Shown one piece after another: positions 1-64,000 of a stretch of DNA of 64,000 bases. Each line of letters opens with the position of its first letter. The stretch's first letter is position 1. Source of the stretch: Opitutaceae bacterium EW11 (GTDB lineage: Bacteria; Verrucomicrobiota; Verrucomicrobiia; Opitutales; Opitutaceae); assembly GCA_003054665.1 (NCBI GenBank), contig QAYY01000003.1:372001-436000 (forward strand). The letters are read 5' to 3'. Made by a program: the position numbers and the translations under genes. Under the pieces are notes generated by a model, which did not search any database, was not told the DNA's origin, and was given only the letters and a program-made list of their open reading frames with translations.

Positions 1-656
1 ACCACTTCGGCATCGGCGAGCGCGCTCCGGAGGTCGTGCGAGACTTTCACCCCCATGTCTGTGAACCAGTGGGGGACGAGCGTCGCCGGGCCCACGAGAG
101 TCACGTCGGCTCCCATCTTTGTCAGGGCGTGGATGTTCGAACGCGCCACCCGGCTGAACAGAACGTCACCAAGAATGACCACCTTGCGGCCTTTCAGGGA
201 GCCGAGGTGCTCCTTCATCGTGAACGTGTCGAGTAATCCTTGAGTGGGATGCTCGTGCGCGCCATCGCCCGCGTTGATCACCGGTATGTCGAGGATCTTG
301 CTCAGGTAGAGCGGGGATCCCGACGCAGCGTGACGAATGACGATCATGTCGGCGTTCAACGCCTCGATGTTCTGGGCCGTGTCGCGGAGCGTTTCTCCCT
401 TTGTGGTGCTGCTGCTGGCGGCGTCGAATGAGATGACGTCGGCGCTCAAGCGCTTGGCGGCCATGTCGAACGCCATTCGCGTGCGGGTGCTGGGTTCCAG
501 AAACAGGTTCACGATGGTCTTGCCCCGGAGCGCGGGCACCTTCTTCACACTACGGCCCAGGATTTTTTTGAAGGCCGCAGCGGTCTGATGGATTTGCTCG
601 ATCTCGGACAACGAGAACTCCTCGAGCGTGATGAGATGTTTTCGCATCCAGGGCAT
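1..656 (-). CDS. pyrB: aspartate carbamoyltransferase catalytic subunit (partial, 3' end off window)
   Basis: Catalyses the committed step of pyrimidine synthesis in the cytoplasm, joining carbamoyl phosphate to aspartate. About 218 N-terminal residues are present and the gene runs off the left edge. The carbamoyl-phosphate-binding STRTR motif is at residues 56-60 (EPSTRTRMAF) and HPTQ at 136-139, both diagnostic of this family. The start MPWMRKHL at 656 lies 5 bases after the pyrR stop; an in-frame ATG at 647 (MRKHL) is an equally good alternative. The tight spacing implies pyrR-pyrB cotranscription, which makes PyrR the likely regulator of this gene. Function is certain; only the exact start is open. 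Confidence 0.96.
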   Translation of the reverse strand, partial: MPWMRKHLITLEEFSLSEIEQIHQTAAAFKKILGRSVKKVPALRGKTIVNLFLEPSTRTRMAFDMAAKRLSADVISFDAASSSTTKGETLRDTAQNIEALNADMIVIRHAASGSPLYLSKILDIPVINAGDGAHEHPTQGLLDTFTMKEHLGSLKGRKVVILGDVLFSRVARSNIHALTKMGADVTLVGPATLVPHWFTDMGVKVSHDLRSALADAEV

Positions 657-661
657 GGTGA

Positions 662-1186
662 TTAGGAAGCGGAGCGGACGATGATGGAGTCCTTCGCGGT
701 CTCCTGAGAATCTAGGGTGACGATCACCTTTTCAGCCGACGATGTGGCGATCTTGATTCCGCAGTAGTCAGCGGCGAGTGGCAGACGGCGCCCGCCGCGG
801 TCCACGAGCACCGCGAGTTCAACCGAAGCAGGGCGGCCATGGTCGAAGAGTTCGTCCAGCGCGGCTTTGGCGGTCCGTCCGGAAAACAGGACGTCGTCGA
901 CGAGAATGACGGTAGCGCCATTCACGTCGCCGGGAATATGGGTCGGCGCGAATTCCTTCGGAATGGGGTGTCGGCCGATATCGTCGCGGTGGAACGAAAT
1001 ATCCACCACACCTGCGCGGCTTTTCGGAATCTTGGCCGAAATCCGCTTGGCGAGCTCGATCCCTCCGTTGGCAATGCCGAGAAGGATAAGTCGGTTTCCG
1101 GCTGCGTGCCGCGTGCTGATTTCGTTGGCGACGCGCTCGATGGCAGACCGGATTTCGTGTTCAGCGATGCGACGAGTGTCTGGCAC
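662..1186 (-). CDS. pyrR: PyrR: pyr operon regulator / uracil phosphoribosyltransferase
   Basis: 174 residues, the usual PyrR length. In the known family PyrR binds pyr mRNA with UMP as co-repressor and also converts uracil plus PRPP to UMP. The PRPP-binding loop VILVDDVLFSGRTAKAAL is intact near residues 93-110, preceded by an LLGIANGGIELAKRI segment typical of the fold. The start is GTG (MPDTRRIAEHEI) with no strong Shine-Dalgarno sequence just before it, so the start is moderately certain. It is followed after 5 bases by pyrB, the classic regulator-first pyr operon order. About 70 bases separate it from the upstream terminator. No clear anti-terminator/terminator pair could be made out in that leader by eye. 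Confidence 0.93.
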   Translation of the reverse strand: MPDTRRIAEHEIRSAIERVANEISTRHAAGNRLILLGIANGGIELAKRISAKIPKSRAGVVDISFHRDDIGRHPIPKEFAPTHIPGDVNGATVILVDDVLFSGRTAKAALDELFDHGRPASVELAVLVDRGGRRLPLAADYCGIKIATSSAEKVIVTLDSQETAKDSIIVRSAS

Positions 1187-1258
1187 GAGGTGTCGTTGTG
1201 CCGATTGAGTGCGCGCAAGGAAAGTCTTTTCCGGTCAGCGAGTCGCGGCACCCGACAA

Positions 1259-1291
1259 CAAAAAAGCGACGGCTGCGAAGCCGTCGCTTTT
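1259..1291 (-). terminator. Rho-independent terminator of the sugar transferase gene
   Basis: A perfect 12-bp stem (1262-1273 with 1280-1291, core GCGACGGC) encloses a 6-base loop. On the minus strand it is followed by a T-run. It begins 26 bases after the stop of the sugar transferase gene and stands before pyrR. The plus-strand copy also ends in TTTT, so it may work in both directions. Confidence 0.85.
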
Positions 1292-1316
1292 CTGATCAAG
1301 TGTGTGGTTCAGTCGC

Positions 1317-2726
1317 TCAGTAGGCCGTCTTCGGCGGAAACAATACCTGCCGCGCGGTGGCGAACAGGATCTTGATGTCCAAGAAGAGCGACCACTGGTT
1401 AATGTAGAGCAGGTCGTAACCGACGCGCTTCTCGAGCAGCGAGACTTCGGAGATTTCTCCCCGGAAGCCTTTGCTCTGCGCCAGACCGGTGATGCCAGGT
1501 TTGACGTAGTGTCGAGAGTAGTAATTCCGCAGCATCTTCGCGAACTCCTCGTCGTGCTCGATCATGTGCGGACGGGGGCCGGCGACGCTCATGTTGCCCA
1601 GTAGCACGTTGATGAACTGAGGCAGTTCGTCGAGGCTCGTGCGCCGCATGAAGCGGCCGAATGGATACACGCGAGCGTCGCCAACCTTGGCTTGGATGCG
1701 CATCTGGTCCTTCGTCTGCGAGGCGACGTGCATCGTGCGGAACTTCCAGATATTGAAGCGACGCTTATTGATGCCGGACCGGAGCTGCGGGTAGAAAATC
1801 GGTCCCGGCGACTGGATGCGCTGAATGATCCAGACGAGGATCGTGAGCGGAGGCAGGACGAAAAGCACCACCGGGAGAGAAACGGCGATATCGAGGATTC
1901 GCTTCTGAATGCGATTCACGGGATTCTCCAGGGGCTCGTCGTCGAGCGTGAAGAAGGTGTATTCACCCTCGTGATCAACCGTGATCGGATGTTCGTAATA
2001 GCTGTTGAGGTTGTTGTACAACCGCACACGGCAGCCGGCGCGCTGGGCGGCTTGGATCACCCGGTTAGAGTGATCACGATCGAGGTAAAACTGGAGGAAG
2101 ACGATCTGCCCGATCCGGTGATCGGCGAGAACGTGATCGATATCCTCAATACGTCCGAAAAGTGGTAGGCCGTCGATGACCTGGCTTTCCGCTTCGTTGC
2201 AGAGGTAGCCGACCGGTTCGACGCCAAGATGCGCCTTCTGCTGGATCCAGCCCTTCAGCTTACGCACGTCGTCCGCGGAACCGATGAAGAGGGTTCGGAC
2301 CGAATTGTCCTTGAAGAAGACGTGGGAGAGGATGCCTGGCAGGAAGCAGTTGAGCAGGTAGAGAACGAAGGCGGAAGCAGCCAGAAAGCTGCCCAAGAAC
2401 ATGCGCGAGATATAGGCGTCCTTGGTCGCAAAGGCCACGGCAAACAAAACAAGCGCGATCCGAACCAATTGGCGCTGTGTGAGTTGGACGAGCTCCATCC
2501 AGTTGAGGTATCCGAGCCGGCCTCCCATCGTCCGGTATGTGCGGGAGCTGATTAGGGTCCCGCCAATCACAGCTAGGAAGTACAGCTTTAGGTTCGTATC
2601 CGTCGCGAACGTCACGAACCCGGAGGCTTGCGTGATCGACACCCAGGCGAGGTAGAACGCACCGAGCAACGCGGTCACGCAGAACCCATGGAGCGAGATC
2701 AATCCTTCTTGGCGGTTCTTCAGCAT
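1317..2726 (-). CDS. undecaprenyl-phosphate sugar phosphotransferase (WcaJ/EPS type)
   Basis: 469-residue inner-membrane enzyme that would start a polysaccharide repeat unit by moving a sugar-1-phosphate onto undecaprenyl phosphate. The N-terminal ~130 residues hold about four membrane helices. A Rossmann-like middle domain (RTLFIGSADDVRKL onward) follows, then a fifth hydrophobic segment and the bacterial sugar transferase domain from about residue 270. That domain carries the family motifs: KRILDIAVS, PGPIFYPQLRSG, KFRTM, RTSLDELPQ and VAGPRPHM. The length and order match exopolysaccharide glycosylphosphotransferases. It is divergent from a GT4 gene at 2997, suggesting a small surface-polysaccharide locus. 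The sugar cannot be read from the sequence. Confidence 0.93.
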   Translation of the reverse strand: MLKNRQEGLISLHGFCVTALLGAFYLAWVSITQASGFVTFATDTNLKLYFLAVIGGTLISSRTYRTMGGRLGYLNWMELVQLTQRQLVRIALVLFAVAFATKDAYISRMFLGSFLAASAFVLYLLNCFLPGILSHVFFKDNSVRTLFIGSADDVRKLKGWIQQKAHLGVEPVGYLCNEAESQVIDGLPLFGRIEDIDHVLADHRIGQIVFLQFYLDRDHSNRVIQAAQRAGCRVRLYNNLNSYYEHPITVDHEGEYTFFTLDDEPLENPVNRIQKRILDIAVSLPVVLFVLPPLTILVWIIQRIQSPGPIFYPQLRSGINKRRFNIWKFRTMHVASQTKDQMRIQAKVGDARVYPFGRFMRRTSLDELPQFINVLLGNMSVAGPRPHMIEHDEEFAKMLRNYYSRHYVKPGITGLAQSKGFRGEISEVSLLEKRVGYDLLYINQWSLFLDIKILFATARQVLFPPKTAY

Positions 2727-2765
2727 GGCTTAGTTCTGGTGAGAATGATTTGCGGTGTTTTACCT

Positions 2766-2794
2766 ATACTAGCCCATGCTGGGGCTTCTATGAA
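2766..2794 (-). promoter_or_regulatory. possible sigma-70 promoter for the sugar transferase gene
   Basis: On the minus strand TTCATA (2794-2789) and TAGTAT (2771-2766) are separated by exactly 17 bases, each matching 4 of 6 consensus positions. The -10 lies about 40 bases before the ATG. This is pattern matching only. Confidence 0.35.
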
Positions 2795-2996
2795 TCGGGC
2801 CGGGCCTGCTGGCCCGCTAGGGGAAACCCTCAGCTGCTGCCTCTATCTTGCAGAAGCGCGCCCCATGGTTGACTAGGGGGTATCGCCCCGGGCCTCTGGG
2901 GAAGCTGTCGGGAAGACCCTGACGCCGGCGCTGTGATCAAGGATTGTCTGGACAACCGCCGGACAGTTGCCGCGTATCGGCTGCTCGATCAGCCGT

Positions 2997-4169
2997 ATGC
3001 GCATTCTTCACTCCATTCGGTCGGTGAATCCCCAAGGGGGTGGCCCTATCGAGGGCGTCAAGCAGCTGGCAGCTGTGAATCGGGCGCATGGGCACGACAT
3101 CGAGGTCGTCTCTCTCGATTCGCCCCGCGACCCGTGGGTCCGCGAGTTCCCGCTGCCTTGCCACCCCATGGGACCATCGCGAGGCAGCTATGGGTATTCA
3201 CCGCGACTGGTGCCTTGGCTGAGAGATCACGGTGCCAACTACGACGCCGTTGTCGTGGATGGGATTTGGCAATACAACGCCTTCGCTGTCTGGCGGGCTC
3301 TGAGGAATACGGGCACGCCCTATTTCGTTTTTACTCACGGCATGCTCGATCCGTGGTTCAAGCGGACGTATCCGCTGAAGCACTTCAAAAAGTGGCTTTA
3401 CTGGCCGTGGGGCGATTATCGCGTGCTCCGTGACGCCCGTTCAGTGCTGTTTACCTGCGAAGAAGAGCGGTTGCAGGCCCGACGCTCCTTCTGGCTCTAC
3501 CGATGCAACGAGCGAGTCGTGAATTTCGGCACCGCAGGTCCTTCCGGGGACCGGGACGCTCAACTGAAGACGTTTGCCGATAGATTTCCTGAAACACGGG
3601 GCCGGCGCTGCGTGCTTTTTCTCGGACGCGTGCACGTCAAGAAGGGCGCGGATCTCCTATTTCGCGCGTTTGCCGAATTCTGCCGGCGGACGGGAGCGAG
3701 AGACGCGCCCGAGTGGCACGTGGTGATAGCGGGACCTAACGATCATCCGTACGGCGAAGAGATGAAGATGCTCGTTCGCGACCTCGGGATTGCGGGAAAC
3801 GTGACCTGGACCGGCATGCTGACGGGAGATATCAAATGGGGGGCATTCTATGCGGCAGATGCCTTTGCGCTGCCCTCTCATCAGGAGAACTTCGGAATCG
3901 CCGTAGCCGAGGCGCTTGCTTGCGGAGTGCCTGTATTGATCTCGGACAAGGTGAATATCTGGCGGGAGATTTCGAGCGATGGTGCGGGCCTTGTGGCCAA
4001 CGACGATCTCTCCGGTACGATCAAGCTGCTTGAACAGTGGCGAAGCCTGTCCGACGCGGAGCGGGTTCTGATGAGAGATCGCGCACGTGCCTGTTTTTTG
4101 AAGAGGTTCCATATCGAGCAGAGCGCTCGATCGCTCTTGGCTGCTCTGTCCGGACAACCAGCGCCCTAG
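2997..4169 (+). CDS. GT4-family glycosyltransferase (GT-B fold)
   Basis: 390 residues from the ATG at 2997 (MRILHSIRSVNPQGGGPIEG), chosen over a TTG ten codons upstream because GT-B enzymes begin at this first strand. The glycine-rich N-terminal loop and the C-terminal nucleotide-sugar half are both present. Features of GT4 include LFLGRVHVKKGADLL, the NVTWTGML segment and the E-x7-E motif in ENFGIAVAEAL. It probably adds a sugar to a lipid-linked or exopolysaccharide precursor in the cytoplasm, working with the divergent sugar transferase. Donor and acceptor are unknown. The 270-bp region before it contains several short GC-rich hairpins, for example 2801-2816. Confidence 0.9.
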   Translation: MRILHSIRSVNPQGGGPIEGVKQLAAVNRAHGHDIEVVSLDSPRDPWVREFPLPCHPMGPSRGSYGYSPRLVPWLRDHGANYDAVVVDGIWQYNAFAVWRALRNTGTPYFVFTHGMLDPWFKRTYPLKHFKKWLYWPWGDYRVLRDARSVLFTCEEERLQARRSFWLYRCNERVVNFGTAGPSGDRDAQLKTFADRFPETRGRRCVLFLGRVHVKKGADLLFRAFAEFCRRTGARDAPEWHVVIAGPNDHPYGEEMKMLVRDLGIAGNVTWTGMLTGDIKWGAFYAADAFALPSHQENFGIAVAEALACGVPVLISDKVNIWREISSDGAGLVANDDLSGTIKLLEQWRSLSDAERVLMRDRARACFLKRFHIEQSARSLLAALSGQPAP

Positions 4170-4369
4170 GCGGCTGATCGGGGCAGTAGATGCTCTTGCT
4201 GCACGATGACGACGTCTGCCTATCAACGTATCCGATAGCCTCGGCATTTCGCCCGAACGCTAACGAACGCTAACTCGGGCCCGCGTCGCACCTAATAGTG
4301 CTGCAATTGGGACTGCGCAGATCTTGTTCCCGATTGCGCAAAAACGAAACATGCCCCTACATTCGGGGC

Positions 4370-5284
4370 ATGGATGCCACGGAGAATCCCGCTAAGCGAA
4401 GTCGCGCGATGGTCGCGCAGCTGAAGCAGTCGCAGATTTACCGCGACTATGAGCAGGCTTTCCGGGAAACCACGGGCTTGCCCTTCAATCTCCGCCCCAT
4501 CGAGGCGTTTGACCTGCCTCATACGGAGGATCCGAAACAGAATCCCTTCTGTGCGCTGATGGCTTCCACAAATCAGTCGTGCGCAGCGTGTTTACAACTA
4601 CAGCGACGCGTCGAAGAAGAGGCGAGGATTGCACCGAAGACGTTGAAATGCTTCGCGGGCCTCTGTGATTCAGCCGTCCCCATCCGAGTCGGCGAGAATC
4701 TTGTGGCATTCCTGCAGACGGGCCAGATCTTCGTTCAGCAACCATCCAAGGAGCAGTTCGACAAAGTCACGCGACAGTTGCTGAAGTGGGGGACGGAAAC
4801 GGACCTCAAGCGCATGGAGGAAGCCTACTTCCAGACGCGTGTCATTACCAAGAAGCAGTACGAGTCGATTGTCCGGCTCCTGACGATCTTTGCTCAACAC
4901 CTCGCCTCACTGAGCAATCAGTTGATGGTCAAGGAAGAGACCGCAGAACCACCGGTCATCGCGAAAGCTCGCGTCTTCATCTCGGAACATCAGGACGACG
5001 ATCTGACGCTAACGCAGGTTGCCCAGGCGGTTAACACCAGCGCCTTTTATTTCTGCAAGATGTTCAAGAAGACGACGGGCATGACCTTCACGGACTACTT
5101 GGCGCGCGTCCGTGTGGAAAAGGTCAAGAACCTCCTTCTGAATCCGCACAAACGCGTCAGCGAAGCCGCGTTCGAGGCCGGGTTTCAGTCGCTGTCTCAG
5201 TTCAATCGCGTGTTCCGGAAGATCGCCGGTGAGTCGCCGTCCACCTTCCGGGACCGACTACATGCCGAGACGTCAGCTCGCTGA
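4370..5284 (+). CDS. PocR-domain AraC-family transcriptional regulator
   Basis: 304 residues from the ATG at 4370 (MDATENPAKRSR). The N-terminal half is a PocR ligand-binding domain with its cysteine pattern: NPFCALM, QSCAACLQL, LKCFAGLCDSAVPI and a following FLQTGQIF segment. The C-terminal ~100 residues are a double helix-turn-helix AraC domain (LTLTQVAQAVNTSAFYFCKM and VSEAAFEAGFQSLSQFNRVF). PocR domains are known as small-molecule sensors. There is no propanediol or cobalamin operon beside it, so its ligand is unknown here. Its start codon lies inside a 7-bp inverted repeat (4351-4357 with 4365-4371), which could be an operator or an mRNA hairpin. The 3' end overlaps a convergent gene by 12 bases. 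Confidence 0.92.
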   Translation: MDATENPAKRSRAMVAQLKQSQIYRDYEQAFRETTGLPFNLRPIEAFDLPHTEDPKQNPFCALMASTNQSCAACLQLQRRVEEEARIAPKTLKCFAGLCDSAVPIRVGENLVAFLQTGQIFVQQPSKEQFDKVTRQLLKWGTETDLKRMEEAYFQTRVITKKQYESIVRLLTIFAQHLASLSNQLMVKEETAEPPVIAKARVFISEHQDDDLTLTQVAQAVNTSAFYFCKMFKKTTGMTFTDYLARVRVEKVKNLLLNPHKRVSEAAFEAGFQSLSQFNRVFRKIAGESPSTFRDRLHAETSAR

Positions 5285-5743
5285 GGCAACCTCAGCGGGA
5301 GTCTGGCAATGGCGTCGCTGACAAACGGCGCAAAACGTGTCGATTTCCTGCCGTGCAACGGCGTTGAGCGCCAATTGAATCTCTGCCGCACAAGCTTCGC
5401 GTTCTCCTGTGGTCATTGCCGGAAGTGGAGAATCCGCCAAAAACACGCATTCGAGCAGCGTTCGCTCGGCAGTAGCAAAGTAGGCCAGAAGCGGGTTCAT
5501 GCCGCACTCGCAGCCTTCCGCTGGCCGCGCTTCGGACTCCGGACGGCGATGGCGTGAACGCTTCCGCTGCGACGTACTGCGGATCGCATTGAATACCCGG
5601 TCGAGCGTCCAATCCATCAGATAGACAAGCGAATCCGGGTTTGCGAGAGGGGAGGTAACGGGCTCAGCACGAAGCAGCGCCTCCCACCTTTTGCGGAGGT
5701 TGGGACGCATCGAATCCAATGCGCTCAGGGTGCTCTCGTGCAT
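5273..5743 (-). CDS. conserved hypothetical protein, cysteine-containing, cytoplasmic
   Basis: 156 residues from the ATG at 5743 (MHESTLSALDSMRP); an in-frame ATG at 5779 would add 12 residues. I do not recognise a characterised family. It has an acidic/helical N-terminal part with LRKRWEALLRAEPVTSPLAN, then a basic linker, then a helical C-terminal part. The C-terminal part carries CECG near the middle and a CAVCQRRHC cluster near the end that could bind metal. No signal peptide or membrane segment is visible. It converges with and overlaps the PocR-AraC gene by 12 bases. Coding is supported by sensible composition across its length, but function is unknown. Confidence 0.6.
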   Translation of the reverse strand: MHESTLSALDSMRPNLRKRWEALLRAEPVTSPLANPDSLVYLMDWTLDRVFNAIRSTSQRKRSRHRRPESEARPAEGCECGMNPLLAYFATAERTLLECVFLADSPLPAMTTGEREACAAEIQLALNAVARQEIDTFCAVCQRRHCQTPAEVASAS

Positions 5744-5905
5744 GATGCGGATGATGGCAAAGGGACTCCAAACCTGCATCGCATGGTTTGTCTAAGCGTG
5801 CGCATCTTTTGAGGGCGGGGGCTGTTACCGGCAATAAATGCACAGACCTCGACAACAGTCGCGCAGCCGTTTGGCGCTCCTCCGGGTAACATTGTGATAG
5901 GCGCT

Positions 5906-6154
5906 ATGAATTCTTCTTTCTGCTACGAGCCCTCCGTTGAGGAGGTGCGCGAGCGAGCGTATTCTCATACCTCGCAAGTGGCCGGTCCCCCCGGCTGCGA
6001 CATGGACAGCTGGTTGACGGCCGAGCCTCAGGCTTGGTGCGGCCAGGGTTATGTGATGCCGGAGCGGGAGAATGCGTCCACAGCGCATCTTTTCTCGCCC
6101 AACGCGTCCGCTCTGCGGATCGCCGCGGCGCATCCATTCCCTGTCCGTAAATAA
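5906..6154 (+). CDS. small DUF2934-like protein
   Basis: 82 residues from the ATG at 5906 (MNSSFCYEPSVEEVRERAY). The stretch VRERAY...GPPGCDMDSWLTAE resembles the core of DUF2934, whose pattern is I/V-R-x-x-AY, then a glycine-rich turn, then D-x-x-W-x-x-AE. The function of that family is not known. The remaining ~40 residues are low in recognisable features. It stands 30 bases before the cbb3 operon on the same strand, so it may be its first gene or simply share its promoter. The family call rests on one short motif. Confidence 0.5.
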   Translation: MNSSFCYEPSVEEVRERAYSHTSQVAGPPGCDMDSWLTAEPQAWCGQGYVMPERENASTAHLFSPNASALRIAAAHPFPVRK

Positions 6155-6184
6155 ACCCGCCAACCGACTACCAATCCCTGCACT

Positions 6185-6385
6185 ATGTCCGTTGTTCCCC
6201 TCACCCTAACCATCAGCTTGTGCCTGGTGTTCACGTTCGTGCTGTTCTTTCTGCGCGAACACTCGCGACGACAGTGTAGCAGCGCCGAACGCGACGCGCT
6301 GCTTCCGCTGGCCGAGGAGAGTCCTCGTATCCACGTATCAACCACACGCAAGAACCCCAAGGATGCCCGCTCTTCGTCGTCATGA
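6185..6385 (+). CDS. ccoS: CcoS-like cbb3 oxidase maturation protein
   Basis: 66 residues with one N-terminal membrane helix (VVPLTLTISLCLVFTFVLFF) followed by a short charged tail. Size, topology and position fit CcoS/FixS, which helps insert cofactors into cbb3 oxidase. The usual short DD/DE tail motif is not obvious, so the name comes mainly from context. Its stop overlaps the ccoNO start by 4 bases (ATGA), which suggests translational coupling. It sits first in the operon, whereas ccoS is often last, after ccoI. Confidence 0.55.
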   Translation: MSVVPLTLTISLCLVFTFVLFFLREHSRRQCSSAERDALLPLAEESPRIHVSTTRKNPKDARSSSS

Positions 6386-8703
6386 GTGACCGAAAACTGA
6401 CCATCGAATACAACGATCGGATCGTCCGCCAGTTTCTGATCGCCACCCTCATCTGGGGTGCGGTCGGCATGCTGGTCGGCGTCCTGATCGCTTCTCAGCT
6501 GAACTTCTTCAAGCTGAACTTCAGTCTGCCTTGGCTGACCTTCGGTCGGCTGCGCCCGCTGCACACCAACGCCGTGATTTTTGCGTTCGTGGGCAACATG
6601 ATGTTCGGCGGCGTTTATTACTCCACCCAACGCTTGGTGAAGGCGCGGTTGGCGTCGGATTTCCTGTCCAATCTCCACTTCTGGGGCTGGCAGGCGATCA
6701 TCGTCGCGGCTGCCATCACTCTGCCGCTTGGCCTCACGCGCGGCAAGGAATACGCCGAACTCATCTGGCCGATCAACATCGCGGTCGCGGTGATCTGGGT
6801 CGTCTTCGCGGTAAACTTCTTCTGGACGCTTGCGAAACGAAACGAGCCCAGCCTTTACGTCGCGATCTGGTTCTACATCGCGACGATCATCACCGTGGCG
6901 ATGCTCTACATCGTCAACCACCTCTCGATCCCGACGAGCCTGACGCACAGCTATCCGGTCTTCGCGGGCGTGCAGGATGCGCTAGTCCAGTGGTGGTACG
7001 GGCACAATGCCGTGGCGTTCTTCCTCACCACGCCGATCCTCGGCATCATGTATTATTTCGTTCCGAAGGCGGCGGAGCGACCGGTCTACAGCTATCGTTT
7101 GTCGGTGATTCACTTCTGGTCCCTGGTGTTCATCTACATCTGGGCCGGACCCCACCACCTGCTGAATACCGCGCTGCCGAACTGGCTGCAGATGCTCGGC
7201 ATGACATTCTCCCTTATGCTCTGGGCTCCGTCGTGGGGCGGCATGCTCAACGGCTTGCTCACGCTCCGGGGCGCCTGGCACAAGCTCCGCACCGACCCAG
7301 TCCTGAAGTTCTTCGCCGCCGCAGTAACCTTCTACGGCATGTCGACCTTCGAGGGACCGCTCCTCTCGATCAAGTCGGTCAACGCCCTCGGACACTACAC
7401 GGACTGGATCATCGGCCATGTCCACGCCGGTGCGCTAGGCTGGAACGGCTTCATGGCCGCGGGCATGGTTTACTGGCTGCTGCCTCGGCTTTGGAACAAA
7501 CCGCTTCACAGTACCTCGCTCGCCAACCTGCACTTCTGGATCGGCACGGTAGGCATCCTGCTCTACGTGGCGGCGATGTGGACGAGCGGCATCACGCAGG
7601 GCCTGATGCTCAACGCCACGACCGAGAACGGCACCGTCCTCGCGTATCCGAACTTCCTCGACACGCTCAATACGATCCGGCCGATGATGCTGATGCGCGT
7701 AGTCGGAGGCGGCCTGTATCTCACGGGCTGGATTCTGCTCGCCTACAACTTCATCCGGACGGTCAGCGGAGCCCAGGCGGTCGACGGCACCGTCGAGGTG
7801 TTCGTCGAGGACCACCCGGAGCAGAAGCCCCTTGGCCTGTTCGGCACCTTCCTGAATCCTCCCGTGGTATTCACGGGCCTCGGGCTTGTGTTCGCGTGCA
7901 GCTGGCTGTTCGGCGGCGCGGCTCTGCAGATTCTGGGTATCACCGGCACGGCGCTCTGCGTGATCCTGGCCTTCGTCCACTATCAGGCGAAAAACAGCGG
8001 CTGGGGAGAGTGGTATGACCGGCTCTTGGTCAACATCGCCCCCTTCACGGTGCTCGTCTTTATCGCAGTGGTGATCGGCGGACTGATTCAGATCATTCCC
8101 ACCGTCATCATGAATCGTGCGTCGAATGTGGAGGATCGGATCGAAATCCCCTACACGCCGCTGGAGCTGGCCGGACGCGACATCTACGTTCGCGAGGGTT
8201 GCTACAACTGCCACTCGCAGATGATCCGCACCCTTGTTTCGGACGTGCTCCGCTACGGCGACTATTCGCGCCTCGGCGAGTCGATCTACGATCATCCGTA
8301 CCAGTGGGGTTCTAAGCGCACCGGACCGGATCTCGCCCGAGAGGGCGGCAAGTATCCAAATTCGTGGCACTTCAACCACATGGAGAACCCTCGGTCGATG
8401 TCCATCGGCTCCAACATGCCGAACTATCCGTGGCTCTATCAGAACAAGACGGACGTCGCCGCGCTGACTTCGAAGATCAACGTCCTGCGTAAGCTCGGAG
8501 TTCCGTATCCTGAATGGAGCGCGGACGACATTGCGGCACAAGTCGCGACGCAATCGAAGACGATCGCGGACGATCTCAAGGCCAGCCAGGCGTACGTGGC
8601 GCAGGATCGAGAGATCGTCGCGCTCATCGCGTATCTGCAGAAGCTGGGAAAATCGCAGCCCGTAACCCCGACGGTCGCTTCGGCCAAGGCCGCCAAACCC
8701 TGA
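6382..8703 (+). CDS. ccoNO: cbb3-type cytochrome c oxidase, fused subunits I and II (CcoN-CcoO)
   Basis: 773-residue inner-membrane protein joining two normally separate subunits. Residues 1 to about 480 are the CcoN heme-copper oxidase core with about 12 membrane helices. They include WWYGHNAV (H208) and GPHHLL (H258/H259), the expected CuB ligand positions, and an IIGHVHAGALGWNG heme-ligand helix. After a linker and a further membrane helix (~535-580) comes the CcoO part, with one heme c site CYNCH at residues 607-611 and the NMPNYPWL segment that supplies the methionine side. The protein reduces oxygen to water and conserves energy as a proton gradient, usually at low oxygen. A single uninterrupted frame shows that the fusion is real and not an assembly join. 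Confidence 0.95.
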   Translation: MSDRKLTIEYNDRIVRQFLIATLIWGAVGMLVGVLIASQLNFFKLNFSLPWLTFGRLRPLHTNAVIFAFVGNMMFGGVYYSTQRLVKARLASDFLSNLHFWGWQAIIVAAAITLPLGLTRGKEYAELIWPINIAVAVIWVVFAVNFFWTLAKRNEPSLYVAIWFYIATIITVAMLYIVNHLSIPTSLTHSYPVFAGVQDALVQWWYGHNAVAFFLTTPILGIMYYFVPKAAERPVYSYRLSVIHFWSLVFIYIWAGPHHLLNTALPNWLQMLGMTFSLMLWAPSWGGMLNGLLTLRGAWHKLRTDPVLKFFAAAVTFYGMSTFEGPLLSIKSVNALGHYTDWIIGHVHAGALGWNGFMAAGMVYWLLPRLWNKPLHSTSLANLHFWIGTVGILLYVAAMWTSGITQGLMLNATTENGTVLAYPNFLDTLNTIRPMMLMRVVGGGLYLTGWILLAYNFIRTVSGAQAVDGTVEVFVEDHPEQKPLGLFGTFLNPPVVFTGLGLVFACSWLFGGAALQILGITGTALCVILAFVHYQAKNSGWGEWYDRLLVNIAPFTVLVFIAVVIGGLIQIIPTVIMNRASNVEDRIEIPYTPLELAGRDIYVREGCYNCHSQMIRTLVSDVLRYGDYSRLGESIYDHPYQWGSKRTGPDLAREGGKYPNSWHFNHMENPRSMSIGSNMPNYPWLYQNKTDVAALTSKINVLRKLGVPYPEWSADDIAAQVATQSKTIADDLKASQAYVAQDREIVALIAYLQKLGKSQPVTPTVASAKAAKP

Positions 8704-8709
8704 CGTCCC

Positions 8710-8901
8710 ATGTTTCGACGCGTCATCCTCGACTACTGGTTCGCGATCTTTCCCCTGGTCGCGTTCCTCACCGCCCTCGTGGTGTATGTGAGTATCACCT
8801 ACAAGGCGCTTCGCATGCGCCCGTCCCAAATCGATCACCTCGCCCAACTCCCCTTCAACGACCAGACGCCTGCCTCGCATGAGCACGCCGCTGAATCCTA
8901 A
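8710..8901 (+). CDS. ccoQ: cbb3 oxidase small subunit CcoQ
   Basis: 63 residues with one membrane helix (AIFPLVAFLTALVVYVSITY) followed by a short polar tail, ALRMRPSQIDHLAQLPFND, of the kind that ends CcoQ/FixQ subunits. In known systems CcoQ stabilises the oxidase complex. It lies 6 bases after ccoNO and overlaps the start of ccoP by 23 bases, so the four structural parts are made from one message. Confidence 0.85.
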   Translation: MFRRVILDYWFAIFPLVAFLTALVVYVSITYKALRMRPSQIDHLAQLPFNDQTPASHEHAAES

Positions 8902-9466
8902 TTCTCTCAACGAAGAGCCGGTTCGTCCCCACTCGTACGACGGCATTCGTGAATTCGACAAACGCCTCCCCAACTGGTGGCTTCTGACCTTCTACGGCAC
9001 GATCGTCTTCGCGATCGGCTATTGGTTCTACTACGCCCACACCTCGCTCGCTCCGTCTCCCAACGCCGCAATCGAGGCAAAAATGGCGCAGATTCAGAGC
9101 ACAAAACTCGCTTCGTCGCCGGTCCTCGACGACGACGTGCTCTGGAAGATGAGCCGGACTGCCTCCATGGTGGAAGCGGGGGCGGCGACGTTCAAATCGA
9201 CGTGCGTCAGCTGCCACGGTGAGAAACTGACCGGCGGCGTCGGCCCGAACCTGGTCGATCAGACCTGGATCCATGGTGGACGTCCCACTCAGATCCTCGC
9301 GACGGTGACGAACGGAGTGGCTGCGAAGGGCATGCCCACCTGGGGACCGGTTCTCGGTGGAAAACGCATCTCCGAAGTCGTATCGTTCATCCTGAGCAAA
9401 CATGATCCGGCCGAGCCGGGCATGGGTGCTCAGACCGCCTCGACCAACCCCTACAACCAGCCATAA
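8879..9466 (+). CDS. ccoP: cbb3 oxidase subunit III CcoP, single-heme form
   Basis: 195 residues. An N-terminal amphipathic stretch and one membrane helix (WWLLTFYGTIVFAIGYWFYY) precede a periplasmic cytochrome c domain with one CxxCH (CVSCH, residues 109-113) and a downstream GMPTWG methionine region. The PNWWLLTFYG entry to the helix is typical of CcoP. Most CcoP proteins are about 300 residues with two heme c sites; here the second is missing and the protein is correspondingly shorter. It would pass electrons from soluble or membrane cytochromes to the CcoO heme. Overlap with ccoQ and closeness to ccoG place it in the operon. Confidence 0.9.
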   Translation: MSTPLNPNSLNEEPVRPHSYDGIREFDKRLPNWWLLTFYGTIVFAIGYWFYYAHTSLAPSPNAAIEAKMAQIQSTKLASSPVLDDDVLWKMSRTASMVEAGAATFKSTCVSCHGEKLTGGVGPNLVDQTWIHGGRPTQILATVTNGVAAKGMPTWGPVLGGKRISEVVSFILSKHDPAEPGMGAQTASTNPYNQP

Positions 9467-9501
9467 CAGCGCCGCGCTTCGCGGCTAATCCGCCCCACCG
9501 C

Positions 9502-10974
9502 ATGCCTGCCGAGTCTTCCAAGGCCCCAGTCCCGCGTCACGGTCCGTCATCTCGTGCCACCGCGTTGATTACCCCCAACCGTGACTCGGTTACGACGATC
9601 CGGGAAGACGGCTCGCGGCGGTTTCTTCACCCAGCGGACGTGCAAGGCCGGTTCACGACGGTCCGCAGAGCTTCGGCTCTCGCACTGATCGCGATCTACC
9701 TTGCGCTGCCCTGGGTGAAGGTGGGCGGATATCCGGCAGTTTTCCTGGACGTCGCCGAACGGCGTTTTCACCTCTTCGGGTGGACGCTGGCGGCGCAGGA
9801 TCTCTGGCTGCTCTTCTTCCTCATCACGGGACTTGGGTTCACGCTGTTTCTACTCACGTCTCTTTTTGGGCGCGTTTGGTGCGGCTGGGCCTGCCCGCAA
9901 ACGGTCTTCCTCGAGCATCTCTTTCGTCGCGTTGAGCGCTGGCTCGAAGGTGACGCGCACAACCGCCGTGCCCTCGACGCTGCTCCCTGGAACGCAATCA
10001 AGATCGTTCGGAGAGGAGCCAAACAGCTGGTTTTCCTGGTGCTCTCGGCAGGCATTGCACACCTGTTCCTCGCCTATTTCGTATCCATTCCGAATCTCTG
10101 GGGGATGATGTGCCAGTCGCCGGGCGAGCACTGGGGACTGTTCCTGTTCGTTGCGATCGCCACCGGGATTCTCTACTTCAATTTCTCCTGGTTTCGTGAA
10201 CAGCTCTGCATCGTGATCTGCCCGTATGGTCGATTGCAGTCGGCCTTGATCGACGACAATTCGCTCATCATCGGCTATGATTCGACGCGCGGCGAACCTC
10301 GCGGCAAGGCAGGATCGGCCGGAGCGGGCGCGTGTGTGGATTGTAACCGTTGTGTTCAGGTGTGCCCGACGGGCATCGACATTCGGCAAGGTCTCCAGAT
10401 CGAGTGCATCGGCTGCGCGGCCTGCATCGATGCATGCGACCAGGTGATGACGCGGCTGAAGCGTCCGACGGGACTCGTTCGGTACGATTCCACCGAGGGA
10501 TTCCTTGGCCGACGCACGCGTTGGTTCCGTCCACGCACGGCCTTCTACTGCGTGATGCTGACCGTGGGCGGCGCCGTTGCGCTTTGGGCTTTTTCGGGCG
10601 TACGGCCCGCTTCGATGAGCGTCACGCGCATGCAAGGGGCCCCGTACTTTGTCGCGGCGGACCATGTGCGGAATCAATTCCTGGTGCGTGTGGTGAACAA
10701 AACCACATCTCCGGCTCGGTACGTGATTACTGCGTCCGATCTACCGAAGGAAACGAAGGTGATCGGTGGCGAAGAACCGCTCGAGGTCGGACCAATGGCC
10801 GAGGAACTCCGCCCGTTGATTGTCGAGGTTCCGCGAGACCACTACACCGGAACCGGCCGGTTCCAGTTTGAGGTGAACGTGCAGGATCAGGCTCACACCT
10901 TTGAACTCAAACGTCAGGTTCAATGGGTCGGACCTGATCCCGAGCTTCTGAAGGAAGACGCGTCGGCGAAATGA
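9502..10974 (+). CDS. ccoG: cytochrome c oxidase accessory protein CcoG (FixG/RdxA-type iron-sulfur protein)
   Basis: 490 residues. About five membrane helices flank a polyferredoxin region. Cysteine motifs include GRVWCGWACPQTVFLEH, CIVICPYGRLQS, CVDCNRCVQVCPTGID and CIGCAACIDAC, enough for two 4Fe-4S clusters plus extra cysteines. The C-terminal ~120 residues form an Ig-like periplasmic domain. In other bacteria CcoG reduces copper for delivery to the CuB site of cbb3 oxidase. It follows ccoP by 35 bases, and its TGA overlaps the ATG of the next 48-codon gene (ATGA), which argues that the small gene is translated. Confidence 0.95.
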   Translation: MPAESSKAPVPRHGPSSRATALITPNRDSVTTIREDGSRRFLHPADVQGRFTTVRRASALALIAIYLALPWVKVGGYPAVFLDVAERRFHLFGWTLAAQDLWLLFFLITGLGFTLFLLTSLFGRVWCGWACPQTVFLEHLFRRVERWLEGDAHNRRALDAAPWNAIKIVRRGAKQLVFLVLSAGIAHLFLAYFVSIPNLWGMMCQSPGEHWGLFLFVAIATGILYFNFSWFREQLCIVICPYGRLQSALIDDNSLIIGYDSTRGEPRGKAGSAGAGACVDCNRCVQVCPTGIDIRQGLQIECIGCAACIDACDQVMTRLKRPTGLVRYDSTEGFLGRRTRWFRPRTAFYCVMLTVGGAVALWAFSGVRPASMSVTRMQGAPYFVAADHVRNQFLVRVVNKTTSPARYVITASDLPKETKVIGGEEPLEVGPMAEELRPLIVEVPRDHYTGTGRFQFEVNVQDQAHTFELKRQVQWVGPDPELLKEDASAK

Positions 10975-11117
10975 ACGACAAACCGCGCAATGCCGTTCTG
11001 TGGTGGGCCGCGGGCGGTTTCGCTCTGCTCCTTACCGCGTGGACCTGCTTTTTCTTTGTGGCGTCGAAACATCGCGTTCCTGAAGTGCCGTTGGCCACAA
11101 AGGAGAAAGCGCCTTAG
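10971..11117 (+). CDS. 48-residue single-helix membrane protein in the ccoH position
   Basis: Short reading frame starting MNDKPRNAVLWW and ending in ATKEKAP. A central hydrophobic stretch (GGFALLLTAWTCFFFV) would make one membrane helix with a basic cytoplasmic start. It overlaps ccoG by 4 bases and ends 12 bases before the next gene, exactly where ccoH/fixH lies in ccoGHIS operons. It is far shorter than CcoH (about 150 residues) and lacks its periplasmic domain. It may be a reduced CcoH or an unrelated small subunit. Evidence for coding is the tight overlap and the clean topology. Confidence 0.6.
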   Translation: MNDKPRNAVLWWAAGGFALLLTAWTCFFFVASKHRVPEVPLATKEKAP

Positions 11118-11129
11118 GCTATCCCCGTC

Positions 11130-11831
11130 GTGGAATTCGCGAGCGTCCAGTCGCCAGCCGCCGCCTTCGTGGCCGGCTTGGTTACAAGCCTTCATTGTGC
11201 GGGCATGTGCGGGCCGCTTGCGTGCTGGCTTTCGCCGTCCCGGTCCGATGAAGACGCGACGACGTTGCGGGCCACTTACCAAAGCGCCCGGCTCTTGAGT
11301 TACGGCGCGATGGGTGCGGTTGCAGGTGCGGCGGGTTCGATCCCGCTCGCATGGGCGGGAACCGAAGTGTTCCGGTATGCACCTTGGGCCCTCGTGCTCT
11401 TTTTTGTCGCGGTGGCGTTGCGGATCGACAAACGCCTCCGGAAACCAGCTTTCGCAGTTCGCACCCTGATGAGAATTCAGACTTGGGTTCGGGGCCGTTC
11501 GCGGATGACCGTCGCCGCGGTGTTGGGTGGTGCGACGCCGCTCGTGCCCTGCGGCCCGCTGTATTTCATCGTGGCTTTGGCCGCTTTGTCGGGCTCGGCC
11601 GTACGAGGGATCGAGTTCATGCTGGCTTTCGGGCTCGGCACGCTCCCGCTCCTCTGGCTTGTGCAGGCGCAGTTTGGTTGGGTGCAGTCGCGATTGTCGC
11701 CGATCTGGATCGCTCGTTTGCAGGCTGGCTTCGCGCTGATCGCCGCACTGGTGATTTCATGGCGGTTGCGGTCGACCCTCGGGTTCGCCGGACCGAGCCC
11801 AACCGAGTGGATTTGTTTCCCCAAGACCTGA
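11130..11831 (+). CDS. TauE/SafE-type (DsbD_2, UreH-like) membrane transporter, probable copper handling
   Basis: 233 residues with about six membrane helices, starting at a GTG. The first helix carries the family signature SLHCAGMCGPLACWL, and a second conserved turn reads GGATPLVPCGPLYF; both cysteine-containing segments are typical of the UreH-like/DsbD_2 group found in cbb3 assembly operons. In such operons it is thought to help move copper for the oxidase. It lies between the CcoH-position gene and ccoI, and its stop is 1 base before the ccoI start. Substrate is inferred only from context. Confidence 0.85.
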   Translation: MEFASVQSPAAAFVAGLVTSLHCAGMCGPLACWLSPSRSDEDATTLRATYQSARLLSYGAMGAVAGAAGSIPLAWAGTEVFRYAPWALVLFFVAVALRIDKRLRKPAFAVRTLMRIQTWVRGRSRMTVAAVLGGATPLVPCGPLYFIVALAALSGSAVRGIEFMLAFGLGTLPLLWLVQAQFGWVQSRLSPIWIARLQAGFALIAALVISWRLRSTLGFAGPSPTEWICFPKT

Positions 11832-11832
11832 T

Positions 11833-14283
11833 ATGCCTGGCGCAGCGTCTTCCTCGTCGACAGACCGCCGAGCCGCGGTGCGTTCAAGCCGAGCTCAACG
11901 AACCGTCTGCCGCCATTGTGGGGTACCCACGGCCGGACCCGAGCAGGAGTTCTGCTGCGCGGGATGCGCCTATGTCTACCGCCTCATCCAGGAGGAGGGG
12001 TTGGGAGCGTATTACCAAATCAAAGACAAGGTGACTTCCCCGGCCGACTCGGCCCTCTTGCCGCCGCGCGAGTATCGCTGGCTGGCCGAGGCTCAGGTGA
12101 AGGCGGAAACGGAAGCCGCAGGGCACACCCCGGAACTCAGGCTGGACGTCCAGGGGCTTTCTTGCGCCGGCTGTGTGTGGCTGATCGAGCGTTTGTTCAA
12201 CAAGCAGAGCGGGGCGGGACGAATCGACATCAACGCCCAAACCGGCCAGATGCGCCTCAGTTGGCAAAAGGGCTTCGATGCCGCGGCGTTTGGGCAGACG
12301 CTGCAGCAGTTCAACTATTTCGTCTCGCCGGCGTCGGCCGCGCGTTCCGCCCCTCCCGAGAGCCGCGGATTGGTGAAGCGCATCGGGCTTTGCGCTGCGT
12401 TCGCGATGAACGTGATGCTTTTCACGCTGCCGACTTATTTCGGCATGGATGCCAGTTTCGAGTACGCGCGACTCTTTGGCACGATCTCTATGGGATTCGC
12501 GACGCTCAGCCTGCTTGCGGGTGGCGGGTTTTTCATCGGGAAAGCTTTCCGCGCCCTCAGGGAAGGAGCGATCAACATCGATCTGCCGATCGCTCTTGGA
12601 ATCCTGGGCGCGTATCTGGGTTCTGCCTACGGCTGGCTGGCGGAACGCGAAGCGTTCGTTTATTTCGATTTCGTTGCGACGTTCATCCTGCTCATGCTCG
12701 TCGGACGCTGGGCTCAACTCGCCGCCGTGGAACGCAACCAGCGTCGTCTTCTTGCCGAGCAGCCGGCGCCTCCTTCGCTGAGGGCGTGGAAGGCGGACGG
12801 CACGCCGGTCGAGTGCACGCCCGACGAACTGACCTCCGGAATGCGCTTCTCGGTAGGTTCAGGCATGACGGTCGCGGTGGAAGGTCGATTGATGGAAGAG
12901 GAGGCTTCGATGAGCCTCGCATGGATCAATGGCGAATCCGCGCCGCGCACGTTTCGCCGAGGCCAGCGGGTTCCCTCAGGCGCAATCAACTTGGGCCGAT
13001 CCGACGTCGTCCTCGAGGCCACTCAAGCATGGCGCCAGTCCCTCTTAGCCGAACTCACCAAGCCTGCGAAGCGCACCACGTACCGCGATCGTTTCCTCGA
13101 GCGAGTCATCACCGGGTACCTCGTGGCGATGCTCGCGACGGCTTTTCTGTCTGGCTTGTTTTGGTGGCTCAAAACGCACGACGCTGCGCGCAGTTGCTCC
13201 GTTGTAACCGCGGTGCTGGTCGTTTCGTGTCCTTGTGCGATTGGGCTGGCATTCCCGCTGGCCGACGAGACGGCGACGATCGCACTTCGGAAGCGCGGGG
13301 TTTTTGTCCGGGTGCCGGATCTTTGGCCGCGGCTCGCGCGGTTGCGGAAGCTGGTCTTCGACAAGACCGGAACGCTCACATTGGAGACTCCTCGGTTACG
13401 TGGAGGCACCGTTCTGGAAGAACTCTCCGTGGATGCGACGCGGGCTCTATTCACCTTGGTATCGGACAACCCGCATCCGATCGGCCGCTGCCTTCACGAA
13501 CAGCTGTTGGCGCGGGGAGGCCTCGTCGGTTTCTCGGCGGACGTGCAGGAGCAAGTCGGGCAGGGAGCGCGTTTCGTCGACGCGGGAGTGGAATGGCGGC
13601 TCGGTCGTCCGCAATGGGCGATGACGGTTGCGGGCGTCGAGCAGGAGGCCGCGTCCAAGACCGGAACCGACGATGAGGAGGGGGAGACGGTGTTGAGCCG
13701 GAACGGCGTTCTGGTTGCGGCATTCCGCTTTGAAGAAAGCGTTCGCACGGATGCGGTCGGCGAAATCGCCAAACTCCGTGCGCGAGGACTGCAGACGGTG
13801 GTCTTGAGCGGCGATCGCCGCTACAAGGTGGAACGACTCACACGGGAACTCGGGCTCGGAGACTCGGCAGGGCAGGGTGAGCTCTCACCGCACGACAAGG
13901 CCGCTTGGGTGGAAGCGCATGGCGCGGACGATGCGTTGATGCTGGGCGACGGGGCGAACGACAGTCTCGCGTTCGATCGCGCCCTCTGCCGTGGCACGCC
14001 GGTGATTCACCGCGGCGTGCTGGCGGAGAAGGCCGATTTCTATTACCTCGGCTGCGGGATCGGCGGGATTCGGGCGCTTTTCGAAGTGAACGATGCCCGC
14101 CGCCGAACCCATGGTTGGTTGCTGGCCTTTTCGATCGCGTACAACCTGCTCGCGGTGGGGCTGGCAGCCGCGGGGCGCATGAGCCCGCTGCTCGCGGCGA
14201 TTCTGATGCCCGCGAGTTCGCTGCTGACCCTTGTGATCGTCGGCTGGGGAATGAAACCGTCGCTGCGCGCCATTCGAGGCTGA
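11833..14283 (+). CDS. ccoI: copper-exporting P1B-type ATPase CcoI (FixI)
   Basis: 816 residues. An N-terminal cysteine-rich zinc-ribbon-like domain (CRHCG, FCCAGCAYVYRL) is followed by a heavy-metal-associated domain with GLSCAGCVW (C111, C114), then eight membrane helices. The metal-binding CPC in the sixth helix is at 466-468 and the phosphorylated aspartate is D510 in DKTGTLT. The HP motif (NPHPIGRC) and the hinge LGDGANDS are present. The extra N-terminal domain marks the CcoI/FixI subgroup, which loads copper for cbb3 oxidase rather than giving bulk resistance. It closes the cco operon. Confidence 0.93.
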   Translation: MPGAASSSSTDRRAAVRSSRAQRTVCRHCGVPTAGPEQEFCCAGCAYVYRLIQEEGLGAYYQIKDKVTSPADSALLPPREYRWLAEAQVKAETEAAGHTPELRLDVQGLSCAGCVWLIERLFNKQSGAGRIDINAQTGQMRLSWQKGFDAAAFGQTLQQFNYFVSPASAARSAPPESRGLVKRIGLCAAFAMNVMLFTLPTYFGMDASFEYARLFGTISMGFATLSLLAGGGFFIGKAFRALREGAINIDLPIALGILGAYLGSAYGWLAEREAFVYFDFVATFILLMLVGRWAQLAAVERNQRRLLAEQPAPPSLRAWKADGTPVECTPDELTSGMRFSVGSGMTVAVEGRLMEEEASMSLAWINGESAPRTFRRGQRVPSGAINLGRSDVVLEATQAWRQSLLAELTKPAKRTTYRDRFLERVITGYLVAMLATAFLSGLFWWLKTHDAARSCSVVTAVLVVSCPCAIGLAFPLADETATIALRKRGVFVRVPDLWPRLARLRKLVFDKTGTLTLETPRLRGGTVLEELSVDATRALFTLVSDNPHPIGRCLHEQLLARGGLVGFSADVQEQVGQGARFVDAGVEWRLGRPQWAMTVAGVEQEAASKTGTDDEEGETVLSRNGVLVAAFRFEESVRTDAVGEIAKLRARGLQTVVLSGDRRYKVERLTRELGLGDSAGQGELSPHDKAAWVEAHGADDALMLGDGANDSLAFDRALCRGTPVIHRGVLAEKADFYYLGCGIGGIRALFEVNDARRRTHGWLLAFSIAYNLLAVGLAAAGRMSPLLAAILMPASSLLTLVIVGWGMKPSLRAIRG

Positions 14284-14335
14284 AGAATTCGCTTTGCGTA
14301 GGAGGTCTCTGGCGACGGCGAGCTGTCGGGCGTGA

Positions 14336-14379
14336 TTTCCTGACCGACGGCTCCTTGTTTCCTGACCGGCCGCTCCTTG
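14336..14379 (+). repeat. tandem 22-bp direct repeat, probable operator
   Basis: Two head-to-tail copies, 14336-14357 and 14358-14379, each reading TTTCCTGACCG-N-C-N-GCTCCTTG and differing at two positions. A TTGACA hexamer begins inside the end of the second copy (14377). The 22-bp period is close to two helical turns, which suits a regulator binding one DNA face. No -10 box at normal spacing was found. It is the only structured element in the 188 bp between ccoI and the next gene. Confidence 0.6.
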
Positions 14380-14471
14380 ACAGCGCGCAGCGGGCGGGAC
14401 AAACAGGCGATAATGCTCACCGAGGCTTCCGCCACGGGCCTTGCGGCGCCTACCTCCGCCGTCTAGCCGCC

Positions 14472-15611
14472 ATGCTTCAGGATTCGACGCCAGCTCAACT
14501 CGACTCTTCCGAAAAGCCCCTCGTCCTCATCGTCGACGACGAATACGGCCCCCGAGAATCGATCGCCTACACTCTTTCTTCCGAGTTCGAGGTGGTTACC
14601 GCCGACCGCGCCTCCGAAGGAATCAAGCGCATCCAGGAGCGGCCGTTTTCGGTCGTCATCATGGATATTCGGATGCCCGAAATGGACGGCATTCGGGCGC
14701 TCGAAGCTATCCGAAAAATCGATACGGAACTGTCCGTCGTGATGCTTACCGGCTACGGCACGCTTCAGACGGCGCAACAGTCGATGGTGCACGGCGCCAA
14801 TCAGTATCTGCGCAAGCCGCCGGACATTCCCGAGTTGCTCGAGGCGGTGCGGCGCCAAGCGCAGGCGGCCAGTACCCGCAGACATCAGGCGCGGCTGAAC
14901 CGGCAGATGGAGTCGATGAACATGGCGCTCAAGCGCGAGATTTCGGAAAAGGAACCGCATATCTGGCAGGCGAGGGCGGCGGTGGAGCTCGTGCACGATC
15001 TGGTGAATCCGCTCACCGTCATGATCGGTTATTCGGGACTCCTGGTGGAGGAGGCGAAGAAGGCGAGGCTTCTCGGCGGAGCGAGCAGCGAGACGCTGGT
15101 CGGCTATGCCGACGTCGTGAGCCGGGCGGCCGAGTACTGCCACCACCTCGCGGAGAATTGGCGGCAGACTTCGCGCCACTCCAGCGAGTATTCCGATGTC
15201 GATCTCGTCGGTTTGGTGCAACAGGTGAAGGAGGTCATCTTTTTCAACAACGGCGCAATTCGGGTCGACGGCCTCGCCGCGGCCTATGTTCGCGGCTCCG
15301 AGTTCGAACTGACGCGCGTCCTTCAGAATATCTTCAAAAACGCACTCGACGCCGGAGCGTTGCACATCACCGCGCATTTTTCCGAAGTGGGCGGAGGTAT
15401 CCGCGTGTCGATCGCCGACGACGGTTCTGGCATGGACGAAGAGACCGCGCGGAGGGCGCTGAAAGGCGGCTTTACGACCAAAGCCCACGGCACCGGACTC
15501 GGTTTGGGCATCTGCCGTCATCTGCTCGGAGCCCACGGAGCCACGCTCGAACTGGTTTCGAAACCCGGCTGCGGGACCACGCTGCTCCTTCAGTTCCCGC
15601 CGCGTCGATGA
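14472..15611 (+). CDS. receiver-domain histidine kinase (REC-HisKA-HATPase), cytoplasmic
   Basis: 379 residues from the ATG at 14472 (MLQDSTPAQLDSSEKP). Residues ~16-130 are a receiver domain with phospho-acceptor D65 (VVIMDIRMPE) and the conserved lysine in LRKPPD. A coiled linker leads to a dimerisation helix with H175 in VHDLVNPLTVMIG, then an ATP-binding domain with N-box (NIFKNALDAG), G1 (DDGSG) and GTGLGLGI. No membrane segment is present, so the kinase is probably switched by phosphorylation of its own receiver by another kinase. The next gene begins 17 bases downstream and encodes a membrane kinase that could be that partner. The in-frame region upstream of 14472 lies over ccoI and is not coding. 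Confidence 0.85.
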   Translation: MLQDSTPAQLDSSEKPLVLIVDDEYGPRESIAYTLSSEFEVVTADRASEGIKRIQERPFSVVIMDIRMPEMDGIRALEAIRKIDTELSVVMLTGYGTLQTAQQSMVHGANQYLRKPPDIPELLEAVRRQAQAASTRRHQARLNRQMESMNMALKREISEKEPHIWQARAAVELVHDLVNPLTVMIGYSGLLVEEAKKARLLGGASSETLVGYADVVSRAAEYCHHLAENWRQTSRHSSEYSDVDLVGLVQQVKEVIFFNNGAIRVDGLAAAYVRGSEFELTRVLQNIFKNALDAGALHITAHFSEVGGGIRVSIADDGSGMDEETARRALKGGFTTKAHGTGLGLGICRHLLGAHGATLELVSKPGCGTTLLLQFPPRR

Positions 15612-15627
15612 CGGAGTTCAGTCGGCC

Positions 15628-17619
15628 ATGACGCTCAGTTCGCCGCTCTGGGCCGCCGTGGCCGCGCTTGCGATTGGGACGGCCGCTCTTTGGACGAACC
15701 CGCGTCGCCGGATGAATCGAGTGCTCACGTACGTGTCGGCGTACGTAACGTTCTGGCTGGTTCTGCGGCACGTCATCGTCGTTTTCCCGGGGGATTTGCG
15801 CTGGATGCGTGTGGCCTGGATTGCGAGCGGCCTCTTTCCCGTTGGGATATGGCTCGTACGCGACACAATCCTGCGGCCGCATGTGCGGTTGATCGCCAGG
15901 TTGGGCGCGGTCCGCTTCTGGTGGCTTTTCCCGGCTGCGACATCCGGAGTGGCGTTGTCGTCATGGGCGTTCACGAACGACGGCTTCGGATCCGTGGTGT
16001 ATGGGCCTGGTTACTACACCATGCTGTTTGGGGCGATTGGAGCTCAGCTTCTGCTGGCCGGAACGACGTTCCGGAAACTCCGTGGCCAGATTGGCGCGCG
16101 CCGTCTCGAGATGCAGCTCTTGATTCTCGGCGGCGTGACCGCCGTCTGTTTTGCCCACGGTCTGCTCGGACTCAGCGTTTACCTCGGAGATGCCTCGCTG
16201 GGCCGCACCATGCCGCTCGTGTTTGTCGCTCTTTTTGGCGGAATGGTTTGGTCTCTGCTCACGACGCGCTTACTGGACGCACGGCATATCGTTACCATCG
16301 TGGTCGAAAAAGCGGTGCTGGTCGCGGGAGTCACGGTTTTCGTCTGGGGTATCCAGCAGCTGAGCCTGCAGTTTTTCGCCGAGTGGCTTTCATACGGCCT
16401 GTCCATCGCGCTCGGCCTCTGGTTCGCGACCGAGGTTCGACCGTGGCTTCAGGAGGTCTCCCAGCGAAAAACGGCGGGCGAGAAAGTGCGGCGGGATGCT
16501 TATGAGATCGGACGGCGCGATTTGCCGCCGGAGGCGATGGAGGCGGAATTTGTCCGGCTGCTCACCTCGTGGGCAGATTGCGAACGAGCTGTCATCCTGA
16601 TGGCGTCGCAGGGGAGGCTGGTCGGCGGGGGAATCGAGTGGCCGCTCGATCAGCCCGAATTCAAGCTTCTCCACAGCCTGCGGTGGGTGACGCCGGAGCG
16701 GCTGGATCGCGGGCGGCCCAGACCTCACGGCCAGGCCCTGAAGAATCGCCTGAGCGAAGGTCGTTTCGGCGCGATCGTGGTGAGCGGAGGACCGTCACTC
16801 GCCTTCGTGATCGCTCTTTCCGTTCCGCGCAGCTGCCAGCCGTATTCGTTCCCGCGCATCCTCAAACTCATCGCGCTCGAGACGATCATTGAGAGCTCGC
16901 TTTCCCGAGCGCATTACGTGGCGAAGGTCCAACATGCCGAAAAGCTGGCAACGGTGGGTGTTTTGGGCGCGAGCATTGCGCACGAAATCCGCAACCCTCT
17001 CGTTTCGATCAAAACGTTTGTGCAACTCCTCCCTGGGCACTATCAGGAGCAGGCGTTTCGCGATAAGTTCTTCCGTCTGATCGGCGACGAAGTCGGGAGG
17101 ATCGACCGGCTCACCGAGCAATTGATGGATCTATCGGCGCCCAGGGTTCTCGTGCCAAAGGATACGGATTTGCATGAACTCCTTGCCGCAAGCCTGGATT
17201 TGATCTCTTCGAAGGCGGAAGACCGGTCGGTTGCCCTCATACGGGACTTCGAGCCGCAATTGAGTTCTGTTTTTGTGGATCCAAGTGCGGTTAAACAGGT
17301 TGTGATGAATCTCGCGTTTAACGCCATCCAGGCGCAGGAGCATCAACCGAGCGACCGCTGGGTAAAGTTCTCTACGAGGCAAAATGCTAATGGAGTGGAG
17401 CTTGCGATTTCGGACAACGGTCCGGGAATCGCGGGCGAAGTCTGGGAGCGCCTCTTCCAGCCATTCCAAACAACGAAGTCCAGTGGCTTCGGCTTAGGGC
17501 TAGCAATTTGCAAAGACATTCTCTCTAGTCTGCATGCCAGCATAACCGCCGACCCGCCTGCTTCCGGCTGCGGGGCGACGTTTAGGATTATACTGCCATG
17601 CCAGCCACCTACTACCTAG
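15628..17619 (+). CDS. membrane sensor histidine kinase with multi-helix N-terminal domain
   Basis: 663 residues. The first ~270 residues contain about eight hydrophobic helices with short loops, so sensing is probably within or at the membrane. A GAF-like linker region follows (~290-420), then the dimerisation helix with H452 in SIAHEIRNPLVSI and an ATPase domain with NLAFNAIQA, DNGPGI and GFGLGLAI. All kinase boxes are intact. Topology resembles the PEP-CTERM-associated PrsK kinases, but that assignment is only a guess. It overlaps the next gene by 22 bases and follows the receiver-kinase gene by 16 bases, so the three genes form one signalling operon. The signal is unknown. Confidence 0.87.
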   Translation: MTLSSPLWAAVAALAIGTAALWTNPRRRMNRVLTYVSAYVTFWLVLRHVIVVFPGDLRWMRVAWIASGLFPVGIWLVRDTILRPHVRLIARLGAVRFWWLFPAATSGVALSSWAFTNDGFGSVVYGPGYYTMLFGAIGAQLLLAGTTFRKLRGQIGARRLEMQLLILGGVTAVCFAHGLLGLSVYLGDASLGRTMPLVFVALFGGMVWSLLTTRLLDARHIVTIVVEKAVLVAGVTVFVWGIQQLSLQFFAEWLSYGLSIALGLWFATEVRPWLQEVSQRKTAGEKVRRDAYEIGRRDLPPEAMEAEFVRLLTSWADCERAVILMASQGRLVGGGIEWPLDQPEFKLLHSLRWVTPERLDRGRPRPHGQALKNRLSEGRFGAIVVSGGPSLAFVIALSVPRSCQPYSFPRILKLIALETIIESSLSRAHYVAKVQHAEKLATVGVLGASIAHEIRNPLVSIKTFVQLLPGHYQEQAFRDKFFRLIGDEVGRIDRLTEQLMDLSAPRVLVPKDTDLHELLAASLDLISSKAEDRSVALIRDFEPQLSSVFVDPSAVKQVVMNLAFNAIQAQEHQPSDRWVKFSTRQNANGVELAISDNGPGIAGEVWERLFQPFQTTKSSGFGLGLAICKDILSSLHASITADPPASGCGATFRIILPCQPPTT

Positions 17620-19373
17620 CCACCGAAGATCCCGACTTGTTGCGGGCGTGGTGGGTATTGGTACCGGCGGGAAGACAGGTGATCACCCTGGACGATTTCG
17701 GAACGGCTGTCGTTGCCCCGGGGATACCGACGATTCTTGTGCTGGATGTTCTGGTGTCGGACCGCGTCCCGGCGCATCTGCGTTCACTGCCTTCGGTCGT
17801 TGTCGGCGAGCCTGGAAGCGCTGCGCTTGAGCGGGTTCGTGCCGCAGGCACGGCCCGTCTCCTCCTCAGCTATGAGGAAAGCCGGACGCGTCTGTCGGCG
17901 ATGCTCCCGCTCCTCGAGGAGATCGCCGACGGCGCCGCAGCTCTGCAGGCAGCCTCCGAGCGTCTGAAACACGTTGAATTTGCGGCGCCGGTGGCCCGTG
18001 CTCCTGCCGAAGACGAACTCGAGGGATGGGATGCCGCGGACGCCGTGCTCGAACGGCTCGGAACCAATGCGGATCTCACGGACGAGTTTCGCCGGATACT
18101 CCGCGCGCAGTTGCGGATTTCCACCGTGCTGATCTTTCGCCGCGACGGGGCGGGCTACCGCGCCGATCAAACGGAATTCGTGTGTCCGCCGACGGATCCG
18201 CTCTGTGCGCTTTGGAGCCGGCATCCCGCGGTGCTTGACGGTCACGATTGGCCTGCGACGGTGGGACCTTCGGAGCAGGTGGCGGTCCGCCAGCGAATGA
18301 GCCAGTGGGGGGCGCGTCTGCTCGTGCCGGTCCACGAGAACGGAGCGCTGAAGGCCTTTTTTGCCGCGGGAGTACGCGAAGACGGATCACTTTTCGGTCC
18401 GGCAGAGCGCGCTCGCGCCGTGGCGATCGCCCGGCTGTATCGCCGCCTCACGAACCACGCCGAACGGTTGAAAACGTTGACGGAGCAGAACGAGCGTTGG
18501 CGCCTCGCCGAGCATTATCTGCCCAACGTGCTCGTGCTTGGAGGCGAGGAGTCCATTCCGAAGCATATCCCGGCGCCTGTTCGCATGCTCATTTCCGAAG
18601 CGAGGGCAAACGGCGAGGTCCGCCATTTGTCGCCCGGCCCCGACCAGCCGTTCCGAGCCCGAGCGGGCAGAGTCGCCGGAACGGAAGGCGTCTGGGTTTA
18701 CTGGGAGGACGGTGTGAACGAGGTCCGCGACGCGCTTCAACGGCAGCGGAATGACCGGCTCGCGCTCCTGCACGATCTCGCGCTGACCCTCAACCACGAG
18801 CTTGGCAACGCACTGGTATCGCTCGCGGCACTACGGCATCGGCCGGGTCCCGAGTCGAGTTCGGGCGTGCTGATGACCGCGATCCATCGCGACATTGCGA
18901 ATCTGGAAGCGATAAACCGGCACCTCGGATCGATCCCCACCTTCAGCGAGTCGGTCGCGGAGCAGTCGGACGTCCGCACGCTTCTGCGCAGCGTCGCGGA
19001 ACGAACAGGAGCGGCCCTAGATCCCAGCGGGCCTTCGGTCGCGCTCAACGTCGTCCCCAAGCTGGTCGAGTTCGCTCTCGAATCGATCATCGAAAGCGTG
19101 GCTGAAAACCGTCCAGAGCTGGGCAAACGCGACCTCACCCTGCGCCTGCGAACAGCGGGAAGCGGAGAGCAGCCGATGGCGCATATTTCGCTCAAGGGGC
19201 CCAAGCTGGCGCTGGAGGGCGTATTGCCTGCGCCGCTACCGGGAGACATTCCGAATCACGGCCGCGTGAGCGTATTCGTCGCGAAGGAGATCGTCCGGCT
19301 GCACGGCGGAGAAGTTCGTGCAAACCAGACCACGCTCGGCGCGGAGATCCTGATCTCGCTGCGAGGCTGGTGA
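17598..19373 (+). CDS. GAF-domain protein with degenerate histidine kinase module
   Basis: 591 residues. The N-terminal ~110 residues look like a receiver-like or unknown alpha/beta domain without a clear phospho-acceptor set. A GAF domain follows (~150-300). Near the C-terminus a dimerisation helix keeps a histidine (H400, TLNHELGNAL), but the ATPase domain has lost its N-box asparagines (ESIIESVAENR), the DxGxG box and the GxGLG box (NHGRVSVFVAKEIVRLHGG). It therefore probably cannot phosphorylate and may act as a scaffold or pseudokinase. The frame has no stops, so this is not decay. It overlaps the membrane kinase gene by 22 bases. Confidence 0.8.
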   Translation: MPATYYLATEDPDLLRAWWVLVPAGRQVITLDDFGTAVVAPGIPTILVLDVLVSDRVPAHLRSLPSVVVGEPGSAALERVRAAGTARLLLSYEESRTRLSAMLPLLEEIADGAAALQAASERLKHVEFAAPVARAPAEDELEGWDAADAVLERLGTNADLTDEFRRILRAQLRISTVLIFRRDGAGYRADQTEFVCPPTDPLCALWSRHPAVLDGHDWPATVGPSEQVAVRQRMSQWGARLLVPVHENGALKAFFAAGVREDGSLFGPAERARAVAIARLYRRLTNHAERLKTLTEQNERWRLAEHYLPNVLVLGGEESIPKHIPAPVRMLISEARANGEVRHLSPGPDQPFRARAGRVAGTEGVWVYWEDGVNEVRDALQRQRNDRLALLHDLALTLNHELGNALVSLAALRHRPGPESSSGVLMTAIHRDIANLEAINRHLGSIPTFSESVAEQSDVRTLLRSVAERTGAALDPSGPSVALNVVPKLVEFALESIIESVAENRPELGKRDLTLRLRTAGSGEQPMAHISLKGPKLALEGVLPAPLPGDIPNHGRVSVFVAKEIVRLHGGEVRANQTTLGAEILISLRGW

Positions 19374-19392
19374 GGGCGCCGCAGGTGCGGAC

Positions 19393-19791
19393 TCAGATCG
19401 AGCGGCGGTAGATCGTCTCGATTACGGCGGACTGTCGTTGCGAATAGACGGCCGCGAGTTCGGACGTGAGCTGATCGAGCTCAGGGGTAGTCGGAAGGTA
19501 CTGAAAATGCTCGAGTCCGCCGGGATAATGTTGGGCGAACCCGGCGGCGACCAGCCGCACGAGACTCTCGCGAATGGCGGCCGGACTGCTCTTGATCGAG
19601 TCCTGCACGGCGCTCACCATCAGCCGCTGTTGGCGATGGCGCTGGAGGAAAAGGAGCACTTCCAGGGTGTGAACTGAATCGATGTTTTCGGCGATTAGTT
19701 CACGGACCGGTCTCGGAATAGTCTCGGTTTTGCTCACGGATTTGGAGGAAGGATTCGTCAGGTTGGGCTGGCGCGCGCCCAAGCCTGGCAT
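19393..19791 (-). CDS. winged-helix-like DNA-binding protein (hypothetical)
   Basis: 132 residues starting MPGLGARQPNLTNP. After a ~25-residue polar leader, residues ~26-115 show the helix-helix-strand rhythm of a small winged helix: VRELIAENIDSVHTLEVLLFL, SAVQDSIKSSPAAIRESLVRL as a likely recognition-helix region, then a short hairpin and a C-terminal helix. No ligand domain is seen. It converges with the pseudokinase gene and is divergent from the two-component pair at 20045. A palindrome 50 bases before its start could be its operator. No named family is recognised. Confidence 0.65.
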   Translation of the reverse strand: MPGLGARQPNLTNPSSKSVSKTETIPRPVRELIAENIDSVHTLEVLLFLQRHRQQRLMVSAVQDSIKSSPAAIRESLVRLVAAGFAQHYPGGLEHFQYLPTTPELDQLTSELAAVYSQRQSAVIETIYRRSI

Positions 19792-19840
19792 CCAGCGCCC
19801 AAGAAAGCTTCCCTTGGCGGTCTCGCGCGAGCCGCTGAAA

Positions 19841-19856
19841 CTGACATAAATGTCAG
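19841..19856. promoter_or_regulatory. palindromic operator candidate CTGACATAAATGTCAG
   Basis: Perfect 6-bp inverted repeat (CTGACA/TGTCAG) around TAAA. It is 50 bases upstream of the winged-helix gene and about 190 bases upstream of the response regulator gene. Its TGACA-N4-TGTCA form resembles binding sites of metal-type OmpR regulators such as CusR, which is only an analogy here. Confidence 0.45.
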
Positions 19857-20044
19857 ATTGACGACGTCGACCGGCGGATTCGCCTCACGCTACGACAGAT
19901 CGCTCTCATCGCCTGACATGGTGGCGCTCGCGGCTACATTCCGGCGTCCCGTGTGATCCAGCGCGCGGGAGTTTGCTGCATCGATCGTCCACCGTGGAAA
20001 CCCAGACCTTCGTTCTTCCTGTGTCCCCCGCCAACATTGCCCAG

Positions 20045-20734
20045 ATGTCCTCCCGAGTCCTCGTGGTCGAGGATGAGGACAAAATGAGGCAATCGGTCGT
20101 CGAGGGGCTCCAGATGGAGGGCTGGACGATCCTGGAGGTGAGCGATGGCGATGCCGCCACCGAGCTACTGGATCGCCAGGGTTTCGATCTGGTCGTTTTG
20201 GACTGGATGTTGCCCGGAAAAAACGGCCTGGAGGTCCTGCGGCACATCCGTTCCCGCGGAAACACGACGCCCGTCCTGATGCTGACGGTGCGCGAATCTG
20301 TAAACGACCGGGTCACAGGCCTGGAGAGCGGGGCGGACGATTACCTGACGAAACCCTTTGCTTTTGCCGAATTGGTGGCCCGCAGCCGCGCGCTGTTGCG
20401 ACGGCCGAGTGCGAGTGGAGGCAACCTGCTTCGCTGCGGCGATCTTCAGCTCGACGCTCGGGCGCGTGTTGCTGTCAGGGCCGGGCACCAGATTCCGCTC
20501 ACACCCAGGGAAGTCGATATTCTCGAGTACCTGATGCGGAATCAGGGACAGGTGGTGACCCGTGAAATGCTCGAGCGCGACGTCTGGAAGCAGACGAGGC
20601 GGTTCACCTCGCTGAACAACGTGATCGACGTTCAGATCATGCGACTTCGTCGGAAAGTGGACGGCGGGTTTCCGGAGAGGCTCATTCACACGCTGCGCGG
20701 CCTGGGATATCGGCTCGGCAAGGAGTCGGCGTGA
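20045..20734 (+). CDS. OmpR-family response regulator
   Basis: 229 residues from the ATG at 20045 (MSSRVLVVEDEDKMR); an earlier in-frame start would add 24 unconserved residues. The receiver domain has the acidic pair at E9/D10, phospho-acceptor D53 (VVLDWMLPG) and the lysine in LTKPFAF. The winged-helix output domain (~130-225) carries the OmpR features LTPREVDILEYLMRN, NVIDVQIMRLRRKVD and IHTLRGLGYRL. It activates or represses promoters after phosphorylation by the kinase encoded next. The stop codon overlaps the kinase start by 4 bases (GTGA). The closest known relatives in style are CusR/CopR-type regulators. Confidence 0.95.
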   Translation: MSSRVLVVEDEDKMRQSVVEGLQMEGWTILEVSDGDAATELLDRQGFDLVVLDWMLPGKNGLEVLRHIRSRGNTTPVLMLTVRESVNDRVTGLESGADDYLTKPFAFAELVARSRALLRRPSASGGNLLRCGDLQLDARARVAVRAGHQIPLTPREVDILEYLMRNQGQVVTREMLERDVWKQTRRFTSLNNVIDVQIMRLRRKVDGGFPERLIHTLRGLGYRLGKESA

Positions 20735-22137
20735 GACGCTGGTGGCAGACGCGGACGCTTCGGTTTCGACTGGCGGCCTGGTACGCCATCGGGGGCACGC
20801 TGTTGCTGGCGGCATTCAGCGCCACCGTGTATTGGTTTGTCGCCTACCACATGGCGCAGCCGCTGGATCACCAGCTTCAGCAGGACCTTCAGGTCGTCCG
20901 CGGCAACCTCAAGGTCGCTCCCAATGGGAAACTCCTCTGGAAGGGCCGCGATATCAGTTCGGTCGAGTCGTGGCCTTCGTCGAACCCCTGGTTCGAACTC
21001 TGGGACGAGAACGGCAATCTGGTGCGCCGATACTGGCCGTTTGTCGACAGCCGCCTCGAGCAGCTTCCCGTTGCTCCCGTTCGCGGACGAGAAACGATTT
21101 CCGTCTTCAGCGTTTCGCCGGACGTCCGCCTGCGCGTTCTCTCCGTGCCGCTCCAACTGGAGGGAACGTCGCCCGACTGGATGATCCGTATGATGTGCAT
21201 CCACGAACCAGCGATGAGCGCGCTCAACGCGCTGCTGGTGATCATCGCGATCGCGCTGCCGGTGGTTGTCGTTCTCCTCGTGCTCGGGGGATATGCGATC
21301 ACGCGGCGCTGGCTGCGCCCGTTGGATTTGATGGTTGCGGAAGCAAATCGCATTACCGCGAGCGACCTCAGCCGACGCCTGCCGGTGGAGAATCCCCATG
21401 ACGAACTCGGACGGCTTGCGGCGGTGTTCAATACCACGCTTTCCCGCCTGGAGGATTCGTTTCTTGCTCTGGACCGCTTTGTGGCTGACGCCTCGCACGA
21501 ACTCCTGACGCCCCTCACGACGCTGCGCAGCGTCGGTGAAGTGGGCCTTCGCAGTTCGCGGCCGGCGCAGGACTATCGCGAGATCATTGGAAGCATGCTG
21601 GAGGAGGCGCTTCGGTTGCAGTTGCTGGTGGAGAAGCTTCTCCAACTCGCTCGCGCCGAGGGCGGAGGCGTAAGCATGGTGGAACGGGGACCAGTGGCCC
21701 TCGACGAGTTGGCGCGCGAATGCGTGGAGGATGCGCGAGTGCTGGCGGAGGAAAAAGGGCAACAGGTGCTGCTCAAGTCGGCCAGATTGGACGCACAAAC
21801 CGACGCTCTTCTGTTACGCCAAGCACTGCAGAATCTCTTGGACAACGCCATCAAGTACAGCCCGGCTAACTCGACGGTGCGCGTCAGCGTCGGGGAGCGC
21901 GATGGCGACTGCGAGATTTCCGTCACCGACGAGGGGCCTGGCGTGCCAGTCGAGCAACGTGCCCGATTGACCGATCGTTTTTTCCGCGCGGACTCGGCCC
22001 GGGTGGGGATCGGCGGAGGTTTCGGGCTCGGATTGGCGATTACAAAGGCCTACATGCGCGTCCTCGGCGGAGCTCTCAATTACGAGGGGCCGCCCGAACG
22101 CGGCAGCACGTTTCGACTTCGGTTCCCGAAACGATGA
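20731..22137 (+). CDS. HAMP-domain sensor histidine kinase
   Basis: 468 residues starting at GTG, with two membrane helices (~14-38 and ~164-190) enclosing a periplasmic sensor domain of about 125 residues. A HAMP domain follows, then H256 in VADASHELLTPLTTL and an ATPase domain with NLLDNAIKYSP, DEGPGVP and FGLGLAITKAY. HELLTPL in place of HELRTPL is common in the CusS-like group. It is the cognate kinase of the preceding OmpR regulator, given the 4-base overlap. No metal-binding motif stands out in the periplasmic part, so the stimulus is open. Confidence 0.94.
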   Translation: MRRWWQTRTLRFRLAAWYAIGGTLLLAAFSATVYWFVAYHMAQPLDHQLQQDLQVVRGNLKVAPNGKLLWKGRDISSVESWPSSNPWFELWDENGNLVRRYWPFVDSRLEQLPVAPVRGRETISVFSVSPDVRLRVLSVPLQLEGTSPDWMIRMMCIHEPAMSALNALLVIIAIALPVVVVLLVLGGYAITRRWLRPLDLMVAEANRITASDLSRRLPVENPHDELGRLAAVFNTTLSRLEDSFLALDRFVADASHELLTPLTTLRSVGEVGLRSSRPAQDYREIIGSMLEEALRLQLLVEKLLQLARAEGGGVSMVERGPVALDELARECVEDARVLAEEKGQQVLLKSARLDAQTDALLLRQALQNLLDNAIKYSPANSTVRVSVGERDGDCEISVTDEGPGVPVEQRARLTDRFFRADSARVGIGGGFGLGLAITKAYMRVLGGALNYEGPPERGSTFRLRFPKR

Positions 22138-22230
22138 GCCGTGCCGTCCGCTTCGCTTGAGAACGCTGGCGTGGGAGGCGCGCAGGTGACGTTGGGAGAA
22201 GTCTTCTCTCAAGGATGGCCCCCGGGGTAC

Positions 22231-22470
22231 TTAGCTGGATTTCGACTGCAGCTTCGCGAGCTGCGACTCCAGTTGGGTGAGCTGTGCCTGGTACTGCTGG
22301 ATGCTCTGCTGTTTCGTTTTCGCGTCTTGGGAGGAGTCGCTGTTCGCCTCCTTGATCTTTTGTTCGAGAGCTTGGATTTGCTTTTTCAGCAGTGCGATCG
22401 TTGCGGACGTGCTGGACGTGGCGTAGCTGCTGGACGAAGCAGCGTTGCTCGAGATGGAGGAGATATTCAT
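22231..22470 (-). CDS. small FlxA-like coiled-coil protein
   Basis: 79 residues from the ATG at 22470 (MNISSISSNAASSSS). A serine-rich start is followed by a long heptad-like helix, IALLKKQIQALEQKIKEAN and QQYQAQLTQLESQLAKLQ. This layout resembles FlxA-like proteins (PF14282), whose role is unclear; some are controlled with flagellar genes. A chemoreceptor gene lies elsewhere in the window but no flagellar gene is adjacent. In-frame codons upstream of 22470 could extend it by 21 residues. The small size and low complexity limit confidence. Confidence 0.55.
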   Translation of the reverse strand: MNISSISSNAASSSSYATSSTSATIALLKKQIQALEQKIKEANSDSSQDAKTKQQSIQQYQAQLTQLESQLAKLQSKSS

Positions 22471-22633
22471 AGGAGACAGGTTGATACTCGAATGCCTCGA
22501 TCCTCCTCGGGCACGCGACTCCTTCGGGATCAACGGCGTACATTCTGGAACGACCGAGGGTGTTCCCGCCAGGAGACGAGCGCTCCAACTCAGCGGTGCC
22601 GGGCCGGCAATCTAGGCTCGCGGGGACCGCGTT

Positions 22634-23980
22634 TCAGTCGCCGTCGTTCCACGGCTCATCCCATTCCGTGTCGTCGACGAGGACGGACGGGCCCGTTTCG
22701 TTGCGTGCGAACGATAGAACCTGCTGGGCGACTCCCGTCCAGGTGAACAGGCTTCTCGCCTTGTGCGCCCCCATGCGAGAAAGACGTTGTCGCAGGCGCG
22801 GGTGGCGAAAGACCTTTGCCATGGTGATGCCGAGGTCCTCGCGATCGAACGGATCGGCGAAAAGCGCGTGTCTGCCGAAGGAGAGGGCTCGATAAAGTCC
22901 GCCGTGGACAGTGACGACCGTGGGAGTGCCGGACGCCATCGCCTCGATCGCGGTCATGCCGAACGGCTCGTAGCGGCTGGAGAGAACGAAGAGGTCGGCG
23001 GCGCGATAGTAGTCGGCCAACTCCGACTCCGGAACGGATGCTCCGAAACGCACGCGCTCGGAGAGCCCGAGGCGTGCCGCGATTGTGCGAAGCTCGTCCA
23101 GCATCTGGAATTCACGGGGAGTCATGTCCTGGCCTCCGACCGCGAGATAAAGGAGCGCGTCCGGATGCCGTTCCGCCGTGAGGGCGAATGCTTTCACCAA
23201 GAGATCGTAGCCCTTGTTGCGGGCCAGCCGACCCAGCGCCAGCACGACTTTCCCGCGGAAGCCCAGGCGTTTTCGAATGGCTTGTCGCGACGGTTCGCTG
23301 ACCGGGAAGTAGCGGTTGTCGTCGTAACCCGGGGGAACCATGCGCAGCTTGTCCGACGGCACGTCGTACTCACCGGCGAGCATGTCCAGCTGGGGCGGGG
23401 TTGTAGCGACGATCAGACTACAATCTCCGTACAGACGCCGCTCCTCCATCACGCGCCGGCCGAAGTTGTACTGAGCTTCGAAGACGTCGCGGTCCTGCGG
23501 AAAATCGCGCTCCATCTGACGCTGTTTCCAAAGGCCGAGCGAGTGGGGCGTGTGCAGGTGCGGAACGCCCAGAGTGTCACTCAGAAACTGCCCGGCCATG
23601 CCGCCATCCCAATAGTGGCTGTTGATGAATTCGTACTTCAGGCCGTGCTCCTCGATAAAGGCGATCGCGTAGTCGCACCATTCGGGAAGGAATTCCCAAA
23701 GGTCTTCTTTCCGGATGAAACCACGACCCGCGCAGGGCATGCGGATGATCCGCACTCGGTTTGCCACCGCCTCCACCTCGGGTTGGTCGGCAAAACGCCG
23801 GGTCCAGATGTCCACCTCGAAACCGAGTTGGGCCAGTTTCTTCGAAAGCTCGAGAACGTAGACCACCTGTCCTCCGGTGTCGGCCGCTCCGAGCGGAGGA
23901 ACGGCTCCTACGTAACCGTGGGTGGAAACCATCGCGATTCTGGGAAAATCGCCGCGGGCGTGGAGGAGAGTGAAGTCCAT
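22634..23980 (-). CDS. GT4 glycosyltransferase of the sucrose-/mannosylfructose-phosphate synthase type
   Basis: 448 residues. The N-terminal loop GAADTGGQVVYVLELSKKL, the HTPHSLGLWK segment and the C-terminal E-x7-E motif in EPFGMTAIEAMASGTP are typical of sucrose synthase, sucrose-phosphate synthase and mannosylfructose-phosphate synthase. Such enzymes join a nucleotide sugar to fructose-6-phosphate to make non-reducing disaccharides, often as osmoprotectants. No phosphatase partner is adjacent: the next gene on this strand upstream is tyrA, 222 bases away. The acceptor therefore cannot be decided from this sequence. The acidic tail (DDTEWDEPWNDGD) is unusual but short. Confidence 0.85.
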   Translation of the reverse strand: MDFTLLHARGDFPRIAMVSTHGYVGAVPPLGAADTGGQVVYVLELSKKLAQLGFEVDIWTRRFADQPEVEAVANRVRIIRMPCAGRGFIRKEDLWEFLPEWCDYAIAFIEEHGLKYEFINSHYWDGGMAGQFLSDTLGVPHLHTPHSLGLWKQRQMERDFPQDRDVFEAQYNFGRRVMEERRLYGDCSLIVATTPPQLDMLAGEYDVPSDKLRMVPPGYDDNRYFPVSEPSRQAIRKRLGFRGKVVLALGRLARNKGYDLLVKAFALTAERHPDALLYLAVGGQDMTPREFQMLDELRTIAARLGLSERVRFGASVPESELADYYRAADLFVLSSRYEPFGMTAIEAMASGTPTVVTVHGGLYRALSFGRHALFADPFDREDLGITMAKVFRHPRLRQRLSRMGAHKARSLFTWTGVAQQVLSFARNETGPSVLVDDTEWDEPWNDGD

Positions 23981-24202
23981 GGAGCTGCGCTTGGGAGCGT
24001 CGGGGTCGGTGCACTCACGACCGAGGATCGGAATCCGGGCTCGCCTGCTGACCTGGTTTCTCCGCTCTGGAAACTCCGAGGGCGACGGATTCCGGCTTAC
24101 ATTTTGGTCAGGCGCCTGCGAATTCCGGGCCGCGCCGCCTTCAGTGTTTCTTGACCTCAGACTCGAGGGGAAACTCGATTCGCTCGCCCTGTTCCGAGTC
24201 GC

Positions 24203-25051
24203 TCAAGGACGGAAGCCGTCGCGATAGGCCTTCCCTCGTTCCAGGCGCGCCCGGACTTCCGTCCATTCGCGGTTGGCGATGGCGGAGTACATGCCGTGCA
24301 ACTCGTCCTGGAACTGCCTGAGGGCGCGCAGCACCTCGTCCCGGTTCTGCTGGAAGATTTCGATCCACATCGTGGCGTCGCTTGCGGCGATGCGAGTGGT
24401 GTCACGCAGGCCTCCGCCGGCGTAGTTGCGCCAGCTGGCGTTCTTTTGCGCGAGAAACGAACACAGGCTCGTCGCCACTGCTTGGGGAAGGTGGCTGATA
24501 TGCGCCACGATCTCGTCATGTTGATCCGGGCTGACCGTCGCGACATCCGCGCCCAGCTGGTGCCAGAAGCGTGCGACTTTGTTCACGCTCGGTTCGTGCG
24601 TTTGAGGAAGAGGAGTAACGAAACAGACGCGTCCCTGAAACAGATCCGGGCTGCCGTTCTCCCAGCCGGTCTTCTGGCTGCCGGCCATCGGGTGGGAGCC
24701 GACGAAATGGCCATGGCCCGCGAGGGCGGCGTCGCAGAGGCGGCACAATTCGCCCTTCACGCTGCCGACATCGGTGACGATCGTTTCCGGGGAAACGTGG
24801 CGTGCAGCCTGTTCGGCCAGCGCGATGATTTTGTCGACCGGCGCCGCGAGCACGACCAGCTCCGAGCCCTCCACCGCCTCGGCCAGCGTGTCCGGCGCGG
24901 AGTCGACCCACGGTTGCTCTGCGAGGCGCAAGCGGACTTCGGGGCGGCGGCCCCAGATGACGATACGCTTGGCGGCGGTCCGGTGGCGCGCAGCCATCGC
25001 AACAGAGCCGCCAAGAAGGCCGGGTGCGAGCACGGTGAGTTGGTCGATCAC
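24203..25051 (-). CDS. tyrA: prephenate (or arogenate) dehydrogenase
   Basis: 282 residues from a GTG start. The NAD(P)-binding loop is slightly unusual, LAPGLLGGSVAMA. It is followed by TDVGSVKGELC, the active-site HFVGSHPMAGSQKTGW and the helical domain with HDEIVAHISHLPQAVAT and GGGLRDTTRIAASDATMW. The enzyme oxidatively decarboxylates prephenate to hydroxyphenylpyruvate for tyrosine synthesis. No ACT or chorismate mutase domain is fused, so feedback control by a fused ACT domain is absent. It stands alone between a glycosyltransferase and a pyrophosphatase gene, all on the minus strand but with gaps over 150 bases. Confidence 0.93.
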   Translation of the reverse strand: MIDQLTVLAPGLLGGSVAMAARHRTAAKRIVIWGRRPEVRLRLAEQPWVDSAPDTLAEAVEGSELVVLAAPVDKIIALAEQAARHVSPETIVTDVGSVKGELCRLCDAALAGHGHFVGSHPMAGSQKTGWENGSPDLFQGRVCFVTPLPQTHEPSVNKVARFWHQLGADVATVSPDQHDEIVAHISHLPQAVATSLCSFLAQKNASWRNYAGGGLRDTTRIAASDATMWIEIFQQNRDEVLRALRQFQDELHGMYSAIANREWTEVRARLERGKAYRDGFRP

Positions 25052-25216
25052 GCCTCCCTGGAAACGCGAATGCCGGGCCGATGTCGAGCCGACGGATGCG
25101 GACGTCCAGACCGCCAGACCAGACGCAACCAGGTTCGCTTCGGCGTGGAGCAGCTTCCCCTTGGATAGCGAGTGTCCGCGTGTGTCGACGTCTGCGTCCC
25201 GTCTAGAGCTGGCAGA

Positions 25217-26956
25217 TCACGCCGAGGCGGCTTCAGCCGACTCGCGTTTCGCGGACGGCGAGGCGCCCTCGGCCTGCATCTCGCGGAGAAGGGACGTGAT
25301 GTAGGGAATGAGCTGCTTCTTGCGGCTGACGATCCCAGGAAGATCAAAAATCTCGTCTTTCTCGACGTGCGGATAGGAGATCCGGCTGATGAAGTCCGCG
25401 TCGCCCTTCACCATCAGCAATGAATTCTGCGTGTTGATGTCGGTGATGAGCAGGCAGGCGAACGCGAGTCTTTCGTTCTCCCGCAGGCGTTCGAGCGCGC
25501 CACAGAGTTCCTTCGCGTGCTTCCAGAAATTGCCGAAGCCGAGTTCTTCGACTTGGGAAACCGCGAAACGCACGCGATCCTCGTCGTAGATCTTGAAATC
25601 GGTGCGGATGACCTTTTCCGGAGGGTTGGCCAGAATGACCGAGCCGGACGAGAAGATCGAATCCGCGAGCGAGCGCGCGTCGACTCCGGCGATCTTGCTC
25701 AGCCAGGCCAGGACTGAAGCATCCTTCTCGGTGGAGGTGGGGCTGTTCAGGTTGAGGGTGTCGGAGATGATGCCACCCATCATGATGCCGGCGATCTCCG
25801 CGGAGGGCGTGAGATTGTCCCGGCGGAAAAGATCGCCGACGATCGTGCAGGTGGAGCCGACCGGCTCGTTGATGAAGAGGATCGGCTGCTGTGTATTCAA
25901 AGCTCCGAGACGATGGTGGTCGATGATCTCCGTGATCGTCACCTCGTTCGCGCCGGAGACTGCCTGCGTCATCTCGTTGTGGTCGACCAGAACGAGCCGG
26001 GTTTTCACCGGTTTCAGAATGTCGGTCTTCGTCAGGATCCCGAGGAGCTTGCCTTCGTCGCTGACGACCATGTACGCGGCGGTGTTGCTGGCGGCGACGC
26101 GGCGGCGAAGGTCGGCGATGCGGAGATCCGGGGAAACCGAGGAGAACTTCCGGTCGATCAGCCGCTCGACGGTCGAGGCGGTGCGGATCACCCACGCCGT
26201 GGTGGCTGAATCGTACGGACTCACGATCACGCTGACCTTGGCTTGGCGTGCGCGCTGAACGACCTCGTCGTCCACCGGCAGATTGCCCGTGATCACCACG
26301 GCACGGACACCAATCTGAATGGAGCGCTGCTGGATGTCCCAGCGATCGCCGACGATGATGATCGATTGTTCGGCAGGTATTCCCTCGTGCTCGGAGAATT
26401 TTCCGAAGGAGCGGACATCCATGGCGCCGATACGCACGAAGAGTTCCTCCATGCGCTCGGCGTCCTCCATGTGCAGGACCCGGGCGCGGAGAGCGCGGGC
26501 TATGTGCGCCAGAGAGGAATTGACCTTCCGCATTTCACGCAGCTCACGCGCCTTGGGGATGAAGTAACCGCCAAGTTGAAAAACGGATACAGATCCAATC
26601 ACGCGGCGGTCGTCGGTGATGACCGGCAGGATGCGCACGTCGTGTTCGTCGATCAGCTCCAGGGCCTCGGCGCAGGTGGCGCTGGCCGAAACCGTGACGA
26701 CATCCTGCACCATGAGATCGCGTACCCGAGGCGTGACATCGCTGAGGTAGGTCGGAAGCGGCTGATGGAAACGCTGGAGAATCGTGTCGATGCGCGCGTT
26801 CGAGTTTCCACATCGCGCCGCCACGTAGCCGTCGATTCCTTTCGCCTCCTTCAGGGCTGCATATGCGATGGCTGAGCAGATGGCGTCCGCATCTGGGTTT
26901 TTGTGTCCTACGATGTAGGTCGGGGTAGCGCTAGGGGAAGTTGAAGGGACGGTCAT
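25217..26956 (-). CDS. ppaC: family II manganese inorganic pyrophosphatase with CBS-DRTGG-CBS insert
   Basis: 579 residues from the ATG at 26956 (MTVPSTSPSATPTY). The DHH catalytic domain begins with GHKNPDADAICSAI (H18, D22, D24) and continues, after a ~240-residue insert, with DHNE and DHHRLG; the DHHA2 domain follows to the end. The insert carries two CBS domains (MVQDVVTVSASATCAEAL and a second near SDEGKLLGILTKTDIL) around a DRTGG domain. It hydrolyses pyrophosphate to drive biosynthesis. In known CBS-pyrophosphatases the insert binds adenine nucleotides, which raise or lower activity, so this enzyme is probably tuned to energy state. Length fits this regulated subclass. Confidence 0.95.
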   Translation of the reverse strand: MTVPSTSPSATPTYIVGHKNPDADAICSAIAYAALKEAKGIDGYVAARCGNSNARIDTILQRFHQPLPTYLSDVTPRVRDLMVQDVVTVSASATCAEALELIDEHDVRILPVITDDRRVIGSVSVFQLGGYFIPKARELREMRKVNSSLAHIARALRARVLHMEDAERMEELFVRIGAMDVRSFGKFSEHEGIPAEQSIIIVGDRWDIQQRSIQIGVRAVVITGNLPVDDEVVQRARQAKVSVIVSPYDSATTAWVIRTASTVERLIDRKFSSVSPDLRIADLRRRVAASNTAAYMVVSDEGKLLGILTKTDILKPVKTRLVLVDHNEMTQAVSGANEVTITEIIDHHRLGALNTQQPILFINEPVGSTCTIVGDLFRRDNLTPSAEIAGIMMGGIISDTLNLNSPTSTEKDASVLAWLSKIAGVDARSLADSIFSSGSVILANPPEKVIRTDFKIYDEDRVRFAVSQVEELGFGNFWKHAKELCGALERLRENERLAFACLLITDINTQNSLLMVKGDADFISRISYPHVEKDEIFDLPGIVSRKKQLIPYITSLLREMQAEGASPSAKRESAEAASA

Positions 26957-27037
26957 GAGCGTGTCGGAATGTGAGCAGGCGCCCCAGGAAAGCAATTTCC
27001 CCGGCGAGTTCACCCGGAATCGGGCGACCAGGCCAAG

Positions 27038-27187
27038 TCAAGGCGTACTGCGCACTTGCGCTTTCTCGCTGCCGGTTCCGGCTGCCTGCGTACGTCTCAG
27101 CTTGGGTACGATCACGGCCACAACGATGCCCATGATCGCGACGAGGGTGATCAGTTCGATGACTCGCAGGGTGGATCGGCCGGCCAT
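27038..27187 (-). CDS. possible 49-residue membrane protein with pilin-like helix
   Basis: Starts MAGRSTLRVIELITL at 27187. Most of it is one helix, VIELITLVAIMGIVVAVIVP, followed by KLRRTQAAG. The order S-T-L-x-x-I-E-L then a long hydrophobic run and P-K resembles the N-terminal methylation motif and helix of type IV pilin-like proteins, but no globular domain follows. It may be a small membrane protein, a pilin remnant or chance. It lies in the 396-bp gap between the divergent ppaC and ilvE genes; nothing else was recognised there. Confidence 0.35.
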   Translation of the reverse strand: MAGRSTLRVIELITLVAIMGIVVAVIVPKLRRTQAAGTGSEKAQVRSTP

Positions 27188-27352
27188 GTGAAAAAACAAG
27201 ACCGCCAGGCTCGTTCTCGGCAAGTTCCGAGCCCTTCCAGCCGCTTGGGCGGAGAGCGGTTTGACTTCTGCCTCGGTCACGCTTCAGGCGCCGCGGGGTG
27301 TGTACCGCTGCCAGACTGGACAAGCTGGGTGCGGTTTCTAAGTTCGGGTCCG

Positions 27353-28219
27353 ATGAAGATTTATTTGGACGGAAAGTTCGTTGACCAGGCAGACGCGAAG
27401 ATCTCGGTGTTCGACCATGGCCTCCTCTACGGCGATGGCGTATTCGAAGGCATCCGTCTCTATGGTGGAAACGTCTTCCGTCTGGACGAGCACCTGGAAC
27501 GTCTCGAGTACTCGGCCAAGGCCATCCTTCTGTCGATGCCCTGGAGCCGGAAGGAAATTTCCGACGCGACCTGCGAGACCTGCCGCCAAAACGGTCTGCA
27601 GGACGGCTACATCCGCTTGGTGGTGACCCGCGGCGTGGGTGATCTCGGGCTCTCTCCGTGGCTCTGCCCGAAGCCGTCAATATTCATCATCGCTAACAAG
27701 ATCGCGCTCTATCCGCCCGAAACGTACACGACCGGTCTGAGCATCGTCACGGTGCCGACTCGGCGTGTGAATTCCGCGGCGTTCAGCCCCGCGATCAAGT
27801 CGCTCAATTATCTGAACAACATACTCGCCAAGATCGAGGCGAAGCAGTTTGGCGCCCTCGAGGCGATCCTGCTCAACGACCAGGGGTACGTGGCCGAGTG
27901 CACGGGCGACAACATCTTCATCATCCACAAGGGCGAGATCATCACCCCGGCTGCGTCCCAGGGGGCGCTGAAAGGTATCACCCGATCGGCGATTTTTGAC
28001 ATCGCTCAGGAGCTGAAACTGCCGATCCGCGAGGCCGACATGACCCGTTACGATGTCTTCAACGCAGACGAGGCGTTCCTCACCGGCACGGCCGCGGAAG
28101 TCATTCCAGTGGTGAAACTCGATGGGCGTGAGATTGGCACCGGAAAGCCCGGCAAGATCACGCAGCGCGTGCTGGAGTCGTTCCGCCGCCGTGTGCTGAC
28201 GGAGGGCACACGGATTTGA
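27353..28219 (+). CDS. ilvE: branched-chain amino acid aminotransferase (class IV)
   Basis: 288 residues from the ATG at 27353 (MKIYLDGKFVDQADAK). Fold-type IV PLP enzyme: SVFDHGLLYGDGVFEGIRLY, the Schiff-base lysine in SPAIKSLNYLNNILAK and the phosphate-binding ECTGDNIF and GITRSAI segments are all present. It transfers amino groups between glutamate and branched-chain keto acids. D-amino acid transaminase and aminodeoxychorismate lyase share the fold; the EGIRLYGG start and overall length favour IlvE. It is a single gene facing the actin gene, with which it converges across a 304-bp gap. Confidence 0.92.
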   Translation: MKIYLDGKFVDQADAKISVFDHGLLYGDGVFEGIRLYGGNVFRLDEHLERLEYSAKAILLSMPWSRKEISDATCETCRQNGLQDGYIRLVVTRGVGDLGLSPWLCPKPSIFIIANKIALYPPETYTTGLSIVTVPTRRVNSAAFSPAIKSLNYLNNILAKIEAKQFGALEAILLNDQGYVAECTGDNIFIIHKGEIITPAASQGALKGITRSAIFDIAQELKLPIREADMTRYDVFNADEAFLTGTAAEVIPVVKLDGREIGTGKPGKITQRVLESFRRRVLTEGTRI

Positions 28220-28451
28220 GCCGCACGTGGTGTGCGTGAAGGGCTCGCGGTTGGAGTCGACTCTAGATCTCGAACTCATTGACGCGGCGGCGGTGCAGCG
28301 CCGGTATTCTTCGCACCGCCTCAATAAGCGTTGTCCGGAATGCTGCGTTCAGCGACTGACCGCTGAGACCTGCGGCCCTCACAGGACTGCCCGGACTCCC
28401 GTCGCCACCGTGTGGCTGCGTACCGGTTACCTGTCGCTGGGCGTCGACACG

Positions 28452-28479
28452 AAAAAGCCGCGCCTGGGATGGCGCGGCT
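28452..28479 (-). terminator. Rho-independent terminator after the actin gene
   Basis: A 9-bp perfect stem (AGCCGCGCC 28456-28464 with 28471-28479) has a 6-base loop and, on the minus strand, a five-T run. It begins 45 bases past the actin stop. The rest of the 304-bp gap to ilvE (28220-28523) shows no gene or RNA that I can support. Confidence 0.8.
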
Positions 28480-28523
28480 GTGCAAAGCGGGGACGGTGTC
28501 CGAGGGGTAGCGGAAGGTCCGTC

Positions 28524-29672
28524 TCAGCTTAGCAAATACTGCCACTGGTTCTCTCGCGCTGCGCGGGCCGCTTTGAGTGCTCCTACGGCGACGTATCGCT
28601 TGTAGTCCTGGCCAGCGAGTTTGACCTTCGGCGACTCGTAGCCGTCATCCGTCAGACGTTTCTGGAGGACGGTGTCGATGCCTTTGATCTGGGAGCCTCC
28701 GCCCGTGATGATGATGTTCTGGAGGAGGGCGACGACCGAATCCGAAGATGCGCGGGAGATGAGGGTCGTCAGTGCGGGGTAGATCTTGTCGATGAGCGTG
28801 TTTGCGGCGCGCCCCAGCGCTTCACCAAGTTCGAGCGTGTGGGCTTTGCCGCCGATGATCACGCGCACGTCGATTGGCTTCCGCACCGGGCCGACGTACG
28901 AATACTGCTCCTTGAGTTCGCGAACCTTCAGACGGGAGAGCCCATTGTTTGGATACATCCGGTTCAGCTCGGCGTGCAGGATCTCGTCGATGGCATCTCC
29001 GGCGAACGGAATGCTGATTTGGTCTTCGCGGGTTGGAAAGTAGCCTTGGACGAGGCAGAGGTCGCTGGTGCCGCCGCCGATGTCGATGAACAGAGAGTTC
29101 GTGACCGGGTCGACGTAGCCGGGCTGCCCGAGGCGGGCGTCGTCGCGGAATCCGAGGGCGGCGAGAAACGGCTCGGGGATCAGCAGGATGCGATCGAAGA
29201 TGCCGAGCGCACATTGCCGGATGTCTTCACGCGCCGGTTCGCCGGCGTTCGCGGGGATTCCGACGACTGCGCGGATTTCCGAAGTGCCGGAGGGATCGAC
29301 GACGGAGCGAACGTGGCGGAAAAAGTCTTTTGCGGCGTCAGGATGCGCGATGATTCCCTCTTTGAGAGGAGCAAGCAGGTCGACGTGAAGCAGATTCTTC
29401 AGCGCGTCCTCGCCGAAGAGCACGCTGTTGTTGCCTGCAATGATGCCGTCGACGATTCCCTCCTTCACGTATCCGACGACGCTTGGGATGATCTTGCTCA
29501 GTCCGATGTCGTTGCTGCCGGCGTTCCCCGCCAAGATGCACGACTTGTTGGTGCCAAGATCGAAGCCGACCAGCATCGTTTTGGACTTCTGCCCGCGCGG
29601 TGCCGCCTGAGCGGGGGCGGTGGTTGGGGTCGGTTGTGCGGCGGGTTTTTCGAGAACTGCGGTGGTTGTCAT
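28524..29672 (-). CDS. MamK-like bacterial actin
   Basis: 382-residue actin-fold ATPase. A ~30-residue Pro/Ala/Thr-rich leader precedes the phosphate-1 loop VGFDLGTNKSC (35-45). The IPEPFLAALGF segment, phosphate-2 IDIGGGTSDL (196-205) and adenosine motif ITGGGSQIKGI (322-332) follow. Beyond the shared actin motifs, SVVGYVKE, AVVGIPANAGEPARE, IPEPFLA, REDQISIPFAG and LKEQYSYVGP match MamK, the magnetosome filament actin, better than MreB as I recall those sequences. No other magnetosome gene is in the window, so it probably builds a filament with another job. A small gene 21 bases upstream looks like its operon partner. Confidence 0.82.
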   Translation of the reverse strand: MTTTAVLEKPAAQPTPTTAPAQAAPRGQKSKTMLVGFDLGTNKSCILAGNAGSNDIGLSKIIPSVVGYVKEGIVDGIIAGNNSVLFGEDALKNLLHVDLLAPLKEGIIAHPDAAKDFFRHVRSVVDPSGTSEIRAVVGIPANAGEPAREDIRQCALGIFDRILLIPEPFLAALGFRDDARLGQPGYVDPVTNSLFIDIGGGTSDLCLVQGYFPTREDQISIPFAGDAIDEILHAELNRMYPNNGLSRLKVRELKEQYSYVGPVRKPIDVRVIIGGKAHTLELGEALGRAANTLIDKIYPALTTLISRASSDSVVALLQNIIITGGGSQIKGIDTVLQKRLTDDGYESPKVKLAGQDYKRYVAVGALKAARAARENQWQYLLS

Positions 29673-29693
29673 AGTGCTTGAGACGTAAGGGGC

Positions 29694-30110
29694 TTAGGGG
29701 CGGTGGGAGTTTCCGGCGCGCCGTGTTTCGTCGCGCTGCTGGTCGAGCATGCCTTCGATCAGGTCCGCGATATTCGAAATCGGGGCTCGAGAACCTCCAG
29801 AGGGAGTGACGGGAGCCTCCGTGTGCGGCGAACCGTGTTTGATCGGCGAGGGAGCCCGCTCTTGCAGCAGCGACGAGATTCGAGGCAGGAGCAGCTCGGC
29901 GACGGCGGAGGCCTGTGCGACGCGGTCGTACTCAGTCCGCACGATTTCCCACAGGTCGTCTTCGCTTGGTGCAGCATCTCCGTGACGGGTTTGGATTTCG
30001 CCGAGCGCTGAAACGAAGTCGTTTTCTAAAGAACCGTGGGGATTGCGTTCGTGGTCGATCCAGATCTGCCGGCAGCGTCGACTGAGTTCAGCCCGGGGGA
30101 GATCGAGCAT
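29694..30110 (-). CDS. hypothetical partner protein of the MamK-like actin
   Basis: 138 residues from the ATG at 30110 (MLDLPRAELSRRCRQIW); a TTG ten codons earlier is possible. It is mainly helical and polar, with a helical first ~85 residues, a Pro/Ser-rich linker (SPIKHGSPHTEAP) and a short C-terminal helix ISNIADLIEGMLDQQ. No membrane helix or known domain is visible. It ends 21 bases before the actin gene on the same strand. Many bacterial actins and ParM-like filaments pair with a small adaptor, so a filament-binding role is plausible but inferred only from position. Confidence 0.65.
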   Translation of the reverse strand: MLDLPRAELSRRCRQIWIDHERNPHGSLENDFVSALGEIQTRHGDAAPSEDDLWEIVRTEYDRVAQASAVAELLLPRISSLLQERAPSPIKHGSPHTEAPVTPSGGSRAPISNIADLIEGMLDQQRDETRRAGNSHRP

Positions 30111-30263
30111 CAGCGGGATACTGGAGAGCACAGCGGTCAAAATCCGCGCGCTAGACCGGGCGAGACGCCGACGGTTCGCAGGATTCGTAGAAAAAACCAG
30201 GCGACGGTAGACGGTGAATACACCGATCTCACTCGCCGTCCGGCTGCAATTCTCCTGCCGGCT

Positions 30264-30641
30264 CTACCGCATCTTCTGAACCTGTCCTGGGGTGCCGGCT
30301 CGCTTTGCGTCCAGATGCCGAGCGTAGAAAAAATAGGCGATGCCGACCGACCCGAGGAAAAGCGCCATGCCGATCGCGAATGCCGTCAGACACCCCTTGC
30401 GAACATCCTGCTGCAGGTTTTGCGGGTTCTGCTCGTACTGGGCAAGGATGGGGTCGCTCCCGGACGGCTCAACGGCGGCGGGACTCTGTGCCCCGGCGGG
30501 CGAGAGAACGTGCGCAATCGAAGTGAGAGGCGAGACCGCAGCCGGTTTGCCCGTCTCGCGCGCGATCTCCCGGTCGAGCCACGCCAAGTGCTCCTGGATC
30601 AGACGGCGCTGCCGGAGAAGCTCGTCAACTCGATCTGGCAT
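30264..30641 (-). CDS. hypothetical protein with coiled coil and one C-terminal membrane helix
   Basis: 125 residues starting MPDRVDELLRQRRLIQ. Residues ~3-32 form a charged helix (LRQRRLIQEHLAWLDREIA). A Pro/Ala/Ser-rich linker follows, then one membrane helix at ~84-104 (GCLTAFAIGMALFLGSVGIAYFF) with a short basic tail. It would be anchored in the inner membrane with its N-terminal part in the cytoplasm. It lies 96 bases downstream of rpmA beyond a terminator and upstream of the actin pair, all on the minus strand. No family is recognised. Confidence 0.6.
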   Translation of the reverse strand: MPDRVDELLRQRRLIQEHLAWLDREIARETGKPAAVSPLTSIAHVLSPAGAQSPAAVEPSGSDPILAQYEQNPQNLQQDVRKGCLTAFAIGMALFLGSVGIAYFFYARHLDAKRAGTPGQVQKMR

Positions 30642-30682
30642 GGGGCAATGGATACACGCGTGAGCTCGCAGAGTATAAGCAC

Positions 30683-30713
30683 AAAAAAACGCAGCCGGGG
30701 AGGCTGCGTTTTT
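30683..30713 (-). terminator. Rho-independent terminator after rpmA
   Basis: Stem CGCAGCC/GGCTGCG (30690-30696 with 30702-30708), extended by A-T pairs, with loop GGGGA and T-runs on both strands, so it could work in both directions. It lies 25 bases past the rpmA stop and closes the rplU-rpmA operon. Confidence 0.85.
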
Positions 30714-30737
30714 CGAAAAGCGACGATTTACAGAACG

Positions 30738-30977
30738 TTAGACGATCTCGACCCGACGATGATCCTTGTCGAATTTGACCGTCCCGTCCTTGAGGGCGAA
30801 GAGGGTCCAATCGCGGCCGGTGCCGACGTTGCGGCCCGCGTGAATCTTGCTGCCGCGCTGGCGGATGATGATGTTGCCGGCGATGACGGACTGGCCGCCG
30901 AATTTTTTCACGCCGAGCCGTTTCGAGTGGCTCTCGCGGCCGTTGGACGTCGTTGACTGACCTTTTTTGTGCGCCAT
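30738..30977 (-). CDS. rpmA: 50S ribosomal protein L27
   Basis: 79 residues, the normal L27 size, starting [20 protein letters not shown] with the conserved [20 protein letters not shown] core. The N-terminal tail reaches the peptidyl transferase centre. It begins directly with MAHKKG, so the cleavable N-terminal extension of Firmicutes L27 is absent. It follows rplU by 12 bases, the standard rplU-rpmA order, and is closed by a terminator. Confidence 0.98.
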
Positions 30978-30989
30978 GGCGGAGGTTCC

Positions 30990-31304
30990 TTAAGCGTTGA
31001 TAGATTGAATCTTGATGACCGAGAGGTCCTGGCGGTGACCCTGCTTGCGCTCGTAACCCTTGCGCTTCTTCTTTTTGAAAACGATCACCTTTTTCCCGCG
31101 CTTGTTTTCGAGAATGGTGGCCGTGACGCTGGCCCCATCGAGAATCGGGGTGCCAACCTTGAAACTTTCACCTTCGCCAGCGGAGAGCACTTCGTTGATC
31201 TGAACCGTCGAGCCGGCTTCCGAATTCGGATAGCGGTTGACGATCAGAATATCGCCCTCGGAGACGGCGAACTGCTGGCCCTGTGTTCTGATGGTCGCTT
31301 TCAT
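30990..31304 (-). CDS. rplU: 50S ribosomal protein L21
   Basis: 104 residues, normal for L21: [18 protein letters not shown] at the start and the basic [17 protein letters not shown] segment that contacts 23S rRNA, ending [10 protein letters not shown]. It is the first gene of the rplU-rpmA operon. About 160 bp separate it from the coiled-coil gene upstream on the same strand; that gap contains the operon promoter region, but I could not pick a convincing -35/-10 pair. Confidence 0.98.
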
Positions 31305-31466
31305 AAATAAAACCGCGAACTAAGGGTTTTTTGCGGCGGTGAAGCAAGGATTTATTTGGGAAATCTCGACGCTTGCCGAGACTCGCTTCCCGCCGTTCTG
31401 GCTTCGTGGCTTACGAATGAACGCGAGGGGTATTCTGACCGTCTGAGGCAGAGCGTTTTGGCCCGG

Positions 31467-32201
31467 CTATTTTCCTTGCGGAGCGGGCTGCGCCGACTCG
31501 GTCGAAGGCGCTTCCGATTTGGGAGACTCGCTCGGACGGTTTTCAGGACGCAGCTGTTTCTCGCGCGTCTCCGCGTTCTTCAGGTCGACATCCATGTAGT
31601 AGTGCTGCCGGCGCTTGTAGTCGGTCGGATAGATGGAGCGTGAAAGCAGTTCCGCCTGCTGCTGAAGCTGGGCCTCGAGTTCCTGTTGGCGTTTGAGCGA
31701 TGCGAGCCGTGCGGCTTCGCGATCGGCTTGCGCGCGCTTTTCGCGTTCGGCGGCGGCGAGTTTGTCGAGCGCCGCGCGGCGCGCAGCTTCGACCTCGTGC
31801 GCCTTGCGTTCGCGTTCTTCCGCCAGCCGGCGGGCTTCGCCTTCGGCGGCTTCCTTTTCTTTGGCGGCGCGCTCCCGCGCTTCAACGGCTGCACGAGCTT
31901 CCTCTTCGGCGGCGACGCGACGCGCCTCGGCTGCTGCCTGATCCGCGCGAAGCCGCTCGAGTTCGCGGGCGGATTCTTCGGCGTCCTGCTTCGCCTTCAA
32001 CGCGGCCAGACGATGCGCTTCGGCGTCCGCTTCGGCGCGTTTCTTCAACTCCGCAGCCTTCCGATCCGCTTCGGCCTTTTCGTCAGCCTGCCGCCGCGCC
32101 TCGGCCTCGCGCCGCATCTTCGCATCGTAACTCCGATAAACCACAAAGCCGATAGCCAGTAGGGCGATGACAATCAACGTGATGACGGTGCCGCGTTTCA
32201 T
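31467..32201 (-). CDS. TolA-like membrane-anchored long coiled-coil protein
   Basis: 244 residues. One N-terminal membrane helix (VITLIVIALLAIGFVVY) is followed by ~170 residues of almost unbroken Ala/Glu/Arg/Lys-rich helix (such as AEADRKAAELKKRAEADAEA), then a short C-terminal part with SRSIYPTDYKRRQHYYMDVD. The helix resembles the middle domain of TolA, but the TolA C-terminal globular domain is missing and no tol-pal genes are nearby. Many proteins share this composition, so similarity searches will give false matches. Its ATG overlaps the PfkB stop by 4 bases, so the two are cotranscribed. Confidence 0.75.
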   Translation of the reverse strand: MKRGTVITLIVIALLAIGFVVYRSYDAKMRREAEARRQADEKAEADRKAAELKKRAEADAEAHRLAALKAKQDAEESARELERLRADQAAAEARRVAAEEEARAAVEARERAAKEKEAAEGEARRLAEERERKAHEVEAARRAALDKLAAAEREKRAQADREAARLASLKRQQELEAQLQQQAELLSRSIYPTDYKRRQHYYMDVDLKNAETREKQLRPENRPSESPKSEAPSTESAQPAPQGK

Positions 32202-33121
32202 GGGTGGACTGACCTTGGGGGGGGGAGATTGTTCAGATCGAAATCCGCCACTCCGGGGTGGCCGGCGTTCGCTGCCGCGTAGGGTAGGGCGAAGCTAACC
32301 GCTTCTGCGAGCCCAACTTTCAGCTCGTACAGCGCATGAAGCACGACTGCGAAAAGCACGTCGCCCGAGCCGGTGGGGGAGACCTCTTGGACGAGGGGAG
32401 GCGTCTGGGCGGCGGGCGGTGTATCCACGCCGGCATAACAGACCGGCGCGGGCCCGTCGGTCACGATCCAAGCCTGCACGGGCCAGCGGCGCAGCGCTTC
32501 GGCGAGGCGCTCGACGACGGGAACGTTGCGCTCCGTTTCGGGGAAAAGGGGATCGAACTCCTGACGGTTGATCTTGATGAGGGGGACGGGGCGTTCGATC
32601 AGCCAGGAGAGCGGCGGCCCATAGGTGTCGGCTACAAACGCGCCGTCGTCGATCCAGCGGGAAACCGCATTGCGCAGCGGAGCCGCGCCAGGGGAATTCC
32701 AGCCGGGGAAACTGCCGCAGAGGGCTAGATAGCTGCCGGGGCGCCGTTCTCGATCCAGTTCCTCCGCGCACCCCCGGAGTGCGGAGGAATCCGGCGCGCG
32801 ATCCGGTCCGAGGAACGTCGTTTCGTCGCGCGCTTCGCGTCGCACCACGAGCCCCGTGCGCGTGGCGGAGGAGGTTGGAAAAGAGCGGTGGTTCAGCCCC
32901 CGCGAGTCCAGCCAGGCGGAGCATTCCTGGCCCGCCGCGCCTCCGGCGAAACACCACGCTGTAGTGGGATGTTTGAGACGCTGGAGCATTTTCGATACGT
33001 TGATCCCCTTTCCTCCGACCTGGAACGTTTCCGATGACGCACGTTGAGTGTGTCCGGCCGTCCAATCCGCGAAATTAAACGTCCGCTCGGCCAAGAGGTT
33101 GCCTGTCAGGGTAATGATCAT
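32198..33121 (-). CDS. PfkB-family sugar kinase (1-phosphofructokinase-like)
   Basis: 307 residues of the ribokinase fold. The N-terminal MIITLTGNLLAERTF and VGGKGINVSKMLQRL match the hexose-phosphate kinase branch (FruK/LacC), and the catalytic loop reads VSPTGSGDVLFA with the active aspartate in GSGD. It would phosphorylate a sugar phosphate with ATP in the cytoplasm. No PTS or fructose operon lies nearby, so the substrate is uncertain. It is the first gene of a two-gene unit with the coiled-coil protein (4-base overlap), an odd pairing with no obvious shared role. Confidence 0.85.
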   Translation of the reverse strand: MIITLTGNLLAERTFNFADWTAGHTQRASSETFQVGGKGINVSKMLQRLKHPTTAWCFAGGAAGQECSAWLDSRGLNHRSFPTSSATRTGLVVRREARDETTFLGPDRAPDSSALRGCAEELDRERRPGSYLALCGSFPGWNSPGAAPLRNAVSRWIDDGAFVADTYGPPLSWLIERPVPLIKINRQEFDPLFPETERNVPVVERLAEALRRWPVQAWIVTDGPAPVCYAGVDTPPAAQTPPLVQEVSPTGSGDVLFAVVLHALYELKVGLAEAVSFALPYAAANAGHPGVADFDLNNLPPPRSVHP

Positions 33122-33298
33122 GCCTCGTTTTGATGCGTCGCCGGGCCGTTATCCACCCCGAAGCAATACGACCGGCGGGCAGAAACAGGACTGACTCGCC
33201 AGTCTCCTCCAGGCGAGGGCGGCGGCCGGACGAGGGTGTATCCGCGAATCAAGCGGGACGTTGCAGCGGAAAACGGCTTCGCTAAATCGAGAAGAAGA

Positions 33299-33862
33299 AT
33301 GGGCGATCTGATCAGAGCCAACGAATACGCCGCGAAAAGTACAGTGAGCCTCGCCCGAGACCTTATCGGGAAAGTTCTCGTGCGCGGAGGGGCAGGTCGT
33401 CCGGTTTCCCGGCACTTGATCACCGAGACGGAGGCGTACCACAGCGAAAACGATCTGGCCTGCCATGCCCGCAAAGGCCGAACGCCGCGGACCGACGTGC
33501 TCTTTCGTGCTGCCGGCATTTGGTATGTATACCTGTGCTACGGAGTGCACGAGATGCTCAACCTGGTCGTCGGGCCTGAAGGTTTTCCGGCTGCGATCCT
33601 GATTCGCGGCCTGCACGATGTCTCGGGGCCGGGCCGGCTGACGAAAGCGCTGGGAATTGGCCGCCAGATCAACGGTCTCCCCGCCGAACCGGCGACAGGA
33701 CTCTGGTTGGAGGACGATGGCGTGGCTGTCTCACGCCGGTTGATCGAGGCAACGCCCCGGATTGGGGTCGACTATGCCGGAGAAATCTGGGCCGCGAAGC
33801 CGTGGCGGTTCGTGCTCACCGACGCTGGACGAGATGCCGCACTCCGGCGGTGGCGGAGGTGA
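33299..33862 (+). CDS. 3-methyladenine DNA glycosylase (AAG/MPG family)
   Basis: 187 residues from the ATG at 33299 (MGDLIRANEYAAKS), preceded by a purine-rich GAAGAAG; a GTG at 33236 is a weaker choice. The family core is complete: LARDLIGKVLVR, ITETEAYHSENDLACHA with the catalytic glutamate, LFRAAGIWYVYLCYGVHEMLN, AAILIRG and GPGRLTKALGI. The enzyme removes alkylated and deaminated purines to begin base-excision repair. It is monocistronic and divergent from the PfkB gene, a short distance from the ligase/helicase repair cluster. Confidence 0.94.
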   Translation: MGDLIRANEYAAKSTVSLARDLIGKVLVRGGAGRPVSRHLITETEAYHSENDLACHARKGRTPRTDVLFRAAGIWYVYLCYGVHEMLNLVVGPEGFPAAILIRGLHDVSGPGRLTKALGIGRQINGLPAEPATGLWLEDDGVAVSRRLIEATPRIGVDYAGEIWAAKPWRFVLTDAGRDAALRRWRR

Positions 33863-33963
33863 AGGTGGCGGGGATTTCGGGTTGTGGAGAGAGAGTCGCG
33901 GCAGTGTGTGCCCGGCGGCACCACGGCAGGGACGTCCTCTGAGATAGATCCAGCGCCGGGAAG

Positions 33964-34860
33964 TCAGAAGCGCGCTTTTCGGGTGGGCTGGATCGCTTTG
34001 ACGACGTCGCTTACTCGAATCGACGCCAAGTCCGCGCCCGATTTCACGACACGGACATGCTCGCCTGGCGGTGCCCACGTCTCGGGATCGGTCGGGCCGA
34101 ACAGAAGAACAGATTCGGCGCCCACCGCCGCGGCCAAATGACTGATCCCGGTGTCGTGCCCGAAGTATCTCGAGCATCGGCGCAATGCTCCCGCCAAGAG
34201 GGGAAGCGGCCACTCGTGGGCTCGCTGCACGAACAAGTCTTCGGGCCAGAGGATATCGGTTTGCTCCGCTTCGCCGGAGATCGCGAGCGCCGGCTGGCCG
34301 AGTCTGGCCGCCAGTTCAGCCCAGCGTCCAGCCGGCCAGTTTTTCTTCGGTGACCCGCTCCCGGGATGGTACGCGACGAAATCTCGAAAATCGCCGAGCC
34401 GCTGGTCGGCCTCCGCCTGTACGGATGCGGAGAGGTCAAGACGAGCGACGTAGTCGGCGGTCATCAAACCGAGGGGAGCAAGAGCGTCGCAGAAATGTTT
34501 CGCGGCGGGTTTCGTCGATACTTTCGGACCGCTGGCGATGAAATCACCGGGCTTCTGCGGGAAATGCCTACGGAGCGCGCCGTCGAGGTCGCTCCAGAAG
34601 CTGATCACAAGGTCGAATCGTCCGAGCCAGTGCGCGAACTCCGGACGAAGGGGAGCGCCGTCGTAGAGAGCGCTCCAGCGGACCTCGTGCTGCGAGTGAA
34701 CGGAATCGAGCAGGCCTCCGACCAGCCCGAGTTCTGCGGCCCGTGCGTTTCCAACCAGCTCAATCTGCGCGCCGGGCCAGCGGTTCCTCAGCAGTCGTAG
34801 TGCTGGGATTGTGACAAGAAAATCTCCGAGGGCTCCGCCCCTAAGGACTAGGATTCGCAT
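33964..34860 (-). CDS. GT9-family (heptosyltransferase-like) glycosyltransferase
   Basis: 298 residues of GT-B fold. The start MRILVLRGGALGDFLVTIPA is the GT9 signature, and the C-terminal donor site YFGHDTGISHLAAAVG followed by LFGPTDPETWAPPG is equally typical. GT9 enzymes add heptose or related sugars to lipopolysaccharide core on the cytoplasmic face. It is shorter than classic WaaC/WaaF (about 320-350). It overlaps the upstream DUF3108 gene by 20 bases and ends the repair-associated operon, an unexpected partner for DNA repair genes. Confidence 0.88.
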   Translation of the reverse strand: MRILVLRGGALGDFLVTIPALRLLRNRWPGAQIELVGNARAAELGLVGGLLDSVHSQHEVRWSALYDGAPLRPEFAHWLGRFDLVISFWSDLDGALRRHFPQKPGDFIASGPKVSTKPAAKHFCDALAPLGLMTADYVARLDLSASVQAEADQRLGDFRDFVAYHPGSGSPKKNWPAGRWAELAARLGQPALAISGEAEQTDILWPEDLFVQRAHEWPLPLLAGALRRCSRYFGHDTGISHLAAAVGAESVLLFGPTDPETWAPPGEHVRVVKSGADLASIRVSDVVKAIQPTRKARF

Positions 34861-35632
34861 TCGCCACCTGGTCGCCCTTGAGCGGCGGCTGGTATTCCGA
34901 AAGCAGAGCAGTCCCCGTGCCCCATTTCATGCCGACTTCAAACTTCACCGGAAGCCGCTGCTCGTCCTGCGAAATCCACACGCGGACCGTGGCCCCCCGC
35001 TTGAACATGCCCTTCGGGTTCTTCTCCATCGTTGGGATCAACACGAGGGTCTTGAAAGTGCCGAGCGGCGTCTCGACCGTCTCGTAGTCGCCCGCGACGA
35101 TCTCCAATTCGTAGAAATCCTTGTCGAACATCACGGTCGCGGGGATGCGCTGGCCGGGCTTCATATCCCAGCGCCGGGTTCCGATGAGCGACGTGATCAG
35201 GTCCATCGCGTTTCCCTCCGGAAGCGGAAGCTCCGCGTTGCGCTCGGGACGGATGAAGTCGACGTAGTTGACCAGCTTCTCGTTGTAGTCGAAGACGGCC
35301 ATGGTCTTCGTGGCTTTCTTGCTCGTGTTGCTCCAGGCGCGAATGGCCAAGAGCCGGCCATCTCGTGCATCGAAGACACACTCGCCGTCGCCATCGAACA
35401 GGTACAGGCCGCGAATCAGCCCGCGTGTCTTGGTGTGCGTGGAGATCCGGATCTGTGGCAGCCCAGCAGTTTCGCCCTGCTCCGCCGCGACCACAATCTC
35501 GCCGGCGTGCCCGAAAATCCCCCAGCGTACGCGGTAGCGCAGCGCCTCGCCGTCCTGCATCGCAACAGGAGGGTCGGCGAACGTGGGCAGTACGTTCAGG
35601 GCGAGGAGAAAAAAGAGGGCAAACGGCTTCAT
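34841..35632 (-). CDS. DUF3108 periplasmic protein
   Basis: 263 residues from the ATG at 35632. A signal peptide (MKPFALFFLLALNVLPTFA) is likely cleaved before DPPV. The mature protein is beta-rich with the DUF3108 pattern: GEALRYRVRWGIFGHAGEIV, LYLFDGDGECVFDARDGRLL, then a long FKTLVLIPTMEKNPKGMF segment and VRVWISQDEQRLPVKFEV near the end. Its function is not established; the fold suggests an outer-membrane-associated lipid- or glycan-binding role. It overlaps pdeM by 4 bases and the GT9 gene by 20, so the three are translationally coupled. Confidence 0.85.
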   Translation of the reverse strand: MKPFALFFLLALNVLPTFADPPVAMQDGEALRYRVRWGIFGHAGEIVVAAEQGETAGLPQIRISTHTKTRGLIRGLYLFDGDGECVFDARDGRLLAIRAWSNTSKKATKTMAVFDYNEKLVNYVDFIRPERNAELPLPEGNAMDLITSLIGTRRWDMKPGQRIPATVMFDKDFYELEIVAGDYETVETPLGTFKTLVLIPTMEKNPKGMFKRGATVRVWISQDEQRLPVKFEVGMKWGTGTALLSEYQPPLKGDQVANANPSP

Positions 35633-36306
35633 TTGGTCGCCGCAGAGGCCTGCGGGCGCGGGAGTTTGACCTCGAACACGCGGGAAGGTGCAACCGCCCA
35701 GAGTTTTTCTCCAGGTTGCAGCTGCCGATTCCAGACCGCCCCCGCCGCCCATGGCGAAAACGCAGGGAGAATCACTCGCCTGAGCGAGGCGACCAGAGCG
35801 GGCAATCGGAGTCGCGCGCCTGCGCCGTCGGACAATCCTGCCGCGGGATGAAAGTGACCCAACACCTCGATCGCGTCGGGCGGCAGCGAGGAAGCGCGGC
35901 GGTCCCCGTGGTGGAAATAGAACTGTCCGCGGCGAGCATCGGTCGATGTCGGCACTTTCCACAGACGGTCGTGATTTCCAGCGAGCACGGTCACAGCCAG
36001 TCCGCGTTTTGTCGCTTCCGCGAGAAAACTCTCCGCCGATTCGCGGCCGGCCACGGCGTGCAGGCAATCGCCCAGCCAGATCATCTCGTCGGGCCGATAA
36101 TCCTCGATCAGGGACCACAGAGCCGACGCGATTTCGTTGTCGCCCCAGACGGGTAGCAGGTTGCCCGCTGCTCGGTGGGCCGCCGAATAGCCCCAATGAA
36201 TGTCGGCCACGACGAGCGTGCGGTGTGCGTCGACGAAGAGGGCGCGACGGTGGTCGATCCAGACCCCGGGCAGAACTTCAGCGCGCAACGGCTTCGGCGG
36301 TTCCAT
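35629..36306 (-). CDS. pdeM: ligase-associated DNA damage response phosphoesterase PdeM
   Basis: 225-residue calcineurin-type metallophosphoesterase with all metal-binding motifs in order: VVADIHWGY (DxH), LGDCLHA (GD), AGNHDR (GNHD), HHGDRR and LGHFHPAA (GHxH). PdeM is the nuclease/phosphoesterase partner encoded with a bacterial ATP-dependent ligase, an MBL exonuclease and an Lhr-type helicase. Here it starts inside the end of the helicase gene (29-base overlap), which strongly supports that assignment over a generic phosphatase. It probably processes DNA ends in repair; direct substrates are not known from the sequence. Confidence 0.9.
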   Translation of the reverse strand: MEPPKPLRAEVLPGVWIDHRRALFVDAHRTLVVADIHWGYSAAHRAAGNLLPVWGDNEIASALWSLIEDYRPDEMIWLGDCLHAVAGRESAESFLAEATKRGLAVTVLAGNHDRLWKVPTSTDARRGQFYFHHGDRRASSLPPDAIEVLGHFHPAAGLSDGAGARLRLPALVASLRRVILPAFSPWAAGAVWNRQLQPGEKLWAVAPSRVFEVKLPRPQASAATK

Positions 36307-38938
36307 ACATCTCGTGATACAAACGCTCGATCGCCGTTTCCGGCTCCTCGAGCATCATCGTTTCCTTGATGCGGCTGACGTAGATTCCAAACGAAAACGG
36401 GCTTACCCGGTCGACGTCGATCAGCCGCCAGGGCTTCGCCGCCGCCACTTCGAGAAACGAGAGCGCTCTCGGCGTATCCAGGAAACGGAGCGTGGCTTCG
36501 GCGTACGCTTCCTGAAGCAGGGGATGATCGGGCTCATGCCGGCGCAGGACGTCGAAAATGATCTCCGCGCTCCACTGCATGGCCCGCACTCCCCGTTGCT
36601 CCCCGAGAACCCTGCGCGGCACCATCAGGCCCGTCTGCGCCACCGAACGAAACTGCCATTTCACGAGGTCCGCGTCGGCCAGGGCGTGGCGCAGCGCGTC
36701 TTCCGCGCCCTCGCGGACAAAGAGCGAACGCCACTCGTCGACTTCGAGAGCCTGGAACGAGCGCAGAGACAGCAGGAATCCGTAATCGTCGATCGTGACC
36801 AGGGCATTGCCGCCCCTGGCCTGCTGCACGCGCCAGGCGACGATCCGGGACAAGGCGTCGTTGGCCGAACGGCCGATCAGAGAGTGAACGAAATAATGCC
36901 GGAGATCGCCCTCCGGATAACGTTCGATGAGGACGAAATCGGATGTCGGAATGGTCGAGACGGCTTGCTGAAGCCGGAAATGGCGGGCGATCGCCTCTGC
37001 GTTTGCCCGCGAGATGTCGTACTCATCGATCAGCCAGCCTGCGGCGGGATCGGACGTCAGGGCATTGGCGGCGCGCGTCTCGACTGGATCGGCCTTAGGC
37101 CGCCTTTCCGCGGCGCCGACGCTGCCGGCCGTCGGCGGTTCGATCCGCTTGGCCACCTCCGTCCTCAGGTGCACCACGCCTTCGGCAAGCCCGGAACCGA
37201 GGGGAATCTTGTTCGCGCCCCAGCGAGGAATTGTCGGAACCGCGTTTTTGGCCTCCACCACCTTTGCGCTGAGGAGGCGCGTCTCCACCAGCCGCACCGT
37301 GCGGCCGTTGAGCACAAACACGTCTCCGGGTCTCAGTCCCTTGATGAACCACTCTTCGACTTCGCCAAGATTACGTCGCCCGAGTCTCACCTGAATCATC
37401 GGCGGAGCGACGATCGTGCCGACATTCTGGTAGAAGTCGCGCGCAGTGCGAGGGCTAGGCACCGCCATCCGTCCGTCGACGATCCGAATCTTGCCGAAAA
37501 GGGAGCGGTAGTTGCCCTCCAACGACGCGCCGCCCCCTTCGAGATAACGAACGACGCGATCGAAAAGCGCCCGGGGCAACGTCTGGAACGGATAAGAACG
37601 ACGCATCAGGGCGTACGCCTCGTCGGTCGTGACGGAGCCGAAGACGGCCAGACCGACAAGATGCTGGGCAAGGACGTCGAGCGGATTGTCGTGAATCCTC
37701 ACCGGCTCCAATTCCCTCTTTTCCATCATCCGCGCCGTGACCGTGCACTCGACGAGATCGTTGATGTTCGATGCGACAAGCACGCCGTGGCTCACCTCGC
37801 TCATCGAGTGTCCGGAGCGGCCAACCCGCTGAAGCGCGCGGGCCACGCCTTTCGGCGCGGACACCATCACGACGGTGTCGATGGAACCGATATCGATTCC
37901 CATTTCCAGGCTGGTAGAGCACACGACGGCGCGGAGTTCGCCGCGCTTGAGCCGGTCCTCGACTTCGAGCCTGATGGAGCGATCCAGAGAGGCGTGATGG
38001 ACTTCGATCTGATCCGCCAGGTCGGGCAAGTGCTGTTTCAGCCGTTGCCCCACGCTTTCAGCGCCGCTTCGGACGTTGCAGAAAACGAGCGTGGTCCGTT
38101 TCGAACGGATGAGGGAGGCAAGCTCTTCCAGCACGCGGGAGGCGCTCCAGCCTGCGGGCGGGTAGGGATTCTGGCGCAGCGGCGAGAACAGCTCGACATG
38201 CATCGGTTTCCGCTGGCTCACCTCGGCGATCCGGCAGGGGCGCTCGGGACCGACCAGAAACCGAGCCACCTGCTCGATCGGACAGACCGTAGCGGAGAGA
38301 CCGATACGAATAAGCGGGGCGGATGAAATCCCCTGAGCGGGATCGACGCCGCCGGCTGCGGCAGACCGGATGCCGCCCGGTATGTCCTCCAGCCGTTCTG
38401 CGGCGACCATCAGAAGCGAGCCTCGCTTGTTTTCAGCCAGCGCATGCAGCTCGTCGACGATCAGAAACCGCGTCTGGCGAAAAGCCGCCGCCCACGACGG
38501 CTGGCTGAGCAGCAAGGTGAGGCTCTCCGGCGTGGTCACGAGTATGTGCGGAGGCTTTCGCTTCTGCGCCGCGCGGTCTTTCAGGCTGGTATCGCCCGTC
38601 CGGCTGCTGACGCGGACGAAGTCCCAGCCGAGTTCGTCGAGCGGTCCCTGCAAGTTTTTCTGAAGGTCGTAGGCCAGGGCGCGGAGGGGAGAGACATACA
38701 CCGCGACGATCGCCTCCGGGAGCGCATGGGCCTCGCGGCACTTTGCCAGATGGTCGAACACGCCGAGAAAAGCCGCGAGGGTCTTGCCGGTGCCTGTCGG
38801 CGACGCGAGCAGGGTGGAGCGGCCGGAAAGGATCTCGGGAATGGCGAGCAGCTGGCCTTGGGAAAAGTGCGGGAATTTCCCGGCAAACCAGCGGGAGAGT
38901 TGAGGGTGGAGAGCGTCGAGCAGTTCGGGTTCCGACAC
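36278..38938 (-). CDS. lhr: ligase-associated DEXH-box helicase (Lhr type)
   Basis: 886 residues from the GTG at 38938, chosen because AGGAAG lies 7 bases before it; an ATG at 39082 would add 48 low-complexity residues and overlap the ligase gene. Superfamily 2 helicase: Walker A ASPTGTGKT (45-53), DELH (162-165), SATVCP, then the second RecA domain with TTLVFCNVRSGAES, CSTSLEMGIDIG and QRVGRSGHS. A winged-helix and the Lhr-core C-terminal domain follow. Lhr-type enzymes translocate on single-stranded DNA and unwind duplexes. Gene order ligase-exonuclease, helicase, PdeM matches the known ligase-associated repair cluster. Confidence 0.92.
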   Translation of the reverse strand: MSEPELLDALHPQLSRWFAGKFPHFSQGQLLAIPEILSGRSTLLASPTGTGKTLAAFLGVFDHLAKCREAHALPEAIVAVYVSPLRALAYDLQKNLQGPLDELGWDFVRVSSRTGDTSLKDRAAQKRKPPHILVTTPESLTLLLSQPSWAAAFRQTRFLIVDELHALAENKRGSLLMVAAERLEDIPGGIRSAAAGGVDPAQGISSAPLIRIGLSATVCPIEQVARFLVGPERPCRIAEVSQRKPMHVELFSPLRQNPYPPAGWSASRVLEELASLIRSKRTTLVFCNVRSGAESVGQRLKQHLPDLADQIEVHHASLDRSIRLEVEDRLKRGELRAVVCSTSLEMGIDIGSIDTVVMVSAPKGVARALQRVGRSGHSMSEVSHGVLVASNINDLVECTVTARMMEKRELEPVRIHDNPLDVLAQHLVGLAVFGSVTTDEAYALMRRSYPFQTLPRALFDRVVRYLEGGGASLEGNYRSLFGKIRIVDGRMAVPSPRTARDFYQNVGTIVAPPMIQVRLGRRNLGEVEEWFIKGLRPGDVFVLNGRTVRLVETRLLSAKVVEAKNAVPTIPRWGANKIPLGSGLAEGVVHLRTEVAKRIEPPTAGSVGAAERRPKADPVETRAANALTSDPAAGWLIDEYDISRANAEAIARHFRLQQAVSTIPTSDFVLIERYPEGDLRHYFVHSLIGRSANDALSRIVAWRVQQARGGNALVTIDDYGFLLSLRSFQALEVDEWRSLFVREGAEDALRHALADADLVKWQFRSVAQTGLMVPRRVLGEQRGVRAMQWSAEIIFDVLRRHEPDHPLLQEAYAEATLRFLDTPRALSFLEVAAAKPWRLIDVDRVSPFSFGIYVSRIKETMMLEEPETAIERLYHEMYGTAEAVAR

Positions 38939-39062
38939 GGTCGGACTTCCTGTCCGGCTGACGCCGCGTTCGCTGGGCTCGTACGCGGGTGATGGCTTGC
39001 CGGGCGAGTTCCTGCCGGCCTGCACGGGCCCCTCGGCGCTTCCGGTGCAGGCTGTTTCGCCG

Positions 39063-41771
39063 TTACTGCGCGAAAGGGGCATGGGTGAAATCGCTGCCGG
39101 CGGCGAGGCGGCGGCAGGTTTCGAGCGTGTCGATGTCCGCCACCGTCTTGTCGGTGCGGATCCGAGCGATGCGGGGAAAACGCAGGGCGTAACCACTCGC
39201 GTGACGGTCGCTGGGTTGAATCGAGTCGAACGCCACCTCGAGCACCACCTGAGGCACGACAGCGCGATAGCGGCCGAAGTCCTGCACCGTGTGCTCGAGG
39301 AAGAATTGCGTCATCGCGGCGATCTCCGCGTCGGTGAGTCCCGAATACGCTTTCCCGACCGTCAGCAGTTCGCCGGTATTCTCGTCTTTCACGGCAAACG
39401 TGTAGTCGCTGAGCACACCCCGGCGCTTCCCGTGGCCGTACTCGACGCCAATCACCACCACGTCGAGCGTGGCGTACGCCTTCTTCAGCTTGAGCCAGGC
39501 GAGACCGCGTCGGCCGGGCGTGTAGGGACTGCGAGGATCCTTCGCCATCAGGCCCTCGTTTCCCCGGTGCCGGGCGGCCAGAAATGCGGCTTCGATGTCG
39601 ACGGCGGTGCTGACGCTCGAACGCGGCGCGAGGACCAGGCTCGCAACCGGAGACGGAAAAAGCTCCTCGAGCAGCTGGCGGCGAGAAGAGAGCGGCTCCT
39701 TGAGGAGCGGGCGGCCGTCGCGCCAGAGTAGATCGTAACAGGAGATGGATACAGGGATCTCCTCGCCCAGGAAAAAATCGTCTCCGCCCTTCCGCCCGAG
39801 GCGCTTTTGCAGCTCGGCGAACGGCAGCGCGCGACCTTCGCGCCAGGCGAGGAGTTCGCCGTCGACGATGACGTCGTGCGGCAGCGCGCGGAGCGAGAAG
39901 ACAAGCTCCGGAAACTGTTCCGTGATCCGGTGCAGATCGCGCGAGTAGAGTTCGACCCGGTCGCCCTGCTTGTGGAGCTGGCAACGGATGCCATCGTACT
40001 TTTCCTCCAGCCAGACCGGCGCGCCGAGCCGCTCCAGAATCGCCTCGGCCGTCGGTTCCGGACTCGCGAGCATGAACTGAACAGGGTGAAAAACGCGCAT
40101 CGCGATCTCGCCGAGCGTTCCGGCGCGGGCCGCCCGGGCGACCGCCGAGAGGTCGCCGCAGAGCATGTTTGCCTCGCGAACAGCCTCGGCGGGCTGGCTG
40201 GTCGCCGCCGCAACGGCTTCTTCGACGAGCCCTTCCTTCAGCCCGATCCGGAGGTCGCCGGTGATGATCTTGATGAGGTACTTGGCCGCGAGCGGCGACA
40301 GCCTCAAAAGGCGGTCGCGAAGAGCGCCCAGCTTCGCCGCGGGCCCGCGGGATGCGGCGAGTTCGGAAAGCAGCTGCTGCAACTCGAGCAACGTGAACGA
40401 CTCCGGATGGGTTCGGCCGGTCAGGAGCGCCTCGGCCGTGTCGCCGCTGTCGCTGAAGCGCAAATACGTCTGCCGGAAATCCGACTCGTTGAGCCCAGTC
40501 GCGTCGAGTACCGCGCGGCGGATGATGGACCAGCCGAGATTCAGGGTGCGGCTGTCGGACTGCGGAAAGGGGCGCCCGGTGAAGGCGAGGGCCGCGATGG
40601 GCATCGCGACGTCATCGAGAGAGGAAAAATAGGCGCGCAGCAGTTCGATCTTCTCGAGCTTTCTCGGGGTGCCCTTGATTCTCTCGGCGATGCCAGCGAA
40701 GTGGTCCAGAGACTCGCAGGTCCCGCCGCAGTCCGGGCCGGCTTCGGCGACCTGCGCGGGCAGAAGGATGCTTGTCGTGGCCGACGCAGAAATCGCGAGC
40801 TCCAGTTGGTTGTCGATGCCGAGTGCCCACGCTTCGACGCCCCGCTCGCGGAGCGTGCGTGCAAATTCGGCCGCGAAACCGTGGACGGTGAGCACCCGCT
40901 CCGGCTTCACCAACTCGACGAAGCGGAGCAAATCCGAGAAATCGGCGTGATCGGACATCGGGAATGCCGCGTCGCAGCCGTAGCGATACGTGGCTCCCGG
41001 GTCCATCGCCCAGCCGGTGATCACGGCGCAGCGGCGTTTGGGTATCCGTTTCAGGAACGCCGATTGGCCGGCCTGCGGCGGGCAGATCACGACGTGACCG
41101 GGAAGCGCTTCTTCCGAAAACGGCTCGTACGGGGGAAACTGGACGCCGAGCTCCTCGTAGACGCGGGTCATTTTCACCGTCTGCGGATGGAGCAGGATCG
41201 GCAGCTTCGCGGCGGAAAGACTGCTGAGCAGCTCCTGGCTTTTTCCCAGGCTGTAGCCGAAGAGCACGGGGGTCTCGCCGTCGTCGAGCGATTGCAGGCA
41301 GAAGCGAACAATGTCGCCCAAGACCTGATCGGTGGGAGGAAAGACGTAGTGGGGCCGGCCATACGTCGTCTCCATGATGACGGTGTCGGCGTGGGGCGTC
41401 GCACAAGGTTCGGCGGAGCGTCCCGGGCGGAGCTTGAAGTCGCCGGTGTAGAGCAATGTCCCGCGTTCCGGGTGCGCGAGCAGACTCTGCGCCGAGCCGT
41501 AGATGTGGCCGGCCGGGTAAAGCGTGATGGAGGTATCCTCCGCTAACTGCTCCGTCTGACCGAACTCGAGGACGTGTTCGCAGCGTTCTCCCGGCACCCG
41601 GGCCCGCATCAGACGGCAGGTGCCGGGCGAGCAAACGATCTCGCGGTGCTGCGCCGTGTGGTCGCTATGGGCGTGGGAGACAAACGATCGCCTGACGGGA
41701 AAATGCGCGTCGAGCCACCAGTCGATTTGGGGCAGGTAGATTCCGGCGCGAAGTTGGATTTCCCAAGGCAT
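39063..41771 (-). CDS. fused MBL-fold exonuclease and ATP-dependent DNA ligase
   Basis: 902 residues from the ATG at 41771 (MPWEIQLRAGIYLPQID). Residues 1 to ~335 are the ligase-associated metallo-beta-lactamase/beta-CASP nuclease with HAHSDH at 33-38, GDFKLRPG at 110-117, the beta-CASP GYSLGKSQEL and SDHADF. Residues ~352-902 are a full ATP-dependent ligase: an N-terminal helical DNA-binding domain, the nucleotidyl-lysine K591 in EEKYDGIRCQLH, VDGELLAW, NEGLMAKDP, WLKLKKAY and an OB domain ending in FPRIARIRTDK. In most clusters these are two separate genes. Joining them would deliver end-trimming and sealing together. Confidence 0.94.
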   Translation of the reverse strand: MPWEIQLRAGIYLPQIDWWLDAHFPVRRSFVSHAHSDHTAQHREIVCSPGTCRLMRARVPGERCEHVLEFGQTEQLAEDTSITLYPAGHIYGSAQSLLAHPERGTLLYTGDFKLRPGRSAEPCATPHADTVIMETTYGRPHYVFPPTDQVLGDIVRFCLQSLDDGETPVLFGYSLGKSQELLSSLSAAKLPILLHPQTVKMTRVYEELGVQFPPYEPFSEEALPGHVVICPPQAGQSAFLKRIPKRRCAVITGWAMDPGATYRYGCDAAFPMSDHADFSDLLRFVELVKPERVLTVHGFAAEFARTLRERGVEAWALGIDNQLELAISASATTSILLPAQVAEAGPDCGGTCESLDHFAGIAERIKGTPRKLEKIELLRAYFSSLDDVAMPIAALAFTGRPFPQSDSRTLNLGWSIIRRAVLDATGLNESDFRQTYLRFSDSGDTAEALLTGRTHPESFTLLELQQLLSELAASRGPAAKLGALRDRLLRLSPLAAKYLIKIITGDLRIGLKEGLVEEAVAAATSQPAEAVREANMLCGDLSAVARAARAGTLGEIAMRVFHPVQFMLASPEPTAEAILERLGAPVWLEEKYDGIRCQLHKQGDRVELYSRDLHRITEQFPELVFSLRALPHDVIVDGELLAWREGRALPFAELQKRLGRKGGDDFFLGEEIPVSISCYDLLWRDGRPLLKEPLSSRRQLLEELFPSPVASLVLAPRSSVSTAVDIEAAFLAARHRGNEGLMAKDPRSPYTPGRRGLAWLKLKKAYATLDVVVIGVEYGHGKRRGVLSDYTFAVKDENTGELLTVGKAYSGLTDAEIAAMTQFFLEHTVQDFGRYRAVVPQVVLEVAFDSIQPSDRHASGYALRFPRIARIRTDKTVADIDTLETCRRLAAGSDFTHAPFAQ

Positions 41772-41999
41772 GCGGGTGAAGAAAGGCAGGCTACCGATGC
41801 GCTGGGCGAGGGCAACCGGTGGAACGACGAAGGAGAGAAAACCGGAACAGGTGGCGGGAAGAAGCCGTTGGAAACCGACGCTGTTCCTCAACGGGTTTCC
41901 TGGCTACTCTGGTTTCCGGCACGCCGCCGATGAGGCCGGATTTGTCGGCGCCGCGGGGCGGGCCGCGCGATCAGGAAGGATTGAGAAGCCCCGTGAGGC

Positions 42000-42269
42000 T
42001 CAACGGTACAGCACGTAGGCGCCGATCAGAGCGGCAACGAGAAGGAGCCCGGCGACGATGCGGATAACCGGAACGCCTTGCTCCCGGCGCTGCAGGCGCT
42101 CGCTGGCACCGTCCACATCTTCCGCTTCCGGGAGATCGAGGCCGTCGTAGATGCTGACTTCATCCCACCCGGTGCGCTCGTCGGCGCCGCATTCCGGGCA
42201 GGCGCGTGCGTTTGGAGGAATTTCGGCCCCGCATTGGGCGCAGTAGGGCGGTGGTCGGCGGCGGGTCAC
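42000..42269 (-). CDS. zinc-ribbon protein with C-terminal membrane anchor
   Basis: 89 residues. A C-terminal membrane helix (IVAGLLLVAALIGAYVLY) anchors a small N-terminal zinc ribbon with two CxxC pairs (YCAQCG and ACPECG). The acidic stretch between them has no known motif. Its ATG overlaps the stop of the AI-2E transporter gene by 4 bases, so it is coupled to it. Many such proteins exist with no assigned role. Confidence 0.8.
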   Translation of the reverse strand: MTRRRPPPYCAQCGAEIPPNARACPECGADERTGWDEVSIYDGLDLPEAEDVDGASERLQRREQGVPVIRIVAGLLLVAALIGAYVLYR

Positions 42270-43456
42270 GTGATCAAACCCGTATGAACCGGCGCGGGAG
42301 AAATGGTTCTGCGTTCCGGCTGGGGAAAATACTTCCGTTTAAGGAGACGCCACGCGGTGACAAAAAACGCGGTGAGCGGGATCGCGAGCACCATGCCGAG
42401 GATGCCGTCGAGCGCGGTGCCCCAGAAAAACACGGCGACGATGATGGTGATCGGATGCAGGCCGGTGCGGTCCCCCATGATTTTCGGCGTGAGGACCCAG
42501 CCTTCGATCGTCTGGACAATCACCTTCACGAGGAGGACGAGAGCGAGGAGTTTGAGTCCGCCGCCGTCCTGCAGCAGCGCCAATGGAACCGTGATGAGCA
42601 ACCCGATGATCGTGCCGAGGTAGGGGACGATGTTGAGGAAGCCCATCAGCAGCCCGATGAAGAGACCGAAACGGAGGCCCACCACGGTGAAGCCGGCTGC
42701 GTACATTCCACCCATGATCAGGCCGATCACGAGCTGGCCGCGGAAGAACGTCACGACGATCGAGATGAATTCCCGGACGAGAAAAACGACGTCTTCGCGG
42801 ATGTGGCTGCTCAGGAAAGGCAGGTGATCGGGCAGGCCCTTCGTGTAGTCGGCGCGCGAGAGCAGGAAGAAGAAGAGGTAGATCGGAATCACCGCGAGGT
42901 GGGTGAAAAACGCGACTGCCGCCCAGGCGCTGTCTTTCAGGGCCCGCAGCGACGGCAGGAGGAACGACGGCAGTTTGCCGGCCTGCTCCTTGACACTCTC
43001 CGCCGCGCCGGCCACGGCGGGGTTCGAGAGCAGTTTCTCGATCATCACGATCCAGTGCGGATAGATCTCCTTCGCGTAGGCGACTCCACGCGACCACAGC
43101 TCCGGGACATAGGCGATAAAATCGAGGATCTGGCTGGCGAGCGGAGGTATGATGATGAGCAATACCGTTGTCACCAACCCGATGAAGAGGGCGTAGAGGA
43201 TGATAACGGAGAGAATGCGGCGGCCGTTGAGGCGGGCTTCGATGGCGTCGACCATCGGGCGGAGGATCAAGGCGAGAATCACCGCCACGGCGAGCGGCCA
43301 CAGCACGTGCGAAAAGAAGCCGATCACCCGGCCGGCCAGCACGAGGAGAAACACGACGAGCGCGCCGGAGGCGACGAGAGCAAACAGACCGGCGGTGAAG
43401 GCAAGCAGTCGACGTTGGCCGTCGGAGAAAAGCGGAGCAGGTGCTTGCTCGGGCAT
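42266..43456 (-). CDS. AI-2E family transporter (PF01594)
   Basis: 396 residues with about eight membrane helices and the family layout: two N-terminal helices, then a pair ending LALILRPMVDAIEARL, a long periplasmic/cytoplasmic helix region (~120-200), and the C-terminal helices with GFLNIVPYLGTIIGLLITVP and VLTPKIMGDRTGLHPITIIV. The family name comes from a proposed autoinducer-2 exporter, but members act in various ways, including sodium/proton exchange, so substrate is open. It is the first gene of a pair with the zinc-ribbon protein. Confidence 0.92.
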   Translation of the reverse strand: MPEQAPAPLFSDGQRRLLAFTAGLFALVASGALVVFLLVLAGRVIGFFSHVLWPLAVAVILALILRPMVDAIEARLNGRRILSVIILYALFIGLVTTVLLIIIPPLASQILDFIAYVPELWSRGVAYAKEIYPHWIVMIEKLLSNPAVAGAAESVKEQAGKLPSFLLPSLRALKDSAWAAVAFFTHLAVIPIYLFFFLLSRADYTKGLPDHLPFLSSHIREDVVFLVREFISIVVTFFRGQLVIGLIMGGMYAAGFTVVGLRFGLFIGLLMGFLNIVPYLGTIIGLLITVPLALLQDGGGLKLLALVLLVKVIVQTIEGWVLTPKIMGDRTGLHPITIIVAVFFWGTALDGILGMVLAIPLTAFFVTAWRLLKRKYFPQPERRTISPAPVHTGLIT

Positions 43457-43673
43457 GGGCGAAACGTTCCGGCCCTCGCGGCCGGTGGCAACGTTAAAGG
43501 CGGGCGGGAAAAGGGCTGAAAGGCGCGGCGTGTTCCGGCCAACGTGCGAATGGACCGGCGCGCCGCCGTGCGCGTCTGGTAAGGGAGCGACCTAGCGAGC
43601 GCCGAGGGCCGGTCCCCGGCCGGCGCTCTCGGAAGAACACAGCCACGGCTCACGGGCCGCGGCCATGAAGGCA

Positions 43674-45716
43674 TCAGGATGCGGAGCCGGCGGTTTGAGG
43701 CCGGGGGCTGCCAGAGGACGGGCCGCGTGGCGCAATGGACCGGAAGCTCTTCCACTTTTCCGTCGGAAGAAGCGCGCCGAGCAGGATGATCGCGATTTGG
43801 CAGACGACGAAGGCAACGAGCCATTTGAACGCCGCCTCCATGAAACCGTAGCTGTGGAGCCCGATGCCCAGCATGTTCGTGCCGAACCAGCTCCAGGCGG
43901 TGACGACGTTGCCGAAGACCGCCAGATTCATGAGGCCACGCGCCTTCACCATGCCGCCCCAGCGGGCGTGGAGAATGAGCGCGTTCCAGATGACGATGAT
44001 CATCGCGCCGTTTTCCTTCGGGTCCCAGCCCCAGAAGCGGCCCCAGGACTGGTCGGCCCAGATGCCGCCCAGGATCGTGCCGATGAGGCTGAAGAGCGTA
44101 GCGAAACAGATGATACCGTAGACCATGCGGTTGATGGCCTCGCCGTTGGTTTCGCCCTTGCGGGCTGCGGGGCCACCGGCTCCGGCACCCGCCGCCGGGG
44201 CGGCTTGCATCGAGAGATTCCGGTCGAACTGCTTCGAGAGCCAGCGCGTCATCGTCCCGAGGAGGATGTAGATGATCGCCAGGAAACCGGCGAGGAACGT
44301 CGACGCGTAGCCGAGCGTGATCACCACCACGTGCGTCGCCAACCAGAAGTTCGAGTCGAGCACGGCGCGCATCATCTCCATCGTGTCGCCGCCGAACGAA
44401 AGGTGGTGGGCGATGAGGAGCGTGCAGAAGCCGATCGCGCCGCCCGCGACGGCCCCGACGGCGTTTTTGTAGATTGCCTCGAGAATCAGGCAGAGCGCGA
44501 CCGCAGCCCAGCCGATGAAGAGAGCGGAGGAGTACAGATTGGTGACCGGTGGGCGGCCCTCCAGCCACATGCGGGTCGCAATGCCGGCTGTCGTGGCGAT
44601 GAACGCGGCCAGGAGCAGGAAAAAGGCGGAGCGGCTGAGGAAATACGGCGCGCGGAACCAGGAGGCGATGCCGACAAGAAACACGACCAGGAAAAGGATC
44701 ATGCTCCGGTAGAAGGGCTCGGCTTGGTTGAAGCGGAGCTCGGCGTTGCTCTTGTCCATGCGTTCGCCGACCGAACCCAGCAGGTGATCGCGGTAGCGGG
44801 TCACAGCCTGGTTGAACTGCTCGGGATTGCCCGTCCGCCAGGCGTGGCCGAGCGTGGCGTACGTGTTGGCTGCGACGTTCAGCTCACCGGTCTTGAAGGA
44901 ATCGAGGAGGGCATCGCCGATCTTGCGCCATTGCGTGACAGGGGCGCCCGGCAGCGGAGGAGCGGCGAGCAGGGAGCCGAATCGCGACATCGTCTCGAAG
45001 CGGCGGACGGCGTCGACCATCTGCTGGGCGACGGCTTCATCGTGCGGCTGGCCCGCCTGCTTGGCGCGGACCGCCTCGATGCCCTTAGGCAGCGCGGAGA
45101 CGAAGCCGTGCAACTCGGCGAGGAAATCGGGCGACTCGGGCAGGACGAAACTGTATTTCAGCTGCTGATACGTGATCAGGCTGTTGTAGAGCGAGAGCAC
45201 CGCCTTCTGGAATCCGCTGCGCTGCGCGTTCTCGACCGACTGGGCGAGCTGGGCCTGGCGCTCGAGTTCGGCGAGGTAGGGCGAAATCTCGGTGTAGGTG
45301 AAGCGGCGGTAGCGGCTCGGGAGGAAACCGAGGACGGCCATGACGCGCTTGGCCGTGCTGTCGTACTCGATCTTGATGTTGTCCTCGGTCTTGCCGATCA
45401 GGCTGAGCAGGTCGGGATTGTCGATCTTGAAGGTCCGATAGCCGTCGGCCTTCTCGCCGTTGAAGGCGACGTCGAGCAGCCACTCGATCGGCGCGATCTC
45501 CCGGCCCTCGGGAGACATGACGCGCTGGCGATCCTGCATCGAGAGCAGGGAGGTGCGGGCCACCGTGTCCACGGGCTTGATACGGCCGTTCAGGAGGACC
45601 GGCAGATGGGCGAACTCATCGAGCAGGTAGGCGCTGCGTTCACGGCCGGTGAAAAGGCCGGCGCCGACGAAGACGAGACCCGCGGCGAAAACGAGCCAGG
45701 GAAGAAGCTTTTTCAT
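43674..45716 (-). CDS. ccsA: cytochrome c synthase subunit CcsA (ResC), long form
   Basis: 680 residues from the ATG at 45716 (MKKLLPWLVFAAG). After an N-terminal helix there is a ~310-residue soluble region (~28-338), then about eight membrane helices. The heme-handling WWD region is at ~553-571 (WADQSWGRFWGWDPKENGA), with conserved histidines near 437, 462, 583 and 621. CcsA binds heme and attaches it to CxxCH motifs together with ResB. Ordinary CcsA is about 300-400 residues, so the large N-terminal soluble domain is extra. It starts inside the end of resB (4-base overlap). It would mature the CcoO and CcoP hemes encoded in this window. Confidence 0.93.
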   Translation of the reverse strand: MKKLLPWLVFAAGLVFVGAGLFTGRERSAYLLDEFAHLPVLLNGRIKPVDTVARTSLLSMQDRQRVMSPEGREIAPIEWLLDVAFNGEKADGYRTFKIDNPDLLSLIGKTEDNIKIEYDSTAKRVMAVLGFLPSRYRRFTYTEISPYLAELERQAQLAQSVENAQRSGFQKAVLSLYNSLITYQQLKYSFVLPESPDFLAELHGFVSALPKGIEAVRAKQAGQPHDEAVAQQMVDAVRRFETMSRFGSLLAAPPLPGAPVTQWRKIGDALLDSFKTGELNVAANTYATLGHAWRTGNPEQFNQAVTRYRDHLLGSVGERMDKSNAELRFNQAEPFYRSMILFLVVFLVGIASWFRAPYFLSRSAFFLLLAAFIATTAGIATRMWLEGRPPVTNLYSSALFIGWAAVALCLILEAIYKNAVGAVAGGAIGFCTLLIAHHLSFGGDTMEMMRAVLDSNFWLATHVVVITLGYASTFLAGFLAIIYILLGTMTRWLSKQFDRNLSMQAAPAAGAGAGGPAARKGETNGEAINRMVYGIICFATLFSLIGTILGGIWADQSWGRFWGWDPKENGAMIIVIWNALILHARWGGMVKARGLMNLAVFGNVVTAWSWFGTNMLGIGLHSYGFMEAAFKWLVAFVVCQIAIILLGALLPTEKWKSFRSIAPRGPSSGSPRPQTAGSAS

Positions 45717-46876
45717 GCGACGGCGAGGGAGCGGGAGCGTTTGGAGGCAAACGCGACGAGAGAGATGCCGAAGTGGAGGGTCAGCCCGACGAAAAGGATG
45801 AGGCAGGCGACGTAGGGCAGGAGCCAACTCGGGTTGCGAACAACCTGAAGGATCGACGTACGGTCATTGTTCTCGAAGCCGGACTGGTAGAACGTGAGGC
45901 CCTGGAAACGGAGCGGGTTGTTCATGTAGATGAGCACCTCGCGGTCCGTATGGCCGTCGTCGGTCTTCAGACGGACTTTGCTGGAAAAGTTCTTGGGAAT
46001 CTCGGTACCGGCGTAGCGGTCGTGGCTAAATTTGACCAGCTGGACCGTGAAGTGTGTATATAATCGCTCAGGCCGGAGAACCAACCGCCACGTCTTCCCT
46101 TCATAGTCGAAGGATTGCGGTTGCTCGATGTTCGTGGAAACGAGCCAGGTGCCGAGCGATCCCTGGGGACCCACCAGTTCGACGTAGGCGGTGGAGAGGT
46201 TCCGCTCGTCCTGGCGGTAGGTCACGGGCAGCGGCGTCGCGACGATCTCGGGTCCGAAGCCAGCCGTTGCGGGCGAGGGGGCGGCGTTGGGCACCTGATT
46301 GCGCATCTGGAGCTGCGCGTTGGGATAAAAATCCTTCACGACCACCCGGAACGGCAGCTTGGGATGCTGGAGCGTCTTGCCGCGTTTCAAGAGCTGGGCC
46401 GGGATGGCGACGACGTCGTCCCACTCGGGATCGCTCGCGTTGACGATCGCGAGCTCATCGAAGTGCGGGCTCTCGGAGTAATTCTTCGTCTCTCCGTTAT
46501 CGAGCCGCATGTGATACTCCTCCTGCCAGAGGCCGCTCAGCAGTTCGCCGACGAGGAGGATGATCAGGCCGAAATGCGTGAGAAGCAGGCCGGCCTTCTT
46601 CCAGGTGAACTTGAAGCGGTAGATGTGCGCCGCGATGAGATTGAAGAAGAGGAGGCCACCGACGAAATAACCGCCGGGGAAGATCGGCACCGGGATGCCT
46701 TTGACGTCCTGGAGGACGATGAAGGACTGGAACCACTTGTGCTGGATGCCCCAGATGCCGAGGTTCGTCTGGTCGAGCGTCGCGAAGAAAACGAGCAGGA
46801 CCGAAATCGCGAGAAGCACCACGGTGAGCTTCAGCGAGACGAAGAATTGAACGAAGGATTTGCCGATTTCGCGCAT
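45713..46876 (-). CDS. resB: cytochrome c synthase subunit ResB (Ccs1)
   Basis: 387 residues. Three N-terminal membrane helices precede a large periplasmic domain (~120-350), and a fourth helix near the C-terminus closes it (LLPYVACLILFVGLTLHFG). The family features FFVSLKLTVVLLAISVL, HIYRFKFTWKKAGLLLTHFG and LRFQGLTFYQSGFE are present. ResB works with CcsA to hold reduced apocytochrome for heme attachment. It overlaps ccsA by 4 bases and the lipoprotein gene lies just upstream on the same strand. No ResA or CcdA thioredoxin gene is in the window. Confidence 0.92.
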   Translation of the reverse strand: MREIGKSFVQFFVSLKLTVVLLAISVLLVFFATLDQTNLGIWGIQHKWFQSFIVLQDVKGIPVPIFPGGYFVGGLLFFNLIAAHIYRFKFTWKKAGLLLTHFGLIILLVGELLSGLWQEEYHMRLDNGETKNYSESPHFDELAIVNASDPEWDDVVAIPAQLLKRGKTLQHPKLPFRVVVKDFYPNAQLQMRNQVPNAAPSPATAGFGPEIVATPLPVTYRQDERNLSTAYVELVGPQGSLGTWLVSTNIEQPQSFDYEGKTWRLVLRPERLYTHFTVQLVKFSHDRYAGTEIPKNFSSKVRLKTDDGHTDREVLIYMNNPLRFQGLTFYQSGFENNDRTSILQVVRNPSWLLPYVACLILFVGLTLHFGISLVAFASKRSRSLAVA

Positions 46877-46880
46877 GGGG

Positions 46881-47954
46881 TCAGGGGGTCTTGACCGTCT
46901 TCAGAAACGCCATGAACCCTTCCTTGTGCTGAGTCACAACGGCATCAGGTCCGATCAACTTGAAGAAATAGGTTTCGTTTTCCAGAGGGAGAACCGCACC
47001 GAGCAGCCGGGTCGGGCCGGCGGACGTCGTTCCCAGAAAATCCACCACGGTGAAACGCAGGTTTCCGTTCGCCAGCGTGTGGGAGCTGCTCGCGAGTTCG
47101 GTCGGCGAGAGCGGCGGCAGCTGCACCTGGCCGCGCCAACGATTGAGGTTCTGGACGATGCCCCCCGCTTCGCCCGGGAACGAAATAATCGAAAGGTCCG
47201 CCTCGCCTCCGCTCGCTCCATGGAGCGTGTAGCTGCCTTTGCGCATCTGCGTGGCCGTCTTGGCGGTCCAGTCGGCCGGAGCCGTCCAGAGGAGCGCGGT
47301 ATTCTGGGCGATCGGAGCAGCCGAAACGTCGGGAGCCGCGAGATCGGACATCGATGTGCCGGCCGCGGGCGCCTCAAACGTGACCGACTTCAGGAACTCC
47401 ATGAACGCGTCGCGATTGGCTCCCACGAGTTCGGACTCTCCCGAGAGTTTGAAGAACCACGTCCGCTCCGGCGTCTTCAGCCACGCGCCGAGGATGCGTC
47501 CGCGGTATTTGCCCTCGATGATCGGTTGATCGCTGATGATGTCGGCGATCGAATAGGTGCCGGACGGAACGGTGCTCGTCGTAAAGGCGTTTGCGAGGTC
47601 CTGCTCCGCGATGGGCCCGAGCTGCAGTTGGCCGCGCCAGCGGTTGATGTTCGCCAGATCGCCGCCGACGGTGCCGGGAAACTGCGTGATGCTCATGTCC
47701 GCCTTGCGACCATCGGTCGCGGTGACGAGAAAACTCCCGATGCGCACGTTGCCCGAGGGCTGCTCCTGCCAGCCTGCCGGGGTTTGCCAATGGACCTTCG
47801 GCAGCTCGGCGGAGGCGCCGGTCATCGCCATCTGGGGCTGGGGCGGAGCCGCCTCTTTTCGGACGCGGTAGGACGCGATCTTGGCATCCCGGCATCCGAC
47901 CAGCGCAAAGGACGATGCTGTAGCCAAGGCAAGCAGCAGAGAGCGTGTGAGCAT
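46881..47954 (-). CDS. lipoprotein with an internal duplicated domain
   Basis: 357 residues from the ATG at 47954 (MLTRSLLLALATASSF). A lipoprotein signal ends at LVGC, so the cysteine would be lipidated. The mature part contains two similar ~140-residue units: WQTPAGWQEQPSGN... with INRWRGQLQLGPI and AFMEFLKSV, then WTAPADWTAKTATQ... with LNRWRGQVQLPPL and GFMAFLKTVK. The two units each end in WFFKL/YFFKL. The duplicated unit is not a domain I recognise. It lies 4 bases before resB, so a role in cytochrome c assembly is possible, but nothing in the sequence proves it. Confidence 0.7.
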   Translation of the reverse strand: MLTRSLLLALATASSFALVGCRDAKIASYRVRKEAAPPQPQMAMTGASAELPKVHWQTPAGWQEQPSGNVRIGSFLVTATDGRKADMSITQFPGTVGGDLANINRWRGQLQLGPIAEQDLANAFTTSTVPSGTYSIADIISDQPIIEGKYRGRILGAWLKTPERTWFFKLSGESELVGANRDAFMEFLKSVTFEAPAAGTSMSDLAAPDVSAAPIAQNTALLWTAPADWTAKTATQMRKGSYTLHGASGGEADLSIISFPGEAGGIVQNLNRWRGQVQLPPLSPTELASSSHTLANGNLRFTVVDFLGTTSAGPTRLLGAVLPLENETYFFKLIGPDAVVTQHKEGFMAFLKTVKTP

Positions 47955-48187
47955 GAAGTCATACAACGTTGGCGATTATGCTCGGAGTTCAATCCAAAGT
48001 ACGTGAGCGAGCGGCTGAGGGTCGGCCTTCCGCCGATCATTGGCGCGAAAGCAGCCACAATCTGGATAAACGCAGGTAGCGTGAGGTGAATAATGCGCGC
48101 GTTGTCCGACGGAGAATCTCCTCGCTTTTCCCTCGAAGCGGCCGCGAATCCAGCCTCGCGGACGGCGCGTGATTTTAGCCGCCCGGC

Positions 48188-49306
48188 TTATCCTGCACTG
48201 GCCGACAATTCGCGGTCCTTCTCGGTCTTCAGCCGCAGCTGACCGCAGGCCGCGTCGATGTCGTGGCCCTTCTCGCGTCGCAGAGTAACGGATACACCGG
48301 CGTCGCGGAGAATGTCGGCAAACCGCTCCTGGCGCGTGACGCTGGGGCGCTTCCAGGGCAGACCCTCGACGTTGTTGTACGGGATCAGGTTGACATGCGC
48401 GTGAAGGTCGCGGGCGATGTCGCGAAGCTTCTCCGCCTGATCGAGGGAGTCGTTGACGTCCTCGATGAGAATGAACTCCAGCGTGACCATCCGCCCGTGC
48501 TTTTCGGAAAAGGCCTTCACCGCAGGAATGAGTTTTGCGAGAGGGAACGCGCGGTTTACCGGCATGATCTTCTCGCGCACTTCGTCGGTCGCGCCATGCA
48601 GCGAAATGGCGAGGCGGATGCCCAGCGGCTCGTCGGCGAGTTTCAGGATTTTCGGCACAAGACCGCTGGTTGAGAGGGTGATCCGCCGGGCGCCGAAGCC
48701 GAGGCCCCAGTCGGCGTTCACGATGGTCAGGGCGCGGACAATGGCGTCGTAGTTGGCCAGCGGTTCGCCCATGCCCATGACGACGATGTTGTCGAACGAC
48801 GCCAGCTCGGCGCGGGCCCGCGGGGTGCGCGCGTCCTCGCGATAGCACACCTGCAGCAGCTGCGCGACGATCTCTCCGGCAGAGAGGTCGCGCTTGAGTC
48901 CGGCGAGGCCGCTCGCACAGAAACGGCAGCCCATCGCGCAGCCGACCTGGGTGGAGATGCAGATGGTCTTGCGCGATTCGTCGAGACCGACGCCCTCCTG
49001 CGGGGCGCGGATGATTACGGTTTCGACGAGGGATCTGTCGTGAAGCTCGAGCAGCAGCTTGTCGGTCACGTCCGACGATTGCCGGTTGAACACGAGCTGC
49101 GCCGGCATGAATTCGAACGTCTCCGCGAGCCAGGCGCGCAGCGGCTTCGGGATGTTCGTCATTTCGTCCCAAGTCCGCGCCCGCTTCTTGTAAACCCACT
49201 CGAGAATCTGCTTGGCGCGGAAGGCCGGTTCGCCGCGCTCCTTGAGGCGTGCGGTGAGGGTATCGAGCGTTTCGCCGGTGAGGGCAGGTTTTTCGGAGGT
49301 GGACAT
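48188..49306 (-). CDS. rlmN: dual-specificity 23S rRNA/tRNA A2 methyltransferase RlmN
   Basis: 372 residues from the ATG at 49306 (MSTSEKPALTGETLD). Radical SAM enzyme with the CxxxCxxC cluster motif at C123, C127 and C130 (CAMGCRFC) after ICISTQVG, the MGMGEPLANYD SAM-binding turn, STSGLVPKI, RLAISLHGA and the C-terminal catalytic region with DIDAACGQL. It methylates A2503 of 23S rRNA and A37 of some tRNAs. It is a single gene; about 230 bases separate it from the lipoprotein gene downstream. Confidence 0.95.
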   Translation of the reverse strand: MSTSEKPALTGETLDTLTARLKERGEPAFRAKQILEWVYKKRARTWDEMTNIPKPLRAWLAETFEFMPAQLVFNRQSSDVTDKLLLELHDRSLVETVIIRAPQEGVGLDESRKTICISTQVGCAMGCRFCASGLAGLKRDLSAGEIVAQLLQVCYREDARTPRARAELASFDNIVVMGMGEPLANYDAIVRALTIVNADWGLGFGARRITLSTSGLVPKILKLADEPLGIRLAISLHGATDEVREKIMPVNRAFPLAKLIPAVKAFSEKHGRMVTLEFILIEDVNDSLDQAEKLRDIARDLHAHVNLIPYNNVEGLPWKRPSVTRQERFADILRDAGVSVTLRREKGHDIDAACGQLRLKTEKDRELSASAG

Positions 49307-49496
49307 CGATCGTGCGTGAGGAAGGAGGACAACGTTACGTTGCCGCGGAAATACACGATTCGCCAATGCGGTTTTTCGGTCGCGGGGGCATTCGGTGCTC
49401 CGGACGCCAGACGGCGAGCCACTCAGCACGCAGGCGGGCTGCCCGCTGCGCCGGGGCGAGACGGTGAGCGCGAGCCCGTCGTCGTTCAGCTCCGCT

Positions 49497-51650
49497 TTAC
49501 GGGAGCGGCTTCAGTCCCTCCCAACGCACTTTCCAGGTGCCGTCCTTGGGGAATCCTGGGGCGTCGGTTGCGTTGCCGTCCCAGCCGGCTGCCATCAAAG
49601 CGACGGCCGAAAGCAGGGCGCCGTTGGCCGGCAGGTAGCAGGCGAGATCGGGCGTCTGCGGACAGTGCCCGTTGAACGTGTAGGTGTTGTTGGGACCGTC
49701 GCGAAGCAGGATATCCACCGCGGTCTTCGGATCGCCGAGACGCGTGGCCGTCATCGCAATCATCGGGTAGTCCCAGCCCCAGATCTTTGTTTTCCAGTCC
49801 CAGCTCGTGAGCACCGCGTCGAGGGTGCGGCGCATCGTCGGGCGGTCCACATCCACGCCGGGCAGCATGCCGAGAGGCGCGAGCATCGTGGGGTGGTCGG
49901 AGCGGCTCGCGATGTTATCAAAGGTGTCGGGCTGTGACTCGAGGGCGACGTACTTTCCGTCCTTCTGGGGAAGGGCCGAGAGATGCTGCAGGCAGTGGTC
50001 CCACTCCTTCGAGCGCGTCTGCCCCAGCCGTTCGCGCCAACGCTGGGCGGTCTCCAACGCGAACCGCCAATAGCTGAGTTCGTACGTCGGATTCATGCTG
50101 GTGGCTTGATCGTAGATCTCCTGGGAAATCCAAAGGGGCGGGCCGAGCACGTAGCGGTCGTGGGCCTCGTCCCAATGCAGCATGGATGCAAGGCAGGTCG
50201 CGGTTTCGTCGACCAACTCGCGGTAGCGCTCCAGCACTTCGGGCGAGGGGTGATTTCGATAGAGGAGTTCGGCCAGATAAACGACGTGCGGCTGGTTCCA
50301 GGCGATGAGCGGGTTGCCTCCGGGACTTTCTCGGGCCTCGGGACCGACCATCTTGGGCCAGCGCGCACCGGCCAGCCCCCGTGTCCGCGCCAATTCCTTC
50401 GCGACTGGCAGGCGTGCTTGGTACCAGCGAAGAGCGTTGGCGAGTTGTTCGTCGCGGCCCCAGAGCGCGGCGTTCGCCAGATGCCACCAAAGCATCTCGG
50501 TGTGGTGTTTGCCGTACCAGGAGCTGCAGGTGAGACCGGTTTCCGAAGGGGGAAAATCGCCGAGGAACTGAATCGCGATCAGATACTGCGATAGCACGAC
50601 GCGGCGCTCCAGCTCGGCGGCTCTCGGATCGGTGCTCCCGCTGAAATCGATCGCGCCCCCGGTGCTCCAGAACCGCTCCCAACGTTTGGCGCTCGTGGAA
50701 CGCGTCCAGGGAAAGTCGGGCAGCTCCGGCCCGAAAGCTTCGGGAGAAAAAGCGACGACAAACTCCAGAACGTCGTTTTCGCCGGTGGCGGCGAGCCGGT
50801 AGACATGGGGGGAGACCTCGGTGACCTCGGCCGTGCCCGTCCATTCGACGGAGGTGAAAAGGTGAGTGTCGTCCCGCGTCCACCGCCAGTCGACCCGCCG
50901 ATCCGTGCGGCCGACGATCTCGGACTTGTAGCTGTCGGGGAGCGACCAGTCCAAGTCGGGGGTGTTTTTCTTCTGGAGATCGAAGCCGCGGGGGAACGCG
51001 ATGCGAACGCCGAGGCGGCCTTGCGAGAGCAGCGATGACGTCACCCGCACCGCGATCAAGTCGTGTTCCGGATGCACGATCGTCACCACCGAAACGTCGC
51101 GTCCGAGGAGCGTGTAGTGGCTCACAATCATTCCCCGCCACAGATCCAGCATTTGGGAAGGTTCGCGAAACATCTCCGGTTTCAGCGTGCCGCCCGGAAC
51201 ATCGAGCACGTCAAAGCCCAACCGTGCCAGAGGTAGGTTGTGCGGATTTTCGCGCAGCCAGCGTCCGGCCGGCGAACTCTGGATCATCGGGTACTCGACT
51301 TTTTTTCCCCATGCCGTGTAGGCGCGGTTGGCGTCGGCGAGCTTGTAGCCCTCCGGGTTGGGATTCGTGTGCCACGCCCACCGCGCCATCGTCGTGAGCG
51401 GAAAATGCTCCTCGTAATACGCGTCGGCGAAAGTCTGGAGCCCCGTGGTGTCGGCCGTGAACGCGAACTGCCCGTTTCCGAGGGAAAGCGCCGAGCCGGG
51501 CTGGAAGCCCTGGACGACGGGGTTGTTTCGGCTGACCAGATTGTAGCGGTCGATCGCGGCGTGCTCGGGTGTTGCGGCCAGGAGAGGCGCGACCCAGCTC
51601 AGGATAGCCAACGGGGCCGCCGCTCGGAGAAGGGGAAGGATCCGACGCAT
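49497..51650 (-). CDS. secreted (alpha/alpha)6-barrel glycosidase-like protein
   Basis: 717 residues from the ATG at 51650. A signal peptide (MRRILPLLRAAAPLAILSWV) is likely cleaved after the next LLA. An N-terminal beta-rich domain (~30-290) is followed by an (alpha/alpha)6 catalytic-like domain (~320-700). The segments HHTEMLWWHLANAALWGR, WNQPHVVYLAELLYRN, PPLWISQEIYDQATSMNPTYE and PANGALLSAVALMAAGWDG resemble GH65/GH95-like enzymes. No family assignment is certain, and catalytic residues could not be fixed by eye. It stands alone, with ~290 bp upstream containing no gene. It probably cuts an environmental or host glycan. Confidence 0.72.
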   Translation of the reverse strand: MRRILPLLRAAAPLAILSWVAPLLAATPEHAAIDRYNLVSRNNPVVQGFQPGSALSLGNGQFAFTADTTGLQTFADAYYEEHFPLTTMARWAWHTNPNPEGYKLADANRAYTAWGKKVEYPMIQSSPAGRWLRENPHNLPLARLGFDVLDVPGGTLKPEMFREPSQMLDLWRGMIVSHYTLLGRDVSVVTIVHPEHDLIAVRVTSSLLSQGRLGVRIAFPRGFDLQKKNTPDLDWSLPDSYKSEIVGRTDRRVDWRWTRDDTHLFTSVEWTGTAEVTEVSPHVYRLAATGENDVLEFVVAFSPEAFGPELPDFPWTRSTSAKRWERFWSTGGAIDFSGSTDPRAAELERRVVLSQYLIAIQFLGDFPPSETGLTCSSWYGKHHTEMLWWHLANAALWGRDEQLANALRWYQARLPVAKELARTRGLAGARWPKMVGPEARESPGGNPLIAWNQPHVVYLAELLYRNHPSPEVLERYRELVDETATCLASMLHWDEAHDRYVLGPPLWISQEIYDQATSMNPTYELSYWRFALETAQRWRERLGQTRSKEWDHCLQHLSALPQKDGKYVALESQPDTFDNIASRSDHPTMLAPLGMLPGVDVDRPTMRRTLDAVLTSWDWKTKIWGWDYPMIAMTATRLGDPKTAVDILLRDGPNNTYTFNGHCPQTPDLACYLPANGALLSAVALMAAGWDGNATDAPGFPKDGTWKVRWEGLKPLP

Positions 51651-51939
51651 GCGCCGACCTTGGAGGGCGCGACGGAAAAGAAAAGAGCGCGGTGGCGTCG
51701 AACAGTGTGAGCGCCGTTCGCCACGGCGGTGCGGAGGCAGGGCGAGTGAGCCCACGATCGGCGCCGTCTCAAGTGGGGCCCAGCCGAGCGAACGGGAAAC
51801 CGCCAACGGCGCAGAGGAACGGAATGCCGACTGGGAGCTGAAACGGGAAGAGCGGGGCATTGCGCCCGTCTCTTTCGCCAGCTCCCAGCGGCTCCGTTGA
51901 CAAATCACGGCCGGCTTCAGACCGGCCATTCACGACGCC

Positions 51940-53361
51940 CTAGACGTCGAAGTAGAGGTGAAACTCGTGCGGGTGCGGACGCAGGCGAACCGCGTCGTAT
52001 TCGGCTTTTTTCATGCCGATGTAGTTATCGATGAAGTCGGCGGTGAACACGTTTCCCTTGAGCAGGAAAGCGTGGTCGGCCTCGAGAGCTTCGAGAGCGC
52101 CCTTGAGCGAATCGGGCACGTGCGGGACCTTGGCGAGTTCCTCCGGCGGAAGATCGTACAGGTTTTTGTCGAGCGGCTCGCCCGGGTGGATCTTGTTGAG
52201 GATGCCGTCGAGCCCGGCGAGGAGCAGGGCGGCGTTCGAGAGGTAGGGATTCGCGGCGGGATCCGGCGTGCGGTACTCGATGCGCTTGGCTTTCGGGCTC
52301 GGGCTGTAGGTCGGAATGCGAATCGAAGCGGAACGATTGCGGGCGGAGTAGGCGAGGTTGACGGGCGCTTCGTAGCCCGGAACCAGACGCTTGTACGAGT
52401 TGTTCGTCGGGTTGCAGATGGCGCACAACGCTGGAGCATGCTTGAGGATGCCGCCGACGTAGTAGAGGGCGAGTTCGCTCAGGCCCGCGTATCCGTTTCC
52501 AAAGAACAGCGGCTTCCCGTCCTTCCACAGGGACATGTGCGTGTGCATGCCGGAGCCGTTGTCGCCGAAGAGCGGCTTGGGCATGAACGTCGCCGTCTTG
52601 CCGTATTTGTAGGCGACGTTCTTCACGATGTACTTGTAGAGCGTCATCTTGTCCGAGGTCCGCAGCAGCGTGTCGAAGACGATGTCGATTTCCGCCTGGC
52701 CCGCCGTGGCGACCTCGTGGTGCTCGCGCTCGATGGGAATGCCGAGCGAGATCATCGTCAGGATCATCTCGTTGCGGATATCGATCAGCTTGTCGGAGGG
52801 CGCCACGGGGAAATAGCCCTCTTTATGCCGGATCTTGTAGCCGAGGTTTGGAGACCCGTTTTCCTCCTTTTCGCGTCCGCGATTCCAGATGCCCTCGATC
52901 GAATCGAGCTTGTGGAAGGCGAAGTTCGGCCCGCTGTCGTAGCTGACGCTGTCGAAGATGAAAAACTCCGCCTCCGGACCAAAATACGCCGTGTCGGCGA
53001 TGCCGGTGCTCTTGAGGTAGGCCTCGGCCTTCTTGGCCACGCCGCGCGGATCGCGGTCGTAGGGCTCGCGGGTGAGCGGATCGTAGGTGTCGCAGGTCAG
53101 CGAAAGAGTCGGATTGGCCGCGAACGGATCGATGAATGCCGTTGCTGGATCGGGGAGGACGATCATGTCGGAGGCATTGATGGCCCGCCACCCGCGGACC
53201 GATGAGCCGTCGAAACCGAGACCCTCGGTGAAGATGTCCTCCTTCAGTTCATTGAGGGGGATGGCGAAATGCTGCCAAGTACCGAGGATATCACACAGCT
53301 TGAGGTCGACTATCTTAACTTCTTTTTCCTTAGCGAGTTTGATGACGTCGTGAGGTGTCAT
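51940..53361 (-). CDS. glnA: glutamine synthetase type I (GlnA)
   Basis: 473 residues, normal for GSI. It makes glutamine from glutamate, ammonia and ATP. Motifs include [11 protein letters not shown], the ATP/Glu-binding [16 protein letters not shown] and [20 protein letters not shown], and the adenylylation loop NLYDLPPEE with Tyr402, placing it in the GSI-beta group regulated by adenylylation in other bacteria. It is divergent from a type III enzyme gene across a 271-bp region. An imperfect sigma-54 -24/-12 element lies about 75-85 bases before its start. The 290-bp gap after the glycosidase gene ahead of it holds nothing recognisable. Confidence 0.97.
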
Positions 53362-53434
53362 GGAGGTTGGATTTTATGCCAGGAGGGCGAACGATGATAT
53401 CGCCGGCGATGCAGGCCGGCTCAGCGGTTCTGCG

Positions 53435-53449
53435 GCGTGGGTGCTGCCA
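53435..53449 (-). promoter_or_regulatory. weak sigma-54 promoter candidate for glnA
   Basis: On the minus strand TGGCA (53449-53445) and GC (53436-53435) have the required GG-N10-GC spacing; the -12 side is ACGC rather than TTGC. The implied start lies about 60 bases before glnA. It is a partial match. Confidence 0.25.
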
Positions 53450-53543
53450 ATTGCGGGACAGCAGACCCGGTACTAACTCGCACGCATGTGGCGGGCCAAA
53501 AAAACCGGAAATGCATGAAAAATTTTTATCCATTGCAGTCTCG

Positions 53544-53559
53544 TGGCCTGGATATTGCT
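53544..53559 (+). promoter_or_regulatory. sigma-54 promoter candidate for glnN
   Basis: TGGCCTGGATATTGCT carries the -24 GG and -12 GC with the exact 10-base spacing and matches TGGC, the G at position 7 and TTGC plus a following T of the consensus. A transcript starting about 12 bases later would have a ~60-base leader before glnN. Nitrogen-regulated glutamine synthetase genes are classic sigma-54 targets. Confidence 0.5.
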
Positions 53560-53632
53560 TTTTCCGACTCCGCCTCCGGGTCTGCTAAAAATTGGGCACG
53601 GCGGTTCTACCAAACTACGCTATTCCACACCC

Positions 53633-55801
<2,169 letters not shown>

Positions 55802-55826
55802 GAGCATTTCCACTACGCATGCTTTC

Positions 55827-55856
55827 AGGGCGCACCGCTGGGTGCGCCCTTTTTTG
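55827..55856 (+). terminator. Rho-independent terminator after glnN
   Basis: A perfect 10-bp stem (AGGGCGCACC 55827-55836 with 55841-55850), loop GCTG, then a T-run. It begins 26 bases past the glnN stop. Confidence 0.92.
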
Positions 55857-55950
55857 TCCTTCGAAGGAGACGGCCCGGTGCTCGGATTGGCGGTGGCCGG
55901 CGGATCGGGCTCGATCAGTCGCTTTTCTGGGCAATTCGCTACAATACGAC

Positions 55951-56130
55951 ATGCGGCTCTATGTCGTCGTCACCGGAGTGGTCTTCGCGTTGATCCTGGC
56001 GGCGCACGGCTTGCGCCTCGGCGCAGAGGGCGCAGCGCTGCTTCGAGAGCCGTCGTTCGTGCTGACCTCGCTGTTGTGCGCGGCTCTCGTCGTGTGGGCC
56101 GTCGTCCTGATCCGGCGGTCGAAGCGGTAG
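55951..56130 (+). CDS. 59-residue two-helix membrane protein
   Basis: Starts MRLYVVVTGVVFALIL at 55951. Two hydrophobic helices (~3-20 and ~37-53, LTSLLCAALVVWAVVLI) flank a short loop LRLGAEGAALLREPS, ending in RRSKR. The topology and repeated positive ends are sensible, and the frame is open across its whole length. I recall similar short proteins in related genomes but know no function. It converges with the acyltransferase gene 8 bases downstream and lies 95 bases after the glnN terminator. Confidence 0.6.
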   Translation: MRLYVVVTGVVFALILAAHGLRLGAEGAALLREPSFVLTSLLCAALVVWAVVLIRRSKR

Positions 56131-56138
56131 CGCTGGGC

Positions 56139-57314
56139 CTACGCGCTGACCGAGGCGGGCTCGCCGAGTTTTCCCCAGGATGTGTTTCGCCGACGGACGA
56201 TGAACGGCCGCTCGCAGCCGAGGAAAAACAGGTATGAAGCGAGCAGGATCACGGGCATGCCTGCCAGCATGACAAACCAGAAGCCGCTCACCTGGCCCAG
56301 GTGCAGCCCCCGCACGGCGAGGAGCCACGCTGCCTGAAGCAGCGGCGCGTGGATGAGGTAGGTGGAGTACGAATACTCACCGAGGAAAACGGCCGGTCGG
56401 GTGGACAAAACCCGGGCGACCGGGTGGGAGGGGGACCGGGTGAGAAAGACGAGACCAGCCGCCGTCGCCAAGCCGCTGACCGGATCGAGCGCGGCGAAGT
56501 TGCGCGCCCATTGTCCCCATGGAAGCACGGCGCAAGCGCAGATCGCTCCGGCTCCGAAGACCAACGCGGTAATTCCCCAGGGCCAGCGTTCGCGGAGCGC
56601 ACGCGCTCGCGGCCCCGGCGAATAACACGTCCTCGCGGCGAGCGCTCCCAAGCAGAAGAGCGCGATGTAGTGCAGGTAGAGGCCAGCAAGTCGCGTGTCC
56701 CGGAGAAGAATCTGCCCGGCGATGGCGGCGGTGATCCAGAGAGCACTCGTCCGCACCACGCCGAAATGGCGCCAGCCGGCGACGACGACCGGGAACAACA
56801 GATAGATATGCCACTCGACCGCGATGGACCAGAAGCAGTGGTTGATCTGGCCGTTGATGCCGCCTAACACGTCCTGCAGCATGAGCGCATTGCCGATAAC
56901 GCCGAACGGCGTCACCACCGTGCTTCGATCCCAATGCGTGCCCGTCCGCTCGCCGACAACCGTCGCGATCAGGACGAGGCTGAGCAGCATCGCGAGATAG
57001 TACGGCGGCAAGATTCGCCACGCGCGGCGCCGGAAAAACGCTCTCAGCCCACCGGGCAACACGCCGCCCGCTTTGGCGACGGGCAGACCCAGGCAGAATC
57101 CGGAGAGGACGATGAATATGTTCACGGACAGATGTCCGTAGGAGAGCAGGCGAGCGACCGCATGCATGAACGCGCCAGTCGGCATGCCGCGATCCGGCCC
57201 CCAGAACTCCAGCATCGCGTGGTGCGCGACCACATACAGCGCGGCCGCAGCTCTGAGTCCGTCCAGAAAGGGCAGGCGGTCGTTTTGCGGGCGGTTTTCC
57301 TGGGCGGTGGACAT
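56139..57314 (-). CDS. acyltransferase family 3 (OafA/YrhL type) membrane protein
   Basis: 391 residues with about ten membrane helices. The N-terminal pattern LPFLDGLRAAAALYVVAHHAM contains the family histidine pair (HH near residue 32), and NIFIVLSGFCLGLPV, SIAVEWHIYLLFPVVVAGW and STYLIHAPLLQAAW are equally typical. Such enzymes acetylate polysaccharides, O-antigen or other envelope glycans using cytoplasmic acyl-CoA. It has no C-terminal SGNH domain. The start MSTAQENRPQN is at 57314. It may modify the surface polysaccharide made by the sugar transferase locus at 1.3-4.2 kb, although the two are 52 kb apart. Confidence 0.88.
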   Translation of the reverse strand: MSTAQENRPQNDRLPFLDGLRAAAALYVVAHHAMLEFWGPDRGMPTGAFMHAVARLLSYGHLSVNIFIVLSGFCLGLPVAKAGGVLPGGLRAFFRRRAWRILPPYYLAMLLSLVLIATVVGERTGTHWDRSTVVTPFGVIGNALMLQDVLGGINGQINHCFWSIAVEWHIYLLFPVVVAGWRHFGVVRTSALWITAAIAGQILLRDTRLAGLYLHYIALFCLGALAARTCYSPGPRARALRERWPWGITALVFGAGAICACAVLPWGQWARNFAALDPVSGLATAAGLVFLTRSPSHPVARVLSTRPAVFLGEYSYSTYLIHAPLLQAAWLLAVRGLHLGQVSGFWFVMLAGMPVILLASYLFFLGCERPFIVRRRNTSWGKLGEPASVSA

Positions 57315-57876
57315 GATCGCGAAGCGGAGACCGGAGGTTCTGGCGGAGTCACGGCGAGACGACGCGAAAACCTCGCGGGCGGCGGGGAACTAGCCGGGCG
57401 GCAGGAGCGCGGTCCGCAGCGGGGGCGCCGCCCTAATAACCGGGAGAATGGTCGCTGGCGGCGTTTCGCCACCGTGAATGCGAATTGTGACGTATCCGTG
57501 ACCAAACCGCTGCGGCGTTCTGCGAGACTCGTCGCATGTCCAATCCCTCCGCTGACAACTCCGAAGTCCTGCTCCGTTCGTATCCGAACTCGTGCGACTC
57601 GTGAAGGGCGGCCAGTCCGCCGGCAAGGGCGGCCGCACGGCAGACCAGCCCTCGAGCGCAGAGGGCAGGCCGGCGATGGTGCGTTCGAGGCCTCGTCCCA
57701 CCCGCACGGAATTGTCGATTGCCGCTTACAATCCGAACGGCCGTCTTGCTGCGGGGAAAATCGACGGAAACGGACGCGTCGACGAGGAGGCCGAAGTCGA
57801 ACACTTCCGATAAGCCGGAGGCGGATCCGGGTCGCGGCGCTCAGGGCTGGTTTAGCAGGAAGGGCGGCTGCCCGAC
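57315..57876. other. 562-bp region without a supported gene
   Basis: Both strands hold only frames with poor composition. A 22-codon plus-strand frame begins at 57536 (MSNPSADNSEVLLRSYPN) and is followed by an overlapping frame in another phase (57592-57813), which could be a small frameshifted gene, but neither shows a recognised motif. The segment 57605-57635 repeats GGGCGGCC. No tRNA, terminator or promoter was convincing. Confidence 0.5.
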
Positions 57877-59895
57877 TCACCGGGAACCGCTTCGAGCGGC
57901 CTCGAGGCTGTGGTGAACCGCGACCAGCAGGTCGAGCCGGGTGAACGGCTTCGAAAGACACTCGAGCTTGAGCGCCTCAAGTTCGCTCGTGGGCAACTGC
58001 CGCGAATCGCGTCCGCTCACCAGCACAATCGGAATTCGCGGAGCCAGATTCCGGATGGCGCGGCTGCAGGCCGCACCGTCCAGGTACGGCATGCCGAGGT
58101 CGCAGACGACTCCGGCGATCTCGCTCCGGTGGACAGCGAACGTGGAAAGCGCGTCGGTGCCGTCGTTCGCCGCCATCACTCGGTAGCCGTGCGCTTCGAG
58201 CGCGGTGCGCACGATCTCGCGCAGGGAGTGATCGTCGTCGGCGACGAGGAGAAGCTCGCCGCTGCCCCGAGGAGGTTCTTGGGCGGCGACTGCGGCGATG
58301 GGCTCGTCGGGCTCGCATGCCGGGAGAAAAATGTGGAAGCGCGTGCCGGCTCCGGGCGCGGTGTCGACGTCGAGAAATCCCCGATGCTCCAGCACGATTC
58401 GCTGAACCATCGCCAGACCCAGCCCCGTGCCGCGGCCCGCCGGCTTGGTGGTGTAGAACGGCTCGAAGATCTTGGCCCGCACCTCTTCCGACATGCCCGT
58501 GCCTGTATCCGCCACCGTGATGCGGATATAGTTTCCTGGAGCGGCGGCTCCGTGCGTGTGGGCGAACGACGAGTCGACGGTGAAGTTGGCGAGCTGGATC
58601 GAAATGTCGCCGCCGGAGGGGAGGGCGTCGCGCGAGTTCACGCAGAGGTTCATCAGCACCTGGTGAATCTGGGTCGCGTCTCCGATCACGGATCTCAGGG
58701 GCTCGTCGAACGACAAGTGCACGCGGATCCCTGCGGGAAACGACTCGCGGAGCAGGCGAACCACGTCCTTCGCCAGATGTTCGACGCGGAAAGGAACGCG
58801 TTCCCCCGCGGTGCCGCGGACGAAGGTCATGATCTGTTTCACCATCGAAGCGCCGCGGTGCGAAGTGGCGAGGATCACTTCGGCCAGGGGCTGGACGTCG
58901 CCGCCGGTGGGATCCGCGGCGAGCGACTGAGCCGACATGATCAGCGGCGTGAAGACGTTGTTCAGATCGTGGGCGATGCCGCTCGCGAGCGCTCCGACGC
59001 TCTCCATCCGCTGCGTGCGCAGGGCTTGCGCCTCCATCTTCCGTTTCTCCGTCACGTCGGTGTTGACGATGAAGAAGGAGACGGGTTGTCCGGCTTCGTC
59101 GCGCACGAGCGTCCACCGCGACTCGACCACGATCTCTTCGCCTCCCGGAGCCGCATGGGTGAGTCGTCCGAGCCATTCGCCCTTCTCGAGCGCGGTGGCG
59201 ACGGGGTCGCCTTCCGCTTCGCTGAGCGGAAACTCCTGGAACAACTCGTCGGCAAGCCTGCCGGCCGCCTGTCCCGGCGCGATCGCGTAGAGGCGTTCGG
59301 CGCTGCTGTTGCAGTAGAGAATGCGGCCGCGGAGGTCGCGGACCAGGATGGCGTCGCGCGCCTTGTCGAGGAGGGCGGCCCGCTCGCGCGCGGCGGCTTC
59401 CGCCCGCCTGCGTTCCGCGATCTCCTGGCTGAGCGCTTCGTTGGCCCGTTCGAGATCCGCGGTGCGCTCGATCACGCGATGCTCAAGGAGGTCATGGGAG
59501 CGGCGCAGCTCCTGCCGAAGCTTGTGGTTCACCAGCGCCATCTCGATCGCGATCTGCAGCTCCCGCTCGCGAAAGGGCTTCAGCAGGTAGGCGTCGGCCT
59601 GGGTCAGCTTCGCGCGTTTCAGCGTAATGTCGTCGGCGTTCGCGGAGAGGTAGATGACCGGAACGTCGTAGTACTCGACGATGCGGCGCGCCGCCTCGAC
59701 GCCGTCGATCTCTCCCGGCAGGCAGATGTCCATCAGCACGACGTTGGGCGAGCGCGCGCCGGTTTCCTGCACGGCTTCCTCGCCCGTGGTGAAGACGCCG
59801 CAGACGTCGTACCCGAGCTTCTTCATTCGGCGCTCGAGATCGAGGGCGACCAGCATCTCGTCTTCGACGATCAGGATTCGGGCGGACGGGGTCAT
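57877..59895 (-). CDS. hybrid sensor kinase REC-PAS-HisKA-HATPase-REC, cytoplasmic
   Basis: 672 residues from the ATG at 59895 (MTPSARILIVEDEM). A receiver domain (~6-120, D56 in VVLMDICLPG, lysine in LLKPFRE) leads through a coiled coil to a PAS domain (~170-290), then a HisKA domain with H309 in GIAHDLNNV and an ATPase domain (NLCVNSRDAL, DTGTGM, GTGLGLAM). A second receiver (~553-668, D599 in VVCDLGMPY, lysine in LSKPFTR) closes it. No membrane segment is present. It is coupled by a 4-base overlap to the LOV kinase gene, so a light-driven relay from that kinase to receiver 1 is plausible. Confidence 0.9.
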   Translation of the reverse strand: MTPSARILIVEDEMLVALDLERRMKKLGYDVCGVFTTGEEAVQETGARSPNVVLMDICLPGEIDGVEAARRIVEYYDVPVIYLSANADDITLKRAKLTQADAYLLKPFRERELQIAIEMALVNHKLRQELRRSHDLLEHRVIERTADLERANEALSQEIAERRRAEAAARERAALLDKARDAILVRDLRGRILYCNSSAERLYAIAPGQAAGRLADELFQEFPLSEAEGDPVATALEKGEWLGRLTHAAPGGEEIVVESRWTLVRDEAGQPVSFFIVNTDVTEKRKMEAQALRTQRMESVGALASGIAHDLNNVFTPLIMSAQSLAADPTGGDVQPLAEVILATSHRGASMVKQIMTFVRGTAGERVPFRVEHLAKDVVRLLRESFPAGIRVHLSFDEPLRSVIGDATQIHQVLMNLCVNSRDALPSGGDISIQLANFTVDSSFAHTHGAAAPGNYIRITVADTGTGMSEEVRAKIFEPFYTTKPAGRGTGLGLAMVQRIVLEHRGFLDVDTAPGAGTRFHIFLPACEPDEPIAAVAAQEPPRGSGELLLVADDDHSLREIVRTALEAHGYRVMAANDGTDALSTFAVHRSEIAGVVCDLGMPYLDGAACSRAIRNLAPRIPIVLVSGRDSRQLPTSELEALKLECLSKPFTRLDLLVAVHHSLEAARSGSR

Positions 59896-62720
59896 TGGAC
59901 CAGGCGTTTTTCGGGGGCCTCGTGGAGGCGCAGGACGAAGCGGGTGCCGGCGTCCCGGTAGACTTCGATCGTGCCGCGCAGCTGCTGGACCAGCGTAGCG
60001 ACAAGTTGGAGACCGAGCGTGCCGGCACGGCTCACGTCGATGTCCACCGGCATGCCGGCGCCGTTGTCGGCCACCTCCAGTTCGAGCCAGCCCGGGGACG
60101 TCCGTGCGAGCCGCAGGCGGATCGCGCCGGCGCCGCCGGAGGGGAAGGCGTGCTTGTAGGCGTTGGAGACGAGCTCGTTGATGATCAGCCCGCAGGGAAT
60201 GGCGGTGTCGACGCCGAGGTGCAGGTCGTCGCAGTCCAGCTGGAAAGAGATCCGTGCGCTGCGGGCGTCCTGGGAGCCGACGAGCGAGTCGGTCAGATCC
60301 CGGGCGTACTCGCCGAAGTCGATCCGCGCCAGATCCGCCGATTGATAGAGTTTTTCGTGGACCAGCGCCATGGAGACGATGCGGCTCTGCGAGTCGACGA
60401 AGAGCGCCCGCATGTGTTCGTCCTTCACGTGTTCCAGCTGGAGGTTCAGCAGGCTGGAGACGATCTGCATGTTGTTTTTCACCCGGTGGTGGATCTCCTT
60501 CAGCATCACGTCCTTTTCCTTGAGCGATTTCTGGAGGCGCTCTTCCGCGCGGCGGCGTTCGGAAACGTCGCGGCAGACGCTCACGATCCCGCCGTCCTCC
60601 TCCAGGGTCAGGGAGAGCTCCTGGTCGAAAAAGCTGCCGTCCCGCCGGCGCGCCTGCAGCGTTCCGCGCCACTGCCGTTTTTCCCGGAGGGTCGGCAGAA
60701 TCTGTTGCTCCAGCAGCGCCTGTTCCTCGGGACCGTAGAGTTCACGCCAGCTCTTGCCGACGAGTTCGTACGCGTTGGCGTATCCGAAAAGGACTGCGTG
60801 GGTCGAGTTGACGTAGGTGTAGACCCCTTCCCGGTCGAGGATAGCGATGCCGTCCGCCGCGGCTTCGATCGCGAGGAGCTGCCGCCGCAGGACGTCCTCC
60901 GCCTCGCGCCTCGCGGTGATGTCGCTGAGCGTTCCGGCGGTGCCGGTCATGACGCCGTTTTCGTCGGTGGTGAGGCGGGCGAACACCTCGATCCAGCGGT
61001 ACGGTTCGCCTTTCGCGAGGTAGCGCACCTCGTGCCGGCAGTACTCCTTCTTCCTTTCGATCAAGGGGAGGAAGAGTTCGCTGTTGCGCTGGCGGTCGTC
61101 GGGGTGGACGAAGCCGAGAAACGATTTGCCGAGGCTCTCCTCGACGCTGAAGCCGGTGATCTCGGTCCAGGCCGAATTGAGATATGTCCAGAGTCCCTGG
61201 GCGTCGGTCTGGAAGACGACCTCCTTCAGGTTGGTCACGAGGGACCGGTACTGGGCCTCGCTTTTTCGCAGGGCCTGATTGGTGAGCTCATAGTCACCGC
61301 TCAACTCCCGGTAACGCTGCTCGCCCAGCCGGAGTTCCCGCTCCGTGCGCTGATTGTGTATGATGGCCCCCAATACGCGAGTGGCGGAGCGAAGCGCCTC
61401 GACCTCCACGGGATTCCACTTCACGCCGGCCTCGCGGCAGCCGAGCGTCAGCAGGCCCCAGAAACGGTTCGGACCCTCCAGGATCGGCAGGCAGAGATAG
61501 GATTGGGTGCCGAGGCTCCGGAGCAGTTCCTTCTCGGGCTGGGCGCGGCCCTCCACCCCGCCCTGCACGACCCGGCCCTGCCGTAGCTCCTCGGCGGAGG
61601 GCCAGCCGAGCGATTCCTCCCACGCGATGCCCTGGTAACGGTCGAAGGGCGGGTAGGGAAGCGACGGCCCGAACCATGCCTGGTCCAGGCTCAGCGTCCG
61701 GTGGTCGCCGGACTTCTTTTCCTGCCAGACGCAGAGGTGATCGGCGCCGGTGACCTCGCCAATCTGGCGCAGCGCGGTGGAAAGCGCCTGGTGGTAGTTG
61801 TCGGAACGGAGAAGGGTTTCGGTTGCGACGCTGACGGCCTCCAGGATCGCGTCGCGGCGGGCCATGGCGGCCTCGGCCTCCTTGCGGGCGGTGATGTCGG
61901 CCTGGACGCCGATGAAATGGGTCACTTCGCCGGAGCGGTTTCGCACCGGCGAGAGGCGGATCTCGTTCCAGAAAGGTGTTCCGTCCTTGCGGTAGTTGCG
62001 GAGGACCGCTTCGCAATCGCGCTTTTCCGCCAGCGCCCGCCGCACGATCTCCAGCCCCGGCTGCTCGACGTCGTTCCCCTGGAGAAACCGGCAGTTGCGG
62101 CCGAGAAACTCCTCGGGGGCATACCCGCTGATCGTTTCGACGGCACTATTCGCAAAGATGACCGGCAGGTCGCTCAGGCGGGCGTCGGCGATGATGATGC
62201 CGCTGTGCGCGGTGTTGATCGCCTGTTCGAGCAACCGGAGCCTCTCCTCGTGCGCGAGGCTTTCCGGAACCTCCGTCATCAGGCCCTGGCAACAGAGCCG
62301 GCCCCGTTCGTCCCGCGCCGTGCGCACGAGAAACCGCACCAGGGGCCGCGCCGTCCCGGCAGTCCGCATCCGGTATTCAAGCCTGCGATACCCGGAAACC
62401 AGTTCGCTCTCCGGGCACTGGTCCGTCATGGCGTTGCGCTCGTCGACGAGGAGATCGCTGAGCGAGACCGCGCCGCTGGCAAAATCCTCGGCCGTGTAGC
62501 CGAAGAGCCGGATGTTTTCGGAGACGTATTCGACCGGCCAGCCGGGCTCCAGTCTCCAGCGGATCGCTACAACGGGACTTTCCTGGAGAATGGCCGCCAG
62601 CTCCTGCATGGTCGTGGTGGCGTCGCGCCGGGACGTGTCAGACGGATCGACCGCGGAGGGCGAGGCCTTCGGCGGGGAAGGGGTGTTCCGCGAGATGTCG
62701 GGGGCGGTGGGCGGCGACAT
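59892..62720 (-). CDS. blue-light-type LOV histidine kinase (PAS-LOV-GAF-PAS-PAS-HisKA_2)
   Basis: 942 residues from the ATG at 62720 (MSPPTAPDISRNTPS). An N-terminal PAS (~40-155) is followed by a LOV domain (~165-285). It carries the photoactive cysteine C210 in GRNCRFLQG, N242 and N252 in the NYRKDGTPFWN strand and Q273 in FIGVQADIT, the residues that hold FMN and form the light adduct in known LOV proteins. Then come a GAF domain (~300-455), PAS ~490-605, PAS ~612-722, a HisKA_2 domain with H744/H745 (EIHHRVKNNMQIVSSLL) and an ATPase domain with NELVSNAYKHAF and DNGAGMP. It probably autophosphorylates in a light-dependent way. Its stop overlaps the downstream hybrid kinase start. Confidence 0.92.
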   Translation of the reverse strand: MSPPTAPDISRNTPSPPKASPSAVDPSDTSRRDATTTMQELAAILQESPVVAIRWRLEPGWPVEYVSENIRLFGYTAEDFASGAVSLSDLLVDERNAMTDQCPESELVSGYRRLEYRMRTAGTARPLVRFLVRTARDERGRLCCQGLMTEVPESLAHEERLRLLEQAINTAHSGIIIADARLSDLPVIFANSAVETISGYAPEEFLGRNCRFLQGNDVEQPGLEIVRRALAEKRDCEAVLRNYRKDGTPFWNEIRLSPVRNRSGEVTHFIGVQADITARKEAEAAMARRDAILEAVSVATETLLRSDNYHQALSTALRQIGEVTGADHLCVWQEKKSGDHRTLSLDQAWFGPSLPYPPFDRYQGIAWEESLGWPSAEELRQGRVVQGGVEGRAQPEKELLRSLGTQSYLCLPILEGPNRFWGLLTLGCREAGVKWNPVEVEALRSATRVLGAIIHNQRTERELRLGEQRYRELSGDYELTNQALRKSEAQYRSLVTNLKEVVFQTDAQGLWTYLNSAWTEITGFSVEESLGKSFLGFVHPDDRQRNSELFLPLIERKKEYCRHEVRYLAKGEPYRWIEVFARLTTDENGVMTGTAGTLSDITARREAEDVLRRQLLAIEAAADGIAILDREGVYTYVNSTHAVLFGYANAYELVGKSWRELYGPEEQALLEQQILPTLREKRQWRGTLQARRRDGSFFDQELSLTLEEDGGIVSVCRDVSERRRAEERLQKSLKEKDVMLKEIHHRVKNNMQIVSSLLNLQLEHVKDEHMRALFVDSQSRIVSMALVHEKLYQSADLARIDFGEYARDLTDSLVGSQDARSARISFQLDCDDLHLGVDTAIPCGLIINELVSNAYKHAFPSGGAGAIRLRLARTSPGWLELEVADNGAGMPVDIDVSRAGTLGLQLVATLVQQLRGTIEVYRDAGTRFVLRLHEAPEKRLVQ

Positions 62721-63210
62721 TGTCTGGAGTGAAGCAGCCGCCCTCACGCCTACGGCAGCGGGGCGGAGGAGTCGAGTCCGCGGGCGCGCTTCGCGGAGCA
62801 ATCAGAAACGGCATGCTTCACCATCGGATTTCGACCGGCCCTCTTAACCGAAAAACTGCGTAGCGAGCGGCAAAAACCCCTCTGAAAACTACGTAGTGGA
62901 TCCGTAGCGACGCACGGACTTGGATCTACTTTCTGTGGCCGGCCTGGAGATCGCGAACGAGCGGCGCCGCAAGCAATGCCGGGTCCAGGCGAACCCGGCG
63001 ACGGAGACGGAGACCTCGATGTCCCCCGGCCGACGCAAACGCCCTGGGTGCGCCGTTCTTTCGTCCGTTTCCGGTGTGCCCGTGGCACGCTTCGGCTCGC
63101 GAGGGTGGGTGGGGCGCCTCCGTGAAAAGTCGCAAAACGTGACAGAACCGTGACCCGGCGTGGGCAAGGATCTGCGAGACTCAGCGAACGAAATCGGCGC
63201 CGCCGTCGTC
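62721..63210. other. 490-bp upstream region of the LOV kinase with CGTAG repeats
   Basis: No gene is supported. The motif CGTAG occurs at 62859-62863, 62892-62896 and 62903-62907, spaced 33 and 11 bases, near whole helical turns. The middle copy is the core of a perfect palindrome ACTACGTAGT (62888-62897). The cluster is 139-187 bases before the LOV kinase start and could be an operator. Nothing else was recognised. Confidence 0.4.
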
Positions 63211-63432
63211 ATGCCCATGCCCACCATCAAGCCAGAATCCCGCCCTCAGCCGCTCGGTCGCTCGTTCCGGGTATCGATCGAATACTCGTGCTTGGAGGAA
63301 CCCGCCAAGCGTGTCCGCGAGGTGATCCAGCTCGATGTCACCGACGGCTCCGTCACGAGCGTCACGGCGGCGCGTACCGACGGATCCGAGCCCAAGGCCG
63401 AGCCTGCCACCCCTGCTCACTCCAGCCGCTGA
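63211..63432 (+). CDS. hypothetical 73-residue protein
   Basis: Starts MPMPTIKPESRPQPL at 63211 (an ATG two codons later is equally possible). The middle, RSFRVSIEYSCLEEPAKRVR and EVIQLDVTDGSVTSVTAAR, has the alternating pattern of a small beta-sheet protein; the ends are Pro/Ser-rich. No signal peptide or membrane segment is seen. It ends 23 bases before the chemoreceptor gene on the same strand, so the two may be cotranscribed. Evidence for coding is composition and spacing only. Confidence 0.45.
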   Translation: MPMPTIKPESRPQPLGRSFRVSIEYSCLEEPAKRVREVIQLDVTDGSVTSVTAARTDGSEPKAEPATPAHSSR

Positions 63433-63455
63433 ACTCTCCATCTATCTCTCCCATC

Positions 63456-64000
63456 ATGAACTCCGCATCCAGCAACAAATCACAACGCCCGTCATCGCTT
63501 TCCGAGGGGCCTGCCCGTCAGCTCGGTCGCGCAGGTCCCCGCGGTTGGTTTGCCCAGTGGAGCCTTGGCCGTCGGATTGCAGCGGGCTTTGGAATCATCC
63601 TCCTCCTGGTGGTCCTGCAGGCTGCGTTTTCGGCGCGGGCGCTTTTCGAGGCGGACGCCAAGGTCTCGAATATCAGCAAGACTTCGATTCCTGCGCTCAC
63701 GTTGCTCGACAAAGTGAACCGTCAGGTCTCCGAGATTCATCTCCTGGTTGTGCGTTGTCTGCTCACGAGCGACACGTCGGTCGTTCGCGAGACGGAAAAG
63801 CAGGTTGCCGCGCTTCGCGACGAGGTGCTGTCGCTCTGCGAACAATACCGCGCGATTGGCGTAAGCACGCCGAAGGAGAAGGAGGCCTTCAGGCACATGA
63901 CCGAGCTCCGAGACCAATACGTGGCCAGCCGTTCGAAGCTGTTTGGAATGCTGGAGGCCGGCGATCGCGAAGGCGCCCAGGCCTTCAACGCTTCCATCTT
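63456..64000 (+). CDS. methyl-accepting chemotaxis protein (partial, 3' end off window)
   Basis: The first 181 codons are present, starting MNSASSNKSQRPSSLS at 63456, and the frame is open to the right edge. A ~35-residue polar/basic start precedes a membrane helix (IAAGFGIILLLVVLQAAFSA). A helical periplasmic domain then opens: VSNISKTSIPALTLLDKVNR, QVSEIHLLVVRCLLTSD and MTELRDQYVASRSKLF. This resembles four-helix-bundle (4HB_MCP) sensor domains of chemoreceptors. The HAMP and signalling domains would lie beyond the edge, so a histidine kinase with the same input domain remains possible. Confidence 0.7.
   Translation, partial: MNSASSNKSQRPSSLSEGPARQLGRAGPRGWFAQWSLGRRIAAGFGIILLLVVLQAAFSARALFEADAKVSNISKTSIPALTLLDKVNRQVSEIHLLVVRCLLTSDTSVVRETEKQVAALRDEVLSLCEQYRAIGVSTPKEKEAFRHMTELRDQYVASRSKLFGMLEAGDREGAQAFNASI

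Follow-up and report, generated by a model that had tools for sequence, protein, structure and literature searches.

In the genome of Opitutaceae bacterium EW11, an actin-like gene follows a small gene, with 21 bases between the stop codon of the small gene and the ATG of the actin gene. This raises the question to which actin family the larger protein belongs and whether the smaller one is its partner. An earlier note on this DNA, a stretch of 64,000 nucleotides that we refer to as the window, had suggested an undescribed filament system of an actin and its adaptor. We consider it likely that the locus is a two-gene unit in which the tubular actin BeeR is encoded together with a dedicated partner, here called BeeR-associated protein, located directly upstream (Table 1). 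The "undescribed" part of the suggestion falls for the actin, which is a published one; what seems to be new is the partner.

A BeeR-type actin and its surroundings

The actin ORF contains the segments SVVGYVKE, AVVGIPANAG and LKEQYSYVGP, for which a closer resemblance to magnetosome MamK than to MreB had been proposed. This proposal holds, as the NCBIfam model for MamK (NF040964) is matched with 209.8 bits and two models for MreB with 47.9 and 52.5 bits, while PDB matches to MamK have E-values of 6e-33 to 2e-32 (best 6.3e-33) and that to MreB has 1.6e-11. The three model scores stay below the respective cut-offs (400 for MamK, 365.75 and 293 for MreB), whereas the NCBIfam model for BeeR (NF053558) is matched with 598.3 bits at a cut-off of 530. 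The top PDB chain is 8r2n, BeeR from Opitutus terrae, which aligns without gaps over residues 14-381 (E 2.8e-192). The window actin is a BeeR, and the nearest other family is MamK.

A phylogeny that includes MreB, which the note had named as a test, agrees with this. In a quick maximum likelihood tree of 59 rows (SH-aLRT support), the window actin lies within a group of 25 BeeR rows (support 98) and a wider one of 29 (support 100), while four MreB rows are separate (support 100). Eight of the 57 loci described below were omitted from this tree by hand: L069 is truncated, L009 is the window row itself, and L044, L015, L017, L041, L045 and L053 were left out for brevity. Two distant BeeR rows are the neighbours of the two MamK-like rows, on a branch that is very long, and the tree therefore leaves the split between BeeR and MamK unsettled. 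MreB identity is rejected by the NCBIfam scores and the tree placement; the genome has its own MreB as a separate gene (G000:C8), and a search of this genome with the MamK family model gave no match above its cut-off. The reading of the actin as a true MamK or as a new actin family deserves practically no credence, as its clear sequence similarity to MamK is outweighed by a MamK score far below and a BeeR score above the cut-off, by the match to 8r2n and by the tree placement; these data refute it.

BeeR has recently been characterized by cryo-EM (PNAS 2025, PMC11929497). It assembles with ATP into three-stranded tubes, an architecture reported to be unlike that of other described bacterial actins, and the authors stress that its function is unknown; drug delivery is named as a use of the filament in their patent statement. 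The main text of that paper mentions no neighbour or partner gene, and no BeeR partner is described in the openly accessible articles searched. A hallmark of the family is an N-terminal extension that is disordered and 30 to 50 residues long (PMC11929497). The window actin shares this trait with the O. terrae protein: the Pro/Ala/Thr leader that had been noticed at its N-terminus is real and comprises about 32 residues, with the match to the BeeR HMM beginning at residue 33. When partner and BeeR are modelled as one joint chain, residues 146-183, which span most of the leader, have a pLDDT below 50.

The BeeR paper lists 12 positions that form contacts between strands. For a reference we used the BeeR of G135, which shows zero differences to 8r2n over 382 residues in the printed alignment and has a partner gene upstream. 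The window actin agrees with the G135 protein at 9 of the 12 positions; Arg157 and Gln310, both from the minor contact, are replaced by Gln and Ser, and residue 252 differs. When the letters given in the paper are used, the counts are 8 for the window, 7 for L010 and 6 for L007, but at two positions (252 and 380) the wording of the paper differs from the sequence that is identical to 8r2n. Eleven distant BeeR proteins (L011, L013, L014, L021, L026, L030, L031, L032, L061, L063 and L064) keep 1 to 3 of the 12 residues, which equals or barely exceeds the counts for two MamK-like proteins (2 and 1). Three-strandedness should therefore not be assumed for the distant BeeR proteins.

Table 1. Features of the BeeR locus, with coordinates in the window
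Feature	Coordinates	Strand	Evidence
Ribosomal protein L21	30990-31304	-	Pfam E 3.6e-34
ORF, presumably L27	30738-30977	-	sequence read by eye
Small protein	30264-30641	-	ORF between L27-like ORF and partner gene
Partner protein, 148 aa with the probable TTG start (138 aa from ATG at 30110)	29694-30140	-	ORF
Partner, predicted N-terminal three-helix domain, residues 14-95	29856-30101	-	AlphaFold2
Partner, Pro-rich linker, predicted flexible, residues 96-123	29772-29855	-	low pLDDT
Partner, conserved C-terminal helix motif, residues 124-135	29736-29771	-	alignment, AlphaFold2
BeeR family actin-like protein, 382 aa	28524-29672	-	NCBIfam NF053558, PDB 8r2n, tree
BeeR, disordered Pro/Ala/Thr N-terminal leader, residues 1-32	29577-29672	-	HMM, paper, pLDDT
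Terminator-like hairpin, 45 bp past BeeR stop	28456-28479	-	9-pair G+C-rich stem, then TTTT

The genes are read from the minus strand in the order L21, L27-like ORF, small protein, partner and actin. The hairpin behind BeeR counts for little as evidence of a transcript end, because the region has no more terminator-like sites (3) than shuffled sequences (mean 3.5). The small protein has no Pfam or NCBIfam match and presumably contains one membrane helix. As a third member of the system it was rejected, since its distribution does not track BeeR: among 41 genomes of the family, 29 encode it, including G013, G066, G080 and G314, which are devoid of BeeR, was not found in the BeeR-bearing G114, and is encoded far from BeeR in G126 and G321.

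The upstream partner protein

The upstream ORF had been described as a protein of 138 residues with a conserved-looking helix close to its end. The ORF is real and contains IADLIEGMLDQQ within this helix; the length is correct for a start at the ATG. Aligned relatives, in which the start codon was picked by rule, point to a TTG ten codons further upstream, and we take this to be the probable start, which results in 148 residues.

In an AlphaFold2 model, based on an alignment of 24 sequences including that of the window, helices are predicted for residues 14-32, 38-56, 60-95 and, at the C-terminus, 124-143. The ten-residue blocks from 11 to 90, within the N-terminal domain, reach pLDDT values of 81-96. 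The linker that follows differs between relatives in length and sequence. The partner has no convincing known family or fold. No match was found for the window protein in Pfam, NCBIfam or PHROG. A profile search of the PDB gave none, and a PHROGs scan with three partner proteins gave no convincing match. When 44 members of the partner family were compared to Pfam and NCBIfam, only individual members produced matches, the best at E 0.001 and 0.0014. Foldseek with the predicted fold resulted in 147 PDB matches at E <= 10 and in none at E <= 0.001.

Identity to the window partner is as low as 16 to 26% in the other 23 rows of the 24-row alignment, but every row shows the C-terminal helix clearly. 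No other part of the protein is conserved as well, so that the impression of a conserved helix proved correct. Its motif can be written as I-x-x-[LMF]-[IL]-[DE]-x-M-L. Columns I124, A125, D129 and M131 are near-invariant, with the window protein having E at position 129. The motif patterns used for counting were written after the family had been seen. As the first pattern missed many upstream helices that were visible by eye, it was widened twice, once for the count of paired loci and again for the residue counts. The final pattern fits 52 of 55 partners (all except G118, G130 and G015). Among these 52, I occupies position 1 in 43 and D position 6 in 48; position 5 is always I or L, while M is found at position 8 in 31 and L at position 9 in 42, figures which are partly fixed by the pattern that selected the proteins. 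The hydrophobic moment of the 12-residue motif has a mean percentile of 0.83 relative to shuffled versions and reaches 0.9 or more in 20 of the 52 proteins. The helix is thus amphipathic on average, and moderately so.

Association of partner and BeeR across genomes

Conservation of the gene pair was analysed for 57 loci, 27 from whole genomes (including that of the window) and 30 from GTDB contigs, with shared species between the two sets being possible. A motif-bearing ORF is located directly upstream of BeeR on the same strand in 47 of the 57 loci, its stop codon being no more than 198 bases ahead of the BeeR start that was matched. The upstream gene is thus conserved and MreB is excluded, so that neither of the two findings which, according to the note, would speak against its proposal was obtained. 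In the same upstream stretches, none of 89 control ORFs of at least 80 residues has the motif. In the window it occurs in 1 of 401 ORFs, which is the partner itself, because this matches the pattern. Alignment A1 holds 44 of the 47 partners, having been built without L015 and L017, which are close to L014, L016 and L018, and without L049, a fragment that lacks the start.

For two of the unpaired loci (L029 and L060) the upstream sequence is missing; for L060, a partner was found in the genome. Another five (L030, L031, L032, L064 and L065) have a distant BeeR, 41 to 50% identical, without an adjacent motif ORF, and in the genomes of three of these loci (G012, G177 and G178) no convincing partner was found by profile search. 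Judged from their sequences, these five BeeR loci may encode a different type of filament; of the 12 cross-strand residues listed in the paper, L030, L031, L032 and L064, which have no adjacent partner, retain 1 or 2. Finally, L067 and L068 are MamK-like genes, and L069 has a truncated BeeR.

Some records require separate mention. The two MamK-like genes (L067:4250-5185 and L068:5001-5885) come from records titled uncultured archaeon and reach 344.5 and 354 bits with the MamK model in the stretch that was matched, with the cut-off at 400. In L069 (4803-5336) the partner N-domain is fused in frame to the last part of a truncated BeeR; the partner helix and most of the actin are missing, which reflects either a deletion or an assembly error. 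L044, from a GTDB record titled Gammaproteobacteria bacterium, has a BeeR that is 73% identical to that of the window and is accompanied by a partner. This is perhaps a misbinned or misnamed contig from Opitutaceae.

Co-occurrence was counted in 177 genomes of the order, with thresholds of E < 1e-120 for BeeR and E <= 1e-5 for the partner profile. Both genes are found in 25 genomes, BeeR alone in 2, the partner alone in 3 and neither in 147, so that the partner is present in 25 of 27 genomes with BeeR and in 3 of 150 genomes without it. The corresponding Fisher value of 6e-25 is not corrected for kinship and overstates the certainty because the genomes are related; the test is also partly circular, because many rows of the partner profile come from the same genomes. 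For many genomes the scoring was restricted to some of the first-look candidates, at most 21 in the order search and 13 in the phylum search, so weak partners may have been missed. Weak matches in G146 (8.8e-4), G050 (0.0019) and G178 (0.0055, with an internal stop) were attributed to chance and not counted. BeeR alone is found in G131, which has 66 bases upstream of the locus, and in G012. The partner alone is found in G086, where the contig ends inside the partner gene, and in G118 and G130.

In a sample of 288 genomes from the phylum, the same 12 genomes hold both genes and 276 hold neither. Seven of the 12 are also part of the order sample. In the five new ones (G321, G331, G371, G430 and G436), which do not contribute to the partner profile, the partner is adjacent to BeeR in all cases. 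Their helix cores are IADFLDAML (G321 and G331), VRSMIDAVQ (G371), IPDMLDALE (G430) and VGGMIDASQ (G436); the pattern of the pairing count fits two of them (G321 and G331), the later, wider pattern fits all five. Several genomes lack both genes while a member of the same genus has them (G080, G172 and G421 beside G154, G418 beside G126), and thus the pair comes and goes together.

In G011 and G015, BeeR and partner are found on separate contigs, and each of them has other neighbours. The association of the two proteins thus outlives adjacency. The C-terminal end of the G011 partner, FDDLESILNEALKRC, fits the wider pattern, while that of G015, RPDLINNILDQQKK, is outside even of this pattern, and the G015 protein is a weak match (5.1e-6). 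The opposite situation occurs in G118 and G130, which have no BeeR. Here the N-domain of the partner is kept (G118:C1:23797-24093 and G130:C17:94330-94644) and the helix is absent. As both genomes belong to one genus, they represent a single natural case. A gene next to each of these N-domain-only partners presumably codes for a CoaBC flavoprotein, as far as can be read by eye. The absence of the helix where BeeR is absent suggests a link between the helix and BeeR and a separate role for the N-domain.

Four genomes from the family of the window (G126, G430, G371 and G436) have a divergent BeeR (44 to 46.5% identical), which clusters in the tree (support 93) with the one from G167, a genome of a different family. 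For each of their partners, the top six matches come from one another, from G167, from L063 and from further distant partners, and none is from the main BeeR type of their own family. It seems that actin and partner have been inherited or transferred together.

These distributions bear on the simplest alternative, that the upstream gene is independent of BeeR and merely shares an operon or promoter with it. The small protein further upstream illustrates that mere neighbours do occur at this locus. However, the partner tracks BeeR in the phylum sample, is present without being adjacent in two genomes, and lacks its helix in both complete partner genes from genomes without BeeR. We therefore regard mere neighbourhood as unlikely.

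Regulator or adaptor

ParR is a DNA-binding protein that is encoded together with parM. It is one of three proteins, along with arcadin-2 and MamJ, whose example leads us to think that BeeR is probably bound by the C-terminal helix of the partner. The partner is probably a dedicated regulator or adaptor of BeeR. The pairing, co-occurrence and co-inheritance of the genes, the conservation of the helix and its natural absence in one case where BeeR is absent are observations; binding, docking site, influence on filaments and role in the cell are inferred. The partner helix would dock onto the actin, the best candidate site being the hydrophobic groove often occupied by actin-binding helices; according to the parts of PMC5173319 used here, this groove of ParM is where ParR binds.

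Under one possibility, which we hold tentatively, the partner mainly controls assembly, whether by sequestering, capping or depolymerisation, and does so via its helix as arcadin-2 does for crenactin in Pyrobaculum. Arcadin-2 is a small protein that accompanies one actin and consists of a core, a non-conserved linker and a small conserved helix at the C-terminus, and the helix peptide alone depolymerises crenactin filaments (both from PMC5173319, used in part). The partner has this layout: its linker varies between relatives and the C-terminal helix behind it is conserved. Arcadin-2 is archaeal and is likened to the partner by layout and function, not by descent; in the same parts of that source a tryptophan is held partly responsible for its binding, and the partner motif has no tryptophan. 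The retention of the N-domain without helix and BeeR in G118 and G130 suggests, against such a regulator, that this domain has a job beyond sequestering. As BeeR that has been purified from E. coli forms polymers by itself when ATP is supplied (PMC11929497), the partner is dispensable for assembly in vitro.

The other possibility, to which we give the same tentative credence, is that the N-domain binds a cargo or a cell structure and the helix couples this ligand to BeeR, as in the pairs MamJ-MamK and ParR-ParM. The two conserved parts and the variable linker of the partner are consistent with this, as are the position of mamJ directly upstream of mamK, the strong divergence of MamJ-like adaptors (both from the sections of PMC10653835 considered here) and the binding of ParR in the groove of ParM. 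Against it, no cargo- or DNA-binding family or fold was found for the N-domain in Pfam, NCBIfam, the PDB profile search or Foldseek. This also separates the partner from ParR. A plasmid home of BeeR was rejected too, as none of 72,556 plasmid records gave a match at E <= 1e-20. The similarity to the magnetosome pair has its limits as well: MamK is the next closest actin family, but the window actin scores below the MamK cut-off, and MamJ, compared by its description in those sections of PMC10653835, is acidic with a repeat domain, while the window partner is not. The linkers of some relatives (L020 and L023) are acidic. An adaptor, as the note had proposed, is plausible by analogy, and a regulator of polymerisation fits equally.

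Structure prediction was also used to look for docking of the helix. In the tethered AlphaFold2 model, which is based on an alignment (A4) without the partner-only rows that had misaligned into the actin in A2, the helix blocks 121-130 and 131-140 have pLDDT values of 81 and 85, compared to 74 and 85 for the partner alone. The joint model is uninformative on docking because the confidence for the helix is much as for the isolated protein.

On balance we favour the view that BeeR is part of a cytoskeletal system of two components, in which a dedicated, fast-evolving partner recognises it via a short C-terminal helix, and that both genes are acquired, lost and passed on jointly within Verrucomicrobiota, which would provide a handle to the function of BeeR. 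With a conserved partner and a short candidate binding peptide, this function becomes directly testable. If our view is true, BeeR would be another actin that is paired with a binding protein acting through a C-terminal helix, and the partner would be a possible tool to cap or decorate the BeeR filament.
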